Below are positions 1-64,000 of a DNA stretch of 64,000 bases, in pieces. Numbering within the stretch: the first letter of the stretch is position 1; each line of letters starts with the position of its first letter. The notes beneath the pieces are model-generated. The model was not told the origin of the DNA. It did not search any database and was given only the letters and a program-made list of their open reading frames with translations. The DNA lies in assembly GCA_009741485.1 (NCBI GenBank), contig CM019228.1:14165797-14229796 (forward strand). Reading direction: 5' to 3'. This DNA is from Malurus cyaneus samueli. Taxonomy: Eukaryota; Chordata; Aves; Passeriformes; Maluridae. The position numbers and the translations under genes are program-made.

Positions 1-154
1 GATGCTGGGAGGGGACACGTCGAGGGGCAGTCAGGGGTCACCTTGCTCAAAGGGACAGAGGCTCTGTGTCCAGCCCCACGTGGCCACAACCGAGTCCCGG
101 TGGGTGACACGGGGGCCGGGACAGTGCATGCGCCAGAGCTTGGACAGAGGGGCC

Positions 155-236
155 TGAGACCCAGGAGTGCTCCCTGCTCGTCCTCCTCTGCCTTGGTGGT
201 GCCCCAGCCTACGCCATGGCACGCCGCAGGAGTCTA
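155..236 (+). CDS. Possible exon fragment of an IL-6-family cytokine (OSM by synteny)
   Basis: A splice-acceptor-like stretch ending in CAG near 158 is followed by an open frame that reads SLLVLLCLGGAPAYAMARR, a typical hydrophobic secretory signal with a small-residue cleavage site (APAYA). In the OSM/LIF family the second exon carries the signal peptide, and in mammals OSM lies directly upstream of LIF on the same strand, so this is a reasonable OSM exon 2 candidate. The frame hits a stop at about 234, shortly after the signal, where a one- or two-base slip would be needed to continue. I cannot find the helical-bundle part of the protein. The identification rests on position and one hydrophobic segment, so it is weak. 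It could equally be a chance open frame in GC-rich DNA. Confidence 0.3.
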
Positions 237-489
237 GCGTGGAGCAGCTGCTGATGGGTGTCGGCTGCATTCATCCGCCAGCCGTGTACGTCCAGCGGCG
301 CCTCGCTTCCCTCCCACCCCCTTCATTTCCTCCTCCCCGAGGGTCCCCAGCGGTTTTTTCGGCGCAAAGGTTGGGATCATCCGGCAGCAGGCGACGGGAA
401 CTCCTGTGGCCAAGCTCGCAGGCTGCGTCGGCCGCAGCATAGGCTCCCCCGCCCGTCTCCTCGACGCCCCAGCGGGAGGTGAGCACCAC

Positions 490-1610
490 CAGAGAATGGC
501 TCGCCTCCACTCCATATCAAAGTTCTCGTCTGTCACGGGCTGAGCAAGTCTATACACAAAGACGCACTCTCAGGTGAGAGAGGCAGCACACTCTATTACA
601 TAGCATTACACGCGTAGAGATGAACTATAGGGGCAAGTGAGCCGGGCACAAAGGGGGTCAGAGGTCCCCTGATTGGCACTCCTCACCAGAATTGGTGCAA
701 GCCAGAGCGAAGGACCACAAGCGCATGCGTTGTAGAACGGTACAGTATCAGACGCTACGAGGCAAACTGAGAGGTTAACGCTCCAGCAATACGAAGATCG
801 GTACGTCGCGTGATCCGTTACCGCATGTTCCCTCGGGAGCAAAAGGAAAGAGAGTGCGCGCCTATGTCCGCCCCTCCATCGGCCAGGCCGCCCGCGGGAA
901 CGGTGGCCTGTTTGCGCTCTCCACATGCATGATCTCCCTCTCCCATCGGAGGAGGACGAAGGAACCAGCCACCTGCGACTGGACGCCAGCCACGAACCAT
1001 CTGCCCGCTACCAGTCAAGTCCCCCCACGAGATGGCTGTCAGCGGCTCCGGCGTAGGGGTCCCTCGAGGGCGCTGCGGAGGCATGACGGAGAGAGCCACA
1101 ATGATGCACGATTGAGAAGAATACACAAAGAAGCGCTGCCAGGCACACACTCACTGCGACGCATCGGCCCCAGCGCGACCCTCCACCCCCACAGAGGCAC
1201 GAAAAGTACACATATCAAGCCGCTTTAGACGAGCGAAACCGACTCGAGAGGGTCACCAACAGCTCGCAACCAAGCGCTCACAAACCCATGGCGGGGCTCT
1301 TCCGGCCCCCAGCCACAGCAAGTCCGGCTCCCTCCAGATACTCCGACCAGACATAGAGATACTACTGGAGACATCCACCCGCCCCATATGGCCAAGAGAG
1401 AGACAAGAGACTGGACGCGGAGACGGCGGCGCCAGAGACAAGGGGACGTCGCGGCGGGGCTCAACGCTGTGACGCGCCATAGGGCAAGCCCACCGGCATC
1501 CGGAGATCCCGTCTGCCTCTCCAGCATCATCTCCATCCGGGATGGAGGTGCTCCCGATGGCCGGGATGCACCGCGGGGCCCCGGCCACCTCACCTGAGCG
1601 AGGACACAAA
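490..1610. other. Random-looking block, probable low-quality assembly fill
   Basis: This stretch has balanced base composition, many CG dinucleotides, few homopolymer runs, no repeats and no coherent exon in any frame. It is sharply unlike the C-rich, tandemly repetitive DNA on both sides. Its texture is the same as the block at 11,500-13,587, which contains recognisable broken pieces of LIF. I infer that it stands where the coding exons of the upstream cytokine gene should be. No gene is called inside it. Confidence 0.5.
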
Positions 1611-1619
1611 CGCACTGAA

Positions 1620-2525
1620 AGCATCTTCTGCTCGCCACGGGGACCCTGCTGTCCCCCCGTGCCACCTCTCGGCTGCAGGACAGCCCTGGCTGGCTCTCCC
1701 ACATCCTGCCCCGCTTTCCCGTGGATCCAGGTGGCCCCGGCGGAGCCGGGTGTCCCCCGGGTGCCCAGCTGTCCCCTGTCGCCCAGCCCTGGTGGATTTT
1801 CCAGTGATTCAATGGGTCGGGTGACACAGCCTGACTAAGAGCAGCCGCCACCGGACCCACGGAGAGCGCTGCTGCCACCGGCCGTTGTCACCGGTGTTGT
1901 CACCCCCTGCCTGCCCTGTGCCTGCTCTGCTCCCAGAGAGGAGCTGGGAGTGGAATCCTGTCCCTGCATGGTCGGTGTCCCGGCACACCCCGGGCCTGGT
2001 GTCCCCACAAGCTCAGTGTCCCTTTGCACATCCCTGTCCTCCTCCCTGCGTGCGCAGTGTCCCCTGTGCTCAGTGTCCCCAGGTTCACTCTCGGTGCTCA
2101 TACACTCCCAGCATCCCTGTCCCCTCCGTGTCCCCCCTGAGCATCCCAGGCTGTGCCACCACAGCCTTGACTGTGCCCAGCAGGCACTTGGCCCTGGCCA
2201 TTGCACTGTGACAGTGGGTGACAGCCCCCACTGCCTCCCCCCTAATTTATACATTAATATTTGTGTGTTGATTGTATTTATTGATTCTCAGGGTTAATTT
2301 AACTCCTGCTGCTTGAAGAAGTATTTAAGGACGTTTCTAATATATAAATATCTATTTTTGTTATATTTTTTTTTTTGGTACAGTGTTAAACTATGGACAT
2401 CACAAGGTTTTATTTATGTTTATTGATATTTTTGGTACGCAGAGAAGGGCAGTGCCCCCTGCCCACGTGGCACTTCTTTATTTTTGTACAACGGCAGAAG
2501 GAAATAAAGTGCTGACCTAGGCCTG
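1620..2525 (+). other. 3' UTR of an upstream cytokine-type transcript
   Basis: C-rich sequence up to about 2,230 passes into an AU-rich tail at 2,240-2,430 with several ATTTA pentamers (for example 2,276-2,280 and in the TTTATTTATG stretch near 2,410). This is followed by AATAAA at 2,503-2,508 and a GT-rich downstream element. Clustered AUUUA motifs are the hallmark of unstable cytokine mRNAs. LIF, 6 kb further on, ends in the same way. The strand and position immediately upstream of LIF fit OSM. No convincing open reading frame with a four-helix cytokine pattern precedes it, so the stop codon is not placed. Confidence 0.5.
2503..2508 (+). terminator. Poly(A) signal AATAAA of the upstream transcript
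   Basis: A canonical hexamer in GGAAATAAAGTGCTG, followed within about 40 bases by a TGTGTCCGTGTG-type GU-rich tract. It ends the AU-rich tail of the putative OSM 3' UTR. Confidence 0.65.
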
Positions 2526-2539
2526 TGGGCCACTGAGGC

Positions 2540-2960
2540 GTCATGTCTCTGTGTCCGTGTGTCCCCGTGTCCCCGTGTCCCCCTGTCCCCGTGTCCCTGT
2601 GTCTGTCCCGGTGGGCAGGGAGGGGCTGTATTCAGTGGCCAGGCTGTGCCTGTTGTCCTTGCCAGGGCACAGGGGATGTGACATGGAGTGGTGTGGCACA
2701 TGGGGGGGATGCGGGACAACACGGTGTGACCCCTGGCATGGCACAGGACATGGCACTTCAGTGTGGCACATGGCATGGCACAGAATGTGGCACAGCATGG
2801 CATGGCGTGTGTCACAGCAGAGGACGTGGCACACCATGGGATGTGTCCCTTGGTGTGGCACAGGGCATGGCACACACTGGGATGTGGCACAGGGCATGGC
2901 ACACAGCGCAGTGACGTGACAAGCTGTGCTGTGCCACGCCACGGTGTGGCAGGGGTCACA
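2540..2960. repeat. Low-complexity tandem tracts (TGTCCCCG and GGCACATG types)
   Basis: 2,540-2,615 is a simple array of TGTCCCCG/TGTCCCTG units. 2,690-2,960 is a degenerate array built on GGCACAGGGCATGGCACA. Long open frames on both strands here (HGMAQ- and CHAMPC-like) come from the repeat and are not genes. Confidence 0.85.
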
Positions 2961-3950
2961 TGGCATCGTGTGCCACATGCCACACAGCCCTGTCCAGGCC
3001 ACCGCCGCAGCCACCCCGAGCGCAGTGTCCTGCAGCCTGGCCAGGGCCACCACGGGGACTGGGCCACCCACTGCCACCGGTCCCGCTGAGTCAAAAATCC
3101 TAAGACCTGGTCATGTGTCCCCATGGAGTCACTCGTTCCCCGCGGGTGCCGTGTGCCGGTGCCACCGGCTCTGCCACCGGCCCCACTGCCTGAGTCAGTC
3201 ACAGCAGCAGCGCCACCGGGACGGCCACCACGGCCATCTGGGGACACTCATGGTGGGGACAATGTCACCATGAGGCAGCCCGGGCCAGCTTGGCGCGCTG
3301 TGGGTGACCGTGACGGCGACCGTGACAGTGCCACCACCGAGCTGCCCACCCAGGTCTGGAGAGGGCTGCAGAGGGGAGGTGCAGGTACGTGACCCCCCGG
3401 ACCGTGGGGAGGGCGGAGGGACCCCGAACACGGTGTGACACCCGGCTGAATGTCACTGGAGGGGTGGAGTGGCTTCTCTGGTGTCCTCACGGGGCTTTCA
3501 TGGGACTCCCAAGAGAACCCCAATGCGCACTCCTGGGAAAAGCCCGTGGGTGACACCTGTGGGGTGACATCGGTGGGATAGCACGAATGGGGTGGCAGGG
3601 GCTGGGTGGCACCGGTGGGGTGGCACCGGTGGGGCACAGGGACGGGGCTGAGGCAGCCCCGGGCAGGACCCACGGTGAGTCAAAGGGGAATTCGGTGCCC
3701 TCCGTTATTCAGCGTTGGATTTCCCCGGGACAGGAACACCTGCCCGGCTCAGCCCGTGCTCAGCCCCGCCGAGAGGGTCCCCCGAGCACCAAACCGGTGC
3801 AAGCGTCAGCCCCGCTCCTGGGGGACGCCCAGGGCTTTTGGTGACCCTGGGATCTGAATGTCGCCCTACACGGGGACACGGCGGGATGGGGACCCCGAGG
3901 GGAGCCAGGGGGTACTGTGGGATGGGGATGGGTGTGGGGGAATTATGGGT
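2960..3950. other. Intergenic, GC-rich, no gene seen
   Basis: C/G-rich unique sequence with short CACCGG-containing direct repeats around 3,600. No splice-flanked exon, RNA gene or mobile element was recognised. Confidence 0.6.
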
Positions 3951-4460
3951 GGGGTAGTTCTGGAGGGGGTGGGCAGTTTGGAAGCGGCTGGGGCAGTTTA
4001 GGAGAGGTTCGGGCAGGAGAAGACAATGAATGGGGTAGGGAAGGGCAGGAGGGACAGCTGTGAGGTGAGGAGGAGCGGTCTGGGGGTGGGGATGGGCAGA
4101 GGGCAGGTCGAAAGGGTGGGGATGGGGCGGCGGGGGCAATTATGGGATGGGGAGAGGCAATTCTGGGCTGAGGCGAGTAGGGGGCAGCCGGGGGAACCAA
4201 GGGAAAATTGGGGGGGATGAACCAGGAATGGGACAGGGGACGGGACATCGGGGCAGGATGGAAGGGAAGGGCAGGAATGGGACAGGGCAGGGACAGGGAT
4301 GGACAGGGATGGGGCGGGGAACGGGGCAGGGATGGGGTAGGGGTCTGGGATGGAAGTGACTACAAAGTTTTGGGCGGGGTATCTCAGAGGGGAAGTTGGG
4401 GGGACGAGCGTGGCAGCGGTGGTCGGAAACTGGGTTCTGTCTGGGTAGGTCAGAGGTGAG
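3950..4460 (+). repeat. G-rich purine tract, many potential G-quadruplexes
   Basis: About 500 bases dominated by GGGG-A/T units (GGGATGGGG, GGGACAGGG, GGGGCAGG). Runs of three or more G at short spacing occur throughout on the plus strand. The ORFs crossing it are low-complexity (G/M/R/W-rich or P/S-rich on the other strand) and are not believable genes. Confidence 0.8.
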
Positions 4461-6290
4461 GTGGGGGGAAGAGGGGAAGATATCTTGACAAGTGCGCCAG
4501 CTTCTCCGGGGTCAACGCGCAGGTCGCCCGGCCTCGGCTCCACAGGGAGGGCTGGGTCCTTCCTGCCTCTGTAGGTCGATCTGCTCCGCTGCCATCTCAT
4601 CGGGACGGGCACGGATCATGTGGGGATATTTGCCACGAGGGTATTGGAAAGGAGACATTTGGGCTCTTTCCACTCACGGCATTGCCATGATCTCCATCAG
4701 CCGCCTGCACAGGAATTGGGTTTTTCTCACAGAATCACCTGCAGAGGTCCAGGTCTCTCCGGGTTTGTCTTTTTTCTAAAATCTCCCTTCATTCCGATAT
4801 TTTTATGAGGGCTGAGCTGGGTGGGGACTGTGTCAGATGGTCACCAGCAGGGGATCTCTCGGGCGCAACACTCTGCACCTTCCAACCCTCCAAGCCCCCG
4901 CCCCACAAACGCCCCAGGAAAATCTATAATAGATGGGATCCTAAAGCTCAGCTCGGCTCGAGCCCGGAGTGAGCCGCTCCTGGGAAATTCAGGAAAAGGG
5001 CAGATCCGTGTCAGCCGTGCACACAACCGCCCCAGGACGTTCCCTATGCTAATAATTAAGCGCTGTTAATTCTTCAGCAAATTAAGTGCGTCAGGCCCTC
5101 AGATGTCCATCAATACGTGATGTACAACTCTCCACACCCCAAAAAGATTGGGATGAGGCTGCAGGGCGGGAGATGGGGCTCATCCTCCCCACCCTCCACA
5201 GCCCCCAGCTCATCTCTGCTGTCCCAGTAAGACCAGACTGGACTAAACTGGGCTTTGGTTGCTGGGGCATCAATGCCACCGGCCACCCAGGGTGGTTCTT
5301 GCATGGGGAAACTGAGGCACGAAGCAGCTATGGACCATCCCCCTGCACAGGGGGCTCTTCGTGTCCCCCTGGCCGTGTCGCACCCTCCAAGAGGGGACAC
5401 CCGGGGTCGTGATGGCTCTTTCGTCATCGTTCCTGGACTGTCACCGCCGGTTCACCTGCCGGGGCACAAACTTGCTGAACCTGATTAAAGTTCCAGCTCG
5501 GCTCCGGTGAGAAAAAAATACGGAGAAGTACAAAAAAATCCATTTAACCTGTTTTTCACCCAAATCGGGCAGCGAGCAGCTCCAGCATCCTGATCCCACG
5601 GCATCCCATCGAGACGGTGACCCAGCGCCCTCCTGTCCGCCCCAGCACCCTGTGCCCGCTCCGGGCAGGGGACAGCCCGGCCGAGGGAAGGGTTAACCCT
5701 GGGGGGGCCGGTCCAGCCTCTCCCCCTGGGTGGGTTTGTCCTTCTTCCTGCGGAAAACCCACCCGTTGATTGGAATATTTTTGCCCAAAGGGATGAGCCA
5801 CGGGCGGGTTGGGGGACACCGCTGCCACCGCGGTGTGCCACCGTGACCGAGTGCTGCGGGACCCCTCCATCACTTCCCCGCGCATTCCATCTCTCCAAAA
5901 CGCCCCCAAAACCCCCAGCCCAGGCTTTTTTACCTCCTTCCCTTGATTGCCTTCTCCGGCAGGCAGCGGGGAAGCCCCGGCCAGGGGAGGGGGACGCGGG
6001 GATGAAAGTGTTTGCGGCTCCTGAGTCACGCAAGGAGGGCTCACCATCGCGCCTCGACACCCCCGAACCCCACGTGGAGTCGCTCCCCTCCCTTGGGGGG
6101 CTTCAATTCATCTTTCCCAGCCCACCCACGTCCCCAAGCCCGCGCGTGAAACAAAACACGACACTAAACTCCGGGTGACATCAAGCTGTAGAACTTTATT
6201 TCTAAGCATCATTCATTAGTTCCAAACCCCTCCGACTTCCTGATTTCCACTTTCAATAGAAATAATGATAGCGGAGCTTCTCACCCGGAC
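4460..6290. other. Intergenic between putative OSM and LIF
   Basis: Unique GC-rich DNA without recognised exons. A short AT-rich island at 5,045-5,090 (TAATAATTAAGCGCTG and neighbouring AATTAAG words) stands out as homeobox-site-like and could be regulatory. 6,180-6,265 is another AT-rich patch. Both are only suggestions, based on composition. Confidence 0.5.
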
Positions 6291-6521
6291 GGAGCTGCGG
6301 CACGGCCGGGACGGCAGAGTGGGGGGTCCGGGCACTTCCAGCCGCGCTGGACACGCACCAAGCGGGATGAGTCCCCGCTCCAGCCGGACACCCTCCTTTT
6401 GGGTGCCCGGAACCGCGCTGGGCCTCGGTGGATGCTCTGCATCAGCGGCAGCCCGGTCCCCGCGGGCCGCCACCGCCCCGTCCCGCTCCCCGCCGTGACC
6501 CCGGCCTCTCTCCCCACACAG

Positions 6522-6700
6522 GCGTCGTGCCCTTCGTGGCCCTGCTGCTGCTGCAGAGGCGGCCGGTGGCCGGCCGGGCGCTGCTGGTGACGGGCTCCGG
6601 CTGTCCCGGCCACGGCTTGTGCCGCTCCAACGTCCAGGAGCAGACCCGCAGGCAGGTGGCCGTGCTCAACGCCACTGCCCAGGAACTCTTCAGCCTCTAC
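6522..6700 (+). CDS. LIF: LIF exon 2 (first copy)
   Basis: 179 nt coding from the end of codon 7 to Tyr66. It carries most of the signal peptide, Cys34, Cys40 and helix A (QEQTRRQVAVLNATAQELF). It is flanked by a pyrimidine-rich acceptor and GTAAGT. It is identical to the copy at 9,474-9,652. Confidence 0.93.
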
Positions 6701-7286
6701 GTAAGTGGCGCTTGGGGATGCCCGGGGCCCCCAGGGGGGATTGACCCACACGTGCACCGAGTGGGAGAACTGGGGACACGGGGGCAGGGGGCAGGAGGTG
6801 GCCGAGGGGACACAGGGGACACGGGGTGACAGTCCCCTCTCCTCCCAGCTGAAGTGCCAGGGAGAACCGTTCAGCAGCGAGACTGACAAGCTCTGCAACC
6901 CCGCCGGGATCTTCTTCCCCGCGTTCCGCGTCAATCGGACGAGCGAGAGGAAGGAGGTGATGGTGGCCATGTACAAGCTCTTCGCCTTCCTCAACGCCTC
7001 GCTGGGGAACATCACGCGCGACCAGGAGGAGCTCAACCCCATGGCCAAGGAGCTCCTCGAGCGGCTCCACAACACCACCAAGACCACCCGAGGCCTCATC
7101 TCCAACCTCACCTGCCTCCTCTGCAAGAACTACAACATCTTCCAGGTGGACGTCAGGTACGGGGACAGCTCCAAGGGCAAGAGCGCCTTCAAGAAGAAGC
7201 AGCAGGGCTGCCAGGTGCTCAGGAAGTACGTGCAGGTGATCGGCCAGGCGGCACGTGTGCTCCTACCTCATCTCAGCCCCTCATGA
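6522..7286 (+). CDS. LIF: Leukaemia inhibitory factor, exons 2 and 3
   Basis: LIF is a secreted four-helix cytokine that signals through LIFR and gp130 to JAK/STAT3. Exon 2 is 6,522-6,700 (acceptor CACACAG, donor TAC|GTAAGT). Exon 3 is 6,849-7,286, ending in TGA. With the 19-nt exon 1 found out of place at 9,891 they join in frame to 211 residues, close to the usual length. Visible marks are a hydrophobic signal segment (VVPFVALLLL, residues 8-17), the LGNITRDQ motif (118-125), six N-glycosylation sequons (N56, 95, 115, 120, 141, 152), and FKKK at 180-183, matching the LIFR-binding FxxK site of mammalian LIF. Cysteines 34, 40, 82, 155, 158 and 187 match the six disulphide cysteines, and C69 is additional. 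The frame upstream of exon 2 has no proper start, because exon 1 is displaced in this assembly. Confidence 0.95.
6849..7286 (+). CDS. LIF: LIF exon 3 (terminal coding exon)
   Basis: 438 nt starting LKCQGEPF and ending VLLPHLSPS then TGA. It encodes helices B to D. The intron before it (6,701-6,848) is only 148 nt. This is the only intact copy of exon 3 in the window. Two broken look-alikes lie at 12,501 and 12,991. Confidence 0.95.
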   Translation: MKCQGEPFSSETDKLCNPAGIFFPAFRVNRTSERKEVMVAMYKLFAFLNASLGNITRDQEELNPMAKELLERLHNTTKTTRGLISNLTCLLCKNYNIFQVDVRYGDSSKGKSAFKKKQQGCQVLRKYVQVIGQAARVLLPHLSPS

Positions 7287-8310
7287 ACACCTGCCCCAGC
7301 TACCCTGCCTCCCCAATTCCCGCCTTCCTATTTATTACCCGGACCCTGCGCTGGCCCCGTCTGGCCTCCGGTAACTTATTGCCCCTTGAAGGGGTGAAGG
7401 TTGCAGCCTGGAGTCCTGGCAGGAGCAGAGCCAGCATCCAGCGGGACAAGGCAGCGCATCGATGAGGAGATGCTGGGGCGTGGGCTGGTCCCGGGATGTG
7501 CCTCAGCCATCCCTGTGCTCCCGGAGGGTGTGGAGAGCTGTGGGGCTGGCGGCAGGGCCGGACTCTGTCCCACATGGATGTTGTCCAGCATGGAGAGAAA
7601 CTGGACAGACACCCTCGAGCAGCGCCTGGAAGCTGCCACTGCTCTGGAAAAAGAACTGCGAGGGAGGACATTGGGATGCAGTGGCTGCCAGGGACACGGG
7701 GACACGGGGACACACTCCCCCTGCACATTTTAAGGCTGGGCTCCCCTGCAAGGAGCCGAACTGAGGGTCCCGGTGGCTGTGGTGGCTGGGGCTAGGTGCC
7801 ACCGTCTGGGACAAGGCCACCCGTGGGGGACAGAGCGGGCGGTCCCCCCACTGTGGAGCATCACCCCCCGCGCGGGCACGGCGGGGCATGGAGTGTTCTC
7901 TCCTTTGGAAAAGTGCTTTTCCCATTGGAAGAGCTGTGAATGTACTGACGGCCAAGCTGGGCTTTGCACAGCTGGATGCAGCCCTGGCACGGGAAAATGG
8001 TACACGGGGACATGGGGACATGGGGCAGAGGGGTGTGGGACATAGGGACCTGGGGACGCAGGGACGGTCCCCAGGCCGGTGGCAGGAGGGGCTGGCTCGC
8101 TCCTGACACCAGAGCGGGCTGAGGGGGTTATTTATTGCCTCCGTGGGAAGCTCGGCATGCACTGAGATCTGTGACCTGACTTTTAATATTTATTGTTAAT
8201 AATAATTAATAATTATTAATAAGATTTGTGGTAATATATTCACAAAGGCCTATTTAAATATTTATTTTTTTATACTTCTTGCCCTCCTTTTTAAAATAAA
8301 CCAACAGAAA
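7287..8310 (+). other. LIF: LIF 3' UTR
   Basis: About 1 kb of GC-rich sequence with short GGACACGGGGACA repeats (7,690-7,720 and 8,000-8,060), then an AU-rich tail at 8,125-8,290. The tail contains repeated ATTTA motifs (for example TTATTTATTG near 8,129, TATTTATTG near 8,190, and TTTAAATATTTATTT near 8,250), the classical instability signals of LIF-type cytokine mRNAs. ORFs in this stretch are shadows of repeats. Confidence 0.85.
8295..8300 (+). terminator. LIF: LIF poly(A) signal AATAAA
   Basis: AATAAA in TTTTTAAAATAAACC, right after the AU-rich tail. A T/G-rich stretch (TTTGGCTCCTCTTTGCTGGG) follows. Confidence 0.8.
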
Positions 8311-8559
8311 CCAACTGTATTTGGCTCCTCTTTGCTGGGTCCCCTTTGTGCTCACCCTCAGACACCTCTGCTCCCCCAAAACACCCTCAGGGCTCCCCCA
8401 AAACCCTGCAGAGGCATCGCTGTGGATCACAGTCCCCTGTCACCTTGTTCTTCCCTTCCTTCCTTCCCACCTCCTATGGGATGGCTGTTTGGAAAATACA
8501 TTTTTACAGGGGTGAATGCTTCAATTGTCACTCACCAGCTGCTCAAAAGTGCTGAGATG

Positions 8560-9302
8560 ATGTGGGGATCATTGTGGTGTGGGGGCCATGGCAATGTGGG
8601 GTTCATGGCAGTGTGGGGGCCATGGTAGTCTGGGCACCATCGTGGTGTGTGGATCCCTGTGGTGTGGGGAACATCGTGGTGTGTGGATCCCTGTGTGTGG
8701 GACATCGTGGTGTGTGGATCCCTGTGGTGTGGGGACATCGTGGTGTGTGGATCCCTGTGTGTGGGAACATCGTGGTGTGTGGATCCCTGTGGTGTGGGGA
8801 CCATCGTGGTGTGTGGATCCCTGTGGTGTGGGGACCATCGTGGTGTGTGGATCCCTGTGGTGTGGGGACATCGTGGTGTGTGGATCCCTGTGGTGTGGAG
8901 ACCATCGTGGTGTGTGGATCCCTGTGGTGTGGAGACCATCGTGGTGTGTGGATCCCTGTGGTGTGGGGAACATCGTGGTGTGTGGATCCCTGTGGTGTGG
9001 AGACCATCGTGCTGTGTGGATCCCTGTGGTGTGGGACATCGTGTGTGTGGATCCCTGTGGTGTGGGACCATCGTGTGTGTGGATCCCTGTGGTGTGGGGA
9101 ACATCGTGGTGTGTGGATCCCTGTGGTGTGGGGACCATCGTGGTGTGTGGATCCTCATGGTGTGGGGAACATCGTGGTGTGTGGATCCCTGGTGTGGGGA
9201 ACATCGTGGTGTGTGGATCCCTGTGGTGTGGGGACCATCGTGGTGTGTGGATCCTCGTGGTGTGGGGAACATCGTGGTGTGTGGATCCCTGTGGTGTGGC
9301 GA
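8560..9302. repeat. Minisatellite, about 33-34 bp unit, roughly 20 copies
   Basis: The unit is CATCGTGGTGTGTGGATCC plus CTGTGGTGTGGGGA(A/C), with length variants of 30-34 bp. Almost every unit carries one BamHI-type GGATCC. The left edge (8,560-8,640) is degenerate, with GGGGGCCATGGCAATGTG variants, while the interior copies are nearly identical. Units change length often, yet open frames of 250-330 residues persist on both strands (GVWIPVVW / HHDGPHTTGI types). These are repeat artefacts. The array ends abruptly at 9,302 and the same unit reappears at 13,587. Confidence 0.95.
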
Positions 9303-9758
9303 GCTGGACACGCACTCAAGCGGGATGAGTCCCGCTCCAGCCGGACACCCTCCTTTTGGGTGCCCGGAACCGCGCTGGGCCTCGGTGGATGCTCTGCATC
9401 AGCGGCAGCCCGGTCCCCGCGGGCCGCACCGCCGTCCCGCTCCGCCGTGACCCCGGCCTCTCTCCCCACACAGGCGTCGTGCCCTTCGTGGCCCTGCTGC
9501 TGCTGCAGAGGCGGCCGGTGGCCGGCCGGGCGCTGCTGGTGACGGGCTCCGGCTGTCCCGGCCACGGCTTGTGCCGCTCCAACGTCCAGGAGCAGACCCG
9601 CAGGCAGGTGGCCGTGCTCAACGCCACTGCCCAGGAACTCTTCAGCCTCTACGTAAGTGGCGCTTGGGGATGCCCGGGGCCCCCAGGGGGGATTGACCCA
9701 CACGTGCACCGAGTGGGAGAACTGGGGACACGGGGGCAGGGGGCAGGAGGTGGCCGAG
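9303..9758 (+). repeat. LIF: Second copy of the LIF exon 2 region
   Basis: This segment matches 6,346-6,806. The first 150 bases differ only by small indels in homopolymers and short C/G runs. From about 9,456 on it is identical, offset by 2,952. It contains a complete exon 2 at 9,474-9,652 with its acceptor and donor. It begins exactly where the minisatellite stops and ends in mid-intron 2, where it is joined to DNA from upstream of LIF exon 1. Identity across intron sequence and the abrupt edges favour an assembly duplication over an old gene duplication. Confidence 0.9.
9474..9652 (+). pseudogene. LIF: Duplicate LIF exon 2, probable assembly artefact
   Basis: 179 nt identical to 6,522-6,700, with intact splice sites. 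It lies upstream of exon 1 (9,891) and has no exon 3 after its donor, so as placed it cannot form part of a transcript. See the repeat entry for its limits. Confidence 0.75.
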
Positions 9759-9765
9759 CCCTCTT

Positions 9766-9890
9766 ACAACCAGGCTGCTGCCGGACGGTTATATTAAACC
9801 CGAGAAGTCCCCAGTATGAACATGAATTTCTGAAAACTTCCTCTTGCCAACACCAATCCCTATTAAGTCGCTCCCGGGACGCGGCTCACA
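9766..9890 (+). promoter_or_regulatory. LIF: Putative LIF core promoter and 5' UTR
   Basis: The 125 bases before the LIF start codon contain a TATA-like TATATTAAA at 9,790-9,798, about 95 bases before the ATG. A short leader with GAATTTCTGAAAACTTCC follows, and then CGGCTCACAATGA around the start. A TATA element and short leader fit an inducible cytokine gene. The left limit is the junction with the misplaced exon 2 copy at 9,758, so more distal promoter sequence is not attached here. Confidence 0.5.
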
Positions 9891-9909
9891 ATGAAGTTCG
9901 TGCCGGCAG
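9891..9909 (+). CDS. LIF: LIF exon 1 (start codon)
   Basis: ATGAAGTTCGTGCCGGCAG followed by the donor GTAAAA codes for MKFVPA plus one base. Joined to exon 2 it gives MKFVPAGVVPFVALLLL, the same architecture as mammalian LIF, whose first exon also codes only a handful of residues ending at a glycine split by the intron. The phase fits exactly (19 + 179 nt = 66 codons). It lies 3' of exons 2 and 3 in this window, which cannot be the natural order. No other copy of this exon was seen upstream of 6,522. Confidence 0.85.
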
Positions 9910-11500
9910 GTAAAAAAAAAATAAAATCGACTTTGGGGATATTATTTCCCCTTCTCCCCCTCCCTCTTCTTCCCTCCCCCTCCCCTCCTCCTTTGGCCGT
10001 GATGCTCGGGTGCAGGCGGGTCCAGCTTGGATGCCGCCGCTGGAGCCGGAGCGAGGGCTCCCGCCGCGCTGCGTCCCCCCCGGGATGAGCATCTCTGGGA
10101 ATTGGCAGCGGGAGCGGAGCGCGGCGCTGGCGCGGTGCAGCAACATTGGACACTTATATAACTGGAAATGTTTCCAAGAAAAAAAAAAATCTCAAGGAGG
10201 GGGGAGGTTTTTTTTTTTTTTTACTTTTTTATACTTTTTAATACTTCCCCCACGCTCCTGCTTTTCCTTCTGGGTCTCCCAATGCCGCGAGCCGCTGTCG
10301 TGCCGGAGCGCTGGAAGGACGCGGAGGCTGCCAAGTGTAGGAGGGGGGACTGGAGGGAGCAGCCCCCACCCCAGAAGCAAGTGTTGTGGTGGTCCCACTA
10401 GCAGAACCCACACCGGGACCCCCCACCCACCCAGCCCGGCACAGTGGGCGCCGAGCCTCGCCTGCCCAGCTGTGAAATGGTCAGAAGCAGCTGCCGGGGC
10501 ACAGCAGCAGAGGGGCTTGCGAGGGGTCAGGGAATCTGCGTCCCGTGGGAACAGCCAGGGCCCCGGGGGCGCGGGGAGGCGGGGTCCCCCCGCCGGGCGG
10601 GAGGGGAGCGGCGGGTCAGGGATCGCAACACGCCCAGGTAAGTCCTCTCCCACCCGGGCAGGGTAAATAAATCGAGGCTTGGATTACCCGGCACCGGTGG
10701 CACGTCCGAGGCTCTGACAAGTGCGGGCGACTTCGGCGCTCGTCACGGTCCGGGGACTTGGCCCGTCAGCACCAACGGGCACGGGACCCCCATCCTGACG
10801 GGGCCCTGCTGGGGGCGTCCAGGTCACCCAGCAGCGGGGACACCCGGGCCACCCTCCCCGAGGATGCCCGGCACAGTGCGCTGGGTCTCCAGAGGCGGCT
10901 CGGCCTCCCCGAGCGGGGATGGATCCCGGTTTGGGGGAGTCCCAATGGCCGGGGGGTCGCAGCGCCCCGCTTTCAGGACGGGGACGGCGGGGAGACCCAG
11001 CTGCCGGCGGCTCAAGGGTCCCCTTGTTCCGCGTCCCGGGATTTCCTGGCGGGAGCCTCTGGCAGCTGCGTCCTCTCTCCCCAAGGCTCCTCGGCGCTGC
11101 GCCCGCTTCGCAGACGGGGAAACTGAGGCAGGCGGTGGGGCCGGGGGCGGAGAGAGGAGGGAGGGCACGCCGAAAGCAGGTTTCCTTGAGGGAGCCCCGC
11201 CTGAGTCAGCCGGACCGGGGTGGGGCCTTGCTCCCCCAGCGCCCGGACAGGGATAACGGAGGAAAAAGCGTTTTGCACATTTGATTGAGCCCGCCAGGTC
11301 GCCACCGGGCCGCTTGCGAAATGTGGGAATGCTGCGGGGCCTCCCGCCGGGAAGGGTAGGGCGGTGGTGCTGAGTTCGCGGACTGTCACTGAGCGGTGAC
11401 CCGAGACGCTGTGAGCGGAGAGAGCGCTCTGGTGCGGAAACGGGGGCGGTGAGCTTGCGGCACGGCCGGGACGCAGACTGGGTCCGGGCACTTCCAGCTG
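9910..11500 (+). other. LIF: LIF intron 1 (5' and central part), CpG-rich
   Basis: GC- and CpG-rich sequence with a poly-T tract at 10,209-10,222, as expected for the first intron of LIF. Its end at about 11,450-11,500 (GCGGCACGGCCGGGACG then GGTCCGGGCACTTCCAG) matches 6,296-6,342 with small indels. That stretch lies about 180 bases before exon 2. So 9,910-11,500 should lead straight into 6,343. The open frames in it are CpG-island artefacts. Confidence 0.7.
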
Positions 11501-12500
11501 CTCTCGAAGAAATCCTTGGATTACGCTTTTGAGTAGCACGCACGTGCAAGGCGGGATTGAATGTCACCGGGCTACTTTTCAAGTCGTGGACACCCTTCCT
11601 TGTTAGGCGGTGAGCCCGCGACGACCAGCCAGACTAGGCCAACACTAGTGTTACCATACGGATGGTGCTCCAATGACCCATATCTTAGCTCGTCGAATCA
11701 GTGCCTCTCTCGTTAAACCCAGACGGGAGCCACGCCTCTTTCCTACCGCCATAGCGCAGGCTGTCTCACCGCCTAGCCCCGGCGCGCGCGCCGTGATATA
11801 AAACCAGAAGCCTTCGTCTCCCGACTCACAAGGGTTCGATTATGCCCATTCCGCATGGCCTCTAAGTCTCCATCTTTCTGCCACATGATGGCATGCTTGC
11901 AGAGATAGCGTGCCCGTGGTGGCGTGAAAAAGGCGTGTCTAAGCGCCTCTGCTTTCTACATGGCGGTGGATTCTCGGCCTCCCTCGGTCTTTACTGGTTG
12001 TCTCCTTTCCGTGCGCACGAGTGGTGTGACCGCAAAGTAACTTCACTCAAACAACCCGATCCATAGGAGCATGACCCTCTTGCAAGTGCATGTGTGGTCG
12101 TAGAATTCTCCTCCATCGCATGCTCACCCAACGCGAGTCTCACTCATTGCAGTTCCCAGGGATAATTGACTTAGCCATTGCCGCTCTACCAAGCCTAAAT
12201 TAGTGAGGCGCTTGGGAGTTAGCCCGCCAGTGATTCGAGCACCCCCAGAGTGTGGCGGGGTATTGGTTCTCTTCACTCAGAGGTTTGCATCCGAGTGGAT
12301 TGGGGACAAATCTCGGGGACACGGTGAGAGAAAGTGTAGGATGCCCAGGGAAAAGGGTTGGCAGTGGCACGTATCGGTCTCGCCCGGTAGGGAGAGACCA
12401 ATCACGAGTCGGCTCGTGGTGGTGAGCGCTTGTTCACTCTGATCGCGCTGGCCGAGCTGAAGCTTCTGGTTAATGTCCATGTCATCGCGACTAGCTCGTA

Positions 12501-12566
12501 TTCGAGCAGCGAGACTGACAAGCTCTGTCAACCCCCGCCGGGATCTTCTTCCCCGCGTTCCGCGTA
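12501..12566 (+). pseudogene. LIF: Broken fragment of LIF exon 3 (first island)
   Basis: About 60 bases match LIF exon 3 at 6,873-6,932 (GAGACTGACAAGCTCTG, then GGGATCTTCTTCCCCGCG) with a few inserted bases that break the frame. Both sides are unrelated random-looking DNA. Confidence 0.8.
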
Positions 12567-12987
12567 TTACTCCTCTACATCGCGGACACGAACAGTGGCT
12601 GTATGGAGAGGCAAGACTATTCGGTCGTGTGATGGTGTGGCCCTGATTTGCTAGCTGTTCTCCTGTACGCCGCCTTACTCTTCTCTCGAAGCGACCTACT
12701 GCCTGTGTGCATTTCACGGCATGGTTGCTCTTGGTTAGTTCACTGGGTGCATGGGGTTACGGCATTTTCGCCCCGCAGTTGGAGTGAGGCACATAGATTC
12801 CCAAGGGGATTTCTCTTTTTCGCCATTTTGAGAGCCATGTGCAAGGCTAGTCCACTTCAATCTGGCCTCATAGGCGCACTCAAAGGAGAACTCCTCTCCA
12901 GAGTCGCGTGACTCACCGCAACACGCCCCTGAGCACATCTGGGTAAGAACACCTCTCTACCTACGTCAGCAGACGCCTCTCCTGTCT

Positions 12988-13024
12988 CTGCCACATCTGC
13001 GAGAGTAACTACAACATCTTCCCA
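12988..13024 (+). pseudogene. LIF: Broken fragment of LIF exon 3 (second island)
   Basis: TAACTACAACATCTTCC with loosely similar flanks (TGCCACATCTGCGAGAG) corresponds to LIF exon 3 at 7,107-7,145 (CTCTGCAAGAACTACAACATC). It lies after the first island, in the same order as in the gene. Confidence 0.6.
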
Positions 13025-13586
13025 GACCAGGCATATGGAGCGATGCATTAGCGACTCTACAAGCTGCGGCAGACGCTACAAAGTGGCTTCTGCAAATGCT
13101 ATGTAGTGCCATAATCAACAGTTACCAGCATATGCTCTCACTGAGCAGGATGGTGTTCGCAGGTCGCAATCAGTCTATTAAGTACGTTTGACTAGTATTT
13201 GCTATGCAATGAAAACAGATGTATCGTGGTCCTAGGCGTGCACGGCTCTGCATGCTTTACACGATACCACAATACAAATTCATACCATCAGTCCCCCATT
13301 CATTCCATTGTATTTACTACCTAATAGCAATGCTTCCCGCACGTAGCCGCCTCCACCTCACTCTCACCGGTAAGCAGCTGTCTTACCGTCATCCTATTAA
13401 CCCGAATGACGCGCTGTCGCTCTTCTGGGCCTGCACGTACGTGTGTGTCAGTCACGATAAATTTCATCTCGCCTCTCCTTGAAGGTGTGTTTGAATCGTG
13501 ACAAGCGCTCCATCGCCAACGACGTCTCTGGTAAGGATATTACCTTATGGCTTATATAGCACGACAAAGAGGCACCGAGCTATATT

Positions 13587-13760
13587 CATCGTGGTGTGTG
13601 GATCCTCGTGGTGTGGAGATCATCGTGGTGCAGGGATTGTCCTGGCACAGGGAGCATTGGGGTGTAGGTACCATGGCAATGTGGGGACCATCATGGCATG
13701 GGTACCATCCCAATCAGGGAACCATCGCAGTGTGTGGGGCATCGAGATGTGGGGAGCCCC
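13587..13760. repeat. Right-hand end of the 33-bp minisatellite
   Basis: Starts with ATCGTGGTGTGTGGATCC, the exact unit of the array at 8,640-9,302, then decays through GGTACCATGGCAATGTGGGG variants. The degenerate form mirrors the left edge at 8,560-8,640. The two arrays therefore look like the two halves of a single locus downstream of LIF. Confidence 0.85.
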
Positions 13761-15330
13761 GCTCTGGCACCCCTGAAAGCTCCTGGGGGCACAGGGAAAA
13801 GCTAAAGCCGGCTCTGGAAGAGGCTGAGAGAGCTGAGTGAGCATGTGTGAGGTGCAGGGGACACCACAGACAAAACCCCAGTCACTTCCCAGGCTGTGCT
13901 GGGAGAGGCTCAGCAGAGCTCTGCCGGGGCCAAGACCACCTAAGGCTGCAGCAGTGCCCCGGCCCTCAGCAAGTGGCTCGCATGGGGCTGTATCGGTTAA
14001 CAAGAGGCTGATTATACAGGAGACGTTAGAGCAGGATGATGAAATTTTCCTCCTCCTCCGGAGCCCTTGGGCCACTGGCCAAACCTCCCAGGCATGAGAC
14101 AGCAAGCGGATGAGCTAAGATCCTGTGTGATCATCTCTGGTGTCTCAGAGGAGCCCCAACTTAAAGATCATTGCAGAAATGTAAAAGTTGCCCCCCAAAC
14201 CCCTCTTCCTCTGCCCTGCAGGGTGGTGTTGCCCAGTTGTGTCCCCCAGCTCCTAGGGGAGGTTTCATGCATGGGTTTGACCCCAAACTGGCACCGCCTT
14301 GTGCCAATGGCAGCCAGGTGCTGCACAGTGGTGACAGCAGGGACAGCGGTGCCCATCTCTAGCCTGGCCCATCATGCAAGGGGCAAACGCCAAAATGGGA
14401 CTGAATCCCCCATCCCACACCCAAAGCACCTGGGGACATCCCTGGATGCCACAGTGTGTCCCCATGCACGATGGGGCTTTCTTCCACCATCCCAGCCTGT
14501 CACCAGGGAAGGGGCCCTGGGTGTCCCCTGTGCCCCTGCCCTGGAGGATGCTCATTTTTGGGGTTGCAGCCCATTTGTGGGGCCCATTTCCTGCCTGCAC
14601 TGTGAGACCCGATGTCCTCAGAGCAACACAATGCCCCAAGAACACAGGCATGGGGCAGGCAGGGCATCATCCCTTTAGGATGGGCATTGTGCCCCACGGC
14701 CAGGTCTTGCAGCACTTGTCACCATGGCACCACGACTGCCTGCCAGGGTCACCCTGACCCTGCAGCTGGGACACACAGGTGTCCTCATTGCTATTGTCAC
14801 CACGGGGTTGTTTGGCCAACATCTCCTAGGGAAGCCCAAGTCTCCTATACTGGACACCCAAGCTTAGCCCTTCTTTGTGCCAACACCCCCAGTTCGTCCC
14901 CACCAGGGATGTGGCAGGTGCCCGGGGGTGCCACCACCCCGTCCCGGGGAGCTCGAGGGGTGTCGGGGACCGGGGGCAGGGCTGGGCTCGGCGGGGTCGG
15001 GAGCTGGGCTGGGGACGATGGCTCCCTGCGCGGGAGCGAGGAGCTGCGCACATCTGGATTTCTCACGCTTGCGTTCAGCATCCCTCCTCAACCAGATGGC
15101 AAAAATAAATAAATAGAATAAATCACAGCCTCCTGACATAAATCGGGAACTCACGCCCCGGCTCTGCGTTTCATGAGTCTCCCTGGAAGACAGTCAAACA
15201 CAGGCGAGGACAATGGGTTCACTTCTCCCCTGTGTCGGGTCATTCCCAGTTAAGGCTCATTAGCAGCAGGCGGGGGATTAACTCTTCCTTCCTTGGAAAG
15301 TCGCGGACAAGCTCCTAAAATTCCCCAAAT
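13760..15330. other. Intergenic, no gene seen
   Basis: Unique sequence downstream of LIF. 15,100-15,310 is a moderately AT-rich block with no repeat character (AAATAAATAAATAGAATAAA, then CGTTTCATGAGTCTCCCTGG) and could be a conserved non-coding element. Nothing in it codes convincingly. Confidence 0.55.
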
Positions 15331-16400
15331 CTCTTCCTTTACCCTCCCCTGGGGTTTTGGAACCGGGGCCGGCGGCGGCCTCCGGCTCGTGCCATCGCCC
15401 CAGCGAGCCGGGGCGCGCTGCCCTGCTCATCCCAGACTCGGGAGAAATGGAAAGGGCTTTCAATTACCTCAGCCAGCGGCTGATCCCACCCAGCCGGCGC
15501 CCCGGGGAAGCGAGCCAGCCCCGCGAGCCGGCCCGGGAGCACCGGGAAGGAACCAGCGCTGCGGCTTCCCCGGCACCGGCAGGACCCTGTCAGTGACTCC
15601 CCTCAGCCCCAGGACCAGAGAAGCCGTTTTGGCTGGGACGAGAGCCAGGAGGGGCTCCGGGGAGCCATCCGCTGCGATGGGAGCGATGCCCGCGCCCCGA
15701 TAACGGAGCAGCCTGACCATGGGCCCCGAGCGGCGGGTCAGCGCTGCCTTCGGGGAGCGGGATACGTGAGGAGCTGCTCCTGCCCGCGGTGAAGTCAGTG
15801 CCGCTGCCTGGGTGTGACTGCCTGACCTCAGCCCTTGGCCCCGCGGCGCGGATCATGTGCTGCCTGACGCCGCGCGAACCCGGCCGGACGGGCCCTGCGC
15901 TGCCCCGGGGCCACCGGCCAGACGGGACTTGCCGTCCGCGGGGGCAGGTGCGGGGCCGCGTCCCCTCCGCGGGGTGACCGGGGCTGCGTCCCCGCGCTGA
16001 GCCGGCGGCAGCTCCGAGCGGGCTGACCGCACGGCAGAGCCGGGCACGGCGGTCGGATCGTTCGCTGAGACGCCCCAGGTGCAGCGTCCCGCCTTCCCCT
16101 GTGCGCACCCGGGCCTGTTTCCCTCCCCATCCAGGGGTCCCCCCAAGACTCCGTGCTGGCCAGACGCGTTTGGTTGGTGACGATCTCCCCCGCAGGTCCC
16201 CAAGCCGCGTCCCCGAGGACGGGAACATCGCATCCCGAGGGCCCGCTGGAGGCTGCATCCCAGGCTGGCCGCGGGCCCGAGCACGGAAAGCGGAGCCGAG
16301 CCCATCTGAAACGCATTCGGGCACTGTTGCTGCAATAGCAGATGCTCCTGCGGGTCGCCGGCCACATCACAGCCCGGCGGAGTGGGAACCGCACGTTCAC
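15330..16400. promoter_or_regulatory. CpG-rich island without an assigned gene
   Basis: About 1 kb with dense CG dinucleotides (for example GGGGCCGGCGGCGGCC at about 15,365 and GCGCGAACCCGGCCGG at about 15,870) between LIF and HORMAD2. Open frames up to 244 residues on both strands are what GC-rich DNA produces and show no domain pattern. It could be the promoter of a non-coding RNA or a regulatory island. No TATA box, exon or polyadenylation site was tied to it. Confidence 0.45.
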
Positions 16401-18690
16401 ATGGGAAGAAACAGTCCATGTCCCAAACGGCTCAAACTCCTAATTGGGGACCAACCGTGACAAATAAACAAGACAATGGGCTGGAGGCGAGACGAACGCA
16501 GCCTCTGTCGCGGGACACGGCTTCGAGTGCCGCCCCCGTGCCCGGCAGGGGACCTGGCACAGGCCCGCAGGAGCCAGGGGGAGGGCAGGGGCAGGATCCG
16601 GACCCCCCGGCAAAGCCACTCTCTGTGTGACACCGCTGGAGCTCGGGGCTGGCTCGGGAGCAGGATGACACATCCCCAGCCGTCCCCCGGGACCCTCGGC
16701 GGCAGCTTTGCTCAGCAAGTGTTTAGTCTCATGGTGAATGAGCTTTGGAGCGGGGTCAAACCCTGCCCTGTGGGGCTGCGGGAGAGGCCTCTCCGTGCTG
16801 CACCCCAACTCGGGGCTGGCTGGGGACCCCTCGCACGGGGCTATGGGGACCTTCTCCCGCGAGGAGGGGATGCTTCGGAGCCGCCCTGCAGCGATGGGAG
16901 GGGCCAGCCCCGGGGATCTGATAGCGGGCTTATCTCGACGCAGCTATCGCCCTCCGACAGAGACCGAGGCGCTTCGCAGCCCTGGCTGAGCTTGGCACGG
17001 ATGGAGGAGCCTCGATAAAGTTCTCGGTGCCATTACCAGCCCCTCAGCATGCAGAACTGATCATTAGGATCCCAAAGAGAGCCAGCACCCCGGCTCTTCC
17101 ACCCCTGCTCTGCTCAGGTCTCATGGGATGTGGAATCTGCCTCGCAGACACCAAGCCCAAAGCCTAAATTCAGACACATCTGCTTAACAAGGCATTTCAG
17201 ATGGCTTGAGCCTACTTAACTCCTGGCCAGGAGGGGAAACTCTGAACTTAAGGGAAAGATCTCATCCAAGGAAAGGGAGGGCATGTGGGAATGAGGCAGA
17301 GGGCTGGCAAGGGTGAAGAGGGGAGAAGCAAATCCCCAGCAGGCTCCCAGAGGAGAAAGCAACACTGGTAGAGACCCACCAGGATGGTGGGGTGGTGGGG
17401 TAGGACTAGCCCTGGACTAAGCAGCACCGTGGCAGGTCCCCAGGGTCCCTGGAACCAGGACAGCAGAGTGGGCACACGCCACTGAAGCCCACCGTGCCCA
17501 TCCTGCTGCTCCAGCTGGTGGCTCCTGGCACTTTTGGCTGCGCATCAGCACAGCTCTAGGTGGGACAGCCCCTGCTGTCCCAGCACAGCTAAGGGACAGC
17601 CCCTGCTGTCCCTTTTCCTACTAAGGCTAACTCAGAGAGTCAGCAAAAGGAGTGGAGATTCCTGGAGAAACGGAGAAAAGGGTAACAGAGATTTCTGTCG
17701 ATGTTGAGGGGAGATGGAAGAGAGAGCAGCCCTGACTGAGATCGGTGAGGCTGCCCCTGCAGTGCCCACCTGCCCTTTGCTCTCCCCACGCTCTCCAGCC
17801 CCAGGGAACAGCAGCACTTCCAGCTCACTGGCACCGCAGGGAAAGAGGGGAATGCTCCCACATTAAACTGGGGGCTGTGTCACCCTTTATTTCCCTCAGA
17901 ACCTCAACCAGCCCCAGCAGGACCCCCGCTCTGGCGAACCCCAGCCCACGGCCACAGCAGGGCAGGGATTGAGCCCCGACGGGCACTTTGAGTGCTCCCA
18001 CCGAACTTGGCCACACCTCCCTCACCCGGCTGAGCACACTACGAGGATGCCAAGCTTCCCCCCGGCTCTCACTGCATCTGGGACAGGTTTCAGGGCCAGA
18101 ACATTTGACATGTTAATTTATTGCAGCAGAACGAAGCACTACCCAGCCTGGGTCACGCTCCCCTCTTGTTTCCTAAGAAAACAAGGTGTGCGTGCAATCC
18201 CGCCGGGCGAGCGTGTGCGCGCCTGTGGCTGCCAACCAGATTTGACTAAGGGCCCGAGGCTCCAGAGATAGGAAGTTCCTACACGTCTTGTGAAGACAGG
18301 AGTGGGAGAGGAACAAGCTCCAAACGAGCCCCCACGGCATCAGGGTGAACCCAGCCCTTAAAAGCCACCGGAAATTCTCCTCCTCCGCAGCCGGGCACTG
18401 TGAGGCACAAACCTGCTCCTAGAAAGATTTCTGCTTCCTTTTTTCCCGGCCTGGCATTTCCCACACAGGCTCTGCTGATGGGGCAGGGAGGACAGCGACG
18501 GGTCGGTGAAGTCTGCCTCTTCCTGGCAGCCCTGGTGAGATGCCTGCCAGGCTTCGGGATGGGGTTTTCCATGCGGAAGCTGTGGTCACCCCACCTTGGC
18601 GTTGCCAAATTCTGCTGCCAAACACCCCACCTTGGTGCTGTGTGTGTGTCAGCCTGCTGTGGGGCTGCACTGGCTCTCAAGGTGCTCATC
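16400..18690. other. Intergenic, no gene seen
   Basis: Unique GC-rich to moderate DNA. No mobile element, RNA gene or exon recognised. Confidence 0.55.
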
Positions 18691-18895
18691 ACCCTGGGCT
18701 CACTGGTCACCATCATCCTGACATCATTCATCGCACCATCCCAGAACCACCAGTTCCCACCACCCCAGAACCACCACTCCTCATTACCCTGATACCACCA
18801 GTCCCCATCACCTCAACACCACCATCCCATTCACCCCAGTACCATTGGATCCCATCACCCCAACAAGACTGGCCCCCATCACCACCAGTCTCCAG
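18690..18895. repeat. Degenerate CACC-rich tandem repeat
   Basis: Built from imperfect units of about 23-27 bases such as CACCCCAGAACCACCAGTCCC and CATCACCTCAACACCACCA. The copies are strongly diverged. Confidence 0.7.
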
Positions 18896-18899
18896 GGCA

Positions 18900-21730
18900 C
18901 CAGAAGCTGCAGCCCCTCAGGACTGACTATTCTCTAGGGAGAAAGAGCAAGGCTCTCTCCTTTCCTAACCTTGCTGTAATTAATATTAAAGCTTCCTTTG
19001 CCCCATCCAGCAGAAGGGCCCAGCCCGGCTCTCGGTGCCGGCGGGGAGAGCTCCACACCCCCGACCCCGGGCGCATCCACATCCTCGCATGCTCGCCTTG
19101 CAGCCAAGCCCTGGAGGAAACAAGCCCCAGCTGTGCCTCCTCACAGCTACTGTGACCGGGCTCTTCCCCCAGAAGGTCTCAGCCGAGCAGCGGGAGGGAC
19201 CTGCCCCACCGCGCCAGAGCCGGGGCAGAACAATCTGCACTTCACGGACTGATAGTGCAGGGTGCCGCCGGCTCCCCAGCCCTGTCCTGCCACACCACGA
19301 CCCGCGAAAAGCCGGGATAGGACGGGTCCCATCCCGCGCTGCCGGGGCTGGTTCGGCGCAGGGCTGTGTTTACATGTCCCCGTGCCGGCCCACATCTGTG
19401 TTTATGTGTGTGTTTCCGTACGGGTGCGTGTGGCTCCGTGTGTGTGGCGGGCTTTCTGGGTGTGTACGGGCGTCTCTTCGCGTCGGGCTCTCCGTTAACC
19501 TCTTAGAAAATGAAAACAAGGCTGGAAGCCGGGCAGCTGTTCCCGAGCCCCGCTCCAGCGCCGCTTCCAGACAGACGGTAACCGCAGGTCTGATGACCGA
19601 GCACACACACGCTTCCCTTCGGGCCTTCTTAATTGCGCTGTCAGATATTCTGAAACAAAGGAAATTAAAGACTAAACTGATAGCAAGAAATATGTCACGG
19701 GAGCAACGGGAGGCAGGCAGCTCCCCGGGCGCTGGGAACTGGAAGCAGGGAGGCAGAAGGGGCTCGGGAGCTGCTGGAGCCGTGGGCAGGAGACCAAGCT
19801 TGGTCAGGGCTGTGCCGAAAGTTGGGTGGGCATTGGCAGCGCTGCTGAGCCCGGGAGAGGCCTGGGAATGCTCCAGCACAGACGGCCTGGATGGCCACGT
19901 TGGATTTCTCATGGAAACTTGCGTAGGATCTTGCCAGGTCCCAGGATTTTTTTTTTTCCCTTGTCTTTGCCCAGATTTTCTCTGAGCGGCTTTTCTGATT
20001 TCCTCCAGCTGCCTGCACGCGAGCGCTGCAGCAAACGCCTGGAGAGAATCGGAGGAGAGATGCCGCCCCCTCTCAGCGGGCATGTGGCCAGTGGCATCTG
20101 CCCGCAGGTGACCGCTGGGCACAGGTCTGGTCACCTGCAAAGGTGCTGGCACCATTTTAGAGGCTGAACTGGGTGACCCCCAAATGGTGCTCGAGGATGG
20201 GATGGGAGAGCACTGGGAAGCAGAGCTGGTGTGGTCAGGCTTCGGAGCAGGGATGAGCAGGATCTGGCAGCAGCTTTGGCAGCAGCTGGCAGAGCATGGA
20301 AACCATGTTTTCCCTGGCGACCAGCTCATGGGATGAGGTGATCACTGAGAAAGCCCTGACCCTGCATGGGAAACAACCTGGCAGAGAGGCTGGAAAAGCC
20401 CAGCGCCCACTCAGGCTGGAAAAGGTGGAGTGGGAAGTTCAGGGGATGTGGTGGAGCAGAGCAGAGCGATCTGCTGTCCGTCAGCGGAGGGTGGGACGAG
20501 ACACTCCGAGCTTTGACCACAGCGAGAGACATTCAGGAGAGATTTTCCGATGAGATTGCTGCCTGTGGAAAAGCCCCAGGAAGAGGCAGGACAGGGATGC
20601 AGAGCCAGCAGCTCGCTCCCACGGAGGAGCTGCTCACCACAGCATCTCCAAGCTTCACTCCCCAATTCCACAGACTTTCTCCCAACCTCAGTTTCCCAGC
20701 TGGAATGTACAACCAGCTCGGCTGAGAGAAGATGGAAGCAAGAGCAGTTCAGACGCGGCCAGGACGAGGGGTTGAATTCAGGCAGCAGAAAGGCTTTGCT
20801 GGGCTAAATCCCTTCTGGAGCCAGAAGGTTTTTTGGCGTCCTCACAGCGGTGTCCAGCCTATTGTGGGAAAGCACTGAGCACCGATCCCAGCGCTGGAGG
20901 CAGTGTCACACGGCTTGCGGGGAGCGCTGTGGGACCAAGGCACTTTTGGCTGAAAAACATCTTTCCATAACCACAGGGGAAGGAGAGAGCCAGCTGGGCA
21001 GAAAACACAGGCAGGGCAGTTCCCTAGAAATATCCAAACACCTCCAAAAAATAACCTGAGGTAGCAACTGTCCCAGGCCCCGTGGCTGGATTCATCCCAT
21101 TTATATCTCCCAAACCCCCTGGCTCTCCCAGCTCTGCTATTCCACTCCTGTGGCGCAATTCCTGCCAAGTTCCTCGGGCGCCGATCCAAAAGGCAGCTGG
21201 GTGTCCCTGCGGTCCCCGCAGCCTTTTTGCTGATGGGCACTTTGCTGGGGCAGCTTCCCTTGCCGGGGGCCGGAGGGGAAGGAAGCGCGGCCGGCGGGGC
21301 GGGCAGTGCCCCGTGGCGCTGCCAGGAGTGGCTCGACGTGTGGCTGCCGCTTCCGCTGCTCGGAATTGCGAAGCCGCTGCCTCGGGGCACTGCAGGCAGC
21401 TGGCAGGGACAGGCCAGGGCGCTCCATCGCAGCCTGGAATCCTGGCCCGCTGCCACCTGCCTTTCCCGCCGGGATGTGTGGGTGCCAGAGGCAGGCGCAG
21501 CCCCGCGGGGACAGCCCGCAGCTCCCGATGCCATGTGCTGGGACACTGCCAGACCTGCCCACCAGCTGGTGCTGGCACAGGGAACCTTCAGGTCCTCAGC
21601 CTGGTCTGGAGCTCAGGAATTTGGCTCAAACATGGAGAAAGGGGCAGCCCTGAGGAGCAGGGCAGGAGGGAGGCACTGTGTGGAATCCTGCAGTTCCCTG
21701 GAGCTTGAGCATCTCTCAGCCCCACCTGCA
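18900..21730. other. Intergenic, no gene seen
   Basis: Includes a GTGTGTGT-type stretch at 19,380-19,460 and a run of T at 19,947-19,957. No gene was recognised. Confidence 0.55.
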
Positions 21731-21734
21731 GCTG

Positions 21735-22632
21735 TTTTTGGGGCCATAGTGGGACCAGTGTTAGTTAACATCTTCATTAATTGTGTAGAGGAAAGGATTT
21801 GTGCAGATGACACCAAGCTGAGGGTGCAGTGACACACCTGAAGGACAGAGCCATCCAGAGGGATGTGGGCAACCTCAAGAAGTGGCCCATGGGAATCTCA
21901 TGTGGTTTAACAGGATCGAGTGTTGATGCTGCACCTGTGTTGGGGTGACCCCCAGGATCAGTCTAGGCTGGGGATGAACTGATGGAGCAGCCCTGGGGAG
22001 GAGGACTCAGGCATGCTGGTGGGGGAGGGCAGGACATGACCCATCCCAGAAAGCCCCAGTGCCCTGGGCTGATCCCCCAGCATGGGCAGCAGGAGAGAGG
22101 GGATTCTACCCCTCTGCCCTGCTCAGGTGAGATCCCACCTGCAGAGCTGCCCCAGCCCTGGAGCTCAGCACAGGAAGGAACTGGAGCTGCTGGAGGAGTC
22201 CAGCGGAGTCCAGAGATAATCAGAGGGATTGGAGCTCCTTTGCTATGGAAAAGGCTGAGAGAATTGGGAGAAGGCTTCTTCAGCCTGTAGAAGGCTTTGG
22301 AGTGACCTCATTGTGGCCTTGCAGTATCTAAACGAAGCCTAGGAGAAAGATGGAGAAAGACTTACAGGGATGACAGGACACAGGGAATGGCTTCCCAGTG
22401 CTGGGATGGATGGGATATTGGGAAAGAATTGTTCCCTGGGAGGGTGGGGAGGCCCTGGCACAGGGTGCCCAGAGAAGCTGTGGCTGCCCCTGGATCCCTG
22501 GCAGTGCCCAAGGCCAGGCTGGACATTGGGGCTTGGAGCAGCCTGGGATGGTGGGAGGTGTCCCTGTCCATGGCAGGGGTGGAATGGGATGAGTTTTAAG
22601 GTCCCTTCCAGCACAAACTATTCTGTGATCCT
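21735..22632 (+). mobile_element. CR1 LINE, 5'-truncated, with reverse-transcriptase remnant
   Basis: Begins in the reverse-transcriptase region: GPVLVNIFIN followed by ADDTKL, the metal-binding motif of CR1 ORF2, is readable at 21,750-21,830 before stops. It continues through the CR1 3' domain (CCCTGGGAGGGTGGGGAGG, GATCCCTGGCAGTGCCCAAG) to the typical end GGTCCCTTCCAGC...ATTCTGTGATCC. It is non-autonomous and decayed. Confidence 0.9.
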
Positions 22633-22639
22633 ACAGAAA

Positions 22640-24580
22640 GAGCAGAGGAGGCTGTTTGATGCTGCCCACCCTTGATGCAGGACACAGCCAAGCCCCTGGA
22701 TCTGTGAGGATCCTTCCCAGCTGTGTGCCACACTGGGAGGAGGATGAAGCGGGCAAGGCAGCTTCTCTTTGAGCCTGGATGGGACAGCACCAGCAATCAC
22801 CTCGGGCATGGGGAAACCCAAGGCTCTTCCCCTCCTTTCACTCAGCGGGTGAGCCATCCCGACATTCCAGGGAAATCACTCCACTGCTCCCTGTCCCATC
22901 ACGGAGCAGGCTGCGGCCCCGCAGTCCCACGCAGCCTGGCTGCTCCCATATCCTGTCCTTCTTCCCCAGGTGAGCCTCCGAGAAGGAACTTCCCACCAAG
23001 AACAGACTTGCCTGGCTCCCAGCAAAGGGAACCGGCACCCTGGCTTGGCTGAGGAACTCGCTGTTCCTCAAAGGGATCCAGCTTTCTCTGTACGCTCCCG
23101 CCTGGCCAGGGGCAGCTGCCTCCTCTTCCTCCCAGCCCCCGCGGGTGGGGGCAGTGCCTGGCACAGAGCTCCTGCTCAGGCAGTTCCTGAGCACTACGGA
23201 ATGCTCCTGGGCTGGGGGAGCAGCAGGAGAGCAGCTGGGCTCCCAGGAATGAAGTGTTTTTCACTCCTGCCTTGGCTTGAGGAGGCCAGCGCTGCCCTCC
23301 TGGAAGCGGAGGCTGGAGCCTGGGGAATTTTATCACCCTCCTTCACCTGTTGTCTTCTTCAGAAAACACCACAGATAAGGCTCAAAAGTCAGACCCCCAA
23401 CGTAGTGTGGCTCCTGAGTGTCCTCACACAAATTCCTCCTCAGTCAGTTTTTTCAATAGAAAACCAAGTTTCAGAGGAAAAATAGACACCAAAACCACCT
23501 GGATACAAACCAAAGTTCAGCCCCATATCATTCCATCTTTGCTCCTGTCATACACCAAAGCATCTTCTCTCACAGCTGCCCTGTGAGCCTGCCCAAGGCT
23601 GGCTGTGCTCACCCAGGGAGTCCCTACGCAGTTCCCAGGAATGCTGCACACACCACAACATTCATGGGGATCAGTGCTAATCTCCAGACTCACTAAACCC
23701 AAAGAAAGTGACTCTTTGTTTCTTAAAAAAATCTGCAGAAATACTGAAATCAGCAAAATGCTCGTCCTTCCTGCACCAGTAAGTGATGGCTAAACATTAT
23801 TTTAGATCAAAGGAAGAGGGGAATGGCCAGATCAGACCTAAAACCCATCCAGCCCATCTCTGCCTCTGGCCCTAACTCCCAACAGATGCTCCAGAGGAAG
23901 GTGAAAGACTCCTTGGTGCACAGACCATAATAATGTCCCTGAGCAGGACTTCTGATCAAGTAAGGTGGCTTTTCTGGTCAAGACCAGCGGGATGCAGGTG
24001 GGATCCACACCAGCTCATCCAAAGACCAGTTTAAGGGGGAAGAAGTCCCTTTGCAGATAACGGAAAGAGATATGAAAGACTTCCTTCAGTGATTCAAAAG
24101 GGGAGTCTGTCCCCACTCTGAATCACCCTGGGAAAGAGCTGATCTCTCTTCATTGACCAAATACGGAGTTTGGGCCGTTAGCCTTCAACCAGAGCTCTCA
24201 ATCACCTCAGATTGGAGTGGGTGCACCATCAGAAAGGGTTTCAGCTTCAGCAACATCTCTCAGTAGGCACCTCTCTTTGATGTGTCCCTCGAATGTCACC
24301 ACTAAGGTGCAGATCAAAGGAGAAAGTGAGATGGCACCCAGCAGAGTGCTGAATTTAGGAATAACTAATTTCCCAAAGCCCTGCTTCACAAGGCTCTCCA
24401 GTAATATTCCACACTGCCAGAGGGAATTCCTCACAGAAATCTATGCAGTGCCAGAAACTGCAGAGAAGCATCTGCTGAGAGCACCTTGGAAGAACTGAGT
24501 TTTGTCAAACCACTCCTGGCAGATTTTTGACCTCAGGAGGGTCACTTCTACTTTGAATTTCAGCTTCTCCCTCTTTATAG
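22640..24580. other. Intergenic, no gene seen
   Basis: Unique sequence without recognised exons. Confidence 0.5.
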
Positions 24581-24587
24581 TGGTCAT

Positions 24588-24885
24588 AAAAGTCATAGTA
24601 TGATGGAGTGGTTTGGGTTGGAAGGGACCTTAAATCTCATCCAGCTCATCCATGGGCAGGGACACCTTCCACTGTCCCAGGCTGCTCCAAAAGCTCCAGC
24701 CTGGCCTTGGACACTTCCAGGGACCCAGGAGCAGCCTGGGCTTCTCTGGGCACCCTGTGCCAGGGCTTCCCCATCCTCCCAGGGAAGAATATTTCCCCAA
24801 AATCCCATCTAACCATGCTCTAATCCCATCAAAGCCATTCCCCCTTGTCCTGGTACTCCTTAAACAAGATGTTCAACCTCCTTTA
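24588..24885 (-). mobile_element. CR1 LINE 3' end
   Basis: Reads GGTTTGGGTTGGAAGGGACC, the reverse complement of the CR1 tail, followed by the usual 3' domain in reverse (CATGGGCAGGGACACCTTCC, CAGGGAAGAATATTTCC). Confidence 0.9.
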
Positions 24886-24889
24886 CAAA

Positions 24890-26740
24890 GCACCTTGTGA
24901 CCTGCATGTGCAATAGCTACTGATGGATTCATGGAATTCCTGATGGAAAGCAGAGGAAACAGGAGCTGGAAAGCCCAAGCTCCCCACAGGCAGTGTTTCC
25001 TGCCACAGTGATGCATGTGGGGCCGCTGGTGACACCAGCAGAGCCCCTGTGACGTAGCACACCCAAAACCTGGAGCTGCCAGCAGGTCTGAACAGGAGCC
25101 ACGGTCCCACACAGCATCCTCAGCCCACGAGTGGCTTCAAAGGCACCGTGACATCAGCACAGCCACCGGCACGGCCGCAGGATCCAGAATCCTCCTGGAG
25201 TTTGAGTCACAGAGCCTCGCTGACCATCCCAAGCACCGCCTTTGTCCGACGTGGACGGATGCCCAGGCGGGAGATCTGACTCTCACATCTCACACTCCTT
25301 CTGAACAGAGCTCCTCACACTGCACACTCTGTTGCCGAGGCTATAGGGAATTTTTGTCCCGGTTTTCTTGACGTGATCCTTTTCAGACAGAAAATCCTGA
25401 CTCATGAAGCCGTGACGTTGAATGTACTGCTGTGTAAGGCCTGACACAATGAGACACTTGGCACCCGCTTGCTCCGAGCCCAGCCAAGGGGAATATATGC
25501 ATTTTTGAGAACTGAATATCCTAATTTTTTACTTTTAAGGAATAGGAAAGTCTCAGCAATGCTGTAGAAATGAGGGTCACCCAAACACAGTCAATGTCTC
25601 CCACTGGATAGTTAAAAAAGCAAAACGAAAAAATAATGGTTTTCCCTTTTCTTTTGCAATCGGTGGCCAAATATGCTGCTGTTCTTCCGGAATGAGCCGC
25701 TGCCAATTCCAGAGGAGAAAATCTCTTGTAGCCAAGTAGCTCAGCTCTTACATTCTCTCAAACAGCCTGGGAAAAAGGAAAGGCAGCCAGCCAGTCGGCT
25801 AAATAATTTTTGGAAATAAGTAGGTAATGGCCCTCCAACACACTACTGCCATGGCAAGTTCACTTGCAGGCTGACGTCTTTCTTTAAAGCAGAAAATTGA
25901 CACATCCATGTCAAATCCTTGGATCTCCTTTACAGAAACACTGGGAGCTGATTGCGGGTCAGATTTCCAAGTCACCGAAAGCTTTTAAGCGCACAAAGCT
26001 TCCCCAAAATTAACACATGCATAAAGGATCTTTGGATGAGCCCATCTGGCCTCTGCTAAAACGAACAGAAATACTGGGAGTTGGGTTTTTTTTTAGGATA
26101 TTCCTACTCCAAAGCTTCCAGTTAAAATCTCTGTGCAGCACTTCTTTGAAAATAGAATATGATGTCAGGCCGGATTGCTTTTTTTATTTCGGTGTAATTC
26201 CAGTGCTTCAGCAGGGAAACCAGGTAACAACTATCAGGAAAGAGAAATATCTGGTTGTGTAAAGGGAAATACTTGGTTGTGTACAGGCAGCTCAGCTGTG
26301 CCTGCATGTCTTGCTCACCAGCATCCTCCAGGTGCTGAAGCCTGCACTGATTCCCAACCTCTTTGCCATGAAGTAATACCAAATTGTTTCTGGGGAGTTT
26401 TTGTGCCGTGCTAGAGGCTCTGGCTCCTCTTGAACTTGGTCAGCGTGGAGGTTTGTGCCAAAACAAGAGGTCCTTGTTCCTCACCCATGGATAATTCCCT
26501 CTTCACTAGCCATTGGCAATGGGGGAACCAGGCCCAGGAAAGACTCTGGATGAAAACCAACCCCACCCATGGGGAGCTGATCAAGGCTTGCAGGAGAACA
26601 CAGAGGTAATGCTGTGATTGTAACTACCTGTGCTGTCCCTTCCCAGGCCTTGGCTTAGGGGACACAGCTGGGAGTCACCAGAGCCCTGCTGATTGTGTGT
26701 TCCAGGAAGAATGGCCAAAGGCAGGTAACTGCTTACACTG
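24890..26740. other. Intergenic, no gene seen
   Basis: Moderately AT-rich unique sequence. No exon, RNA gene or repeat family recognised. Confidence 0.5.
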
Positions 26741-26744
26741 GAAG

Positions 26745-27298
26745 ATGGGGATTATCTCCCTCTGCCCTGCTCAGGTGAGACCCCACCTGCAGAGCTGCCC
26801 CAGCTCTGGAGCTCAGCACAGGAAAGACCTGGAGCTGCTGGAGGAGTCCAGAGGAGGCCACGGAGCTGCTCCAGGGCTGGAGCCCCTCTGCTCTGGAGCC
26901 AGGCTGGGAGAGCTGGGGGTGCTCACCTGGAGAGGAGAAGGCTCCAGGGAGAGCTCAGGGCCCCTTTTGGGGCCTAAAGGGGCTCCAGGAGAGCTGGAGA
27001 GGGACTGGGGACAAGGGGTGGAGGGACAGGACACAGGGAATGGCTTCCCAGTGCCAGAGGGCAGGGATGGATGGGATATTGGGAAGGAATTGTTCCCTGG
27101 GAGGGTGGGGAGGCCCTGGCACAGGGTGCCCAGAGAAGCTGTGGCTGCCCCTGGATCCCTGGCAGTGTCCAAGGCCAGGCTGGACATTGGGGCTGGGAGC
27201 AGCCTGGGACAATGGGAGGTGTCCCTGACAATGGCAGGGGGTGGCACTGGATGGGTTTTAAGGTCTTTTGCATGGAAACCATTCTGTGATTCTGTGCT
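26745..27298 (+). mobile_element. CR1 LINE 3' portion
   Basis: From CTCTGCCCTGCTCAGGTGAG to ATTCTGTGATTCTGTG. It is very close to the copies at 22,110 and 37,400 (shared TGGGAGGGTGGGGAGGCCC and GTGGCTGCCCCTGGATCC blocks) and carries the octamer-type tail of CR1. The high similarity suggests a relatively young subfamily. Confidence 0.92.
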
Positions 27299-27299
27299 T

Positions 27300-28185
27300 G
27301 GAGAGCTGCAGCACAGAACAGCTGGAGATGTGGGAGCAGAGTTCAGCATGTTTTTGCAGGTATGTTTTTGCATGGAAGCAGAGCTTCACTCTGGAATTAT
27401 TGATTAATGGAGCTGCATCCTGTAATGCTGTTTTATTAACGCTGAAGAAGCATCTAGAAACACACAACCAGCTCAAAGCCCTGTAACAAAGATCCTGCAA
27501 GAGCTCCTGAGATGGTTCCTGTCCCAAAGGCCAGAGCTCCCCATATGGGGGAAGCGTGGGAGGGAGGGAGTCCCCCCCAAACCACTGAATATGTCCGCAC
27601 TGCAGGGTCTCCCGCACCCCAGAGCTGCTCCTTGCCCACAGGAACATGCAGCTTGGTTTTTCTGGCTAGAGTGAACTTTTAAGGAAAAGTATTCAGGGAC
27701 AAAAAGCAACTGTCCCCCTGATTCTCCTACGAGGCCCTGACCGGCGGCTGCGCCTCGAACACCTGCTCAGGCTGACATTCACGGATCTGAGGCTGGCAGA
27801 GGCTTGGGCACATTCTAGCCAACTTCAAATGCCAGTTTTGTTTTCTGGAGACACCATTTTCCTGTGTTTAAGACAGTCTTACCCTCTGTTGCTGAAAAAA
27901 GGTCTGTGTGTGATTCAAGGTCAATCTACTGCACAAAGGATTTGGTTTCCTGTTATCAAGCCCTGACTTTCATCAGCGTAAACATCCCCTCGCTGCACGT
28001 CCTGCAGAGAAACACAAGTACCATGAACAGAGTATAGAATGACATGCTTGGAAAAGAAACCAGTACCTCGAATTTGCCTCCCACTGCCCTTTTCTCCCTC
28101 TGCTGAGTTTCTGCTCAAATGTCTCCAGGGCAGGTCTGGGTGCTTTCCTCTCTAACAGCCACGAACCTTCCTGAAGGATCTTAAA
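27300..28185. other. Intergenic, no gene seen
   Basis: No feature recognised. Confidence 0.5.
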
Positions 28186-28312
28186 TCATAGAATGATGGG
28201 AGGGTTTGGGAAAGGACCTTAAAACCCATCTCATTCCACACCTTTCACTATCCCAGGATGCTCCAAGCCCTGTCCACCCTGGCCTCTGATGCTTCCAGGG
28301 ATGGGAGTGTTG
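28186..28312 (-). mobile_element. CR1 LINE fragment
   Basis: AATCATAGAATGATGGGAGGG and CCAGGATGCTCCAAGCCC mark a short CR1 3' end in reverse orientation. Confidence 0.8.
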
Positions 28313-28314
28313 AA

Positions 28315-31300
28315 TCCATGGATCGCAGCCAGAGTATTTTCATTCCTATTTTTCCCTGTAAAAACCCAACTGCACAGCCAGGTATTCACACCCTCAGCCA
28401 ATCGATTCTGCATTAGAACAGTAGGTCATTGATGCTCCGGGAAATGCCAACAGGCCCGTCTGGCACACGGATACCCGGGGCGGCGTTTCCTATGGAAAAC
28501 TGTGAGCCTTTGGAATCTCAGCCTCCGCTTCAAGGAAAGATCTACATGCCAACCAGACTCAAATTAGCCTTGGAAACTGACTCTGGAAAATGTGCCAGCT
28601 CAGATGCAAATCCCTCTTACTTACCTCGTGATGACAACAAAAAGCCTGGTGAAACTTTGCTCATCCATTAACAGAAAAGGCCTTGCCTGGTGACACACGT
28701 GGGTGGGATTCCAGCAGGGTGACATTATGCTTTTGGCACAAGGATCTTGGCCCCCAAGAATGGCAGCCCTGTGGCACGACAAAAGCAGGCCACAGCCACA
28801 TACTTTACCTGCTGACTCAAGAGGAAGAATGCAGAACCTATAAAAATTAAACTTCCAGCCAAAATCCCGAGATGGTAATCTCCCAGAACAGCCCCTGGGG
28901 TGAAAGATTGATGATTAGAATTACGCTCAGGAAAACACTGGCTGATTTCTAAACACCTTCAGAGCAAAGCATAGCCAAGGCGTTCCACTGGGGTCACTTC
29001 CTAAATCCACTGGAGGGAAAACAGGAGCAGTCAGTTCATTGGGACAGTGATTTTTGTTTCACCACCATGGATAGAGGCCCCTCCATGCTCCATTAAAATA
29101 AATGGCAGAACTGTCCTGTTTTTAGCACGAGCTCATCTTCGTTTCTCCTGCTCCTGTGTCAGGTTTCGTTTCTCCTCTCTGCCGTCCTTCCAAAACTGAA
29201 ACAGCAGCAGCAGTGATCAAATCAGATGACTTCCTAGATTGCATGTGGCTGTGGAAATCCCAAAAGAATCCTCTCTTTTCAGGTGAAAGACAAATGTTGC
29301 CACCTGTCCACCCGATTCCCGCACAGCACCAGGAACTGGGGTTATTTTCTTATCAAGGCCAGTATATTCAAGGATGTGGTTGAGACGTTTTCCGTTTGAC
29401 TTCAGTTTGACTTTCAGTTTGAAACAGACCGCTCTTCTTGTTAAACGCCATCCCAGAAAGAAGGAAGGATTTCCAGAAGCCCCACTGACCCGGCTGTGGC
29501 TCGGCAGGTTGAGGATATCCACATCACAGCGATTAAAGAGCCTGCGGTCACGATAAACAAGAACAGGTTCCCCTTCTTCGATGATTTTTTGAAAAACCCT
29601 GGGGGAGCATTCACTTTCCCCTTACAGAACCTTCCCAATATTCTGTGTTTTTTTTTAAAGCAGCTTTTAATCTTAATTGCTGTTGGGATCTTTGGGTGAT
29701 CAAAGGGAGAATGGCTGTGATTCTCTGTATTACTCACTACTGCATTAGTACTGCGATCACATATTCATTTATTTTGGTTAAGGAGGTAACAGTCTCCTTT
29801 CACTGCACGCACACAATTACTGTAAGCATGCAGGGGACTTGCCAAATGATGCATGAGGGAAGGAGGAGAATCTTTGAAGAAAATTGTTCAAACGTAATTT
29901 AGTTCACTAATTGGCAAGGGACCGTTACTAACGAATCGCTTCTGTTTTATGTCAGTAGTGAATCAGGTTGATGATGTGTAACATACATTAAGTCAGTTAA
30001 TGAGTATTAACTAGAAATGCGACTGAAACACAAGAAAAAGGTTTTTTTCACCTTTAACTAGCCAAGCAGAATCACCAATAAATAAAAGGATATGTGTAAG
30101 TGGCTTAGATGATTCCAATCTGCAGTGGAAAGACTTTTCTTAGAATCTGGTAACCACAAGTTTGTGGAAAGTAAAATCAGACAGTTCATCACCACTTGCT
30201 TTATTTCTAACCAAGCCTGAAATGAAAATGACTAAAAGTCATTACCGTAAAATAGCTGATTAGAACCCAACGTGAACTGAGACAGTGAGTCCTGGCCATG
30301 GCCACATCATGTGGCCAGTGATGGCATGTGTTGGCTTGGTGGTGGCTGTGTGTGCACTGTCACTGTGGGACAGGACACTTGCTGCACTTTCACTGGGGGA
30401 CAGGACACCTGGAATCCCCCAGTGGGCACCAGGCAGGCTGCTGTGCCCCTATACCTTGGGAATCACATGGATTGGAGGGAGAGATTATCTTGCTGGAGCA
30501 GCCATAATCATAGGCATGCTTCACTCTCACCTCTATGCATGACCCAGCAACATGACACGGCTTTGGGTGAAGTCAGGGCTGAAGGAATGTGGCCCTCAGA
30601 GCCCACAGTTCTGGGGCAGAGCCATGAGGTGACAGCAGGGCCACGTGCAGAACGTGGCTCACTCGTGGATGTGCAGCCCTGAGAGCAAACCTTGTTACAA
30701 AACCCAGGCAGAAGGAAAGTTTCTGGCTCACTCTGGCATGTGAACAAACTGGCTTATTAGGCTACAGGTGCAAAAATGAGAACACGTGAGTCAAAGTGAG
30801 GATAAAAGGGAGAATTCCTGTGTTCTGCAGATTTTGTGAAAGAGGTACCAGGCCATGGAACCTGCCAGACACCGTGGGGGGATCAGGGACAGGCAGGGGT
30901 CTGTCTGCCATGGGCCAAGGGGATACAGCTGTGGGACTGGCATTAGGATCGCAAATCCATCACTTGGTTACCTGGAGAAGGAGGGCAGCAGAACATCTCA
31001 GGGATCTCAGTTTGGGCATTATCTCTGCTCAGTCAGGCAGCTCCAAGCCTGGCTTTCAACCCAGGCTTTTCAACTTTCTGACCAACCCGAGTAAAAGCAG
31101 AAGGGGGACTCATCAATCCCATCTCCTGGCAGCTTCAGGCAAGGCAAGATCACTGTTCCAGCAGTAAGGAGAGGTTTGATGTCTGCAGCCAACCTTGCAC
31201 AGTGCCAACAGCCCAGAAACCATGGTCAGACACTTGCCATGTGCTGCTCTCCTTACCTGTATCTGCAGCCACCACTGATCCTTCTCACAGCTGGTTCTAA

Positions 31301-31977
31301 ACAGGGTGTGCTGCAACACAATTTACATCACACAACTGCAGAGCACCTCGGTGCACACTGGGGCACTGGTTTAGAAACAAGCTGATAATACCGTCATGGT
31401 AACACTACTTGCAGAGTCAGAAAAAAAAACCTTAAACATCCAGCACCAGCAGAAAATGTGTACAGATTAGTTTATCTCTGTACTCAATATAGATAAGACC
31501 CCTTCTTTGAAAAAAAAATCTAAGCTCCGGAAACAGCAGAAAGGATGAAGTTAAGCACAATGTGGTGGATCACGAGACATGCTGCCTGCTGGCATTGATA
31601 CCTCAGAGTTCATCTGGAAATAGTGCCATTAAATAGGGGTGACAGAGTGGCACAGGACAGCCCAGACCCAGAGGAGGGGATTTAGCCAGTGAGGGGCACG
31701 GGGGTGAGAGGAAGAGGCAGAAAGAAGCACACTGACACCAGTTACATGGAATTATAAATCCTCAGCTTTAGAACATCAAACAAGTTCAGTTGGTTGACAA
31801 TGCCACAACAATTCTGCAGTCTCTTGGCAATCCAGAATATTCACAAGACAAATAAACATGCAGAAATACATGTGGGATGGGGAAGAGTTAAACACTGGGA
31901 GAGAGCAAAGGTCTGTACCAGTCAGATGACAGTGCAAACTCACACCTTCCAAAATGTATTGTGTGTCAGAATGAACA
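28315..31977. other. Intergenic and probable HORMAD2 3' UTR
   Basis: Region 3' of the HORMAD2 stop codon, which lies at 31,978. The 3' UTR must extend leftwards from there, but I found no certain polyadenylation site on the minus strand close by. 29,700-30,260 is AT-rich without repeats and may hold conserved non-coding sequence. No other gene was seen. Confidence 0.45.
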
Positions 31978-32039
31978 TTATTTCCTGCAGTTCAGAAGCA
32001 GCTTCTCTGGTTCACTGACCTTCCTTTTCTTCTCGGGTC
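31978..32039 (-). CDS. HORMAD2: HORMAD2 terminal coding exon 11
   Basis: 62 nt coding [19 protein letters not shown] then TAA, preceded by the acceptor GGTAATAG. The KKRKVSEP core matches the extreme C-terminus of mammalian HORMAD2. The phase agrees with exon 10 (G plus GA), which implies a last intron of about 10.4 kb that holds several CR1 copies. Confidence 0.85.
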
Positions 32040-35000
32040 CTATTACCTCTTCCTGGCTAAAGGCAAGGTTCAGGAGGTTTATCTGTAAGAACCATCAGAA
32101 ACAGAGATCATTCTCACAGGACAGGCTCCTGCAACACAAGTCAGAAAGTGCAGCTTCCAAAAACTGCCATGTGCCTGGAACCTCTTGGCTTTACTCAGTG
32201 TGATCCTGTTCTCCAGAAAAGCAATTAGGCAGGGAATCAAAATGGGAGTACTGGATGGAGCTGGGAATGTAAGAATTGTGCAAGCAACAGGTTCAGCTTC
32301 AAGGACATAGAATGGGTTTGGTGGCACAGAAAACAGGACCCATCTCCCCATCACTGACAGAAAACAGCAGGAGCAAGGAGATCTTTAAGGCATATAATAG
32401 CTGATATAGCATTGGTTTTCCCACCAACCTCAGATAATCATAACATATGGAAAAGAAAGGGAAACTTGAGTGAAATTAGTGGTCAGAGCCTTTCAGAAGA
32501 TACACAGCCCCTCTGTTTTGTGCATCAGGGAATTCAGTGTGAGCTGGTCAATCTCAGGCTTCAAAACTACCTGTGAGCCTGTGAAAAATAAGTTTTTCCA
32601 AAAGGCTTAAATTCCTTCTAGAAAGACACAAATCTCCACCAGAAATACTCCAAGCCTGCAAAACAAGAGGTTAAAAAACCCAGATAAATAGATGTGAGAA
32701 TACACATGAGTCAATGGAACAGACACTTCAGACAGACCACAGGGAGATGGACAGCCAGGACGACAGCTGAACTGTTGGCTGTGCCAGGTGACAAACTCAC
32801 TTATCCTCCTTATCATGTCATATATTTGCATTTCTACAATAATAACCTGGAGTTGCTGAGAGCAACATGTGTTGTCGCCCACCCAGAAGGGACGAAGCAT
32901 GGTCTGGCAATGTGACCTCTCTTGCTGGAGCTGAGCTGAGGGGACACATCATAGCACAGAGCTTCTTCTCCAAAACAAAGTTCACTTGGATGACGACGAG
33001 GTGAGTGGAGAGGGAAAGGAGTGCTAACAGAATTCCCGCTCCCAAACAGGAGTACCTCCCTCTAGTGTCACTGCAAGGCTTGAGGAGCCCCGGAACTGCA
33101 GAGGAGGAAGCACAAGGAGTTAATAAAGAGTCCTTCCAGAACACATCCTGGGGATGAGCACAAGGTCTCCAGATTACGAGATGTGGTCATTATAGAATTC
33201 CCCGCTCACGTCACCGAGGCTTGCTTTCCATCTGACCTTGGAATGAGGCTTCAGCAATCTCTGCATAGCAATGGGCTTTCTAATGTGTGAAATAACTCTG
33301 ATTACGGATTAACAGCAAAATACTTTGAAACAACCTCACTTCGCCTCTCTATCGTGTTTCAAATTGTTTTTCTTCCCTCCTCTTCATTATGAGCAACACA
33401 ATGTTGCTTAATGCAAAAGTACAAGCTCCTTTCCCTAAAAACAGAGAAAACAGGAATGTGCCAAAGTGGGCCGGGCAGGTTCTTCTTCCTCCTGCGCAGT
33501 CAGGCTGACAGAGCTTTCCAAGGCTGCTCAAGGCATGTTTGCTTGAGGACAGAGCCATGAGTGGCTCTGTGTTACAGCTCCTCACCTGATATCCAGCTGC
33601 TCCAACTGGCATTTTTGGCAGCTATTTACTTTCCTCTCCCTGGCACCATTTTAACCTGTCTGCTTAGTTTTTTTAATTATTACTTTTTTTAAGTAAAGGG
33701 CCCAGATGAAGAAACACTGCATCTAAAATCTCTGCAGTGCTAACACAGCTGCAGGGTTTGTACCCTGTCCTGCTAGCCACACAACAAAGCAGGGTCTCAA
33801 GTCTCAGTCTCCCAGCCCTATCACCTGGATAAGGGAGCTCTCCTATTTTAGCCTAAACCTAGCTAGAGCTGGTGCTTTAATTTCCTATATTGAGCAATGG
33901 TTCTTGCACAGCCCAGACTGCTATTCAGCGCAGATTTTACCCCTTTACTACTGCTCCAGAATTTCCTGCATGGGTGGGATACTTGTGAGGTGGAGAAATA
34001 GCCACAATGAGCAGCTGCTTGCACTCCAGCTTTCTCCAGTTTTCTTGCCCTTTACCACAGGCAGCACAAGCACCTCGCAGGAACCTGAGATGAGGACTGA
34101 AAGCATCCATGGAAGCCATGGAGGGCTCTAGACAAGCACTATTCACCCGCCCAGTGAATCAGACGTCAACAGTGAAAGGTATTTCACGGAACCAACGTGT
34201 CCTGGCCTGTCCCTGCCCAAGTTCACGTAGGAACTCAGAGCCAGGAACAGACCCCAAGCCCAACTTCAGCTCCCATCCTTAACCAAACACTCCAATGTCT
34301 TCCCCAGAAAAGCTGCTCTGAAGGGGATTAAGTCAGCTTCGACGTATGCTTATTTGACTAGCAGCAGAAAGTAAACCTCTTCAATGGTGTGGTGAGAAGC
34401 AGGAAATCCCTCCCATTGATTAAACATACAATCAAAGCCTCCCCGAGTTCATTAATTCTGATTTTTCCCATGTACTGGGATGCTTCACTTGAACAGCTGA
34501 TGTCAGAGCTTGGGCTGTGAGAATGCTGCTTTTCCTCTTACACAAGCTCAACCCCACGGATGAGCCAGGTGCTGTATAAGCAGGTAGGACACGGGGCAGC
34601 TCCTTGCACACTCACCCCTCAAAGGGACAAGTGGGACGAGCCCAGAGCAAGCAGCAAAGGCAGCAGCAGCTCTGTGACCTCCTGACTCTGAGTCCAAGGC
34701 AGAATTCAGGGTGTGGGTCATACCATGAACACATAGTGAGTTTGAATCTTCTGCTTTATTACGTGTAAAAAAGTAATATTTTGTTGCAGGAATTCTCCTT
34801 TAGAACTAACTTGTGAATCATACAAGTGTTACTAATTTCTGGCATAAAACTCACAGGACAGCTGCAAGTTGTCTGGAGAAGATATCAGGCTAAAAATAGA
34901 TTAGACTTAGATTAAAGCCTTCCCAAGGCAGTTTGGTGGATGAAGCAGAGTAAGCAGACCACTGCTATTCTTAGATAGACACAATCAGGACCCAGTTTTG

Positions 35001-38000
35001 TGCTCTGCAATTTGCAATCCCCAGTGTCCCCATGTATTCTGGCCAAAAATTCCCAGCATAAATCGAAGAAAATTTACAGCTCTCCTGACATGTGTTTTGC
35101 TTCCCAAGGCATCCTGTGCAGAGCTGCTAAAATTGCACAAGAGCATTCGGCTGTGTCCCTCTTTGTCCCTGAGCTGCCCCATGCTGAGGTTTGGCACTTG
35201 GCAAATTTTATGCCCTCAGAAGAGTTCCCTTTGTCCAGGACACGGAGGGTTTTGTTTGGTACCTTGTAACTATCCTGACAAACTCACAAGCACATGAATG
35301 CCAAAAGAAGTGCAGTTCCATCGAGCAAGCTGGAAGAATAAGGACTGAGATCCAAGACTGAGCTGTTGAAAGAAGGCAGAGTGACCCTCAGGTGTCAGGG
35401 CAACACAGTTTGTGCAGGGGACTTTCATCATGAGGGACATTAATCAGAGTGACCTGAGGCATCCTGTGATTTCAGCAGCAGCTACCACTGACTCAGCAGC
35501 ACAGCAAACTCTGGGCACTTCCAAAAATCAAGCCAGTGACTCTTTAAATTGGTCCCCTAAGACCTAATTCCCGCCTGCTCACTGACAGCTGGCTGCTCCG
35601 TGCTCCCAAGCACGGCAAAAAGCCAGGGTCACTGGACACATCATGGTGTCAGTGAAAGGATGAGAGATGGACAGAAACTGAAATCACAGAATCACAGATT
35701 CCCAGAACCGCTTGGAATGAAAGGGATCTTAAAGCCCATCTCATTCTACTCCCCTGCCATGGGCAGGGACACCTTCCACTGTCCCAAGGTGCTCCAAGCC
35801 CCATCCAACCTGGCCTTGGACAGTTTCAGGGAAATATAAGAAATTCCATTTAAACGTAAGAACCAACTTTACATGTTTTTACTGTGAGGGCAACCAACTA
35901 GTGGTGAAAGTCATCCAAGGAGGTTGTGGAGCCTCCTTCCTTGGAAATATTCACCACCTGAGGAGCCAAGGCCCTGAGGAACCTTCTCCCTTCCCCTGTG
36001 CTCTGAGCAGGTCTGTTGGCCCTGCTGATCTCCAGCTGCCCCTGCTGATCCCTGTGCGGGGGTGGCTCCGTCGTTAAAACCAGCACTGGACTCCCATCAG
36101 TTTCCAGTGCTGTGGTTGCACTGCCGTCACAGAATCCATCCTGATTTCCATCTGTGCCCATGCAGGGGGATCATGCTGGTTAGCAGGAAAGTCAGCTTAC
36201 ACAGGTGGAAGGACGAAAAACCCTCAGTGTGGTGCTACTGTGGAAAGTTGCCAGATTTTTGTGCCCAGGAAGCCATATCAACACATCGCTGACTACACCA
36301 GTCCTCTTCTTCAGTTCCTGATAAAACCTTCGTCATTCAGTGCCACTCTTTGGTCTCATGTCCTGCCCTGCACCTCATATGTTTTGTAGCTTTAAAAGGA
36401 CTAATGATCAGATATTTCCAGAGTATTAGAAGACAAAATTATCAAAAGCTCTCCTGCTTTCAGGGCCCTCAATCACACTGTCTACTTCCATGATGGACAT
36501 CCTGATTCTTGGATCACAGTTGCATCCCAGAATCCTTCCTCGGTGTGATTCCAGCTTTGGAACTGAGGGGAAAAAGGCAATAGACACTCCTGCCTACTAG
36601 GCTGCTACCCAGCAGCCCCTCATGGGATAATAGATGTGTCCAACCATAATTTATGCAGATTTCTCCAGAGGGTCTGGCTGCTAGAATGCATGGCATGAAC
36701 ACGCGGAATAGCAGCCAGCACGGAAGCGCCACGTCTTCCCGCAGATGTCCCTGGGGAAGCTGCCAGGGAATCTGAGGGTGCAAGGGTTAAATCTCCCTGG
36801 ATCTGTGGGGTGACAGGCCTCACCTCCACATGCAGAGATCACTAGGAAACTGTTTCCTGCATTCTAGACAGGGATAACTCATGGAAGGGATGAATGGCCC
36901 CAAGATACAGCTAAGGATCTGATGTGAACTGAGAGAAGCCAGGAATTTCCTGACCTCCCTGTCCCACTCCTCCCAGCATGGCCTGAGCTCACAGGAAGGA
37001 GAGGCAAGATCATCTCTGAATCTTTCTCTCTTCATTGCTTGGGTCTGTGTAGCTTCAGCTGGTTTGGAGGAGAAAATGTTCTGGGAACTTCTCATCAGAT
37101 ACAGCTCTCTTGATAGACAGACAGAGATAAACCCTGCTGGTTTTTTTCTCCTCTGCCAAAGTGTAAGATAATGACATTGCCACAGAAAAATGCTCTCCTA
37201 TTGCTCTGCACATAGCAAGTTTCATCCTTCAACTACCTTCTGTCATGGCACTTCTGAACGTGGTTTGCCTGGGAAAAATCAGACAACAAAGGTCTTGATC
37301 CCTGAGCTGTTGTTGTACAGTTGAACTCACTTGTGCTGATCTTCACTGCCAGAAGGGAGCTGACTACAACCCTGCACCTCAGCAGGGCACAGGAACCAGG
37401 GAATGGGTTGGGATGGAAGGGACATTAAAACTCTTCCAGTGCCACCCAGCCATGTGCAGGGACACCTTCCACTGTCCCAGGCTGCTCCCAGCCCCATCCA
37501 ACCTTGCCTTGGACACTGCCAGGGATCCAGGGGCAGCCACAGCTTCTCTGGGCACCCTGTGCCAGGGCCTCCCCACCCTCCCAGGGAACAATTCCTTCCC
37601 AATATCCCATCCATCCCTGCCCTCTGGCACTGGGAAGCCATTCCCTGTGTCCTGTCCCTCCATCCCTTGTCCCCAGTCCCTCTCCAGCTCTCCTGGAGCC
37701 CCTTTAGGCCCTGCAAGGGGCTCTGAGGTCTCCACAGGGTAACCATGACCCTGGGCACCAACAGGACACTGATCCCTGACAAACAACATGGGTATCACTG
37801 CATCATCCAAGAAAGTCTGTGTCCACACTGGCTTCCATCACTGCCACAACGAGCACATGGCCAAGTAGCCAAGTCTCCTGCACAAGGAGCAGCAGCTGGA
37901 GGCCAGACAGACTGTCCTCTGAGCCCTGAAGCAGCCCTGATTCACAGCACTTAGGTATGAACCTCTCCCCAGACATCTCAGGTGCAGACAGCTCCCGTCA

Positions 38001-41000
38001 GGAGAGCTGATCCACATGGCAGGAGCACAAATCCCAGAGCACAATGCCTGAGCCATCACTGATCCCAACTGGGATATCCAAACAATACCAAGTGTCAACA
38101 CACTCCCTCATGTCCCACAGCAGGCTACAAGCACAGCCAGCTCAGCAGCAGGAGCAGTGTCTGACAGCAGCTGATGAAGGCAGAAACTTGGGAGGCAGAG
38201 CTGCCTGGTGCTGTGCTGATAGAGCCCCACCATTCCCAGCTCAGCGTGATCCAGGGTTGCCTCACTGTGCACAGCGACTGCGCTCCAAGGACCACCCCAG
38301 AACTTCAGCCCACAGCTTCCTGATGGGAGATAAAAGCCTGCAGAGGCATTCACATGGTCAGATTTTACTCATCTTCTAGTCCTATTTCATTCCAAACTCA
38401 TTCCACTGCAGCATGTTTGCTTACACGAAGGCAAAGCTGACCAAAATCCATTTTCAGGACAAGGACATTAAAGGATGTCCTTTATAAGAAGGTAGAGGAG
38501 TCTGCTGGAGAACTCAAAAAATTATCCCAAGTTCAATGCAGGGTCTCACTCTCACCAGCACATTTCTATAACTAAACAATGGGCAGCAATTCCCTATTTC
38601 CCCCAACTCTTCCCAGCTCCTAGGATGCCAGTGGAGAGCAGGAAGATGCACAAAGACAGCACAGGAGGACAAACCTTGGCTGATGCAATCAGAAGGCTCC
38701 TGAAGCCAGCAGAGGTGGGCTAATTGACATGCTGGTGTCTAACTCTGGATGATTAAGTGCAGAGATGCTCTGCTGGGAAAGGGCAATCTCTCATTCGATC
38801 CCGAGGATCATCAATCATGAGATGGCAGATAAGAAGCCAGGGGAGTACATGGAAATTTTTCCCCAATGTGCAAAGCCCTCTGTCAAGAGACTCTCTGTGG
38901 CCACTCCTAAAGGCCAGTTCCAGCTCTCACTGGGCAGGAAGAGCTGCTTCTCTTTTGGCAGATCCACATCCTTCATCTCTCCCATGCCGATTAGACAAAA
39001 ATAAGCCTTTAATACTTTCATTCCTGGTTTTCCTGAAGAGAGTTCTAGGTCAGGAAGATAATGACCAATAAACTCAATTCCAACAGTTTTTATTTTTGGT
39101 ATCCAAGCGCTCAGAAGGATTCACTCCAGATGAAGAGCAGAAATGTGCTCACCCACATTTCCAAAAGCAACTTCTGACTGTGGGTAACGGTTTCAAACTC
39201 AGAACTCCTTGAATACCAAATCCTTGTGCAGACAGCAATTTTCTGGGACACTCCAAACTGTTCTGGTTAGTTCAGAAAATCTTGGCATTCCCACCTCACC
39301 CCAACAGCTGGAAAACACTATTAACAGTGTCTGGATTAACAAAGTGTTCACATTCACACCCCAACAGGTCCTGGTCTTCCCCAGCTCACCTACACCTGAC
39401 CCTGTCAGACAACACCTAGCTCAGACTTCCCATCCACCCCAGCTTCTCCTCATTTTTTTAAGACAAACTTCACTCACCAGCTTGGCTTCCCAATTTACAT
39501 GGAATATACAATGATCATTTGTTTTAACCACTTCCTTCAGAAAGGAAGGGAAAGTCCCTCTCATATGGAAAAGAGTGTCAAATTTTTATTAGTGCAGGCT
39601 TTGTAGTGATGATTCTAACTACTGGCTTGCCTGTTTTTCCCTAAACTGAGTGAAATATTAGCCAGCTTCTAAGCTATGAGGTTTTAAAAATAGTATCAAA
39701 TAATACATTAAGAAAGCCCTCTGCCATGCAGAATCTCCCAGGGCTTGGGATTTTTTTTTTTAAGTCTTTGGAACCATATAATGGATAAAGTGATTCTTCC
39801 ATTTTTCAGCAACTAATGCTGTTTCCACCACCTTCAGACACTCTCACTCCTCCTACCGAATTCTAATGAAATGCACATGCTGAGAGAGGTGTCTGGTGCT
39901 CTGCTCGCCATCGTGACAGCCCCAAAAGAAGGTCAGAGAATGAATCAGTGGGGCAACCATGAGTCGCAAACAAAAAAGGCTCCTGTTTTCACAGACGACA
40001 GAATAAACAATGATCAGAAGGAAACCGGAGGATGTGACACGGAAAAAAAAATGTGGTTAAAGTTTGAAAAATACCAGCCTAGGCACAGAAGTTCATTTCT
40101 AAGATCCAGAGTCAAGGCAAATACCTCGCAGATGCCTTTAGAATGACAGCGTAAGCTGCAGTCTGCAGTTGCTGTCTGGGTTAGACACCCCGGGATTCTT
40201 TTCAACAGAGGCGGGGAAAATTTTAGTAGCGATTTCCTACTCTCGTTAACTTCTCCTGTAAAGATGCAGTTTGTGACCATTCATGCTCACATGATTCTCA
40301 GCTAATTTGAATGGGAGCAGGATCAAGTGGCAAGTCTGGTGGCACTCAGAGATTTGCCCCGTCACTGAAAAAACCTCTGCACATGCCCATGAGTTTGGGC
40401 TCTGATGGTGACTCAGGGTTTAACTGGGCAGCCTTCAGGGAGGGATTAACTTCACTTATCTAAAATGGCATATCTGGCCTATCCTAATTCTTGGGCTGCC
40501 CCAGTAACCATCGAAAAAGAGATCAGTACCTCCAGGGGATAATTATTCCTGCCCCAGAGGGGATCGCCAAAAAGGGATAGGATTCATTAAGAACCTGTGA
40601 CTCACATGTAAAGAAAGTCTGGAAGCAAGAGGGGAGAAGGGAAGACCATATTAGGCAAAAAGCACACCCTTCAAACTTAAAATAGGGTGGTGATTTCAGA
40701 TCCTTAATCCAAAACCATGCACAGGTAATGCTGCCTGGGCTGGGACAGAGATAGGCTTAGTCTGGGTGTGTTACTCACAGGTTCCAACTCCAGAGAATGG
40801 AATTAAATTCTGATACTGGATGGGGGAAATAAACTGATTATGGAAAGCTTCTCCCTAAATGCTTCCAGTTCATGCTTACATCCCTCTGCTTCTCTGTAGC
40901 CTCTATGTATTGTGATCCTGCACAATAAATCCAGTAATGTTAGTGAATTTTATGTCACCTTTGATGATGCAATGATCCATGGCAGTGAATTCCCCCATGC

Positions 41001-44000
41001 CTGGAGTATCTTAGAACCACTGAAGTTTCCTCACCTGCTGAGATGCCCTTGAGCAAAGCGCCCTGTCTGTCTCCTTTATTCCCATCTTTTTTCTACCTGC
41101 AACCCAAACAGCAAAGTAAAATTAGCTTCAAAGTGCTTATTTGGAAAAAAAATAATCCAGAAGCCTGACTAAATCTCTGAGGCAACATCCCATAAAATTG
41201 TGTAACTTTTGGTCTCAGGCACTGCCACCACTGGCAGCTTTATTCTTAGAAAGAGAAATTTCAGAATAATGTCATCTGAATATCAGTTCTATCAATTATA
41301 CTTAAATTCCATTTTAACCTGAATCTAAGAAAACAAAGCTTATGTCTGCATATGCTCTAAGTGTGAGGGGTGAAGGAAAGGAGGGGAGATCTCCCCTGGT
41401 TAATATTTATTAACCTTTCAGACAGTTTCAATAAAATTTGAGGGGGTGTCCAAAGTGCCCCAGTGAGATCAGGCAACTGTTTAGAGGAGGAGGATCCTGT
41501 TAAATCCCCAGAGGAACAACAGTGGCAGGATGAGCTCACTCCTTATTAGTCATCAGGGAATCTGAAGAAGGAATACCTGTAAAGGTGATTTCACAGGCAG
41601 AGAAGCTGCTTTATCCCACTGCCTGGCAATCCCAGGAATGCTATTTACCATTTTGTCACTAGATGGTATTGTTCCACAGGCTATATCCCAGAACCTCAAA
41701 GGTCAAACACAGCATAGTATAGCAAAGGCTGGGCTGATTAAAGGGAAAGAGAAGGCTTTTTTTCTCATGTATTTTCATGTATGTTTTCCCACATGGACAT
41801 TATTAGCAAAAGTCAAACTGTAACAGCTGAAGGAAAAGAGTTTTGTTGAACATGGAGATAATGTAACTCAGTTTTGATGATCTCTGCATTTTCCCCTTAT
41901 CTCAAAAAAAAACCAAAAAACCCTGCTGAGATAAAGCGGTGCAAAGATACTGATACAAAATTAAATGTTTCTGTTAACAAACCAAGCATAATCAACCAGC
42001 CCTTTGTTACAGTTCAGTCTGATCTGACACAAAATTCAAACAGCCTGACAAACTCTGCTGATTTAAAACCTAAATATTATAGAATCATAGAATCATTGAA
42101 TGGGTTGAGATGGGAAGGCACCTTAAAATTCATCCAGTTCCACCCATGGCAGGGACACTTTCCACTGTCCCAGGCTGCTCCAAGCCCCAATGTCCAGCCT
42201 GGCCTTGGACACTGCCAGGGATCCAGGGGCAGCCACAGCTTCTCTGGGCACCCTGTGCCAGGGCCTCCTTACCCTCCCAGGGAACAATTCCTTCCTAAAA
42301 CCTCAACTAAACCTACTGTTATTAACAGCACTGAGAGACCTTATCCAGGACATTGTCTGGAATACATTATGCTGGGATACAACCAGGAGCAGAAGCTCCT
42401 CCAGTTTTGAAACTGGGCATTTACCTGTACCTTCAAGGCAAGAAGATGTTTCCGTTTTCCTGCCTGGATGGGTGTCACTTTTGTCCCCTTCATGTTCACA
42501 CGAATCAGCTTTGACAGGGGGAGGGTGATTCTATAAAGCAAAGATGTTTTGTCTTAACAGCACAACGTAAAAAATACACCCAGGTGGTAAATCCATGAAG
42601 AAAATGTTTCTTTTAAGGAGCTTTTTGCTAGATAAATTCTGTTCTTCCAGTGAGAAGCAAATAGAGCTATTTCTGTACCTTTGTGCTCTCCTCCTCTTCC
42701 TCTTCCTCGCAGTCCAGCCCTTGGTAGGAGATCTCAGTAGGGCCATTCTTCTGGATCAGGTTGCTGTCAGCCTTCCTCATCCTCTTCTTGTCAGTTGTCA
42801 CTTTGACTTTCATGAGGTGGAAGTCAGTGGAGACTGACCCCACCCTCAGGTTGACAGGATCCCCACCAAACAAGAGGTCACCAGAGCCAGTATCTTCCTT
42901 AAAGCCGGGGGGCTGGTAATCCTCGGGAGTGACTGCACAGGGAGAGGGAACCTACTCAGGCCAGGGAAACTGAGTTCCATCTCTCCTTAATCTGATTTAG
43001 AAAGAACAAGTGTGAACCAGCTTTGAGTAACATTGACTGCTAAAAATATTCTGGGTGGTTTTTGGGTTTTTTTTCAGGAGGGAGGGAGAGAACGCAAAGG
43101 GAAAATTGAGTTGAGCAAATGTTATCAGGGAGCTCAAAGAAAGAGTGACTTTAGGATGCTGAGATACCATTAAAGTGCTTCATATCCAGAGCAAAACCTG
43201 ATATTGTCTGTTCCATAAAAAAAAAAACCTCAAAAAAAAACCACCTCAGGGAAGAAAGATACCTCCCTTGTACACCACATGGCTGTACTTCTTATAATGA
43301 TTTCAAACTTTTCCTAAAAGCATCTGCCATCCCTGTGCAGCAGAAAGATTTACTGTGTTTCACCACTTCTCACTATCAGCCACAGCTTCTCCCATCTCAC
43401 CGTTTCTACGTTTTGATTCACAAGTCTCACGCTGATTTCAGAGACTGATGGAAAGGGAATTTTCCCCTAAGGACCACACTGCTCTCCACCTACCATCGTT
43501 GTAGTAGAGGAGTTTCATGGTCAGGGTGATGTCATTGGGCAGTGGCCTGAGGTTCTGCATGAGCAGGTAGAGTGTCCGGAGCAGGCGCCTGCTGGCCTGT
43601 TTGACATCCTTGCTGCACAGCCCCGTCACAAACTCCGTGTGGTTGCTACAGTTGGAAGAATAACGGATTTGTTATCCTCAGTCATGAATATTCACGATCC
43701 AATTACACACACAGAGCAACCACTGACTTGTCTGAAGCCACCAGTGACAAAAGCTACAATGTCTTTATGTGATTTCCAGATAAACAGGGAAGTGGAACAG
43801 GCTCCAGGGATGGGGTGGCATCCCCAGAACACTCTAAACTCAGAGGCTTGGCATTTACATTTGAACAGACTCGGGAGCTGGGGCAACCATTATACAAATG
43901 TCATGACTCACTGGTTTGACCATGATTAAATTGGATCAAAGGGCTATGAAACAAGTGCCTTTCACCTAAGCAATTTCGGGAATGAGGGGAATGAGTTGAG

Positions 44001-47000
44001 GGTCCCATCTAAAGCTGACTCATCACGGGGGTTGTTTTCAAGTCCATTCTACAGTTTTTGATGAGAATTGCATGTCCTCACTCAATTCCATGTAAGAAAA
44101 AGCAGCTCAGAGGCACATTTTTCAGCAGTGACGAAGGGACATTCCTCTCACCTCCTTCAGCCATCCAAATGTCAGCTGGCTGCTCCAAGCCAGCAGTGCA
44201 GACTGAAACCCATGGGTGACATGAGTGGGATGAATTGCACTCCAGAGGAGTTTGTTTCTCTTTGATTCAAACAGAGGTAGATGAGATGAGCAACACCGAG
44301 TAGCCAGCTAACTTCAAACAGAGCTGATGAATCACTGCATGACTAAGGGACCTGACCTTCCCTAACTCTCAATGAGAAGGGGTCACAAAGATGTGTAGCT
44401 CCTTCATTACGTCTTTGGAAGACCCCTGACACTACACGTAGGCTGATGGGTGTCCAACACAATCACCCCAAATTGTTTCAAAAGCAGTAGGAAGTAACCC
44501 AAGAGTAATCCCAGGGATGAACCTGACTAAGTGAACTACAAAAAGGAACAAATTAAGACCAATTACCCCTTCCTGTTGAGCCTTCTTTGCATCATGAAAA
44601 TGGGGTGGCTGTAGAACAGCTTGAATTCCCAAAGTATGGAATCACACAATCATTTAGGCTGGGAAAAACCCCTCTAATATCATGAGGTTCAAACTGCGGT
44701 ATTAGGTGTGCAGTGTGGTCTCAGATTAAGTCCTGTACTTTCAGAAATGCACAATGAGAGGAAAATGCTGGCAGTGCCTAAGGTGTAATATCCATCACCT
44801 TTACAAACCATGGGATTAGCAGATTAGAAATGGCAAAAGGAAAGTTCATGAGAAAAAAAGAAACGAGATGTCCACAGGAATTAGCAGGTCAAGCACTGCT
44901 CCAACATGGGAATAACACTGTGAATTTGTTGGAGTGAGTCAAAAAGTAGAAGATAAGGAACTGAACCTCGGAAAGAGTGGGATACATGGTAAGGAATTCC
45001 TCCAAAATGCATCTAAAATAAGGCAAAGACCATATAGGAAAAATTTTCTCCTTATCCCTTGGATACAATAATGCAGCCCCATACAACATCTCTCCCAGAG
45101 TGATTAACTCTGAGTTTGCACAGGACAACTGCTGCAGGTGTAAAATGCAGCATTATCAGCTGAAGGAGCTGTCAAAGATGACACAATTCCCTGCTCCGTG
45201 CCAGAATGTCGGATTATTAAGGATTGCAGGGACATGCATGAGCTTTCCAGAGCACTGCCAATCCCTGAGAGAACAGAGCTCAGGAATCCAGTGCCTCAGA
45301 GCACATAAAACACAACAGGAACATGCTTGGCCTCTCCCTGGATGACACAATGGACACCGAGGGATGCCAAGCTCCATGTGGGGACTGTGCTTGTTTCTAG
45401 GAACTAATGAGTAAGGCTAAATAAAACCCCAAAGTACTCAGGGACTATCTATTATCTTTCAAATCCCAAATCTCCTCTTCCCTTCAGTGTGGTGAGGACA
45501 ATGGACAGCAGCTACAAAGCCGAAAGAAAGGCACAGCCAACTGTACACTCCACAGATAACTCAGATTCTCCCAAAAGAAAATAATTTTGCCTTATGGTAT
45601 GAATTATTCGGATGTGTTTAGAGAAAGAGCAGCTAAGGGCACACTTGAGTGTGTGGGGAGGAGCTTCCTGAGGAGCACACAAGACAGCAGAGCACTCTTG
45701 CTGTCCAGGCAGGTTCCAAGATCCATCTTTCACCAATGGCAACTGCAGAACAAAGTAAAAATGGGTAAATTATTTTTCTTTGCTTTGATTATAGCCAATG
45801 GCCTTTGATAGTATTTATTTGAAGCTCCACAGGATTACGGCCTACCAAACACAGCTTTAAAAATCTAACAGGGAGTGCCAAAAAGAGGCAAAAAGTTGCT
45901 GGTTCCTGCCACACGTTTTGAACCATCAGCTCAGGCATCCTAAGTGAAAGTTCTCTCAGGTCACCCATGCAGAGCTGCTCAAGCAGAACACATGTATGCA
46001 AATGCCTGAGGGAAAAAAAGTCCTGGGCACAGGAGCATGGTGAAAAGGCTTAAACCCGAGCCAGCTTCATCTGAAAGCACAAGGCTGTCTGGTGGCAGTG
46101 CAAGAACCCTTGTTGTTAGCTGAGGCAGCTGCAAGCTCAGCATCTGGGCTGGTTTCTGCATCATCCCCCTGATGAGGCACCACTTCTGTCAACTGTGCTT
46201 GGCTCAGGTGCACTTTGAGAGCCTCATGGTGCTGCTACATAAGAGCATTTCAACTCATCCTCCCAGCAGGTCATACCCTGTAGGGTGAATATCCTCAATT
46301 CTGATGGTATTTACAACTGCTCAAAGCACAGAATCACAGGATGGTTTGGGTTGGAATGACCTTAAAACTCATCTTGCCCCACCCCCTGCCACAGGCAGAG
46401 ACACCTTCCACTAAACCAGGTTCCTCCATCCAACCTGGCTTTGGACACTTCCAGGGATGGCTAGTCCACAACCTCTCTGGGAAATCATAAAATGCAGCTT
46501 CTTAAATGCTTCAAGAACAGAGTTTTCAGTGTAACCCTGAGAAATCAACCCAGATCCTTACCTGCTGATGTCCATCTGGGGTACCTTGTTTTTGTACTTG
46601 AATTTGAACTGATACAGTTCAGTGAGTGTCTAGAGATGGAACAAAAGAGAGGAGAAGCAGAAATGGGTCACTTGGAGTAACAAGGTGTCTCCTGAGCTTG
46701 GAAAGTCCTTTCACAGTCTCTGCCAGAGCACAGCATTATTTTAACGACACAATGACACTTTTAACTCTATTATTGCTTGCACAAGCTTTGGCAAATTCTC
46801 TGAACAGCCACATCTTACCTAGCACTGAAAGAATCACAATGAATTTACAAACTTCCTGCCTCCTCCTTCTACTTCCTCTGTGGGTCTGACTCTCTAATCT
46901 GTCTCTAGCAAGGTGCCAGGGCCGGCCAATCCTCACAGCATACCTTGCTAAAGGAAAACTGGCAAGCATGGGTGACCAGTGTTGCAAGAAGCCTGGCCCC

Positions 47001-50000
47001 ATGCTCTGTATAGGGACAAGCGCCTGGAGGACTCTTCCCACCAAGAAATCCAAACCATATTACATGGGAAAAAGCCACCAATTTCACCGGTCTTGGAGGT
47101 TTTTTGAAGTACACAAAAACAGTGGATGATTTTCCATTTAAAAGGATTAGAGAATAAAACAATTAGGAAGAACAGACAACTTCCCCCCAAGAGAAAAGGT
47201 CCATTGTACACCAATTCCATGCCTATAATTCACTTTTTCCAGAGACAATGAGGTCGATTGGTAGGAGCTCAGCTGTGCCCTTAACTCTGAGCCTTCCTTG
47301 CAAATCCCAGCCTTGGCACAACTCAGCTCTTGCTCTGTCCCCAGACACCGAGGTGCCACACAGCATAACGGGAACCAGGTTCAGGAGCAAAGGGTCTGCA
47401 GCTGTTCTCTCATCTCCAGCATGGATGCAGACCCTCACTCCCAGATCACACCCCCCAGATGAAACAAAACAGAAAACAGGGAACACAGAGAGGCCAAGGA
47501 CAGGCACTACCCAACACATCCATCCAGGTCTGAAGGGATTTTGACTTCTGTCCTACACCTTCCTACATGACCAAACAGCTCTATTCACGAGGTCTGTTAA
47601 AAAGGGGGTTTGCAAATGAGTTATATTGAACTTCCCATTTTTTTCTCTTTGGGAAACTAAAACAAAACTGTGAACATGCCCATTAGTTGTCTGCTAACAT
47701 CCCTGCCTGAGGCCCTGGTGGGCCCTCAGCCTGGTGTTTGATCACAGTGCAGCTCACTGAGCTGGCACTTTGGAGTGAAGGCACAAGAACAGAAATGGGG
47801 TCACCAAGTAGCTGTGTCAGGGTAGGACTTAAGCCTACGACTCCACTCTGAATACAAATGTACTCACCCATGCCTTCAACTGCCTCAAAGATTAATTAAG
47901 ACTCTTTCTTACCTCCGGCTCCTCGGGATTGGTGTAAATCTGTTACAAGAAAGCACAGTGAGGGCATTCTCCCCAGGACAACTCAAACCAGTGACTAACA
48001 AGGATATTTTCAGTTTACAGCAGCTTGTGCTATCTTTAGTGTGGGATCAGAGAAAGGAATGGCTGGGAAAGAGTCTTCCTCTATCAGCAGTCAATACTTA
48101 CCACTTCAAAGACAGGTATAAGACACTCATGTGTATAATATTGGAGGAATGAGGTTAATTCCCATTCAAACCCTTGCAGGCAACTATTGATGCCTGGGAT
48201 TTAACTGCTCAGATGATGCACAGAGATTTAACTGCTCAGATGATGCAGAGAGTAGAAGCTGAGCAAAGCTCCTGGTGCTTTGCAGAGCGCCAGGGCCAAC
48301 AGCTGCCTATGGAACCACCAGTGTTTGGTTTTTCCAGGATCAGATTAACAAGGACTCTTCTGCAGGGGGAAAATGGAGAGGACACGGCAGGTTCCATGAT
48401 AGGAGTCACATGAAAGTGCTTCTCAGAGTTTAAGGATACAAATAAGTCCTCAGTCAGAAGTCTGACACGCTGAGAAACATGTTTCCATGCAGCCTTGAAC
48501 TCCACATTTACTGTATCTAAGAAAGGTCATGGCTCTATTAAAAACCACACATATTTCAGTGTCTCCTTAAAAAAAGGCACAAGAGGGTTGACACAACCTT
48601 GACTCGGTATCTCTCTCAAGCACGGGAGGGGAGAGAAAACCACTTTGTATTCATTTACTTACTGCAAGGACAGCCACGTGCAGCTAAGGAGGGAAAATCA
48701 AAACAAAATACAGAATCAAAATCCAACTTTAGCAGGCAAGGAAAAGCAAGTCCTATCAAACCCTGACTGCTTACACAGGGAGAAGGAATAGATACACTCA
48801 ACAACCCAGGAGTGAAAACCCTTTTTTGCAGATTCTTCCCAGCACAGCATCAGCAACACCTAGTGGCCAGTTTGCCTGGCTTGACTCACAGTTTCTCAAA
48901 AAAGAACTCCATGCTCAGCATTCTCCCTCGGGACTCCATTCAAACAAATCCCCAAATACTGATTTAAAACTCTTTACAAGAACTACCATCCCTGCCGAAG
49001 GTTAATATTTGCTTTCTGCTGTGTAATTCCCCAAGGTATTTAACTAATGCTCTATCAAGGGATTGCACATGGGACTTCCCTTGAAAACAATCTTAAAACA
49101 TGCATTAAATCCCTCAGTTTTTCCTTAATCCTTGTCAAACAATTAATTTATGTCTCTCCTAAATAACAAAGGATTAAATACCTCCTAGAGCTGTCAGCAA
49201 ACACTAAACTGTGTTCACAACATCATTAATTATTTTGTGCACTTTGACAGTTGTACTGATGTCTGAGAAACACTCAGATCATCAGTGTCAGAATGACCAG
49301 TGCTCCACCTGATCTGGAGGAGCTGGGCTGGTGCACGGTGCTGACAGAGAGGATAGCAGCTGGTGCTTTTTCCTCTGCAGGGCAGTTTTTATGTGGGAAT
49401 CAGCAAGGAATATGAGCACCTGCTAGCTGTTTTTGTCCTGGAACCAGTTATATACCTTATTCGATGAATAATGAAAAAAAAATATTATATAATAAAAGTA
49501 AATAAATGCTAAATTCTGAGCCTGAGAGAAAAGCCACAAGGGACAGAGGAGATGAGATGAAGGAGAAAGGAAATAAAGGACAGCAGAAGCACAGAACCTC
49601 TCTCAAGAAAATAGGCAGGAGATCCAGATCTCAGCTCTTCCTGGCAGTGTTTCTATCAGACATTAGAGAACACAAATGTAGAGGATAGAACTTAGGGAAA
49701 TCCATTGCAGGCTGCAGATTGGTTCCTACACCAAGGACAGGTGAGCCCAGAGAGCAACAGTGGTCAGGATTTGGGCTCAAGGCATAAAATCCCAAATCTC
49801 ATACACAGGGTAGGTTCTTCCCGCTGTCCCACAGCTATAAAGGTTGTTGTGTGCATCCAAGACCACAACAAAAATACAGCAGAAATGGAAGGATAGTTTT
49901 GTCCTTACTTTATGAAGAAAAAGGACACTCCATTTAAAAAAGTGAAAAAAACACTTACATACTGCTTCTCCAAAGCATCAAAACAACCTTGAATCCTGCC

Positions 50001-53000
50001 AGGGAAAAAAACATGTTAATACTAACCAGCAACATTTATCTCCTGATCTGTAAACACTCTCATTAGATGTGGGTTAAAGGGCATTTTTCTCTGGAATTAG
50101 GACAACACAACCAACATTTGGGACTTGTGAAGTCCTTTCCAGGTCAGTCCTGAAGGCAGTGTCCTCCTTTCTGCATCTGTGCATTGTTTATACTTCTGGG
50201 GCATTATCCTGTCAGCCCAGAGCCTGCTTGAATCCTGACAAAGCCAAGAATCGGAGGCCAAAAGCTGGCTCTGAGTGTGTCCCTGCTCAGTGCTCTGTTC
50301 CAGTTCCCCAGCCAGAGCTCTGATGGCTCTTTTCCCATCAGCCTTGTACAGAGCTCGGCTGAATCTGAACATGTCTGGTCTTGTAAATCTTTGTTATCTG
50401 ATGCAGAGTTTACAGCAATGGATTTTCTCAAAGCAGTAAATATTATTTGAAGTAGCAATGGCCAGATATTTACTCTTGGAGTCAAAGGATGTGCTGCAAG
50501 GTATCTCCTTAGCACATCAGAGACAGTTTTTCTGCTTGCTGGGAACATGCCAACTGTGAAATACATCCTGGGGTACTCAGAGAGGGAGATAAAATATTGC
50601 ATGTACTGCAAAACAAGTGCAAGAATCCCTATCAAAGTGAAACTAGAAAAGACTAAACACAACAGAAAGGATCTCATGACAGTCTTCACCCTCCCTCTGT
50701 ACCTCTGTGCTGCGTGTGCTCTGGGGCCTGACCATGACCTCACTGCAGCCACCACTTCCACAGAACTTGAACTCACATGATCTCAGTCACTAATTCTGTC
50801 CTGCTTACACAGGGGCCAAGCACCCCCCCTCCCCGGCCACAGCGGGAGCTCCCCTGGCACAAGGGCACAACGTTTTCCAGCTCAGGAAGAAGAAGAATGC
50901 AGGGGCAGATGTCTCCTACTCAGCACAATCTCGTCTTGGTTTCGCTGTTACTCACTTACCACTTGACTATCTGCAGTGATCCCAGACAGCTTTTATCTTC
51001 TCGGAGAATTTTTAGACAGAGGTCTGCAAAACCAGATTTAGCTCATAGTTACAATCCTTATCACAGCTCTTGGGCAAACACTGAAACTAAGCCAGTCCAC
51101 CCTCCCTTTTTTGGATAAAAGCTTTATCTGAAGGTCCTTCCTGAGCGGAAATGTTTAGTTTCCACCAAGTCCCAGGTGGGCTGACACAACTTCTTGCTGG
51201 GTTTGCAAATGTCAGAGCTTTCCTCAGAAGCTCAGGGCTCTCCTGGAAGAAGGGTTGGAGTTACAGCTTTCTTTCAAAACTCCAGCAACTTTATTCTCTT
51301 CTCTCTCCTCCACTTCATCCTATCCCACCATTCCCTAACAACACCTTCCCTTCAGCTTTTAGACTTTGTCAACAACCACGTGAGTTGATGTCTCAATGGC
51401 TATGCTCACAATCAACTATTTCTGTGAAGCTTTTCATCACACCTCCTTCTATCTGTGCTTCCAGAGATTCAGAATGGTAAAAGGAAAACCTGTTCTGCAG
51501 GTGAAGAGGTGTGTTAATAGCACCTTAGGTCTCAACCAAAGGGTATGTGAAGACATGAACAGGCCAGATGTCAACACCCTCCATTAAAAAGGCACTAGAA
51601 GGACCTGACATTTCACCAGTGGCTTTCAGGGGTAGGGGATCAAGAGCCAATTTGGGATTTCTGTGCTGTCATCCACACCTACAGAGTACATGTGAACATG
51701 TTTCAGGGCAACTAATGCCATAAGGGACAACAGAGAAAGGGACTGGAATGCATGATGACATTTCATACTTTGAATGATCATAAAGACGCTCATGAATCAA
51801 AGCATCACTAATTCTTGGGATCATGTGACAAGAGTTTGGTTCTAAAGGTCCTTTTTTTCTCAAAAAGTTCTGATTCCCAAAGCACATGTGAGATAGCTTT
51901 CGTGGCAAAAAAAAACCCAAAGCAAATAATAAAACTGTTTTAAACTGAAGGAGGGATGATTTAGATTAGATGTAAGTTTTTTACAATGAGGGTGGTAAAA
52001 CATTGGCACAGGTTGCCAAGAGAGATGGTGGATGCTCCATTCCTGGAAATGTTCAAGGTCAGGTTGGATAGGACTTGGAGTAACCTAGTCTAGTGGAAAG
52101 TGTCCCTGCCCATGGCAGAGGGGTTGGACCAGATGGTCTTTAAAAGGTCCCATCCATCCCAAACCATTCTACAGTTCTACAAAAACAAACAAATCTACTT
52201 TCAATCTCCCAGTGAAAACTAAAAATGTGAACCTCATGGGTTCAAAAACCATAAAAACCCAAAACACTCCAGTAACAGTAATTTTTTTAAACTTTCAGAT
52301 TTTTAAGTCACTCTCCTGACTCTGAGACCTGATTCACGGGGCTGGCAATGCCAAGAAATGACTCTAATCCAAGAGAGACACCAACAGAAAAGCTGGGATC
52401 TCAAGGCTGTCTTCCATGCTCTCTTATCAGAAGAACTGTGTGCACCCAGACTTGATGCTGCAGCCAACTCTCACCCAAAGTGAACTTACATGTATGCATA
52501 GCCAGGAGGTAACACAGAAAGCAGATTATAGCTAAAATGTAGTGGACAGAAAGAAACACTCAGCACAAATGGCAAGGATTACCATCCAGATAGCGAGTGC
52601 CATAGGAGCTCTCTGGGAACAGCCCTCTCATGTAGGTTATGCAGGACACAGAGATGGCCAGGAGCCTCTTCACCAGCACCAAGGACTGCTGCTCTGTGGT
52701 GATGATCTCAGGGAACAGCGCTGCTTCCTGAAAAAAAGCAGAGCAATGCCAAAAATAGCACCTTTTTAAGTGCAACATGGGGATTATATTTAGAAACAAC
52801 ACTCAGCAGGTGGAAAAAGGGTAACTTAGAAGTGTAATTTTAAGATTTCTCCAGTGTTTAAGCTACACAGGAAGACTCATGTCTAAGGTGGGTGGGATTC
52901 AATGATTTAAGGGTACTGATCAAAGATCTGACATTATTACTCAGATTATGCCAGATGCACTGGTTGGACATTCCCTCCCTTTTATTGCATTCCCACACCC

Positions 53001-53504
53001 TCCACTGCACCAATGCTGACACTTAGGAGACATCTACCCCTACTGTTGGGGTAGTGCAGCCACTGTTGCACCCAGGGTGCTGTTTTGAGCTCTGACTGCA
53101 GCCAGAGTTGCCAGTAGAGTTATTTTAACTCCAAGCTGTAAAACAGCACCTGGACCTACAGTAAATACACAGTGTGTGATGCCAACATGAACAATGCAGT
53201 GGACATTACACTAAATTTACTTCTTCTCTTACTTTATTGCTGTTCTTCCTGCTAATAAAGCTCTGTGCACACTTAATGAGCCTACATTTATTGAGTCAAA
53301 CCATGGCAGAGCCCCACATTGCTTCTCAGTGAATTGGAAATAATCCAACTAAGAACAGCGCAGACAGCAGAAAGTGTTCCCCACCTCCGCAGGCACAGGC
53401 GTGCCAGGTCCCAAACTGAGAGCTAAGACTGCCTGTACCATCCTATTTTAATTTTTTACCTTAGTGGGCTTTTTCTTTTGCCTGAGTAGCTGCTGAGAAG
53501 CCAT
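31978..53504 (-). CDS. HORMAD2: HORMA domain-containing protein 2, eleven coding exons
   Basis: HORMAD2 binds unsynapsed meiotic chromosome axes and supports the checkpoint that monitors synapsis. Eleven exons join in frame to 326 residues; the mammalian protein is about 300. The HORMA domain spans roughly residues 22-230, with [16 protein letters not shown] (exon 2), LKILREDK (exon 3), [10 protein letters not shown] (exon 4), [10 protein letters not shown] (exon 7), [10 protein letters not shown] and MKLLYYND (exon 8) and YQPPGFK (exon 9). An acidic stretch ([10 protein letters not shown]) and a terminal basic [10 protein letters not shown], which resembles a nuclear localisation signal, follow. 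[14 protein letters not shown] and KKRKVSEP are features of HORMAD2, not HORMAD1, as is the location beside LIF. The gene is convergent with LIF. The 5' UTR begins upstream of an acceptor at 53,545, so at least one further non-coding exon is expected. Confidence 0.93.
35688..35835 (-). mobile_element. CR1 LINE fragment
   Basis: AATCACAGAATCACAGATTCCC, then CCATGGGCAGGGACACCTTCC in reverse orientation. It lies inside HORMAD2 intron 10. Confidence 0.82.
35905..36060 (+). mobile_element. CR1 LINE fragment, older
   Basis: AAGGAGGTTGTGGAGCCTCC and CTTGGAAATATTCACCACC resemble the internal 3' domain of CR1 in plus orientation. It is diverged and truncated. Confidence 0.6.
37396..37740 (-). mobile_element. 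CR1 LINE 3' portion
   Basis: Reverse-oriented copy with GGGTTGGGATGGAAGGGAC, CTGGCACAGGGCCTCCCC-type blocks and CTTGTCCCCAGTCCCTCTCC. It is nearly the same subfamily as 26,745-27,298. Confidence 0.9.
42079..42300 (-). mobile_element. CR1 LINE 3' end
   Basis: Starts with ATAGAATCATAGAATCATTG, the reverse of the CR1 octamer tail, and ends just before HORMAD2 exon 10. It lies only about 125 bases from that exon's donor. Confidence 0.9.
42425..42530 (-). CDS. HORMAD2: HORMAD2 exon 10
   Basis: 106 nt in the variable tail ([19 protein letters not shown] and onwards). Two donors six bases apart (GTACAG and GTAAAT) keep the same phase, so the products could differ by two residues. Identification rests on splice sites and correct phase at both ends, because this tail is poorly conserved. 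Confidence 0.75.
42679..42932 (-). CDS. HORMAD2: HORMAD2 exon 9
   Basis: 254 nt, the largest coding exon. It runs from [12 protein letters not shown] through [19 protein letters not shown] to the acidic [11 protein letters not shown], with donor AAG|GTACAG. It ends the HORMA domain and starts the C-terminal tail. Confidence 0.93.
43494..43645 (-). CDS. HORMAD2: HORMAD2 exon 8
   Basis: 152 nt including [20 protein letters not shown] and [19 protein letters not shown], the best conserved part of the HORMA fold. Acceptor CTGTAG, donor GATG|GTAGGT. Confidence 0.94.
44638..44700 (-). mobile_element. Short CR1 remnant
   Basis: GGAATCACACAATCATTTAGG resembles the reversed CR1 tail. The match is short and diverged. 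Confidence 0.5.
46328..46490 (-). mobile_element. CR1 LINE 3' end
   Basis: CAGAATCACAGGATGGTTTGG through CCACAACCTCTCTGGG, reverse orientation, only 70 bases downstream of HORMAD2 exon 7 in the direction of transcription. Confidence 0.88.
46562..46629 (-). CDS. HORMAD2: HORMAD2 exon 7
   Basis: 68 nt, [18 protein letters not shown] then MDIS, donor GTAAGG. Confidence 0.92.
47913..47939 (-). CDS. HORMAD2: HORMAD2 micro-exon 6
   Basis: 27 nt, IYTNPEEPE, between TTGTAACAG and GTAAGA. Confidence 0.87.
48663..48683 (-). CDS. HORMAD2: HORMAD2 micro-exon 5
   Basis: 21 nt, LHVAVLA, between CCTCCTTAG and GTAAGT. It fits exactly between KQY (exon 4) and IYTNP (exon 6), matching the YLRMAVLTLYTNP stretch known from mammals. 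Confidence 0.85.
49959..49995 (-). CDS. HORMAD2: HORMAD2 exon 4
   Basis: 37 nt, completing W then [12 protein letters not shown], between CCTGGCAG and GTAAGT. Confidence 0.9.
50960..51023 (-). CDS. HORMAD2: HORMAD2 exon 3
   Basis: 64 nt, [11 protein letters not shown] then [10 protein letters not shown], with donor GTAAGT. No long open frame surrounds it; it was found from its protein pattern and splice sites. Confidence 0.9.
51950..52182 (+). mobile_element. CR1 LINE 3' end
   Basis: TTTTACAATGAGGGTGGTAA, GGCACAGGTTGCC, and CCCAAACCATTCTACAG. It is a different and older CR1 subfamily from the 27-kb copy, in HORMAD2 intron 2. Confidence 0.88.
52583..52727 (-). CDS. HORMAD2: HORMAD2 exon 2
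   Basis: 145 nt, acceptor TTTTTTTCAG, donor GATG|GTAATC. Codes from [14 protein letters not shown] to GTRYLD and starts the HORMA domain. [13 protein letters not shown] is also very like HORMAD1, so the family assignment is secure from this exon alone but the paralogue is not. Confidence 0.93.
53460..53504 (-). CDS. HORMAD2: HORMAD2 coding exon 1
   Basis: 45 nt, [15 protein letters not shown], donor AAG|GTAAAA. The exon continues as 5' UTR to 53,544, where a pyrimidine-rich acceptor (minus strand) precedes it. The ATG is the first in this exon in frame with the HORMA domain. Confidence 0.8.
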
Positions 53505-53544
53505 CCTGTGTTTCAAAGATCTGCCTTCCACTTGTAACTAAACC

Positions 53545-55150
53545 CTGAAAAATAAAGAAGATACGCGGCACAAGGAAAACACAGTTACTGCTATTTCTCA
53601 TCTTTCTTCAAGTAAGAATGAGATGTTTCAGAGTTTGAAAGCTAATTGCCAGGCAGGACAGGTAAAGCAAAGCAAACCAAGGGTACTCCATGGCACTGAG
53701 CCTGCAGTGCATGAAAATTCCTGCTCACTGGTGAACGATCAATAGTGTTTGAGATTCAGGGCCACAACTGCACCTGGTGTCAGTTGGTGCCACTTCAGAA
53801 TGCATTTCTCATATTCCAAACCACAAATGTTAATTCCTACAACCATTAGCAAGTGTGAAGGGGGAATGTGAAAGAACTGGAGGTCTGCCAACAGCAGTTA
53901 ATATTTTAGCAAGGGTAAGCAGGAAACGCACTAACATCAGCCTTGGCCGAAATAAGGGAATGAGTCTTCTGGGACACCTTGAAGGGCGAAATTAAACAGG
54001 AAAAAAAAAAAAAAAGTTCAAATTGTTTCAGTTAGAGGAGCCTGGGTTGAAGAGGAAAATACTCATTTTACCAGAATGGGGAGCTGATTGATACAAGCAA
54101 TAATGTGGACATTCCAAGTTTCTCACTTGAGTGAGGTGCTTGATTTAGCACCATCTGACAATCTTGATTAAAAACTTCCATTAGCTGGAATTAACAAGGC
54201 CTGTGTTAACTGGTTTGAGAAATGACTTGCTGGGAGATCTCCACATCTCGTCGTTAGTGGGGGATGTTAATGAAAGGAAACACCATGAACAGGTCCCAGA
54301 GGGACGCTGCCGTGTCCACAGCCAGTCGATATTCCCAGCAACAATTACAGTAATAGCACAAACATGGTGGGGTGATTTAACTCCTGACCTAATGCAGCCT
54401 TTTATTAACTCAGCTGATCCAACCTTGCTCTGCATTTGTACCTTTTGTGCTCTTTTTCTTTCTGTGGAAGCCTCATTTCCATTTGTTGGCAGTCATTAAG
54501 GCATGTTGATTGGAACATGGTGACAGCTTTTATGCTAAATTTAGTGCTTCATTTAGTAATGAGGACAGATTACAGCTATAAAAGTATATTTAAACAAATA
54601 CACACCTGCAAAATTTTTAATGTGTTAAATATTTAGCAAAGTAGCTTTTTTCTACCCAGGCACTGTGAGCAGGACTGGAATGCAATCAAAGTAGACAAAG
54701 GTGTTGTTATTGCAACACGAGATTATTAAATAATTAAAGCTGATTTTGGTGAGACAAAGAGGTAAGAGAACATGTTTTATAAACCATACCGCATTTGTAT
54801 TAATTTACTGAGAAGGAAACATCACCCAGACTGAGCTGACCCACTCTGGCCCAGCTGCTCAGGTTCAAGGTACGAGAATTTGGGCATCAGTCCAAAGGAA
54901 GGGACAGAAGGTGGCCTGGAACTCCAATGCTCCCCCACTCTGCAGCCACCTCATCACCGAATATTAGGAAACTAGTATTAAATGGTCAAAAATAAATCTC
55001 ATCCTCAGGAACCCCCAGCTTCCCGACACCCTCAGCCCTGCACCCCTCACTCCATCCCTTGTGCCAACACCAAACATATTCTTCGATGTTGGACATGTGA
55101 GGTACGGCAGCCCTTAAAAAAAAACAGCCATGGCTCCAAAGACGGGGTTT
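53545..55150. other. Upstream intron or flank of HORMAD2
   Basis: AT-rich unique DNA with a poly-A run at 54,001-54,015. It probably contains the first intron of HORMAD2, because the ATG exon is preceded by an acceptor. The leader exon itself was not located. Confidence 0.5.
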
Positions 55151-56150
55151 AGTCTTATTTTGGGGAGGTTCCTGGGGGGTTTTTATGAGGGGAAGCCCAG
55201 GCCCGGCCGGGCTCCACACAGAGCCGGTCCTCCCCCTCACACGGCGGCACCGAGTGGCACCGGGATCCCACCGGGGAGGGTCCCCTGTGGCGCGGGGTGG
55301 CAGCGCTGAGGAACCCCCGAGGCCCGAGGGAAGCCCCAGAGGCAGAGGAGGGTCCCGTGGAGAGCGGGAGGGACTCCCTGAGGTACTTGGGGTCCCCCTG
55401 AGGTGCGGGGAGTTCCCCTGAGGCGCTGGGAAGCGCTGTGAGGTAAGGACGATCCTCTTGAGAAGCAGAGGGATTCCCGACGCACTGAAGGGCCCATGAG
55501 AAGCAGAGAGACTCCTGAGGCACTGAGGGGGTCCTTGAGGTGCTGGGATGCCCTGAGGGGTGAGGGGTCAATGAGATGCTATAGTGCCCTGTGAGGAGCG
55601 GAGGGACTCCTGAGGGACGGTGGGAGATTCCTCCTGAGGCACGGGAAATTGTAAGGCGCTGAGGGACCCCTGAGGTGCGGGAGGATCTGAGGTGCCGAGG
55701 GCTTCCTTGAGGCGCTGAGGGACCCCTGACGCATTAAAGGATCCCCTGAGGCGCTGAGGGATCCCTGACGCGTTAAAGGATCCCCTGAGGCGTTAAAGGA
55801 TCCCCTGAGGCGCTAAGGGACCCCTGACGCGTTAAAGGATCCCCTGAGGCGCTAAGGGACCCCTGACACGTTAAAGGATCCCCTGAGGCGCTGAGGGACC
55901 TCTGAGGGCTCTCCTGGGGCGCGGGAGAATCTGAGGCACGGATGGCTCCCCAGAAACACACAGGGCACCGCTGGAGCGTGGCCTCTCCGGCCGGGCAATT
56001 CCCGTACCTGCACTGCCCGACCCCGCTCCACGGGCTCCCCTGGCACGACGCCGCCAGATCTCCCGGGCCTGGGCGGTGCTGGGGGCGGGCGGAGGCGGGG
56101 ACGGCCCAGCCCGTGAGGCGGAGATTTGACTCTGCCCCTGTTTGTTTGTC
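55150..56150. promoter_or_regulatory. CpG-rich probable bidirectional promoter region
   Basis: GC content and CG density rise sharply at 55,190-56,110 (for example GAGGCGGGGACGGCCCAGCC at about 56,090). The region lies between the 5' end of HORMAD2 (minus) and the 5' end of the acyl-CoA dehydrogenase-like gene (plus). A head-to-head pair sharing a CpG island is a common arrangement. No TATA box or start site is assigned. Confidence 0.5.
55270..55930. repeat. Minisatellite with 39-bp core unit
   Basis: Regular part at about 55,700-55,900 with the unit TAAAGGATCCCCTGAGGCGC followed by TAAGGGACCCCTGACGCGT. The total unit is 39 bases, divisible by three, so the minus strand reads as a repeated SASGDPLTRQGSL peptide. 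More diverged units built on CCTGAGG extend left to about 55,270. It is not considered coding. Confidence 0.85.
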
Positions 56151-57030
56151 TGTCCCTGACCCCATTGCTCTCCCTGGCCCTGTCCCTACCACGGCACTTG
56201 CTCTCTCACCGCCCTTGCTCTGTTCCTGTCTCTGACCCTGTCTCTTTATCTCTCCTGTCCCTATCTCTATCCTTGTCACCCTGCCCTAGGAATTCGGGCT
56301 AGACAAGGTCCTGCAAAAGCAGTAGCAGCAGGGCCATGGCAGGGTGGTGGTGTGTTACCATACCTGTTTAAAATCATTTTATAGTAAAACACTGGGTTTA
56401 CTAGCAGCAGTAAAGAAGTGCAGTTTTAAATTACTCAAGTCCATATTCTTAAAATATTCTAAGGTACTTTGCTTGGGAAAGGGAGACTTGGTATCATCCC
56501 AACTTAAAGGCATCAGGTACTTTATTAAGGAGGCAGAGTATTTTGGAGGCAGTGTCATAACCTAGGCAAGGAGGATGGATTCTCTTTCACTGGTATCTTA
56601 TTTAGAGAATAATATGCCTAAACTAATTCTTCCCATCTCTAGGCAATTTGTTATCCTTCAGACAGGGAAACATACTTTTCCTTCTCCTCTCTACTCCAAT
56701 GAATTACCTTTCCAAACAGTTCAGGGGGTTGCTAGTGAGAGCATGCCCCTCCACAGTTCCCCCAGCTCTGAAAATGCCAGTCCTGTTACGATGGTTTGCC
56801 CGGCTGGTAGGGGAGAACACTGTGTTTCCTGAACACTTGTGTTTGTCCAGGCCATTTTCTGATCTCTTTCCAAAGACCTTTTTCCTAGTTTAGTTGACAA
56901 CAGCTGCTGGAAAGCTCCTCCCTGGGGGAGGAGGGAAGACCTCATTGATTTTTCAAGTCTAACTTCACAACACTCAAACAAGCCAGGATTGGTGCCGCTG
57001 TGGGGTGAGGAAGAGTCTGCGGGTGTGAGC
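56150..57030. other. 5' flank or first intron of the dehydrogenase-like gene
   Basis: Sequence falls from GC-rich to AT-rich. 56,150-56,270 is a CCCTGTC/TCTCT pyrimidine tract. No coding exon recognised. Confidence 0.45.
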
Positions 57031-57208
57031 TGTTTATGTGACACCCCCAGGACTTTGCTGGATCATGTTTGCCTGTCGCCTGCCCTGGTGGAGATCCAGT
57101 GCCACCTGCAAGTCGTGGCAATCGGGTCACTTTCTGCCTTGGGACAAATGCCAAATGCTGGGTATTAAAGGAATCAACAAGACTGTGGGGCAGGAGCAAC
57201 AGGTCATC

Positions 57209-57358
57209 ATGCAGGAAAAACAAATGTTAGAAGATGTGGAAATGCCCCTTGCAAGGAGAGAAATGGAGACCCTCTTCCAGGAGCAACCCAAGACTGGGAA
57301 CCGGTACTTGGAAGACACTTTGCTTCGGAGTTACTTGAAAACACACCTTCCTCCCAAG
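57209..57358 (+). CDS. Dehydrogenase-like exon, N-terminal
   Basis: MPLARREMETLFQEQPKTGN then RYLEDTLLRSYLKTHLPP, a stretch typical of AidB-type N-termini, donor AAG|GTCTGT. The upstream limit is not fixed. An acceptor-like GGGGCAG lies at 57,187-57,193, and other in-frame ATGs lie at 57,038, 57,065 and 57,155. Confidence 0.75.
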
Positions 57359-60300
57359 GTCTGTTTGTGTTTCTGTGTGTACCCACCATTACTCTGCTGA
57401 TTCGCTGCTTCAGGCTCTGAATTGAATGTTTGTCTGAGCCTTTTCGTGCCTTAGAGCGTTCAGCTGGAGGGAATTTATCAGCATTCCTTAAAACCTGTTG
57501 TATTTGAGGGCAGGGGTGACAAACACTGCCAGGACTTAAACAGCAAGCGGCTCAGTGGGTTCCTGGGACTGGTTTGGGGGTTGCAGTGTTGTTTTCGGAT
57601 AGGCACTGCTGGCATTTGTTGCCTGGTCATGTAGAGAAAAGAATTCTGAGAGAGGGAACAAACTATGGTGTTTCCAAACTCTGCTGTGTTCTTCCCCCTC
57701 TCTTTCCCAGGGAAGAGGGGCTTTTAAGGAAAATTCCCAAGTAATGGGGCTGTTCTCAGCTGAGTGCTCAAGAGGGTGGAAAGGCCCCTTGGGGTTTGTT
57801 TGTTCTCAGTACAGGCCTGTGGCATTTCTGGGTTCAATTTTCAGCCAGGGAAGGCTACATACAGATTTCAGGGGTGCAGACAGTATAGAGAGACCCTGAG
57901 CTCTGGGTCTCTGTGCTGGGAGTTCCAGTCCTACAGGAATGCCTGAGAGGACTCAGTCTCTTCACTGGATATCCTCTGCCATCACCCCAAGGACCACAAT
58001 GCTTCCCTCTTTTCAGGGACCAGTTTTCATGGAGCAGCGTGTGACCTCTCTCCATGATTTATTCCAGTAGATGCAATACCATGACCTCTGAAACCACCAG
58101 GTGACCAGGGGGGAGGAGACCTGGCTTTTAGTGAGGCTCCTATTGGCCCTGCTTGCCCTCCAGATCTGTGAGGCCTCACAGACACAGCAAGGAAAGGGCA
58201 TGGTGGCAGTGCTTGGAGCTTTTTTTTTTTGCCCAGAAGAAAGGAATGAGGCCTCCCTAAGCGCCACTGTGGCCTTCTTGCCAGAAAAGACGGGAAAGGA
58301 GAATGCCTTTGAGCAGCTCTGGAGATCCTGCTCCTAATCTGAACCTTCAGAGGAAGCATGGACTAGGTCACCCAGAGAATAAAGGGATCAGTGTAATAAA
58401 ACTGCTTCCACTCCTTCCCCGAAGAGAGAACAGTGGCTGAAAAAACTCCCGGAGATCCGGGAGCAGCATCTCCCTTTAGTTTCTGCACTCTGTCCCAGCG
58501 GGGCAGTGTTGCCTCACTGCTGGAAAGGAGAGCCTGGGTTGCTGCCTGCAGCACTGAGAGCTGGCTCTCTATGGGAACACCTTCCTGTCCAGGACAGCAG
58601 CAATCTCTGAAGCTTTGGGTGTCCTGCCAGAGCTGGTGGTTGATTCCTGTTGTGCTGTTCCATGGTGAACACAGAAATTTTCTTGAAATGGCAAAAAAAA
58701 ATTCTTTCTTTGTTTGAAGGTAATATAAGGAGAAGACAGAATTAAGTAATTAGGTATTCTGAAGAGGGATCTCTTGGGCTTTGCTGCCCTGAAAATACAT
58801 CCTTTAATATAAAGGATATCTATTTACTCTCCTAATGTGCAATAATTTGCACATTTCCAATATCTTCATGCTTGGGACATCAAAGGACAGAAAAGGGTGA
58901 ATGAGACCATGCAGCACCCTCAGTCCTGACCCAAGTGATTTTGTCCTCTCCATATCTCAGTGTCCGTTTTTTGGAATGGTGTGTGTGACATTCAGCAGTC
59001 ATAAATGTAGGAGTTTTGATTTTCTTCTTACACCTTGGAAATATACGGATTTTTTGGGGGGGTAATTTGGTGGTTTGTCAGGCTATGTGTGGTCAGGGCA
59101 TAAGCTCCCACTGGGAAAGCTGGAGGGTTTTTAAGAAATATGGATAATGGTATAGGGATTGTTGTATGGGTTCCCCATAGAGATCTACCTGATAGACTCA
59201 TGTTCTTCTGCCCACAAAAAAACCCACTAGGTCAATAGTTCAAAGATTCTTGTGCTTCAGCACAAGTTCAGTCCATGAACTTTGGATTCCTGGATTATGC
59301 CTTGAAAACAACCTTTAAATTGTTGTCATTGCAGATGCACACCCATGGCAAACATGGGTGTGGTGTGAGTTTCTTGTGCATGGTTTTGGCTTGCTTTGAG
59401 ACTTTTAACACTATTTCACTGTTCAGCTGAAGAAAAACTGGCTGGTCTGAGGATGGAGACTTAGAGAGCAGCACCTGGACAAGGTGTGTTTGATCCTCAT
59501 CAACATGTGGAATGGCAGAGTAAGGAAGGAATCAATCACACAGGATGTAGATTAATGAAAGGTCAATATAGGGACAGGCAGGGAAAGGAAGAAGCCGTGT
59601 TTGTATTTCAGCAAGAGCACATTAATGGGGTTTATAACAGCACAATTTCAGATTCCACAACTACAGCATTCATCTCCTTCATTGTTTTATTGAGGAGGGA
59701 ATGAGCATCTTTTGAGAGGCAGAGATCAGCAAACAATTCCTCTGATGGAAGCAAATCAGGTGCATCTTTGACCCCCAACACAGCCTTGGATGAGTTTAGG
59801 CCAATGAGGTTCAAGAGTGCTGGAGGCTGGGTCCTCCTGACCTGATTTTAATCATCTGTAATTGGGGTCATTTAAATATGGGCAACTTCACTTGTTTTTT
59901 GTCAACTTGTCAACAAGAGAACTTGCAAATGGCAATTCCTGTCACCCTGAACTAGGGTTCTGAGTAGTATGGAATGAATCACTCCTCTGTGAGTGCTGGT
60001 TTCCCTCCATTAACTATGGACATACTGCTCCATCCAGGTCAGCCAAGCCCAGCAGAAATGGGGGCACATGAATCCTTCAGGAAGCTGGCTACAGGGTGGG
60101 GATTTGAACTGAGACATGTTGTGTGCCAGGCTGAAGCTCAAATGATTGCTCCATCCCTCCTTTTCTAATCTGACAGGCAGGTAACTGCTGAGCCCAGTGG
60201 AAGTTTTCCTGTACAGATGAAGGCATTCCATTTTTGGCAGCCCTTCCCCTGGCATTCTTCTCCAGCAGTAAATCACAGAGTGGCTGAGGGACCTCTGGAG

Positions 60301-63300
60301 ACCGTCTCGTCCAACCCCCCTGCTCATGTGCATCTGTGTCATTCGCAGCCTTGACACTAAAGTGCTTCTGTCTTTTGTGAAATCCAGACACACTGCCAAA
60401 AGTAACTTGAAAAAATGGTTTTGAGGGAATAAAAGAGAAAAGTGACAGTGGAGCACAGCTGTGCCAGCCGAGGCTGAGGGAGCTGTCGTGCTGTTTTATG
60501 GAACGTATGGAAGGGCCAAGTGGCAAGAGACCACTGGCACTGCAGGACAGCATGGTCAGTCATCTGCCTTTCCACTGGGACTGAGGCTGGGATGTGCTCT
60601 CCTTATTGCTCCACAGGTCCTGGAGGAGGTGCATCAGGACCTGGAGAGGTTTGGAAACCGCCTGCAAACCGAGATCCAGCCTCTGAACTGGGAATGTGAG
60701 CTGAACCCCCCGGTGTTCCAGCAGTACGATGCCTGGGGGCGGCGCGTGGATCACATCCACACCTGCTCGGCGTGGAGGAGGATGAAGGAGATTTCAGCTG
60801 AAGAGGGGCTGATTGCTGAGGCCTATGAAAGAAGATACTCCAATTGGAGGTAACTGGGGGAAAATGGGAATGACTCAGTGTCTTCCTGGTTATTCTTAGC
60901 AAGGTTTATTCAGCATTTTGCAGGACTGAGCTGGTTGTGTAACGGGGAGCAGATGCTGCACGGACACCAGCACAGCTCCTGCTGTCCCCAGCAGCTGTCT
61001 GTCCACTGCAATGTTCTACCTCACCAATGATAAGCCATAACTAATGGCCCACACTTGATCATAATATTCTTTGATGTCACCTTCCTGATTGTGGGGCCTG
61101 GCAGTTCCCTGCGCCTCTCCAGCCTTATGTGTGTTAATTGTAATACAGCTAAAGATCTGGGATTTCACTTGCAGGTTTTTGGTATTCCAGACCATGGAGA
61201 CAGACCCTCATTTCATATTAAAAACTGCACAAGCTGGCCTGATGCTGGCAGTCCCACTGGGGCTGAGAAACTGCTGCTCCTCTTCCCTCTTCCTGGCATG
61301 AACAGTTTTTGCCCTCTCAGAAATGAGTGGTCTGATCCTCCCCCATTCTGGCTGTATCTTTTGCTCTTTTCCCAGTTGAGATGTTTTATCCTCCTGCTGT
61401 TACACTGCTGTGTAACCTGTCTGTTTCCTGTCTCTCTCTCCCTCTCCCAGCCGCCTGTACCAGGCTGTCAAACTGTACTTGTTCTCAGGCTCCTCTGGAG
61501 GTTTCAACTGTCCACTGGCCATGACTGATGGGGCAGCCAAAGTCATTGAGGTATGAGCTCAGCTGGTCCCTGAGGGCACTGCCCACGTCCTGGCAGTGCT
61601 GGTTAGAGACAGGAGCACGGCCAAGGATGGAGGAGCACTGACCCATCTGGTTCTGGGCATGGCCCTTCTTTGCTCTGTGACTCAGCTCCATCTCCCACTG
61701 CCTTTCTCTGCTAGGGACAAAGTCTTTGTGCCCACGCCAGCTTTTATATTCACTTACAGCATTCTGTTCAACATAGCCTTTGCTGCACATGGCACCTGTG
61801 GCACTGCGGGTAGTTGGAAAGGTGTCCCAAATGGAAGTGTTCCAGGCTGGGTTGGATGGGGCTTGGAGCAACCTGGTCTAGTGGAAGGTGGGGTAGGGAC
61901 AGGAGGGTAGAGCTGGATGAGTTTAAATGTCCCTTCCAACCCAAACCACTCTGTAATTCTATGATTTTATGATATGTTTTTACTATGAGATAGTTTGTTT
62001 TCCCCTTTTTTGTGTGGAGCGGTAGTTAGATATACTAGGCCAGTCCATACCTGATGTAAATTCACCAAGCCACCAAGACATTCCGCACTGGAATGTTTGG
62101 CTCTATATCTTAGTGACCCCCTTTGCATTGCCTCAGTGGCTATGTAGAATTCAGAGGAAAAGTCCCTTAGGTAGCTAACCCTGAGCATTCTAATTCAATA
62201 AAACTTAAAGCAGCACAAGGCAGTTCTCTGTTCCCAGCTCTCTGGGTGCTGGTGACACCCAGCAAACATGAACCTGGCACATAGGCTGTTTGAGAACTTT
62301 CTGCCCAGAAATTCAAAGGTATAGGGATGTTCATCACTCCCTGTTGTAACACAGGTCTGCACCTTCTGCCTGCACAGTGCTGCAGCAGCCAGGTGGGAGC
62401 TGGGCTTGCTTGTAGGCTCTCAGCAGCACCTGCAGATGCTCTGCAGTGCAGAACACCCACCTGCTTCCAGACTGGCCTGTCTGATCCCTGAACATTCTAG
62501 TTAAGGCCATTGTGTAATATCAGCTATTGTGTTATGGTCATCTTAGATTCTTTTCCCTCCCCTCAGTCACTGGGTATTCCTGGATCTCTGAAAAATGCTT
62601 TTGACCATCTGACATCCCGCGACCCCGGGAAGTTCTGGACCTCTGGCCAATGGATGACCGAGCGAAGGGGTGGCTCAGATGTCGGTATGTGCTCTGAGTG
62701 GGAAATGGATGTGACAGTGAGAACTGAAAAAATGAAGGGTGGGGAACCTAAAAAGCCAGGGAGCAGAAATCATCCAAATCCTCTTCATAGCTCTGCTTTT
62801 TAACCAGCAAAAGGCCAGTCTCTGTCCTCTGGTGCACACAGGACACACAAGCAGGCACAGAGCTCTGCTCCGTGCATGGGCAGCACACAGATCTCTGGCT
62901 CTAAAATCTAAACCCTGAGCCACATAAACCCATCTCAGCTGGGACTGAGAAGGCATTTTGGCCTTCAACTTTTATTCCATGGCTAATGCTTATTATTATT
63001 AACAATACTTACTTGTCTTCTAATGTTAATAATGGGCAGGGAACCTCAAAACTCTGCTGCAGAGTCAGAACTGTGGGAGGGGAGTCATCTGCGTCTGATG
63101 AAGCTGCAGTTGGTTTCCCATGGAAGCAGTGAAAGGAGCAGCTGTGAAGTGAAAGATGTGCATCACTGCAGGAGTCCCAGATCCATAGAGCCTTTGTGCT
63201 CTTGACTTCTCCCTAAAGAACTGGAGGCACTGGATTATACATGCTGCACTTCTTATCGAGGGTCAATGAAAGAGATTAACTGCTAACCCTTGCTCCATCC

Positions 63301-63797
63301 TCATAGCAAAGAGTGACTTAAAGGAGCTGCTGCTTAAACTGGAAAATCAGCATTGATTGACACAGAAGTTCCACAAGACCAGGAAATTTTCTCCTCTCTT
63401 TCAGCTAATGGCACTGAGACTGTGGCCAGGAAGCAGCCAGATGGCACCTATCGTCTGTATGGGTTTAAGTGGTTCACATCAGCAGCTGATTCTGATGTGA
63501 CATTAACCCTGGCTAGGATAGCAGATGCTGAAGGACAGGTAAACCTGTTCAGTTGGATGGAGAACCAGGGGAAGGAGCAGGGGCATTCTTTTTCTCCCTT
63601 GTTGCACTATAATGAAATCCTCTCTGTGTGCCTTTCAGTGTACCCAGGGCTCCAGAGGCCTGTCCCTGTTCTTCCTGAGGGTTCGGGATGAGGAGGGGAA
63701 GCTGAACAACATCGAAGTGCAAAGGCTGAAGAACAAGCTGGGCACAAGGCAGATGGCAACGGCAGAGCTGTGGCTGCAAGGAGCCAGAGCAGAGCTG
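57209..63797 (+). CDS. AidB/ACDH-11-like acyl-CoA dehydrogenase, 5' part of gene
   Basis: Acyl-CoA dehydrogenases use FAD to desaturate acyl-CoA thioesters. The AidB/ACDH-11 branch has a distinctive N-terminal region. Six exons (57,209-57,358; 60,617-60,849; 61,451-61,550; 62,567-62,684; 63,405-63,538; 63,639-63,797) join without a frame break to 298 codons, and the gene continues past the window. Family marks are DAWGRRVD and RMKEISAEEGLIAEAYE (exon 2), CPLAMTDGAAKVIE (exon 3), QWMTERRGGSDV (exon 4, the flavin/substrate-binding MTExxGGSDV motif), YGFKWFTSAADSD (exon 5) and RLKNKLGTRQMATAEL (exon 6). The start is uncertain. Met at 57,209 is a conservative choice, and the frame is open back to 57,038. 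I do not know a direct human orthologue, so no symbol is given. Confidence 0.85.
57359..60616 (+). other. Intron of the dehydrogenase-like gene
   Basis: 3.26 kb with no further exon recognised. A short CR1-like remnant (AATCACAGAGTGGCTGAGG, minus orientation) lies at about 60,270-60,330. Confidence 0.7.
60617..60849 (+). CDS. Dehydrogenase-like exon 2
   Basis: 233 nt, acceptor TGCTCCACAG, donor GGAG|GTAACT. Codes VLEEVHQDLERFGNRLQ to ERRYSNW, including DAWGRRVD. Confidence 0.92.
61451..61550 (+). CDS. Dehydrogenase-like exon 3
   Basis: 100 nt, acceptor CTCTCCCAG, donor GAG|GTATGA, coding SRLYQAVKLYLFSGSSGG and CPLAMTDGAAKVIE. Confidence 0.92.
61800..61972 (+). mobile_element. CR1 LINE 3' end
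   Basis: TGTTCCAGGCTGGGTTGGATG through CCCTTCCAACCCAAACCACTC and a tail with TTCTATGATTTTATGA, in the intron between dehydrogenase exons 3 and 4. Confidence 0.9.
62567..62684 (+). CDS. Dehydrogenase-like exon 4
   Basis: 118 nt, acceptor CCCCTCAG, donor GTCG|GTATGT. SLGIPGSLKNAFDHL to QWMTERRGGSDV, the most diagnostic segment of the family. Confidence 0.93.
63405..63538 (+). CDS. Dehydrogenase-like exon 5
   Basis: 134 nt, acceptor CTCTCTTTCAG, donor CAG|GTAAAC. ANGTETVARKQPDGTYRLYG through LTLARIADAEGQ. Confidence 0.92.
63639..63797 (+). CDS. Dehydrogenase-like exon 6
   Basis: 159 nt, acceptor GCCTTTCAG, donor CTG|GTGAGT. CTQGSRGLSLFFLRVRDEEG through LKNKLGTRQMATAELWLQG. Confidence 0.92.
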
Positions 63798-64000
63798 GTG
63801 AGTAAGGCTTCATCTGCTCTGGGGACTGGGCTGCCCTGGCACGGCACACACTCCTGGGGTTTCAGCAGTGATCCCAACGGAAAAAGTTGCTCTTTTCCAC
63901 CTCCCTGGCTGACTGTCCACATCACAGAACACTTCACTAGTGGGGCTCTGTGTGGGGCAGAGCTGAGAAGAGTTCAGGAAAAGAGGGGAGGGAAAAGAAC

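Follow-up and report, generated by a model that had tools for sequence, protein, structure and literature searches.

Known assembly errors and the avian LIF locus

According to the excerpts of PMC9516828, false duplications are sometimes linked by sequence that is unsupported by reads and originates from gaps that were filled incorrectly, and exons can be falsely duplicated as well. Two of the cases given there come close to the locus described here, namely the homotype false duplication with near-identical copies on one scaffold and a joining sequence resembling a gap fill, and the example of GABRG2, in which exons were falsely duplicated. While the homotype class is defined there by read depth and k-mers, the present case is known from the assembled sequence alone. 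Furthermore, unlike the cases in these excerpts, the fill at LIF consists of a degraded copy of the gene in which the natural order is preserved.

A second likeness is provided by overfilled gaps. In the parts of PMC7757076 considered here, the additions made by PBJelly in a bird-of-paradise were GC-rich, 236 gaps were overfilled, and GC-rich genes were described as often missing from short-read bird assemblies. The corresponding parts of PMC3504050 state that PBJelly keeps N in gaps that are merely reduced and that the raw reads carry about 15% error, and an excerpt of PMC8848313, a benchmark of five other tools run with simulated reads, puts their mean fill identities at about 82-97%. As far as PMC3504050 and PMC7757076 describe them in these parts, overfilled gaps share with the LIF locus the one-ended extension by long reads without a bridge, the GC-rich surroundings and an underlying scaffold to which the fault is attributed. 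In contrast to them, the window, i.e. the whole 64-kb stretch of Malurus cyaneus samueli DNA that was analyzed, contains no N anywhere, and far more bases are inserted than is reported for raw reads. PBJelly serves as a likeness only.

Compared to the avian LIF/OSM family (PF01291), the locus shows the usual LIF of 211 amino acids in three coding exons with OSM upstream on the same strand, but differs in the assembled order of the clean exons and in a last OSM exon that is unreadable. With a probability of roughly 95%, we regard this as a data error and not as an unusual gene: a false duplication combined with misordering and a poorly filled gap, in a GC-rich region of a bird genome.

Identity and arrangement of the clean LIF exons

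All features given in the following lie on the plus strand, except for the two junctions, for which no strand applies. Reading of the sequence places the clean copy of exon 2, bordered by AG/GT splice sites and in frame with exons 1 and 3, at 6,522-6,700, and the coding part of exon 3 including the stop codon, supported by the frame and the profile match, at 6,849-7,286. It is followed by the predicted 3' UTR and downstream sequence (7,287-8,560), which is AU-rich with an AATAAA at about 8,295. The coding part of exon 1 of this passerine LIF, in contrast, was found downstream of both at 9,891-9,909, as the earlier note had claimed; its 19 coding nucleotides (MKFVPA plus one base) read ATGAAGTTCGTGCCGGCAG and are followed by the donor site GTAAAA. 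The distance from the end of the stop codon at 7,286 to the start of exon 1, put at 2.6 kb before, was measured as 2,605 bases. A presumed promoter and 5' UTR (9,758-9,890), read from the sequence, would include the TATA-like TTATATTAAA at 9,789-9,798, and the 5' and middle part of intron 1 extends over 9,910-11,507, as indicated by matches in bird LIF models and open reading frames.

Joining 9,891-9,909, 6,522-6,700 and 6,849-7,286 results in a single open frame of 211 amino acids. The junction of exon 1 and exon 2 lies in phase 1, and when each acceptor from 6,521 to 6,524 was tried, the LIF frame was retained with 6,522 alone, which bears out the perfect phase noted earlier. In mammalian LIF, exon 1 and exon 2 are split at the same place.

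The joined protein matched the LIF_OSM profile (PF01291) with an E-value of 6.6e-32 and 111.3 bits at a cut-off of 23, covering the mature protein, and it matched solved LIF structures with 3.7e-44. Over its full length it is 98% identical to P0001 from Hirundo rustica, a record that includes the name Leukemia inhibitory factor, while passerine OSM proteins showed an identity of only about 27-30% to exon 3 among the matches listed. On these comparisons, the gene is an orthologue of bird LIF rather than of OSM. Since the frame and the splice sites are intact and the identity to swallow LIF reaches 98%, the pattern is that of a gene under constraint. It had also been expected that an automated LIF model would lose its start in this assembly. 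This is plausible, but it would not be peculiar to this assembly, since the start encoded by exon 1 (MKF[VM][PQ]A) is present in only 5 of 25 bird-named LIF clusters, counted on their representative sequences.

Exon order in bird relatives

An open reading frame on a 2,556-base contig (P0069) contains sequence resembling 11,173-11,361, followed by the end of intron 1, exon 2 and the beginning of intron 2 (E-values of 3e-12 and 1e-31). Similarly, two gene models carry material from the block of exon 1 and intron 1 ahead of exon 2, in Morphnus (P0007) resembling 9,896-10,081 with an E-value of 5e-13, and in Sylvia (P0002, marked as low quality) resembling 10,325-10,501 with 1e-13. The proteins P0003 (Junco) and P0064 start with sequence resembling 11,321 onwards (to 11,371), but at E-values of 8e-4 and 0.001 these markers fall behind matches that both proteins show at other positions and that look like chance, with 5.8e-4 at 37,479-37,745 and with 4e-6 and 2e-4 inside intron 1. 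Altogether, exon 1 and intron 1 sequence precedes exon 2 in the relatives.

The tract following intron 1

The tract that adjoins the end of intron 1 (11,508-13,583) seems random but is, by alignment, template ranking and mapping, an insertion-riddled copy of LIF from 6,345 to about 7,400-7,460 in its natural place and order; exon 2, intron 2 and exon 3 are thus to be read as colinear but degraded, with exon 2 at about 11,833-12,189 and the coding part of exon 3 at about 12,457-13,312. Alignment of the tract to 6,296-6,872 gave a score of 140.5, whereas none of 40 dinucleotide shuffles scored above 66.0 (z 18.1), and the next part of the tract aligned to 6,932-7,300 with a z of 7.7, in the same order and on the same strand as the template. 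A second scoring scheme resulted in z-scores of 10.1 and 4.1 for these two comparisons, and a coarser alignment of the whole tract, before refinement, in only 4.3. Cheap gaps inflate the number of matches, as can be seen for the first half of the tract, where 472 template bases were matched compared to 267-376 in five shuffles.

Among 167 templates, the colinear LIF template took rank 1 in eight of ten consecutive windows and rank 2 in the remaining two, and it exceeded the shuffle maximum in all but 12,708-12,937 (25.7 compared to 26.3), i.e. in 9 of 10. Since 7,300-8,560 alone as template reached a z of only 0.5, it is this ranking that supports the far end of the copy. The mapping indicates a 1.43-2.76-fold expansion of the tract, in which 969 bases are inserted and 1,044 match. 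Random or foreign sequence was rejected as an explanation of the tract in view of the colinear LIF alignment and of controls that stayed near shuffle level, except for one off-target comparison of the second half of the tract with the reverse strand of 6,296-6,872 (z 3.5). Homopolymer stutter as a source of the insertions was likewise unsupported, with 320 inserted bases equal to a neighbor and about 389 expected, although the placement of insertions is partly arbitrary. As a separate observation, absent from the finding of the earlier note, 12,505-12,565 is a nearly perfect copy of a part of exon 3 (6,873-6,931; 96.7% over 61 columns).

The neighboring OSM gene

With an insertion-tolerant alignment, all three back-translated passerine OSM proteins were found at 300-1,600 (z 12.7, 7.8 and 8.1, with 25 single-base shuffles each), and the traced alignment places the last OSM exon, the upstream neighbor of LIF, at approximately 893-1,491. 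The controls comprised LIF protein at 300-1,600 (z -0.6), OSM on the LIF tract (0.4), the reverse strand (-0.5) and the region 2,500-3,800 (1.8). In 1-700, this alignment did not recover the N-terminal part of OSM (z -1.2), so that exons 1-2 of OSM could not be placed, and ordinary tblastn with passerine OSM produced hits below an E-value of 0.01 only on LIF exon 3 (6,969-7,247) among the matches listed. As judged by these alignments, the last OSM exon is damaged in the same manner as the LIF tract.

Readable repeats, junctions and alternative explanations

The clean block is followed by a minisatellite of 17/34 bases at 8,561-9,299 (tandem repeat score of 1121 for 8,631-9,299). The same minisatellite occurs again at about 13,586-13,713, where a separate tandem-repeat row covers 13,586-13,630 and 2 of the 28 copies of repeat family D1 lie at 13,587-13,713. 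Through this recurrence, the clean block is linked at its end with the right flank. The fill tracks LIF from 6,345 to about 7,400-7,460; it then breaks off at about 13,583 next to the minisatellite and does not overlap the other side. A false junction is presumed at approximately 13,583-13,584, between the LIF 3' UTR and the minisatellite with which the right flank begins. The similarity to the end of intron 1 starts at 6,296, where 6,296-6,351 matches 11,456-11,507 with 85.7% over 56 columns (4 gap columns, E-values of 4e-8 to 5e-8); the overlap previously placed at 6,296-6,342 is therefore real. A further false join, between the left flank and the end of intron 1, is presumed at approximately 6,290-6,291, by elimination only. 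In a Pfam search of five long open reading frames, none scored above a curated cut-off.

A partial copy of 6,343-6,806, comprising the end of intron 1, exon 2 and the start of intron 2, is located at 9,300-9,758. The two copies are 98.28% identical (457 of 465 columns), and they differ by seven gap columns, i.e. six Cs missing and one extra T in the second copy, and by a single mismatch, which falls on the junction in the second of the columns displayed. Since seven of the eight differences are gap columns, as in sequencing error, these copies do not look like paralogues, and in the one readable pair that can be compared no allelic differences were found apart from the junction mismatch. This bears on the possibility that two haplotypes of one block were retained side by side, which the excerpts of PMC9516828 name as the chief cause of false duplications among the assemblies studied, with sequencing errors being minor. 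Here such a heterotype duplication is unlikely: the readable copies lack clear heterozygous substitutions, and differences consisting of gaps only, the junction base aside, together with an unreadable third copy fit an error-driven homotype duplication better.

That the assembly contains exons 2-3 twice, clean upstream and degraded in their natural order, could also be explained by a genuine tandem duplication of part of the gene, very recent and segregating or fixed in this bird, that placed exons 2-3, the 3' UTR and the minisatellite upstream of an intact but badly sequenced LIF. We consider this highly improbable, since paralogue-like substitutions are missing (the only mismatch among 465 columns lies at the junction), the differences are single-base gaps, three real breakpoints (6,290, 9,300 and 9,758) would be needed in addition to a bad fill, and the neighboring OSM is damaged likewise. 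A real reordering of the LIF exons would either inactivate the gene in this species or make trans-splicing necessary. It has only the assembled order in its favor, and next to no probability in view of exons 2-3 in natural order after exon 1, the intact frame and splice sites with 98% identity to swallow LIF, and the normal order in relatives.

Proposed origin of the assembled order

The assembly error is favored since exons 2-3 are present clean upstream and degraded after intron 1, while the relatives show the normal order. The insertion-riddled texture shared by OSM and the continuation of the minisatellite at the right flank likewise count for it. Against it stands an insertion load of the tract far beyond the raw-read error of about 15% and beyond the benchmark fill identities of about 82-97%. 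The clean upstream exons 2-3 are most likely a false duplicate. The supported true order would be the left flank with OSM, 9,758-11,507, 6,343-8,560, the minisatellite and the right flank from 13,586 on. In the earlier note it had been given as 9,766-11,500, 6,343-8,560, the minisatellite and 13,600 onwards, and the garbled copy within the window as well as the bird relatives agree with it. What has to be revised is the idea of a simple swap, because exons 2-3 are also present, although unreadable, in the right place.

The assembled order could have arisen if scaffolding placed the clean block of exons 2-3 ahead of the contig with exon 1, and a long-read step then carried this contig further to the right, across the true exons 2-3. 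A poor consensus retaining spurious inserted bases would have produced 11,508-13,583, and the extension would have butted against the right flank without bridging, while 9,300-9,758 may represent another unmerged contig end. Any naming of the responsible program would be a guess.

The reading given here heads off the false claim of a scrambled LIF or a lost OSM in a bird. Random-looking tracts with high CpG at moderate GC are a warning sign, since real genes can be present in them as over-inserted copies, and such tracts can record the true order of contigs, which may be of use to curators.

LIF gene and duplicated exon 2

A passerine LIF gene was found on the + strand of the window, with exon 1 (19 coding bases) at 9,891-9,909 and exon 2 at 6,522-6,700; the coding sequence of exon 3 spans 6,849-7,286. 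Joined in the order 1, 2, 3, the exons form a single frame of 211 amino acids, which bears out the coordinates and the frame proposed in an earlier note. The joined protein matched Pfam LIF_OSM (6.6e-32) and solved LIF structures (3.7e-44), and a Hirundo rustica protein showed 98% identity to it over the full length. The note had also claimed that the end of intron 1, assembled 3' of the coding exons, overlaps the sequence ahead of exon 2; this was confirmed, with 11,456-11,507 overlapping 6,296-6,351. Only 5 of the 25 bird-named LIF clusters start with exon 1 in their representative sequences, and the remaining 20 are without the 19-nt exon and start elsewhere or are marked partial. It seems that this tiny exon is widely overlooked, independent of the assembly order.

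A second copy of 6,343-6,806, including exon 2, is located at 9,300-9,758, with 457 of 465 alignment columns identical. The seven gap columns comprise six missing Cs and one extra T in the second copy, the single mismatch lies at the junction itself, and no paralogue-like substitutions were found in the 465 columns. By its sequence, 9,300-9,758 resembles a contig end from this locus that was left unmerged; that a recent real partial duplication produced the arrangement is very improbable compared to an assembly artefact. Immediately 3' of LIF, a minisatellite of 17/34-base units was observed at 8,561-9,299 and 13,586-13,713, split by the misassembly, and the right flank begins with its far edge.

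Degraded copy of exons 2 and 3

The seemingly random stretch at 11,508-13,583 showed CpG ratios of 0.76-1.02 at a GC content of 0.48-0.56; in other tested stretches, a CpG ratio of at least 0.7 goes with a GC content of at least 0.59. It contains a near-perfect piece of LIF exon 3 (12,505-12,565, 61 columns). Using gap costs that permit many insertions and 40 dinucleotide shuffles, the first half (11,508-12,504) aligned to 6,296-6,872 with a z of 18.1 (score 140.5, shuffle maximum 66.0) and the second half (12,566-13,586) to 6,932-7,300 with a z of 7.7 (score 76.1, shuffle maximum 51.7). For the first half, eight other templates gave z values of -1.2 to 1.3. With 6,932-7,900, which includes the true template, the second half reached 4.9; six further templates gave -1.2 to 1.5 for it, and the reverse strand of 6,296-6,872 showed an unexplained off-target z of 3.5. 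With an alternative scoring scheme, the true pairs reached 10.1 and 4.1, respectively. Match counts are inflated by the cheap gaps, as can be seen for the first half with 472 matched template bases compared to 267-376 in five shuffles.

Ten consecutive windows of the tract were each scored against 167 templates. The colinear LIF template came out on top in eight and second in two, falling short there by 0.4 and 1.5 points, and its score lay above the highest of 100 shuffle scores in all windows except 12,708-12,937. An alignment of the whole tract places 6,345 at 11,526, degraded exon 2 at about 11,833-12,189 and the degraded coding part of exon 3 at about 12,457-13,312, both on the + strand, and the copy stops near 7,400-7,460 of the template. 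Based on these colinear, insertion-tolerant alignments and the mapping of the whole tract, the stretch is an insertion-riddled version of exons 2 and 3, in natural order and immediately following exon 1 with intron 1. Its alignment counts 1,044 matches and 969 inserted bases, an expansion of 1.43-2.76-fold. With A or T at 575 of 969 positions, the inserted bases are A/T-rich, and they do not repeat adjacent bases.

Exon order in related birds

Of 69 protein matches, 15 were compared with the window at the protein level. Some bird LIF proteins have N-termini predicted from intron 1, which serve as markers of the order. P0069, on a contig of 2,556 bases, matches 11,173-11,361 (E 3e-12) and then 6,497-6,820 (E 1e-31). 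Since the frame of its second match continues from the end of intron 1 across exon 2 and into the beginning of intron 2, contiguous DNA is suggested. Sequence ahead of exon 2 corresponds to exon 1 and 9,896-10,081 (E 5e-13) in P0007 (Morphnus) and to 10,325-10,501 (E 1e-13) in P0002 (Sylvia, marked low quality). P0064 (contig of 1,199 bases) has a weak start resembling 11,321-11,470 (E 0.001; chance-looking competitors inside intron 1 at 4e-6 and 2e-4), followed by 6,293-6,826 (E 5e-42). Similarly, P0003 (Junco) starts with a weak likeness to 11,321-11,371 (13/17 residues, E 8e-4; chance-looking competitor of 5.8e-4 at 37,479-37,745), followed by exon 2. In P0023 (Nipponia), sequence resembling 2,995-3,254 of the left flank precedes LIF (E 2e-14). 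None of these six proteins showed the assembled exon order, and a clear order marker was absent from the other nine compared.

Proposed origin of the probable misassembly

At the sequence level, near-identical copies stand in the window, and the natural order appears both in the degraded copy and in the relatives. The arrangement most likely arose by misassembly, as follows: the clean block of exons 2 and 3 would have been scaffolded ahead of the contig with exon 1, and long-read gap filling would have extended this contig rightwards through the true exons 2 and 3 with a very poor consensus, halting in the LIF 3' UTR before being abutted to the right flank. Support for a false left junction at 6,290 comes only from elimination. 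For a bird-of-paradise assembly, 236 overfilled gaps with GC-rich additions are described (PMC7757076), and earlier assemblies of zebra finch, hummingbird and platypus are described as containing false exon duplications as well as wrongly filled gaps between falsely duplicated copies (PMC9516828). The lack of N in the window speaks against plain PBJelly extension. The unexplained insertion load lies far above a raw error of 15%, and the fill is worse than the mean identities of about 82-97% that five other tools are reported to reach with simulated reads (PMC8848313).

The neighbouring OSM gene

In birds, OSM lies upstream of LIF, as reflected in the database LIF models P0051 (Rissa tridactyla) and P0027 (Geospiza fortis), which fuse an OSM-like N-terminus to LIF exons. 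Ordinary tblastn with passerine OSM gave, among the matches listed, E values below 0.01 only on LIF. In insertion-tolerant alignments with 25 single-base shuffles each, three passerine OSM proteins reached z values of 12.7, 7.8 and 8.1 against 300-1,600. The controls gave -0.6 for the LIF protein on the OSM tract, 0.4 for OSM on the LIF tract, -0.5 for the reverse strand and 1.8 for 2,500-3,800, with 12.9 for the LIF protein on the LIF tract as positive control. An insertion-riddled copy of the last OSM exon was traced to 893-1,491, within a tract of about 300-1,500.

The OSM tract (300-1,500) contains more A than T (290 to 178), and the inserted bases of the LIF tract (11,524-13,580) more T than A (330 to 245); perhaps this opposite bias reflects reads of opposite strands. 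Judged by these alignments, the last OSM exon is damaged in the same way as LIF exons 2 and 3, which suggests that the assembly is generally weak in GC-rich exons.
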